From: Beroe ovata
Taxonomy: Eukaryota > Ctenophora > Nuda > Beroida > Beroidae
DNA: 23,593 nt
Direction of reading: 5' to 3'
Assembly (NCBI GenBank): GCA_946803715.1
Contig: CAMPET010000130.1
Span: 92,719 to 116,311 of the forward strand
Within the stretch, counting starts at the first letter, position 1; each line of letters starts with the position of its first letter. A program made the position numbers and the translations under genes. Shown here piece by piece: positions 1-23,593 of this stretch. The notes beneath the pieces were generated by a model. It did not search any database, was not told the origin of the DNA, and saw only the letters and a list, made by a program, of their open reading frames with translations.

Positions 1-25
1 CACAGACACACACGCACAGACACAG

Positions 26-56
<31 letters not shown>

Positions 57-372
57 CATACAGCGTAATCACTGTCATTATGATACCAATTTTGTGATAA
101 TTCGATCTTAAGAACTTCAACAAGCTTATTGACCAAATTTCTTGCTTTATTACGACATTCGAGATATGATTTCTTTCCGGAACGTGAATTCTAGTCATAT
201 TTGTGGGCCTGTCACACATTGAATCCGTTATAGTCGTAGCGCGCTGGGACATTTCACCGTAATAAGGACCCAAGATGTTGCGCTGTAACATTTTTTGGCG
301 CGCGCCGCGCCGCACGCAAGTATTTATGATGCAATTGTAGAAATGTGTAAATTTCAATATTTCCCAAATCAG
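1..372. other. intron of EIF3B (5' part outside window), with CA microsatellite
   Basis: No coding exon is recognisable here. The first ~58 bases are an imperfect CA/CACA microsatellite. A short CpG-rich patch (GCGCGCCGCGCCGC) lies near 299-314. The stretch ends in a pyrimidine-containing acceptor with AG at 371-372, directly before the first visible EIF3B exon, so it is read as the 3' part of an EIF3B intron whose donor lies before the window. Confidence 0.6.
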
Positions 373-3300
373 GTGGAGTTCCGATGGTAAATTCTTCGCT
401 ACAATCGCCGGTGACAATCTCTGTATCTACTCTACTCCTTCAATGAAGTTACTGGATAACAAGAAGATCACAGTACAGAACATCAGGTCTGTCATGGTCG
501 ATACTTTTCACATCAATGGTCCATCAAGTATTTCTCTCATTTTACTGGATGATTCCCAAATATCTGACATCATTAGACATGAAAAGTTATTATAACGTAT
601 TCTTCTCTCAAATCGTTTGTATAGGTTTAACTCACAAAAGCATTTTTGACGACAGTTTCTAGACCCAAAGCAAAATAAAACTAGCCACATACGATACTTA
701 ACGGCAGAAAAAATATGTTCTCAAGTCTGACATCGGTAGCCGAAAATTCTTAGCTGACAAATTCCGTTGTCATCTGTCCATTATGAGATGAGACTCCCTG
801 CGCGACTGGTTTCCCAGTATCAGGGCCAGCTTTATCCATGAGATTACGGCAGACTTTTGTCACCTGTCGACATAGCTGTGACACCTGATTGGAAATGACT
901 TTGTTGAGGATAAGCGGATTAAGAACAGATGTAAAGGGTATGAGGACGAAAGAGAAGACAGGGTAGAGGCTGGTAGCATCCATGACCTCTGCTGCGTGAA
1001 GCATACAAATCACGAGGAAAACAGACCAACAGAACACATCAGTAACGATGATCAGCATGATCTTGCGTTGCATGGCGTTATTCCGGGCCTTGATCTGTTT
1101 GCAGTTAGCAGACACTGCTAGTGGGGCAGATGCGTCCCGTGTCGACCTCCATATACCGAGGTAGGATATCGTTATGATGAGAAGTGATGCAGCAAGAAAT
1201 GTCAGAATCGTCCACACAAAGAAACTTTGGGGGTCTCTCACCGTTACCAGATATTTGAAAAGACAAACTCCGTCGTTCCCGTAGAAGTGTAATCTCTTCG
1301 GCCAGATGACAGTGTAATCGCTGGAAAACATATCCGCTGCGAGTGATCTTAAGATAGACCAAGTTGGATAACTCTTCAGGACTGATCTAATTCGGCCGTA
1401 GTAAGCTCTCACTATTTCAAACAGCTGGGATTTATCAGAACTCCCGATAAATAGAGGGTTGTCGACATCGTAGACCAATCCATTGACAAAGAAATCCTCC
1501 AGTGGGGCAAGTAATGGACAAATTGAGATGGCCAGGGATATGGCTATAATGGTACATACCAACAGGATCAATTTGCCTAAATATTTCCTAGTGATGGGTT
1601 TGCTTGGAGCGAAATCCTGTTTTATAACCTGGAATCTGTTGACACTCAGCACAGTCATGGACAGAATGGAGATACACGTTGCAAAGGTGCTCAGCACGCC
1701 TATCAGCGAGCACTCATAACTAGTGAGCCAACTCATCTGCTTCTGACAATACGAGCCACCGTAAATCAGGTCGTAGGTGAGAACAACCAGCACATAGACC
1801 CCAGTCAGGAGGTCTCCAGTGTTGATGAGTAGGAGAAATGTTGTGTTGAATAGAGTCCTCACTGCCTTACAGCTGGCTAGGTTTGATATGTGTTTGGGTA
1901 TGGTCATGAGGTTATAGATAGCCGCCTGAATTCCCATGAGCCAAGCCATCACCTCGATCGGTTGCATCGATATGATCTCCTTGTTACACACTTCATTACA
2001 TTCATCAGTATAGTCCATACAGTCGATATGGTCGTCACAGAACATCGATAGGAAGATTAGCTCACGTGACTGTTCACATATGAAATGGTTGTGACAGGCA
2101 ATCTCATCCGACCAATCCCCGCAGTCATCCACAATGTCACACACCTTGTCGAACGTCACACACTTGAGATTATTGCAAACGAATACCTCGTTATGGAATT
2201 TCTCCTTCCTTCGCAACAGAAATGTCAGACTTCCGTTCTCATACTCCAAATAGGTGTATATCCTATTGGGATACTGGCCGGTACACGCATTATGGGTCAG
2301 TAAACGCTGCACCGGGCACGCAGACCGATCGCACATTCCAGCACAGTTGAGGGACACATAGAACATTCCATACATGTGTCGGCAATCCACCGTTACACCC
2401 ATCGGTGTGATGAATGTTATGTGGCTTGATAGTCCCAGAACCGGATCACCATATCTGGATGCTCGGTATGCCATACATCCAAGTCCATACCTCAGGTGGA
2501 GCAAGCTTTTGAGTCCCGGGAAACACTCAAAAAAGTAGTATCTACCAAACTTCTTGATTGGGGTTGTCATCACATTGGCCTGTCGACGAGATTTTTCACA
2601 GACACTCTTCTCATTTCCACATGTGTCTATCCTATCGCACAACTTGTCAAAGTCGACAAAATCCCCACTTTCCCGGCAATGGTAAACTTCTGTACAACTT
2701 TTGCTCCTCTCCAAGGTTACAAACCGGTGTGTGCGGCCAGAACCACACGAATACCAGTCATCTAGTTCATCGTCACCGGACACACAATCGGCTACTCCGT
2801 CATGGACCCAATCCATCGGGATGGGGAGAGATAGCTCCCTCACGAAGTTGTAGTATCGGATGCATTTTTTCTGTGTGAGGCCCATACAAACGGGATCCAG
2901 CTCGTCTGATTTGTCCATACAGTCAGTGAAACCATCGCATAGCTGGTGTTTGTGTATTTTGCAGGACACAGACGGTTTGACACATTCCTTGTCAATTCTA
3001 TTGTCACAAAGCGCTTCATTTGGCTCAATGTGCTTGTTACAGATCACAACTTTTGCCACGGTTGATGGAAATCCGCCGATATCGCATTTAACCCCTAATT
3101 TTTGGGGATCACTGCAATTTGTCTGGTCCATATAGTTCTCGCAGTATGGAGTGTCGTAGGAATCGATGACAGGCCAGAACCGTACCCTACCCACTGGACC
3201 ACACCTTGTAAAATTGAACAAAGGTACGGTTCGCCTTGGCGTGAGCTTGGTTTGAGGGTAACGTTGGCAAAGTGAGCCATCTCTACCCTCCTCAATCATT

Positions 3301-6300
3301 TCGCTGTCACAGATCGACTCGTCATATCTATCATGACAGTGTGGTACACCGTCACAGATGTGTAGAATAGCGATGTACGTCGCCCCATTATCACAGTAAA
3401 TCCCGTAGTTGTACCCCTCACACGCCCGCTCATCTATGCAGAGTGGACTGCCTCTTATTCCCAAACAGTAACCATCACACTGACCCTTTATGTCGGTGAA
3501 AGTCGTATTGCTCTGCAGGAATTCATTGATGTGCTGGAAGCACACGTTCGTGTCTCTGATGATGTGGGTGACTGCAGGGTTATCGTTGATGATATGGTAG
3601 TAGAAGTTCTTCTTGTGCCCCCCGTCTTTACAGATATACCCACACGGGTAGTCGTTGTCATCATCGAGTAGAGCTCGCCTGGTACTCAAAACACACGCCT
3701 GGTAGAACTGAGAATTGGAGGGTGGACATATCTGGGAAACAGTAGTATAGCTGGTGTTGGCAAATCTCACCTTTCCCACGGTGTACGTGACAGATTTGTT
3801 CATGCTGAGGCATGAAAAGATAGTGGATTCGTCATTTGGTACTTCTAGCGTCATGAAACCGTTACGTGGGGCGATCAGCAGCCGGCCGGTTTCCGGCTCT
3901 TCAGCAAGGATCGCGGTGATTGCCATCCCAATGATCGCTACCGTCAGCATTCTCAGACTCACCTACCTATGTCACCAATGTCCTCGTCTGTTGCTCCTCA
4001 AGAGAGCCGCCGGTTCTCACTTCAATACTGATGAGAAATCGTGCATCAATGTAGCTGTTGGGTGAATGGAAAGAGAGACGTGCTCTTATAAACAATCTCG
4101 TTGAGGTGTCAGAAATGTCACACTGCAAACATTGTAGTTTCTCTTGTTCGATTTTTTGTTTCTACAAAATTTGTAACATCTCGCGAGCAGTTACTGCTAT
4201 GTAACATGTAGCCGAGAACTATTGACTATTGGAGAAGAGTTTATTGAGAGAGCTCAATGGTAAATGGAGTAGCGCTATGCAGTCAATAGTTCATTTACTC
4301 CATGCCACAGCACCACAATCATGTTATTGTTATTACATATCAAACTTGTCGCCTCCCTAAAAGTGACGTTCGCAACCCGAGCAGTAGCACATTAAACAGT
4401 TAACACGAGAATCGTATATGTGACATATGTAAACACGTAACACCAACACGTAAGTGTAACACGAGTATGTAACACATGTGTAACACACGCAGGGACTTCG
4501 TGTGGTGCCCGTGTGAGAACTGGATCGCATACTGGCAGAGTGAGAATAAGGACATCCCTGCTCGGGTCACCATCATGGCAGTACCCAGCTGTGAGCCCAT
4601 CTCAGCCAAGAACCTCTTCAACGTGAACAACATCGAGATATTCTGGCAGCAGGCGGGGAATTACCTGGCTGTCAAAGTGGACCGATCGATCAAGAACAAA
4701 AAGGTAAAGCTACGAAAATGGATGACAACTTTCTGCCATGATTTGGATATTCTTTAGACTCAACTCTCTCATACTCAGGAGTCTGAAAATGTGTTTGAAA
4801 TTTTCCGACTAAGAGAAAAGGACATACCCGTAGAGAACTTTGAAATCAAGAGTAAGTACAACCAATCTCGCTTTCCCCTTGCCAATTCGCATGATCTAGT
4901 GCTCACTGTTCACTGTTCACTGTTCACTCTAGTCTGCCGCCGCCGACCTAGTGTCCTCCGCCCTAGTAGTGTCCGGCCCCCGATCCGACATACTGTTTCC
5001 CTGTTCCCCTTGTACCCATCTCTCACGCAGGTAAAGTCATGTCGCTCCACTGGGACCCTAAAGGTCCACGGTTTGCAGTGATCCAGGGGGACCTGGGACG
5101 AACTGATGTCTCATTCTACAAAATTGGAGAGAAGATTCTTCCGATCGGCAAAACTCTGACCAACAAGAAGTGTAACTGTATAAAGTGGAGTCCACTAGGT
5201 ATCATTTCCTTCTTTGCTTCATACAATGATGATGAAATCGGGCATTGTAGTACAAATGGCACTATACACTTATGTAATTTGAATCGTTCTGTTTAGGTCA
5301 GTATTGTGTGTTAGCCGGTCTCAACCACATTTCTTTTGACGGAGTTCTCGAGTTTTGGGATATCGGCGGAGACACCCCAACTCTCATGAACGAGTCGAGT
5401 CACTTCATGGTTAGTAAGAATAACAGTTGTTTAACTGATGCCAAAACTGGGCATATTCTATTGGAATCAATTAACAATAGACTCACTGATGTGATAACCC
5501 CTATTGCCCCAACCCCTCCCCCATCTCGATTCCTATACCGGGAGAAGAAAACACTCCAATCCCTCGCCCAGGTCACTAACATCGCATGGGACCCGACCGG
5601 GCGTTATGTCTGCTCTTCCAACACATACGGTGGACACTCCGTCGAAAATGGCTACTGCATGTGGAACTTCCAGGGTAAGTCTCATGATAGAGCCTTTTCG
5701 GGATCATAGTTTCGGTTGATCAATGTTCGATCGCGGCCATTTGTCACGATGTTCTTGATGTTTGTGACGTTAACCTCCGCAACAATTCAGGATCCAAGCT
5801 GTTCGAGGCTAGTCTGGAGAGTTTTATCCAATTCCAATGGAGGCCAAGACCGCCCACATTGCTCAAAGATGCCGACTACAAGGCTATCAAAAAGAATATG
5901 AAGTCCTACACTCGTGATTTCGAGATCAAAGACAGACTGTCTCAGTCTAAGGCATCGAAGGTATGAGAGAATCTGCTTAGAGCGCAGCACATATACACAC
6001 ACAAACACACACACACACACATTCCAACTATCAAGACACTCATTATTTGGGTGTCTTCGAGAAGTAAAGTAACAGACAGTACAATGCAACCTAGACGTTA
6101 CTGTTGAAATGTAATCTGGAGTCTACTGCCTAGCACTATAGATACATGTCTCTTGTAGGTTAAGTGTAAACTACACACAACAAAAACTACGTCTAGTGAT
6201 CTTCAGGCGTCTGCAAACTCGCTGTATTACNTCTCAGACTGCAGTACACAGAACTGAGGTCCGATGCTGTGGATGAAGAGTACGTTGAGGAAACAATCGA

Positions 6301-6343
6301 ATTCTTTATGAAAGAAGAAGTTGAACCAGCCACGAAGGAGTAG
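373..6343 (+). CDS. EIF3B: eukaryotic translation initiation factor 3 subunit B, C-terminal half (partial, spliced)
   Basis: Eight phase-compatible exons: 373-486, 4493-4703, 4779-4851, 5031-5198, 5297-5409, 5572-5674, 5791-5960, 6245-6343. eIF3b is a scaffold of the eIF3 complex on the 40S ribosome; it has an N-terminal RRM (not in this window) and a beta-propeller. Diagnostic stretches are WSSDGKFF, NKDIPARVT, KNLFNV, FEIFRLREKDIPV, WDPTGRYV, QWRPRPPTLL, KDRLSQSKASK and the acidic tail VEETIEFF. The stop is TAG at 6341-6343. Two oddities. Intron 487-4492 is 4006 bp, against 75-284 bp for the others, and holds a whole antisense gene. The roughly 30 residues that normally join KASK to the ELR segment have no exon in 5961-6244, where an N sits at 6231. 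Identity is certain from family similarity; the gene is 5' partial. Confidence 0.93.
750..3950 (-). CDS. LDL-receptor class A repeat-containing, LGR/relaxin-receptor-like GPCR (intronless)
   Basis: Single uninterrupted frame of 1066 residues from ATG at 3950 to TAA at 750-752; an in-frame GTG lies four codons upstream but the ATG heads a good signal peptide (MLTVAIIGMAITAILA). The ectodomain (about 17-660) is rich in paired cysteines with some seven LDLa-like modules. The clearest are near residues 186-214, 330-355, 592-619 (CDIVDDCGDWSDE) and 625-651. The C-terminal 350 residues carry seven hydrophobic spans. TM2 reads INTGDLLTGVYVL, TM3 starts at Cys747 and ends SVNRFQVI, TM6 reads KIMLIIVTDVFCW and TM7 contains NPLIL. 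These match the rhodopsin-class LGR type (glycoprotein-hormone/relaxin receptors), though no leucine-rich repeats are visible. The loop between TM4 and TM5 is about 90 residues, unusually long. The ligand cannot be inferred. The gene lies antisense inside an EIF3B intron. Confidence 0.9.
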   Translation of the reverse strand: MLTVAIIGMAITAILAEEPETGRLLIAPRNGFMTLEVPNDESTIFSCLSMNKSVTYTVGKVRFANTSYTTVSQICPPSNSQFYQACVLSTRRALLDDDNDYPCGYICKDGGHKKNFYYHIINDNPAVTHIIRDTNVCFQHINEFLQSNTTFTDIKGQCDGYCLGIRGSPLCIDERACEGYNYGIYCDNGATYIAILHICDGVPHCHDRYDESICDSEMIEEGRDGSLCQRYPQTKLTPRRTVPLFNFTRCGPVGRVRFWPVIDSYDTPYCENYMDQTNCSDPQKLGVKCDIGGFPSTVAKVVICNKHIEPNEALCDNRIDKECVKPSVSCKIHKHQLCDGFTDCMDKSDELDPVCMGLTQKKCIRYYNFVRELSLPIPMDWVHDGVADCVSGDDELDDWYSCGSGRTHRFVTLERSKSCTEVYHCRESGDFVDFDKLCDRIDTCGNEKSVCEKSRRQANVMTTPIKKFGRYYFFECFPGLKSLLHLRYGLGCMAYRASRYGDPVLGLSSHITFITPMGVTVDCRHMYGMFYVSLNCAGMCDRSACPVQRLLTHNACTGQYPNRIYTYLEYENGSLTFLLRRKEKFHNEVFVCNNLKCVTFDKVCDIVDDCGDWSDEIACHNHFICEQSRELIFLSMFCDDHIDCMDYTDECNEVCNKEIISMQPIEVMAWLMGIQAAIYNLMTIPKHISNLASCKAVRTLFNTTFLLLINTGDLLTGVYVLVVLTYDLIYGGSYCQKQMSWLTSYECSLIGVLSTFATCISILSMTVLSVNRFQVIKQDFAPSKPITRKYLGKLILLVCTIIAISLAISICPLLAPLEDFFVNGLVYDVDNPLFIGSSDKSQLFEIVRAYYGRIRSVLKSYPTWSILRSLAADMFSSDYTVIWPKRLHFYGNDGVCLFKYLVTVRDPQSFFVWTILTFLAASLLIITISYLGIWRSTRDASAPLAVSANCKQIKARNNAMQRKIMLIIVTDVFCWSVFLVICMLHAAEVMDATSLYPVFSFVLIPFTSVLNPLILNKVISNQVSQLCRQVTKVCRNLMDKAGPDTGKPVAQGVSSHNGQMTTEFVS
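4083..4092 (-). promoter_or_regulatory. candidate TATA element of the LDLa-GPCR gene
   Basis: Read on the minus strand this is GTTTATAAGAG, about 135 bases upstream of the receptor ATG at 3950. It is the only TATA-like element seen close upstream. The distance would imply a 5' leader of about 100 bases. Assigned by sequence pattern and position only. Confidence 0.3.
4216..4292. repeat. inverted repeat with 12-bp perfect arms
   Basis: GAACTATTGACT at 4216-4227 is exactly inverted at 4281-4292 (AGTCAATAGTTC) around a 53-bp loop. The loop has a TAGCGCTA palindrome, and imperfect TAAATGGAGTA / ATTTACTCC segments extend the symmetry. It lies upstream of the GPCR gene, inside the large EIF3B intron. 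It could be a fossil foldback element or a regulatory palindrome. Confidence 0.5.
4398..4490. repeat. degenerate GTAACAC tandem array at intron end
   Basis: About seven imperfect copies of a GTAACAC/GTGTAACACG motif run directly up to the EIF3B splice acceptor at 4491-4492. The region is simple-sequence and non-coding, and ends in ACACGCAG. Confidence 0.6.
5990..6021. repeat. CA microsatellite in last EIF3B intron
   Basis: Imperfect (CA)n run within intron 5961-6244, the same intron that seems to have lost an exon. Simple repeats of this kind are common sites of assembly collapse. Confidence 0.7.
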
Positions 6344-7459
6344 TCGCCAGGTCGCAAACTCCTCTCCCGCTCCGCTCGTCACGTGCAATGTGCCGAGTGA
6401 GGCGGTTTCCATGGCAACGGCTGTGTAACGTAACGTGTTGTCACGTGATCCACAGCACGTCATGCCATGTTCTGAGCGGCACGTATCGCTCCTTATCTTA
6501 TTATCATAGTGCTGGGTATCATCCTTGTTCAATACGAAATGGCACGGGCAAGCTCAACAGAAACATTATCTACAGCAAATGCCATAATGGGAATAGCATT
6601 GTCATGATATTTGTTAGTTTAGGTTTTATCGGGGAAACTTATCTTTTAACTTATTGCATTTTTGTGATGTTTTTGTTAAGAATCGTTTGTCGGTTCGAGA
6701 GGCCTTTTCTTACAAGCGTGGTTTTTCCTATATTGAACGTTGATTCAGCGTACGTATTGTTTGTGAATCTGATTTATGGGCTGACAAAAAATTGTTCCTT
6801 CAAGAATTCACCGAACGAAACTTCTTTTCAGCTTTCCATTGTCCATGAATCTGAAGTGAGAACCCGTTGGCTTCACAAAATCATTCTAACCTTATGAATG
6901 TTGGTTTCCGTGAAAGTTTCTGTGGGAACTCTGTTACCGAAAATGATCATGATGATGCTATAAGATTCCCCCTTGAGCAGTGATGTTTGATAATCTTTGA
7001 TTACATTGACCATTTCTTTGACGCTTCAGTTGCTAGAAATGTTTTTCAATTTAATGAGAAAACACTGGTTTTGATAACAGAAGCAATGGAATGGTCATAG
7101 CACAGAGTTTAATATATCCACAACTTCACATTCAACATTGACACTACTTTTTTCCGTGTCAACAAAAATGTGTCATAAACATCAATTTCATGGTGTCAAG
7201 CATGTATATTTCAGTCATTATCATCACCTAGGTGATAGGTTGGCCTATTCCAAGTTAGGTTCTGCAATATCAAATATTCACAATGAAATATTTACACTCA
7301 CGCCAAGATATTGGCAAGTCAGAAATTAGTGGCGACTGGTCATTAATGAACTATCAGTGATCATGGTCTGAGACGGATATCACTAAAATCTACTTAAATC
7401 CTACTTTGATTATGAAATACCCTGAACATAACCAAGTCCACACACACACAAACACCTGT
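6344..7459. other. intergenic region between convergent EIF3B and DNAL4 ends
   Basis: This follows the EIF3B stop and precedes (in minus orientation, follows) the DNAL4 stop. A frame of 169 codons (6388-6897) is open but resembles no family I know and shows no splice or domain evidence, so I do not call it a gene. The first ~130 bases are GC-richer and hold two CACGTG palindromes and an RFX-like site. A CA-rich stretch at about 7439-7455 borders DNAL4. Nothing else is evident. Confidence 0.6.
6380..6447. promoter_or_regulatory. cluster of two CACGTG E-boxes flanking an X-box-like site
   Basis: CACGTG occurs at 6380-6385 and 6442-6447. Between them GTTTCCATGGCAAC (6405-6418) resembles the RFX-factor X-box (GTNRCC, 0-3 bases, RGYAAC) with one mismatch. 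CACGTG is the classical MYC/MAX-class site and X-boxes mark ciliary genes. The cluster lies 3' of EIF3B and more than 1.7 kb from the DNAL4 start, so its target is unknown. Confidence 0.3.
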
Positions 7460-8220
7460 TCAGGAGCACTTCCATACTGCTATCGCTACACTTCCTCCGA
7501 AAAACATGTATAGGAGATTCTTTGTTTCATAGGTGATCTCAAAACCGAATCCTTCTCCCACAATAACATGCCAGCTGCTACCAAACTTCTTGTCCATATT
7601 CTCCTTGATCATCTTTGAAGCAGCCTAGGGGGAGACATTTGATGAAAATAAGAAATCAGAGGGCGTTATAGATCGTATAACAACCCCTGTTCGATAAACT
7701 AAATTTGGAAAGGAATTTACCTCGTTGCTGTTGGCAAACTTTTCACAAGCCGTTACACACAATTCCATTGCTTCTGTTCTCATTTCCTCTGCCATGTCAG
7801 AGTGCTGAAAATGTAAGGATGAAATTGGGATGAGGCTAGTATCGCGCGCAATCACTGCTGCGCGCGCCGCGTAACGAAACTATCAGTAGTGGACGCGCGA
7901 CGCAACTTTCTATACGATTTTGACTCCGACATAGCAACAAGCATAGCAACAAAAATCATGTGAACTACTTATTTGAACGGTGAATAATTTCGAACAAAGA
8001 CAATTGAAATTGTCGCGAAAAACAGATACAAATGCTTGTTTGTGTACAATTGACGTGCAGAAGAGTTTCTGAAAACTCTATTTCGAAGAATTATCGTTTG
8101 CTCATGCCAGAAAGATAATAAATTCAGTTCTGAGTATTGACTCACTCTGATGAGCGGAAAACTGTGAAGTCTCCTGTGATCATTCTTATCCCCTCCTTCT
8201 TTCTTTTCATCGTCTGCCAT
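7460..8220 (-). CDS. DNAL4: dynein axonemal light chain 4
   Basis: Three minus-strand exons: 8146-8220 (ATG at 8220), 7721-7804 and 7460-7624 (TGA at 7460-7462). Joined, they encode 107 residues, close to the 105 of human DNAL4. Donors are GTGAGT and GTAAAT; acceptors end TTTTCAG and CCCTAG, all in phase 0. DNAL4 is an LC8-family light chain of axonemal outer-arm dynein, a homodimeric hub for the motor in cilia and flagella. Recognisable segments are RRLHSFPLIR, MELCVTACEKFANSNE, KKFGSSWHVIVGEGFGFE and the C-terminal AVWKCS. The N-terminal 17 residues are charged and variable, as usual in this family. Intron 1 (7805-8145) contains a CpG-rich patch at 7847-7900 and two ATAGCAAC boxes. No defect is seen. 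The assignment is firm. Confidence 0.95.
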
Positions 8221-8795
8221 GACTAGATGGAGAGAAAGGAAAGTTAGTAACTGAATGACTTGTAAACACACTAATCTGTATGATCGGCAATTTAGACACA
8301 ATTTTAAAGCAGAACGTCAAGTGATAAGCAAATTTTAATAATATCAAACGTTTGTGTTAAGCATGACAATATAGCGTTTTAAAGATAGCACACGATTCAT
8401 AAACATGTATCATGCATCAAATTCCAAACTTCGCACGTTCGTCATTAAACACTGAATAACATTCGAATCTCTTCAATCAACGAACCAAGTTGCTGACACG
8501 TATGGGCTTAGCATATCCCAAAATTGTATGCGTATCAATGTCCTAACTATAGAACGTAATTGCACTGGTCGGGTCGGTCAACCAAGTTATCGATAGAACA
8601 ACCAGTATCAATCGATCAAAGGGAAGTTGAAAAACCTTGAGGTGATACAATGAGTAACATATTAGAGTAGGTTGGACAACTAGTTTGAAATGGTTCAGAG
8701 ATGTCATAATGGATTCGTGTGAATGAAACTCAAGAGGTGTGAGACAATAATAATTAATCGAGCCTGATACAAAACACTGTGACCGATCTGAAATT

Positions 8796-9860
8796 CCTTG
8801 CAAACGATGGTTGCTTCTCCAAAAATCAAAGACATAGACAAGTGGACTCACTCTGAAGCTCCAATTTTGAGAAGTATCATCCCTTGATACAACACCAAGC
8901 ATCATGTGCTAGGAGGGTCAAAAAGAAGCTCAACATAAGGACAGGAGAATTGAATTGAATTGAAAATAAGTTTTACAGCACTGAACTATTATATAATTTA
9001 GTGTACTATGAGCAGCTTCTTGGTAGTGCTGAGGGAGGGCACTTCGTCAATCGTAAAGACTGTTAATAAGGCCACCCTTTAGAGGCCTAATCATATTAAT
9101 AATCGTATGTTAACGAGAATAAGAAAGTGTACTCTTAGAACAGTACATACTAGTCAAAATTATTTAACTTATTTACAAAGACAAAGTACAGTTTAATGAC
9201 TTGCCAGGGGTTCCTGGCCTAATTTTGGCTGAAGCACACGAATTTGAAGAAATTTTTGAGCTATATCATCGGGAAAATGGTGAAAAACTGAATTCATTGA
9301 GGTTATACCCTAGTCCTGATTTATTGAATAAGGTATCTTATAATGCATCAGTGAAGCAATTTAGAGCTGCAATTGATTCAGCGTCCTAAATTACTAAGGA
9401 AACGATGGTAACTTTTCCAAAAACCAAAAGAAAGAGTGAGTGGGATCACTCTGTAGCTTCCATCTCAAGAAGTATCATCTCATCTTGATAAGTATCAGCC
9501 CAAAATGAAACACCAAGCATCATTATATCAAGATATAACAGCCCCAGATACAACACCATTATGGGCCAAGAGGGTCAAAAAATTTTCTATCAAGAAGCAA
9601 CAGTAGGAGAGGTGTAATTTTGGCCCTGGGATCATGCATTTGAGGGAAATTTTGAGCTATCCCATTGAGAGAATGGAGAAAAACGTAATTAATTCTGATT
9701 ATATCCTAGTCCTGATCCTTTGACTAGTGTGGAAGTCCTGACATGATCAGTTAAAAAAAGAACTAAACTAACCTGAAGTAAATAAGTTAAAAAAAGAACT
9801 AAACTAACCTGAAGTAAATAAGGTTCCTAACTAATAATGCATCAGGGAAGCAATTGAACA
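8796..9860. repeat. two diverged block types, each present twice (A-C-A-C order)
   Basis: Block A (8796-8935) recurs at 9398-9600: both contain AACGATGGT, CACTCTG-AGCT, AGAAGTATCATC, CACCAAGCATCAT and AGAGGGTCAAAAA-like segments in the same order. Block C (9208-9390) recurs at 9612-9860: both hold TAATTTTGG, TTTTGAGCTAT, CCTAGTCCTGAT, TAATGCATCAG and GAAGCAATT. The offset for A is about 600 bp. The pattern suggests an ancient tandem duplication or two copies of an unclassified dispersed element. C1 keeps an open frame of about 60 codons; C2 does not. Confidence 0.55.
9750..9821. repeat. perfect 2 x 36-bp tandem duplication
   Basis: A 36-bp unit beginning GTTAAAAAAAGAACTAAACT at 9750 is repeated without change from 9786. 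Its perfection contrasts with the diverged blocks around it, so it is a recent local slippage duplication. Confidence 0.85.
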
Positions 9861-10363
9861 GGAGTCAGGAATGTATGAGAAGGATGAAATGCACACTCAT
9901 GTCACAGAAGGATAGGTCATTCAATATGCAATTTGCCGATAGTAATGATCTTGGTAAATAATTGTTGTAGACAGTCTGTACAGTACATGAGTAGATAGTC
10001 CTTGATGATCAGGAGTAATCAACAAAGTACCTTAATATCAAATCTAATACTGTATGAGTGAATATTTCATTAACCCTATGATTTTATTAGCCCAATGAAA
10101 GAAAAACATTGCTGTACTGGTAACTCAATTGTGTATACATACTACGGTATGGCTGTATATGTCTCGTTAAACAACAACCACTGTGGAAATGGAGACCATA
10201 GGCTTCTGAACAGAGCATGATGAGCAAGTATTTTGCCTGCACATTAAGATTTTATCACGTACAAATGGTGATCAAAACACAATACAGATGTCGAACAAAT
10301 AAAATGGTGAACAAAAAGTATTATATTTGAACATGGCAATATTTGAAAAATGAATCGTATTTG

Positions 10364-10740
10364 ATATTATTCAATTGCATGAGTATGAGAATTTACTAGA
10401 TAACTTTTCACCCTCGCGAGCGTTTTTTATTTGACCTCTGCATTGCATCTCGCGCGCATGCGCACGCCTAGCCGGGCCTTGGCCTTCATGTCCATGTCAT
10501 CGAAGCCATATTAACAGAGCGCAGCTACGGTGTTCCTGAAGGTCCCTTATTCAGTACACATTNATCCCACACTTTCTCGTTAAGTAACTATATATTATTC
10601 AATTGCATGACTATGAGAATTTACTAGATAACTTTTCACCGGCACCTTCGCGAGCGTTTTTTTATTTGATCTCTGCATTGCATCTCGCGCGCATAGTCTT
10701 GGCCCTCATGTCATCGAAGCCATATAAACAAAGCGCAGCG
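10364..10740. repeat. tandem duplication of a promoter-like segment
   Basis: Segment 10364-10531 and segment 10592-10740 (offset about 228 bp) share, in order, ATTATTCAATTGCATGA, TATGAGAATTTACTAGATA, ACTTTTCACC, TCGCGAGCGTTTTTT, CTCTGCATTGCATCTCGCGC, CTTGGCC, GTCATCGAAGCCATAT and AGCGCAGC. The copies differ by small indels, e.g. the first carries an extra GCATGCGCACGCCTAGCCGG part. The unresolved N at 10563 lies between them. They sit about 1.2-1.5 kb upstream of the first MAX coding exon, beside a CpG-rich island. Confidence 0.75.
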
Positions 10741-11260
10741 GCGCGGTCGTGGTGAGTACAAGCAGATCTGTCCACGATCGCGATTCGCGCGCGCGCGTTG
10801 AAATCTTCGACCAGCTACAAAGGTTATAATTATGATTGATAGCAGCCAAACTCTGCTTCAAAGACATTTGCTACATTGCGCGCGCGGCGACGTCATGACA
10901 TTTGAGTCATGTTACATGTTCAATGTTTGTAATTTGATTTGTTCTGTGCACTGCAACTGCACATGTTGCGCGCGCCCTTTATTTCACTCATCCGATCACC
11001 GCTGTCCGTGGTACTAGTTCGAAGTGTTGTCGCGTGAAGAACGCGGACAGCGGAGCTGCAGCGCCCGCGCCCGATATCAGCTGACCTCTGTTAATTCTCG
11101 CGCACGGCGCGCGCGCCTTCGATGAAGGTGCACTGATCTTGTCTGGCGATGCTAGACCGCTGATGCAAGCCGCGAAGCGGCTTGCGTCTGAGAATAAGTT
11201 TGCAATTGCGCCGCGCGCGCGCAAAACGAAATTCTCGACAGGGTCTATCATCGATCGACA
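10740..11260. promoter_or_regulatory. CpG-rich island, candidate promoter region of the MAX gene
   Basis: About 500 bp dense in CGCGCG runs in otherwise AT-rich surroundings, lying between the DNAL4 start and the first recognised MAX exon. The MAX exon at 11933 begins after a splice acceptor, so at least one untranslated or N-terminal exon must lie upstream, plausibly here. No TATA box or definite start was recognised. Part of the richness is due to a dispersed repeat at 11140-11256. Confidence 0.35.
11140..11256 (-). repeat. dispersed GCGCGC-core repeat, copy 1
   Basis: In minus orientation it runs from ATCGATGATAGACCCTGTCGAGAATTTCG through a GCGC core to GCATCAGCGGTCTAGCATC and CAGACA, the same order as the copy at 21774-21854. 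It additionally holds a near-perfect hairpin: GCAAGCCGC (11165-11173), a GAA loop, then GCGGCTTGC (11177-11185). It is probably a short non-autonomous element; no coding content. Confidence 0.75.
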
Positions 11261-11359
11261 ACGCTGATCGCACAAGAAACAGGTGGTCAGGTAACATCTG
11301 ACAAGTGAAATCCGACAACATACAACAAAGTATTTGAATCTGGCAGTGCAGGAACAATT

Positions 11360-11480
11360 ACAATCTGTTTGTAGGATTTCACCCTACCCTTGCTGGCGGG
11401 ATTTTATCCCTGGGATTTTATCGGGGCGGATTGAAAATCGCGCGCACCGACGGTAGGGTAAAATCCTACAACAATCTGTT
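11360..11480. mobile_element. 101-bp foldback (MITE-like) element with 10-bp target duplication
   Basis: Element 11370-11470 is flanked by identical 10-bp direct repeats ACAATCTGTT at 11360-11369 and 11471-11480. The termini are 19-bp inverted repeats (11370-11388 and 11452-11470) beginning TGTAGGATTT and ending ACCCTACC, with one mismatch. The interior has two GGGATTTTATC direct repeats and a GCGCGC segment, and no reading frame. This is the classical structure of a non-autonomous cut-and-paste transposon. A 9-10 bp duplication would suit Mutator-like elements, but the superfamily is not established from this sequence. Confidence 0.88.
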
Positions 11481-11943
11481 CACTGTTTTTTGCCAGCGCG
11501 CCATCATTGAAGGCCATGCCAAATTAGTGAACAGGCAATCATGATTGAAGGCTATATATATGCGGATGCAAAAAACAAAGACAGATAATGTCTTTCATTG
11601 GAAATCTTTACCCTCGCCAGCACATTGCTGAAGTTCTTGCCGAAACAACTGCTTATTGACGCATGTATTATGCACAATTATTAAGCAATTGGTGTGATTC
11701 TGTTCAAGATATCACAAGAATCTTATGATGAGTAACTGCAACTAACTTCATTCAATCTAGAATTGGTATACAAATATGTACCGTATTGCTATTTCGATCA
11801 ATTGGTGGTTCCCATTACACCAAAAGTTGACTGAGTTATGATGGACTGTCCATAGGTATTGCTGTAAATACTACTGTGCATTTTATTCTATTACTGATCA
11901 AAACATTGCTCTTATTGATCATAACATTGTAGGTGTTCGGGAC

Positions 11944-14900
11944 ATGAAAATGGACTTACCAATTGATGACATTGAGCTTGTCTCAATGGCTGCTGTCGAG
12001 AATGAGGTATTAAATGTCATGCACTAAAAACTTAGCTCTGGGATAATTTGATGACCCTTCTACAGGATTCAAGAGCATCTTTAACTTCATATTGGTCTAT
12101 CAAATTAAATTCAGGAACAGAAGCGTGCCCATCACAATGCCCTGGAAAGGAAGAGGAGGGATCACATTAAAGACAGTTTCTACTGCTTGCGAGATGCAGT
12201 TCCCCAGCTGAGAGGGGAAAAGGTATCTAACTTGGAGTTTTGCCGTGCAGCATAGTTGAACTTTGTTTTAGTCTTCATGCAAAATAAATTTTTTATGTGC
12301 ATTAAGATGTTTTGATCAAGTTATCACAAAACTTTCAACAGGCTTCAAGAGCCCTTATTTTGAACAAGGCCACTGATTATATCAAGTGTCTCAAGTCCAA
12401 GAACATGTGTCATAAAAAAGAAATTGATGATATCAAGAAACAGAATGATGTTTTAGAACAAGAAAGTAAGAAAACTCTTATAATACATCTTATGCATTCA
12501 GTTCAAGTCGATTCAATTATCCAATAAGCTCAATATACCTTATATTTTACATTATTATACATTGCAGTTGATAAAATAATCAAGTTGAACAATTCCCTTG
12601 GAAAAGAGAGGATAGAACTTGTTGGTGATGACTTTGTCAAAGTTCCCAACCTTGAATCTGCCCCTCCAACATTCAGGTAGGTTTCAATTGATTAATTGAT
12701 TGATTCTGAAGTATCCACCAAATTTATTGGTATCTAACTCTTACTCCTCAATCTCAGTCAGACAACAGAAAAGGATACTGGACCATTTTTAGGGAAGAAG
12801 GAACTCGTGCCGGCAGGTGAAAAACCAAAAGGAACAGAACAGTGCCACACTGTTGTTATTCCATCAGCAGAAGAAGTTACAAAGAAAGAAAAAGATGCCG
12901 CAATTGCAATGGTGTCTGAAACAGAGAAGAAAGTCTCTACTGTAAAGGGTGAAGTGATGAAGACTCTACCTCAAGCAACAACTATTGTGTAAGCAATTGA
13001 GTGATTCATTCTTTCACCTGTTCAGAATTCAGGGACTAATCTTCAAAATCTAGATTTCCAATGTACAGTACACCCTTACAAACATTTGAAAGCATGCAAA
13101 TATATTGCGATTGTTTTTCAGGAAAACTGCTTTGAACGAAAAGTCGACTGGCAAGATTACTCAAGTTAACTTGTCCAATCAACAGCAAAAGTTGACGTTT
13201 GCTAAGTAAGCCCAATTCTTTCGTCTCTTCACCTTCTTCAAACCATTCTTGTTTCTGAATTCTGTATGGTAATGCTGATCGAATACTCTGTAGGGCTGGA
13301 GCTAAGCAGGGTGGCACAATTCAAATTCCAGCGTCAGCTCTAGCAAAGGCTCTACCAAACGGATTCAAAAACGTCACGGCTATCTATAAGCAAAGTACGT
13401 AAGAACTGATATTATTCAAAATATGAATGCAATTGCTGAACTAATATAGGTGTTTATCAATTATGTTTCAGCTGGGAACAACAAGCCCATCAGACTGCAA
13501 ATCATAACTCAAGGGGGTAAGGCTGGAAAGGCATCACTCATTGCTGTTAAAGATAGCACGCAGGAAAAGAAGTCAGTAGATAGGCCGGGAGACGTGGAAA
13601 AGAAAGAGATCACTAAAGTGGGAAGCGTAGTAAAAGGCGATAGATTGAGTGATGCTTCAGCTGCAACGAACGGTGTTGAAAAGAAGAAAGTGGCTGAAAT
13701 AATCACCGAAGTAACTGCTGAGAAGTCTGAAACAGAAAACCAAGAAACAGCCAAACCTGACGAGAAACCTGCTGAAAAGAATAATGAGAATTCGAATTTC
13801 TCTCAAAAAATGTCGGATAAAATGCGAACACCACAAAATCAGCCGCTCTATGCGCGGCACCGTCCTCTTCACGCTAGCCCCGCTGTTGATAAAGCAAAGA
13901 CAGACACAGACGCTGAAAAGACTGTCGGTGATAAGAAGTCGGCTACAGAGGACTCTGGTAAGAGTAAGGGTGGAGATGATGATAAGAAAACTGTCCGGTC
14001 TCTGCCTCGAGATCCGAGTGCCATGGCGACGATAAGCGAGTCTGAGCTAGCATACCTAACTCGACCAGTCAACCCAGGTAATTCTCTAGGTACATCATAC
14101 GTGCTCTTTCTCTACTCTGCCTTTCACTGCTGATAATCACTGATCCTAACGCAACGTAGCAATCCTAGGTTTTGAGGTTACTGACAGCGTATCGGAGAAG
14201 CAGGGCAAAGACAGGAACCATGGAAAAATAGAGCATGGCAACATCCCCATCCTCTACAAAGGTAAATTTCATTCATTGGTGTTACCGTTCCATGTTACGT
14301 GTTTTTCTTCTGACCGTCTTTTCGGTGAAGCGTCTTCTATGAGACACTTATTGTTCTGAGACACTCGTTATCCCAGGGTCGCTACTCTCTGACCGAGATA
14401 AAGAGGATGAAGAAGAGGGCGAATCACCGCACAAACAGATCCTGTACGGAGCTAGAGCCATGGATGTGAGTTGTTAGATATCTTATCGGAGGGCGTCTTT
14501 CCTCACTTCTCTATTTCGTGATTATAAAAGTTGACCGTCAACATGTAGAGCACTGATGACTGTAGAGTCAGCGCGGACTGGTTCACATTTTGTGACTGGT
14601 TCACATATATTTAGTTGGCTGATTCACATTTTAGTACACTGGCCACACATATATTTAGTTGTTATGTTATATCTTGTTACAGGGATCAAGACCGTTTGCC
14701 TGTCACATCTGTGGAAAGAGTTTCAACATGCTTTCCTCCCTCAAAGTTCACGAGCACATTCATGTGCCAGTGAAAAAGAAGCCATTCCCCTGCGATCTAT
14801 GTCACAGGTGAGCACCAACTTGGATCAATGATATTTGGTAATTCAATGAGAGCCACGATTCCTGATAGTAGATTTAGTCGATTTTCGTTGGAAATTATCC

Positions 14901-16122
14901 AGCATATGCCCGTCCCGTTAATTGTTTCTGATAGATTCCTATTTCAGATCATTCATGACGCTGCGAATTCTGAGTCAACACAAAGAGAGTCATTACGGCA
15001 GGATTTCCTCATTCCATCGACAGGTAGACAGTTCATTCTGTCGTTTTTTGCGGAGGGAATGCTTCACTGTGATTGGTTTCACGGCTAGAAAGACCATGTT
15101 ATGTTACTATTGTGTTGCTGATTGTATTATAGTGTTACCCCTCCACAGGCATCTCTAGGGAAGAGGAATCGGGTCAGCTTCGCTACTCACCCCCAAGATA
15201 AGAACGGTTACACCGATCATGGTAAATCCATTGTATACCAACTTATTACAGGACGTGTTGTCTATCGTATAACAACAACTTTGGTATAACAACTGTTGTT
15301 TTCATCCGTTGTATAACATCTACCCAGTTCTCATTACATACATTAACAACACGACTCAATATCCTGCTGTTCTCAGGTTCTGGTACGAAGTCTCCGCGGA
15401 CAGCTATAACCAACATTTTCCATGTCCGTGCCAGCAGCCCAGGGGATATGTTGCCTGAGAAGAGTTTCACAGCCACTCCTGCTGCGTCCAACAAGACCGC
15501 TCCAAAAACGACCTCTTCAACAAACAAAAACAGCACCCAGGTGAATAGTTTTCGAATAATGTCGAACCTCTACACCATTTTTGGCGATGTTTTCGTAATC
15601 TCAACAATGATGTCTGACTTCAGCGGATCTTACCAACGACCCACGTTCGCCAAGGCCAAGTTATTGTTCAGGCGAGGCCTGGGGCGGGAGCCACCGCTTA
15701 CAAAGTCCGGACAAAAGCAGGTATGGGTAAAATTGTGCTCCCGATAGATTTGAACTTGTTAATTTGAGTGACTGGACTGAACAGTGCTGCAGGGCGCTAG
15801 GGAAAATAATGTCGTGTACAATGCGCGCTAGATGCACGTGACACCCATTTGCTAAAATGTTAACAACAACACTTTTCTTTGCACGCTGCGCTGTGAAAGT
15901 CTCATATTGATAGTACTTTCCGCGCGCGTAATTTGATCGATCGATCGAACGGCAAAATATTCCTTTCAAGAAGAAGCAGGACCCAAAAAACCTATCTTTT
16001 CAGAATGTGAAGAGGCCCGGAATTTCGGGTTGAAGGTTGTTCCCCTGAAACGCTCCCCATCGACCTCTGAATTGGAGTACACTTCCCTCAAGGAAGAAAC
16101 AGAGCAACTTTCACTGCAGTGA
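11944..16122 (+). CDS. MAX: MAX-like bHLH-leucine-zipper protein extended by a long linker and two C2H2 zinc fingers
   Basis: Sixteen exons: 11944-12006, 12115-12222, 12342-12465, 12568-12676, 12758-12988, 13122-13205, 13294-13394, 13472-14077, 14160-14261, 14377-14465, 14683-14807, 14948-15023, 15149-15221, 15377-15540, 15624-15720, 16004-16122. Every junction is GT/AG and in phase; total 2271 nt, 756 residues. Residues 22-110 are [23 protein letters not shown], with His28, Glu32 and Arg36 for reading CACGTG, then helix 2 and a zipper with KKQN at 89-92, as in human MAX. Residues 135-539 are a charged, Lys/Glu-rich linker. Two canonical C-X2-C-X12-H-X3-H fingers follow at 546-566 and 576-596, joined by a 9-residue basic spacer. 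Known MAX proteins are about 150-160 residues, so the extension is exceptional. The exon at 11933 follows an acceptor, so the true start could lie further upstream; the first ATG in this exon is used. Confidence 0.82.
12342..12680 (+). other. alternative end of a short MAX isoform through intron-4 retention
   Basis: If the intron starting at 12677 is not spliced, the frame reads AGG then TAG at 12678-12680. The product would have 135 residues and end soon after the leucine zipper, near the size of ordinary MAX. Spliced, the same AG joins T of the next exon (AGT) and continues to the zinc fingers. The stop is seen in the sequence; use of the isoform is inferred. Confidence 0.4.
14578..14662. 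repeat. short imperfect tandem repeat in MAX-gene intron 10
   Basis: CACATATATTTAGTTG occurs twice with a spacing of about 42 bp, together with repeated GACTGGTTCACAT and TTCACATTTT segments. It is simple intronic repeat sequence between exons ending 14465 and starting 14683. Confidence 0.5.
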
Positions 16123-16747
16123 CGAATGTTCATTTGATAAGAACTACGAATAATTCATTCCCGATTCCTTTCTAGAGGATTGCTGATTGATTCAGAGATA
16201 CATATGACAAGACGAATCGCCAGACACTATAGAACCGATCCAAGTCGATACATGATAACAGTTTCAGTTGTTTCAGAATTACGATGTTCATCAGCCCTCA
16301 AAACATATGTTCGAACGGCCTTACCATTTCGATTAACGGATACTTTTCAACCGTGTTCAGGCGATCCAGTGAATCATGATCGGGCAATATATGACAGTGT
16401 TTATCTATAATACTTCTTTAAATTTTATCATTTAAATCTGCAATTTCACTTCATGTACAAAGAATTCATCGAATTCTGAAAGTCTGAAAGAAAGATGGAA
16501 ATTCTCAATACATACATAAAACTTTGCAGCATATTCTCTGAAACACACAATCCGGTTTATTGAACAATATGAAGGTCAACTCTTGAAATACCATGCAACT
16601 ACAATAACAAATGCGTTCTCATTCCATAAAAACGAACAGGAAGTCCATCCATTAATTCGTATGAATTTGACACTAAGAAAAGAAATAATACAGCAATTTC
16701 ATTAAAAAGAAGTTATAAACGGGGAATACAAAATAAAGCGCGTCCCC
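16123..16747. other. convergent 3' region between the MAX and TECR genes
   Basis: AT-rich, with no convincing exon on either strand; an open frame at 16180-16410 has no recognisable content. The 3' untranslated regions of both genes must lie here and may overlap. Confidence 0.6.
16556..16561 (-). terminator. candidate polyadenylation signal of TECR
   Basis: AATAAA on the minus strand, about 190 bases past the TECR stop codon. It is the canonical hexamer at a usual distance; no transcript evidence is available. Confidence 0.4.
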
Positions 16748-19003
16748 TCAAATGATGAACGGAATCATGGCTTTTCGGTTCTTTGGGTAGTCCAGAAACT
16801 CCTTCTTGTAATTTCGGTGTTTCCCAAGGGCCCACTGTAACATTTGTGCCGCACCAACAATTGCAAATAGACCAGCTGAAGAAAGTATGGTTGAAGTAGC
16901 TCGCATAATCCTGTTTCGAGATCAATATCAAACTAAATGGCAGTCCAGGTAGTTATAGACAGTACTTCTACTCACAGAAGAAAGTTTGGGTAAGAATAGT
17001 GAACCCAATCCAGCTGACAGCCTCGTAAGTGTAGTTCGGGCAAGAAACCAAGTTGAAGAGCAAACACAGTGGGTTTCCATTTGGCATGGGGATTACTCTG
17101 ACTTTACTGCCAGCTGGTCGCATGTTCTTGAACGCAAGGTGAGTTGAGAAGTTCCCTACCTCTCCAAACTGAAAGGGGTTCAGTCGTTTTTATTAAACTA
17201 GCTACTCTTCAACGATGAATAAGTTTTGACCACGTGAAAAACAAAATAGATCACAGTGCAATGGAACACAGTTGGCGGAACATACCAGGTAGATACCAAG
17301 TCCAATATAGATCTGTGTTGGGGTACCTGAGAATTGGAGCGAGTTAAAACCCATTCACAACCTGAATTGGATCCAACGTCTGCGTTAGTTACGCGCCCCG
17401 GCCCGATCGACGCGATATGATTGCGCGCGCGAATTCTACTAGCTCCGCGCGTGTAAGAAAGCGTTCTTTATTACGGGTTAATTACATCGCCGCCTCCATC
17501 AAGTTTTTTTCTAGAGAAATCTTGAAAATGCGCAGGTATGTTCTAGAAATGGAATTTGCTTCAAATACAAAATTCCGACAAATGAACGATTCAAGCCTAT
17601 CTTACTTGGGACAGTGTAGAGAGGATGGTTGATGAAGTACGATATCAATGCAGAGAAACCCCTGTGAATTGTCGGTATCACAGTCGGAAAAGCCAGTTAA
17701 CGATTTATTCATTTTCATGATCATTTTCATGATTGAAATTGTGTGAGGACCAACCAGTAATAGGTGCAGTTTTTCAACAGATTCTGAATAGGCATGGTTG
17801 CCTTGCTAAACCGGTGAATGAAGATCGTTTCCAACACTCGTTTCACGTAGTGACCAACGTAGCAGAAACACGCCAATCTAAAAGTGAGCGCGATCAAATG
17901 TCACGTCATCCAGGAATATTGATGCACTCAGAATGGCCATGCTCATGAAATGTACTTCACTCACTTCTGAACATCATTATGAGAAACTCCAGTGTTCTGA
18001 GGGTATATCCAGTCACAGTCGCTTGACAAGTAGAAGAGAAGATAGGTAAATATCGGTCCTATGTACTCGGCAAGGAACACAGTTGCCCAACCAATTTGGG
18101 GACCTGAAATAACATGGTTATGTACAGTCATTGGATATTGATCAACCCTTTGAAATCCTGGCGTGATTTGCGCTTGATTTTCATCACTTGCTTATTGCAA
18201 GATTTTGCAACAGTCCCTGTGTGTGTGTGTCATTATCAAATCCCTTCAACATTTGCAATTGCATTACCTGACTCACAGTGTAATATGATCCCCTGCAACA
18301 ACATGTTTACACACATACACACAGTGTTTATCGTTCCATTTTTATCGGAAAACACATATTTCACACGGGAAACGTTTGGCTGTCAGAGGAAGTTCTTGAC
18401 AAATCATGGATACAACCAAATTTTACCAGTTAATTATGATCTGAACGAATGGCACGGAGGCAAATCAACCCACCTAGATCCTTGAAGTAGAGCACAGAGC
18501 CGTCAGTAAGGGTCTCAATGTCGCCTATCTTTACGTCATCAGACAATGTCTTCTCTTTGAGCGAAAGTTTGTAACTCATGCGACTTGGGTACAGCCGACT
18601 GTCTGGAAGTGGGGCTGTTGATGGAAACAGGCAGAAAAAAATAGAAAAGAAAAGGACCTAGGATCGGATCTTTTTATAGGATGGGCCCTGCATTTTTAGG
18701 TGTTACAAACCGCTTTCAACTGATAAAAATTGGATATCTGCCAAGTTAACTAACTTTCTCGGACATGTTTTTTCTTGACTTCGAGAATAGTGTCAGTCTT
18801 CACAACATCTACTGTAAGGAGGGTTTTGCCCGTTCGTGCATTCGCAATATCGATCTGAACAGTAAAATTATAGTTAGAAATGTTCTTTAATGGGAACAAA
18901 TATGGTGGTCTGAAGATGGAGATTTACATCAAAAATTCGCGAAAGTTAAAACAATTCATCGAATTAGGCTTACTACACGGAGAAGCATGGAACTTACCTT
19001 CAT
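16748..19003 (-). CDS. TECR: very-long-chain trans-2,3-enoyl-CoA reductase
   Basis: Nine minus-strand exons: 18998-19003 (only ATG AAG), 18755-18854, 18474-18614, 17965-18103, 17755-17877, 17606-17661, 17286-17326, 16976-17168, 16748-16875. All phases agree; the total is 927 nt, 308 residues, the same length as human TECR. The enzyme performs the last, NADPH-dependent reduction of the very-long-chain fatty-acid elongation cycle in the ER membrane (yeast Tsc13). The N-terminal ~80 residues are the ubiquitin-like part; the rest is the multi-span steroid-reductase-like domain. Recognisable segments include GPQIGWATVFLAEYIGP, YYW/NHPLYT, GNFSTHLAF, RPAGSKVR, VSCPNYTYE with Tyr248 at the expected catalytic position, and KKEFLDYPKNRKAMIPF. 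For the last exon the acceptor at 16876-16877 was chosen because it restores family spacing between TQ and QM. The intron 18104-18473 and the intron 17327-17605 contain only simple or CpG-rich sequence. Confidence 0.95.
17393..17455. repeat. CpG-rich patch in a TECR intron, resembling the dispersed GCGCGC repeats
   Basis: CGCGCCCCGGCCCGATCGAC followed by ATTGCGCGCGCGAATTC. In reverse orientation the GAATTCGCGCGCGCAAT part resembles the GAATTTC-ATTGCGCGC core of the repeats near 22.1 kb. It is too short to delimit with confidence. Confidence 0.3.
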
Positions 19004-19712
19004 AGTGAACAGTTCTTGTGTATTTGCACCCAATGTGCAATACCTTCCTTCTAAACAATAGTAAGATGATGGGAAAATGTACAAATATCATCATGCAAAG
19101 CATGCAGAGTGCAGTGTCCTTTGTGTAACAATCCGTGTATACTATACAGTATACATGTAACATGAGTATTGTACTTATTGGTTTATGTTGATGAATGCAT
19201 TCTAAACAAGTGCATAAATTAAACGAGAAGTGATCACGAAATGTTAAGATTTTTGAAAAAGATAACTTAAGGAATTAAAATTTAATTAAACTTCATAGAA
19301 ATTAAAGTTCATCATTATACCCTTATCAAAATAAACCAAATTAATCAATTTACAAGGCCTCTTTATTCACATCACACAAACAACGTGATGAGTAAAATTC
19401 TTTCCTATTCAAAAAAGTTTTTATCGAAGCGGCCGTACTATGAAGGCGTATATACACTATACACAAGGAACATAATATATAGGTCGCCTACTAATATTCA
19501 AACTGATGAATGTCATCAAAGAAATCTACATATCTTTGCTCGTGACATATTTGTCAATCCCATTTGATCCATCGACCCTCTAGTCCTATCAATTGATGAA
19601 TCCAATAGACATAGTCGATGTGCCACATTGGTTCTTCTCTATCGTTAATTGAAGTCAATTTAAATTTCTGTACGAAGTTCCAATCATTTCAAGTGTCTGT
19701 TTTTAAGTTACA

Positions 19713-19819
19713 GTGGTAACAATACGGAAAAGTGTGATGATAATACGAAAACAAGCGATATAATATCAAAAAAGAATGATATAATACCGAAAAGAGCGAT
19801 ATCATACGAAAAGTGTGGG
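19713..19819. repeat. about five degenerate 20-bp tandem repeats
   Basis: Successive units of about 20-21 bp follow the pattern GATATAATACCGAAAAGAGC, each ending in an A-rich part (AATACGGAAAAGTGT, AATACGAAAACAAGC, AATATCAAAAAAGAA, AATACCGAAAAGAGC, CATACGAAAAGTGTG). It is a minisatellite-like array with no coding content. Confidence 0.7.
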
Positions 19820-19881
19820 AAAACACCCAAAATAACACATGTTACTACACCGGATATATCAGCCACGAGGTTTATAATATT

Positions 19882-19928
19882 TCCTCCTAACATTTTTCTC
19901 TAACATTCCTCCCAACATTTTTCTCTAT
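19882..19928. repeat. 27-bp direct repeat pair
   Basis: CCTCCTAACATTTTTCTCTA recurs 27 bp later as CCTCCCAACATTTTTCTCTA with one change. Confidence 0.7.
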
Positions 19929-20180
19929 TTTGCCCCATTTTCACGGAATAGTCCTTGTTCCGGGCATGGTCGTGCGTCTGGGCTTGACTTTGTGAGCCCA
20001 GCTCAAACTCTATCGTTGAGTCTATTATAAGTCTAGCAGGACCAGTCTTCCTTGTGATCGAGGTAGATGGAGGGAGATGGTACATAGCCATCTTCAGCTG
20101 CAGTGACCCATTCACCGACTGCCACTCGGCCTGGTTGATCTAATCGTCCAAGCCCCCTCCTACTAGGACTAAGGTGCAAA

Positions 20181-20514
20181 TTATTGCATCCTCCGTTCTG
20201 GAATTGTGTCCCAGTTCACATTTTTGAAAGAATTGGCAGCTCCCGCAGAATTTCGTTCCAGATACCTAAGCATCGCCTCTTGAGCTTTGGTATGACATCT
20301 CTGACTTTTCAGTAACACTAACATAGCATTTTTTCCTAGTTCCTTCAGCCTCTTTTTTAGATCCTTGATCTGAAAAAATATCAGTTAGAAAGTGGATTCT
20401 TGATTCATACAATTAGCAAAGCATATGATAATGAAATGATAATGAAATTGAAAAACACATAGTTCCACTCACTTCAGTAGCAAAATCAATCACATCTCTT
20501 ATTTTTTGAGTCAT
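20181..20514 (-). CDS. small alpha-helical protein of unknown function (76 aa, two exons)
   Basis: Exon 1 at 20473-20514 (ATG at 20514) encodes MTQKIRDVIDFATE and ends at a GTGAGT donor. Exon 2 at 20181-20369 follows a TTTTTTCAG acceptor in phase 0 and ends with TAA at 20181-20183. The 76-residue product begins with an amphipathic, charged stretch (IKDLKKRLKELGKNAMLVLL), likely helical or coiled-coil, and ends NWDTIPERRMQ. There is no signal peptide or membrane span. An acceptor-like TTATTTAG lies eight bases before the ATG, so a 5' untranslated exon is possible. I do not recognise the family. It is called a gene because both splice sites, the phase and the start/stop fit, and the composition looks coding. 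Confidence 0.6.
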
Positions 20515-20839
20515 GTTCTACCCTAAATAATGGTATGTTGAAATCTCTGTCAGGAAATTAGATTGAAGATTCCCATTCAATTCTATTTGCAATGTTTTTA
20601 TTTCTGTGATCATTAAGTGAAATCTAGAAAGTTAAGCAAAAACGATTAATTTGAAGTCTGTTAATAAATAGTTGCTATAAAGGGAACACAATATACTTAA
20701 CTATCAAGTCTATCATACAAATATTCGGAAAGAGAACACAAGTGACCATTACATGAATATGATAGTTCTCACAAAGAGTGTGTATTAAATCATGACCACT
20801 GGGATCATCCAAGAGGAACATAAACTGTCCACCAAGATA

Positions 20840-21191
20840 TCAAGCAATGACTTTCTTCAGTAGTGTGTTCACCTGAAAAAGGATTGATAGGAAATGTGTT
20901 GTCTAAAGACAGATTTAAATAAAAATGGCTTCATGAATATACAGTGCTTATTGAACCTGTTGAATGAAAAGCAATCAACTATAATTATACCGGCTCAGTT
21001 TTAGCATATCTTGGCATTCCTCCAGCTGTTTGGTTTGTCAATGTTTCACGAATGACAAGTTGAGTCCACTTGTGACGTGCAGCAAATGTAGCACATCCAA
21101 TGGCAGAGCACATCACAACAAATCCAAACATGCTCTTCTTCTTGAAGTTCTCCTTGGCCGCATCTTTATCACCACCACCGTGTCCTCCCAT
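20840..21191 (-). CDS. small single-span membrane protein of unknown function (77 aa, two exons)
   Basis: Exon 1 at 20991-21191 (ATG at 21191; the GTG two codons upstream is less likely) encodes 67 residues. A GTATAA donor and a TTTTTCAG acceptor join it in phase 0 to exon 2 at 20840-20872, ending TGA. The product has a Gly-rich charged N-terminus (MGGHGGGDKDAAKENFKKK), one hydrophobic span (about residues 22-38, FGFVVMCSAIGCATFAA) and a polar tail ending VNTLLKKVIA. A short single-pass protein with a basic flank before the span is typical of small mitochondrial inner-membrane or respiratory-complex subunits, but I cannot assign a family, so that is a guess. The gene is in the same orientation as its downstream 76-residue neighbour, about 330 bp away. 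A minus-strand AATAAA at 20597-20602 could be its poly(A) signal. Confidence 0.65.
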
Positions 21192-21773
21192 GATCACTTA
21201 TAATGATCATTCGATTAATCATTAAAATATGAATCATATAAACTTCCTTAAATCATATTAACTTCCTTAAATTGAATTCCACTCTTACTGAATTAAAAAC
21301 ACAACATACATGTTAGTCAAGCTACTAAAGCATGGCACATGAACAATATTATAGGTCCTTGACAGAACAATGACAAGCTATTTCATCTTTGAAAGTGCAG
21401 TGATAACACAATGTTATTTGATTAATTCAACACAACCTTCGCAATAATACTTATATTCAATTTTTTTGAGAATCACACCAAAATTTGATCTGATTTACTC
21501 AAAATAGATTTTGAACCAGACGCATAAAATCTACTATCTGTATATTTACTATCTGTAAACTTATTATCTGTATATTTAGTTTGCCATCGACTGACTGTGA
21601 GTTCTCTGTTGTGGAGTTCTGTTAATCAATTTTCATCTCTTATCAACATCTTGAATTTATGCTTAGTGCATTGTCATAGCTATGCTTCGGTATTTTGGTT
21701 TTCGTGGCACACTGGCACAGCTGCGAATTCCAATAAGTTGATGTGCCACTATAAGAGAAAAATGAAATTTGTG

Positions 21774-21854
21774 GATCGATGATAGACCCTGTCGAGAATT
21801 TCGTTTTGCGGCGCAAACTTCGCAGCTTGCATCAGCGGTCTAGCATCAACAGAC
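21774..21854 (+). repeat. dispersed GCGCGC-core repeat, copy 2
   Basis: Begins ATCGATGATAGACCCTGTCG, continues GAGAATTTCGTTTTGCG, and ends GCATCAGCGGTCTAGCATC then CAGACA. It matches the reverse complement of 11140-11256 over nearly its whole length but lacks that copy's internal hairpin. Confidence 0.75.
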
Positions 21855-21859
21855 AAAAT

Positions 21860-21915
21860 GAAATGTTTTATGACTATGTTTTATGACTGTTTTATGACTA
21901 TGTTTTATGACTATA
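21860..21915. repeat. tandem TGTTTTATGACTA repeats
   Basis: Four copies of GTTTTATGACTAT-like units of 11-14 bp follow directly on copy 2 of the dispersed repeat. Confidence 0.8.
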
Positions 21916-22057
21916 TGCACACGTTGTGCGCCCCTCATTTTATTCTTTGAACTGTCATTTGAAATGAAAATAAGAAGGTACATGTGCATGTGCCACTATA
22001 ATATAAAAGTTGAATTTATTAATTATTACTATTAAATTCCATGATAAATAGTTTCTT

Positions 22058-22141
22058 GGCTGTCGAGAATTTCATTGCGCGCATGCCGCAAATTATCCTT
22101 GGCTCGCGTCACTCGTCAGCTGGGCCAAGCATCGCCAGGCA
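22058..22141 (+). repeat. dispersed GCGCGC-core repeat, copy 3
   Basis: Starts GGCTGTCGAGAATTTCATTG, then GCGCGCATGCCGC, and ends CAGCTGGGCCAAGCATCGCCAGGCA. It shares both ends and order with copies 1 and 2, and is followed directly by copy 4. Confidence 0.65.
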
Positions 22142-22144
22142 ATT

Positions 22145-22220
22145 TGGCTGTAGAATTTCATTGCGCGCGGCGCGCGCCGCGTCAGCTTGGCCTAGCATAG
22201 TAGCATCGCCAGGCAAATAG
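22145..22220 (+). repeat. dispersed GCGCGC-core repeat, copy 4
   Basis: Starts GGCTGTAGAATTTCATTGCG, continues CGCGGCGCGCGCCGCG, and ends CAGCTTGGCCTAGCATAGTA, ATCGCCAGGCA. It forms a head-to-tail pair with copy 3. Confidence 0.65.
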
Positions 22221-22696
22221 TTTCCTGTTGATGAAACCCTAGTAATTCGTTGTCAGATGTTATGTTACCTGACTCGACACTATAGGCACCCCCGGAACTG
22301 GGGTGCGCGATATTCGGCGGCCGCGCGCGACGTATAAGTCTCATATGCACGGATCGACTAAATCACACGTAGCGCCGCGCATATCAAATATACTCAAAAT
22401 CTTTTTTGTTACCGAGAATTGTAATTTTAACAAAACTTGGCGAATGATGAATTGTTGGAATAACAGCAAACAGATGAATGGATGATTTTAATGATGCATT
22501 CTCAAACTCCTTTTTGAAAATGAAGCAAATCTCAAGCTGAGAGTATAGTAAGATTAAGATACTTTTGGCAATTGAAGACCTATTTCTTCTTCTAATAGAA
22601 ATATGAATGCTTTTTAAATGCTTCTGAAATTGTTTTGAATTATTTCTCATCTTTTCAATGAGTTTCAATCATGTTTCATCTCTATTGTCTAACCAG

Positions 22697-22806
22697 TGTC
22701 ATTAGATGAATGTCCGTTAAAGCCCTATGACCTCTACACTGGTCTGGGGATCAACTTAACATGTGAAGTTGAGCATTTCATGTTGAATCTTCAACATCAA
22801 CCTTGA
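22697..22806 (+). other. possible exon of an unrecognised or decayed gene
   Basis: After an acceptor-like TCTAACCAG the frame SLDECPLKPYDLYTGLGINL continues for 35 codons to a TGA TAG double stop, immediately followed by GGTGAGTGC, a consensus-like donor. The composition looks coding and the other two frames are closed early. No upstream partner exon was found. It may be a terminal exon or a pseudogene piece. Confidence 0.25.
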
Positions 22807-22984
22807 TAGGTGAGTGCAGTTTTGATGCTATTTTTGTATCAGTGATCAGTCTGTCTTCAGTACTGTTTAAAGTTGTATCATGTTTGATTGGAATTCAATG
22901 ATTTATTCAATTGATGATGATCAGTGTTGGCTGCACACTGAATCATGAGCAAATTTTTAATGCCTAAACATGAATAAGACTTTT

Positions 22985-23150
22985 AATCACCCACAGCCTC
23001 TCCATCCATTTTCAAGTTTTCCACCCACTCTCATCTAACCACCCCTTCCCCCTAATCCTACTTTCTCCTCTTCTAACTTTTTCTGTCCACTCCTACATCC
23101 CCTCATTCAACTTCCCCTCCCATCTCAATGCTCTTTCAATTTCTCCAGCA
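22985..23150. repeat. pyrimidine-rich tract
   Basis: Strongly C/T-biased stretch containing repeated CCACTC, CCCCT and CTCATTCAACTTCCCC segments, ending in the acceptor-like TTTCTCCAG. It is related in composition to the array at 23325-23593. Confidence 0.5.
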
Positions 23151-23237
23151 GCCCATGACAGTGTACAATTTCAACACAGGTTATCTGCATTCTATGAGAG
23201 GGAAAGAGTGATGGGCCTGCTTAGAGAGAATGTGTAA
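23149..23237 (+). other. possible terminal exon of an unrecognised gene
   Basis: After the polypyrimidine tract and CCAG, one frame reads AHDSVQFQHRLSAFYERERV then MGLLRENV and a TAA at 23235-23237. It looks protein-like, but is short, has no identified partner and cannot be assigned to a family. Confidence 0.25.
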
Positions 23238-23324
23238 CTGTTGTCCATTCTGATGTTTGAGGTGAATATTTGAATAGTGAATGTCTTCCTGATTTTCAAG
23301 AGACAATTTACATTGGACAATAAC

Positions 23325-23593
23325 CTATCTCTTCCCCCTTCTCTCACCACCAAACTTCTCCCCTCTCTCCTCATTCAGCTGCCCCCTCTCTCCTCATCAA
23401 ATTTCATAACTTATCCCCTCTCCTCATCCAGCTTCTTGGAGCCTTCTCCCCTCCCTCCTTATCCAATTTCATGACTTATCCGATCTCTCTTCATTCAGCT
23501 TCTCCCTAGCTCCCTCTCTCTTCATTTAACTTTATAACTTCTCCCCTCCCTCCTCATCTATCTTCAGGACTTCCCCCTCCCTCCTCATCCAAC
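23325..23593. repeat. polypyrimidine minisatellite, runs off the window end
   Basis: Degenerate units of about 25-30 bp built on CTTCTCCCCTCCCTCCTCAT followed by CCAACTT or CAGCTT. Nearly all bases on the + strand are C or T. The frame translated through it is an artefact of the repeat. Confidence 0.75.

Follow-up and report, generated by a model that had tools for sequence, protein, structure and literature searches.

MAX, with which MYC, MXD and MNT proteins all pair, is otherwise a small factor and is not known to carry further DNA-binding domains. The zinc-finger protein MIZ1 works with MYC/MAX, but it is a separate POZ protein and offers an analogy only. Passages of two published reports describe one Max in Amphimedon (PMC5064789, PMC1828162). 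Among the papers listed by searches of the open-licence PubMed Central literature, a MAX protein with zinc fingers is described in no title or abstract opening.

The window analyzed here, by which we mean the whole stretch of 23,593 nucleotides, contains what on sequence grounds is a real, unusual MAX gene, in which the MAX-linker protein is well supported and the zinc fingers are predicted. We consider it probable that this gene is spliced into one 756-residue protein comprising a bHLH-zipper, a long linker, two C2H2 fingers and a tail.

Gene structure and MAX identity

The exon chain was rebuilt from the sequence at 11944-16122 on the forward strand. It comprises 16 exons and 15 introns, all of the GT-AG type, with phases that agree throughout and no internal stop codon. 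The total is 2,271 nt, i.e. 757 codons including the stop, or 756 residues, which bears out the exon number, splice sites, phases and codon count of the preliminary description. The locus is uninterrupted within its contig (C130). In the following list, P0001 is a related protein and C114 a contig carrying a related zinc-finger gene, both described below.

Exon 1, 11944..12006 (+): start codon and acidic N-terminus of MAX; aligns with the start of P0001
Exon 2, 12115..12222 (+): basic region, helix 1 and loop
Exon 3, 12342..12465 (+): helix 2 and first part of the zipper
Exon 4, 12568..12676 (+): last part of the zipper, then the beginning of the tail; read-through leads to an in-frame TAG at 12678
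Exon 5, 12758..12988 (+): linker; the part upstream of the first in-frame ATG (12909) is conserved with P0001
Exon 6, 13122..13205 (+): linker; weak coding score of its own
Exon 7, 13294..13394 (+): linker; opens a 41-residue identical block (13310-13509 across intron 7)
Exon 8, 13472..14077 (+): linker; conserved blocks at 13825-13863 and 14008-14067; read-through leads to a TGA at 14131
Exon 9, 14160..14261 (+): alternative in-frame acceptor 9 nt downstream
Exon 10, 14377..14465 (+): acidic stretch; in-frame ATG at 14460, 6 nt before the exon end
Exon 11, 14683..14807 (+): C2H2 finger 1 (14701-14763) and start of finger 2
Exon 12, 14948..15023 (+): remainder of finger 2; negative coding score of its own
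Exon 13, 15149..15221 (+): tail; the preceding phase-0 intron matches the C114 gene
Exon 14, 15377..15540 (+): tail
Exon 15, 15624..15720 (+): tail; start uncertain, 15624 or 15672
Exon 16, 16004..16122 (+): tail and TGA stop

Other features of the window are as follows; a search of the window against Rfam gave no match.

750-3962 (-): single-exon receptor of 1,070 aa that combines an LDL-receptor class A repeat with a 7TM domain of the rhodopsin type
4970-5706 (+): gene exons that match Pfam eIF2A
5691-5963, downstream of these exons: a WRPRPPTLL segment that recalls eIF3B or eIF2A
7628-7879 (-): weak Dynein_light match (22.9 bits, cut-off 29.1)
11227-11256 (+) and 21774-21803 (-): identical 30-base sequence, the copies 10.5 kb apart (chance expectation 0.00), likely a dispersed repeat; the first copy precedes the MAX start by about 700 bp and has GC-rich direct and inverted repeats nearby
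11930-11943: acceptor-like site with TAG, ending 11 bases before the MAX start codon; it could mark an intron in the 5' untranslated region or a site that accepts a leader
16751-17189 (-): Steroid_dh exons (16751-16921 and 16971-17189), tail to tail with the MAX gene; they probably belong to a trans-2-enoyl-CoA reductase (TECR) gene

H28, E32, R36 and the pair Q91-N92 are all present in the predicted protein, as had been claimed. These positions correspond to human MAX numbering, and H28, E32 and R36 are the E-box contact residues; these three are invariant in a 21-sequence alignment (A1). The Pfam HLH profile matched residues 24-74 with 53.6 bits. When the first 134 residues were compared with solved structures, MAX was the best match (5.5e-31, 5eyo), followed among other families by MYC (2.3e-16), USF2 (1.9e-8) and MITF (2.5e-4); MAX chains stood at the top, and no MXD or MNT chain was present among the matches listed. 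Over the 82 residues of the bHLH-zipper, 79 are identical in P0001 and 55-56 in each of the next seven proteins listed, with lower counts for P0006 from a sea anemone (53), P0010 from Dysidea (48) and a mollusc MYC (32).

A second MAX-type locus was not found in the 77.8-Mb assembly with the full-length protein as a query, for which 59 of 80 candidates were scored. Among the same 59 scored candidates, residues 1-136 matched, besides their own locus, only C16 (34%) and C390 (37%), which by eye look MITF-like and USF-like. The gene is thus the sole MAX-type locus found in the assembly by sequence comparison, and since the predicted protein carries two C2H2 fingers, it would be a variant rather than a standard MAX. 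HLH stretches number 18 in the assembly, the MAX locus included. One on C172 is presumably MXD/MNT-like and one on C146 MLX-like, judged by eye against known motifs; two similar bHLH exons (C67:51009-51137 and C63:12876-12998) are possibly Mondo-like or divergent members of the MYC network. A mollusc MYC query matched only MAX and, weakly, the C172 protein, and the Myc_N profile gave no match in the assembly, as was also the case for its control. Wnt, which is animal-specific, gave matches above cut-off on C66, C140, C30 and C64; these mark the source as an animal, whether or not it is a sponge, as the preliminary description had supposed. A Wnt-like C-terminal match at C64:262688-262834 (-) lies within an open frame of 6,033 residues.

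From the MAX domain into the linker

The full protein was used to search 5.8 billion proteins, with scoring confined to the 7,985 candidates that had the most words in common with it. Five proteins were obtained, and the sole close relative among them was P0001, an unnamed JGI protein of 470 aa from a contig of 1,432 bp; it represents a cluster of 14 sequences and is the one cluster sequence that was compared. That contig is too short for seven introns, so P0001 is likely RNA-derived. Queried against viral and prokaryote contigs, P0001 found no relatives.

P0001 aligns with the predicted protein from its first residue to residue 476 of the latter, with 257 identities in 493 positions, and its linker blocks match those of the window protein in identical order. 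Residues 246-286 (41 residues), which span the junction of exons 7 and 8, are identical in the two proteins. In the part of exon 5 that precedes the ATG at 12909, 10 of the 17 residues after the junction are conserved with P0001, as read from the alignment. Ahead of exon 5, the frame closes at 12735 and contains no ATG. The conservation ahead of this ATG, together with the closed upstream frame, indicates that translation enters the linker from MAX. Gene splits forced between 12678 and 12909 lost 15-18 bits with gene-boundary costs and 9-12 bits without them. The MAX-to-linker join is well supported at the sequence level, with independent backing from P0001. A poly(A) site between exons 4 and 5 had been named in the preliminary description as a finding that would speak against one gene; on the forward strand, neither AATAAA nor ATTAAA occurs from 12283 to 16701.

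The C-terminus of P0001 is NNAGNLRNLFRRAHF. Read-through of intron 8 in the window begins with GN at the same point as the end of P0001, and the match to P0001 extends 11 nt past the donor. The end of P0001 thus looks like a retained intron 8 at a conserved intron position. Since P0001 ends in this apparent intron, it does not test the fingers.

An AlphaFold2 model of P0001 shows confident bHLH-zipper helices and predicted helices near residues 427-451. Its linker is mostly of low confidence, with 240 of the 470 residues under a pLDDT of 50 and a mean pLDDT of 51-57 for the conserved linker block. The best match of this block among solved structures, a spidroin with an E value of 0.23, is not meaningful.

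Predicted attachment and probable origin of the zinc fingers

The 81-bp intron 4 had been regarded as the critical gap between the MAX domain and the fingers. In our analysis the attachment of the fingers is decided elsewhere, along exons 8-9-10-11 (14077/14160, 14261/14377 and 14465/14683). The related argument, that so small an intron speaks against separate genes, proved insufficient alone, because the stops at 12678 (TAG) and 14131 (TGA) allow shorter products. What stands of the reading of a MAX with fingers is the MAX identity and, through P0001, the continuity of MAX and linker, while the finger join is read from splice structure, coding signal and an exon module shared with C114.

Coding scores were trained on the receptor ORF plus exons 1-8, and compared with overlapping open windows taken from stretches of the window that we ourselves chose as presumably non-coding. 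Exons 9, 10 and 14 scored 8.5, 10.9 and 14.3 bits, which none of 749, 1,028 and 156 open null windows reached, respectively. Exon 11 scored 6.4 bits (reached by 1 of 379) and exon 13 7.0 bits (2 of 1,498). The signal was moderate for exon 15 (4.0 bits, 17 of 814) and exon 16 (4.3 bits, 12 of 485), weak for exon 6 (1.1 bits, 200 of 1,185) and negative for exon 12 (-4.0 bits, 958 of 1,384). None of the three frames of exon 15 contains a stop, and against another background one of the alternative frames scored 12.7 bits and the frame of the model 5.3 bits.

A simple gene parser, to which the exon chain was not supplied, was run with intron penalties of 8-16, which replaced an over-splitting penalty of 3. 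The links 14077-14160, 14261-14377 and 14465-14683 were made in all ten runs at penalties 8-16. After training on the receptor plus exons 1-8 (five runs), the parser predicted a single gene that begins at 11944 and includes the exon 4/5 join. It split exon 5 at penalties 8 and 10 and in no run reproduced exon 12 exactly; exon 15 started at 15672 in four runs and in the fifth was merged with exon 14, exon 16 being replaced. With training on the receptor alone, none of five runs used the exon 4/5 join, one placed MAX and the fingers in the same gene, and three predicted no MAX exon. At penalty 3, an extra 18-nt exon appeared between exons 10 and 11 in 3/3 runs, and receptor-only training gave two genes. 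When a two-gene split was forced between 14080 and 14683, 9-11 bits were lost with gene-boundary costs and 2-5 bits without. The linker-to-finger join is thus a supported prediction from gene structure, coding signal and the C114 exon module.

These results bear on whether the chain could be a misassembly or a chance series of exons. There is a single assembly, and the exons were originally picked to keep the frame; nevertheless, exons 1-8 are confirmed by the independent relative P0001, the parser recovered the central links unaided, and the sequence is contiguous in C130. We therefore regard an artefact of this kind as barely credible.

A second explanation is that the locus holds two genes or cistrons, i.e. 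one gene for MAX and linker that stops in intron 8, followed by a zinc-finger gene that begins in exon 10 (ATG at 14460) or later and has its own promoter or arises when a shared precursor is trans-spliced. P0001 stops at the position of intron 8 and could itself be a complete protein without fingers, an in-frame ATG (14460) sits 6 nt before the end of exon 10 and ahead of the finger exon, and a trans-spliced leader is reported for a glass sponge in a passage of PMC10282587. However, exons 9 and 10, which score strongly as coding in the shared frame, would then be untranslated. Introns 8, 9 and 10 measure 82, 115 and 217 bp and contain neither AATAAA nor ATTAAA, and in the best forced splits exon 10 stays with MAX while the second gene begins within exon 11, so that finger 1 is broken or dropped. 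The Wnt matches on four contigs also argue against a glass sponge as the source, since life without Wnt signalling is reported there (PMC5684314), and a glass-sponge origin was set aside. On balance, we judge two genes unlikely, and a single spliced gene remains our preferred reading.

Each of the two fingers has the form C-x2-C-x12-H-x3-H (residues 546-566 and 576-596) with all four zinc ligands in order. The earlier claim of two C2H2 fingers in exons 11-12 is borne out by these intact ligands, though the Pfam C2H2 models match residues 544-566 and 574-596 below their curated cut-offs (zf-C2H2, 22.2 bits against 25.2; zf-C2H2_4, 26.4 against 27). The fingers are separated by VPVKKKPFP, a spacer of 9 residues that is not of the canonical TGEKP type; the usual spacer between C2H2 fingers has 7 residues. 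This length makes classic two-finger reading of DNA doubtful, and a protein contact or a loose DNA contact seems at least as likely as classic base reading.

Within the genome, and besides its own locus, the finger pair matched C114:209794-210003 best (57% over residues 540-611, 1.9e-21), followed by C82 (1.8e-6). In the reverse search from the C114 pair, the MAX locus came first after the query itself (58% over 43 residues, 2.5e-14), ahead of another part of C114 (4.7e-11) and C44 (7.2e-11). The C114 match is the final finger pair of a long gene for a zinc-finger protein. Compared by eye, both genes have a phase-0 intron immediately ahead of finger 1, at positions that differ by one residue. 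Past finger 2, another phase-0 intron comes after ...RQ in both, and the next exon starts with Ala; the MAX gene has an additional intron within finger 2. The match of the finger pair, together with the shared phase-0 introns, points to a copied exon module, and the fingers were likely gained as a module shared with the end of the C114 gene, whichever the direction of copying. On C114 (L017), the poly-C2H2 gene is followed about 1.7 kb downstream by an RPL39-like gene.

The origin of the fingers also bears on a third explanation, in which there is one transcription unit, the finger-less MAX-linker protein is the working product, and the fingers are rarely included in a minor form of little function. 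Read-through of introns 4 and 8, and likewise of 5, 6 and 7, yields proteins that are shorter but complete and include the entire MAX domain, and P0001, the representative of its 14-sequence cluster, is finger-less. The intact Cys and His residues and the match to C114 in both sequence and exon borders, however, argue for selection on the finger form. We consider it quite improbable that the fingers are such a rarity.

Proposed protein and comparison with known proteins

In the 756-residue protein, the linker is likely disordered. With the confident bHLH-zipper helices and the low-confidence linker of the P0001 model, we envisage a MAX dimer that sits on an E-box and is connected to the fingers by a flexible tether. 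The residues of the bHLH-zipper match a working MAX, and their conservation suggests binding to CACGTG-type E-boxes, either by a MAX homodimer or by MAX together with partners, e.g. the MXD/MNT-like protein of C172. The finger pair, on a tether of ~440 residues, would provide a further contact with DNA or a cofactor, and dimers containing this MAX would then favour those sites or complexes that suit the fingers as well. The in-frame stops at 12678 and 14131 make shorter products possible. Retention of intron 4, with the TAG at 12678, would yield a MAX-only form of 135 residues, and retention of intron 8, with the TGA at 14131, a finger-less form of 493 residues, whose use is suggested by P0001.

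More tentatively, and with less than even confidence, we propose that in this animal lineage the hub of the MYC network was rebuilt, in that the sole MAX took up a zinc-finger exon module from another gene, and that every dimer may carry a second binding head, switched on or off by retained introns. If the single MAX of the animal does bear fingers, the hub, and not its partners, could determine which targets the network as a whole selects. The gene would then also allow one to trace how a hub transcription factor acquired a finger module through exon copying.

The preliminary description had suggested looking for the same order of bHLH-zipper and C2H2 fingers in other proteins. This order was absent from the 22 distinct proteins retrieved by database searches, none of which combines MAX with C2H2; the C2H2 motif occurs among them only in P0002, an ordinary fish zinc-finger protein without MAX. 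Zinc-finger Pfam domains were absent among the matches listed (120 of 1,660).

Four of the retrieved proteins, namely P0010 (Dysidea avara sponge, labelled MNT-like, 584 aa), P0004, P0011 and P0013, have a MAX-type bHLH-zipper followed by several hundred residues, but, in contrast to the MAX-finger protein, are without a C2H2 motif, and kinship between their tails and the linker was not detected (hhalign probability 0.1%). P0001 differs from the window protein in that it ends at the position of intron 8 and is without fingers. Conversely, the poly-C2H2 gene of C114 has many fingers but, over the 8 kb analysed, no MAX domain, and its last two fingers are not separated by an intron. With MAX itself, the predicted protein shares a bHLH-zipper that is 67-68% identical (55-56/82) to the closest animal MAX proteins listed, E-box contact residues that stand at human MAX numbering, and a start at the same point. 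It differs from MAX in its length, 756 residues against about 150-200, and in what follows the bHLH-zipper, namely the long linker, the predicted pair of C2H2 fingers and the tail.
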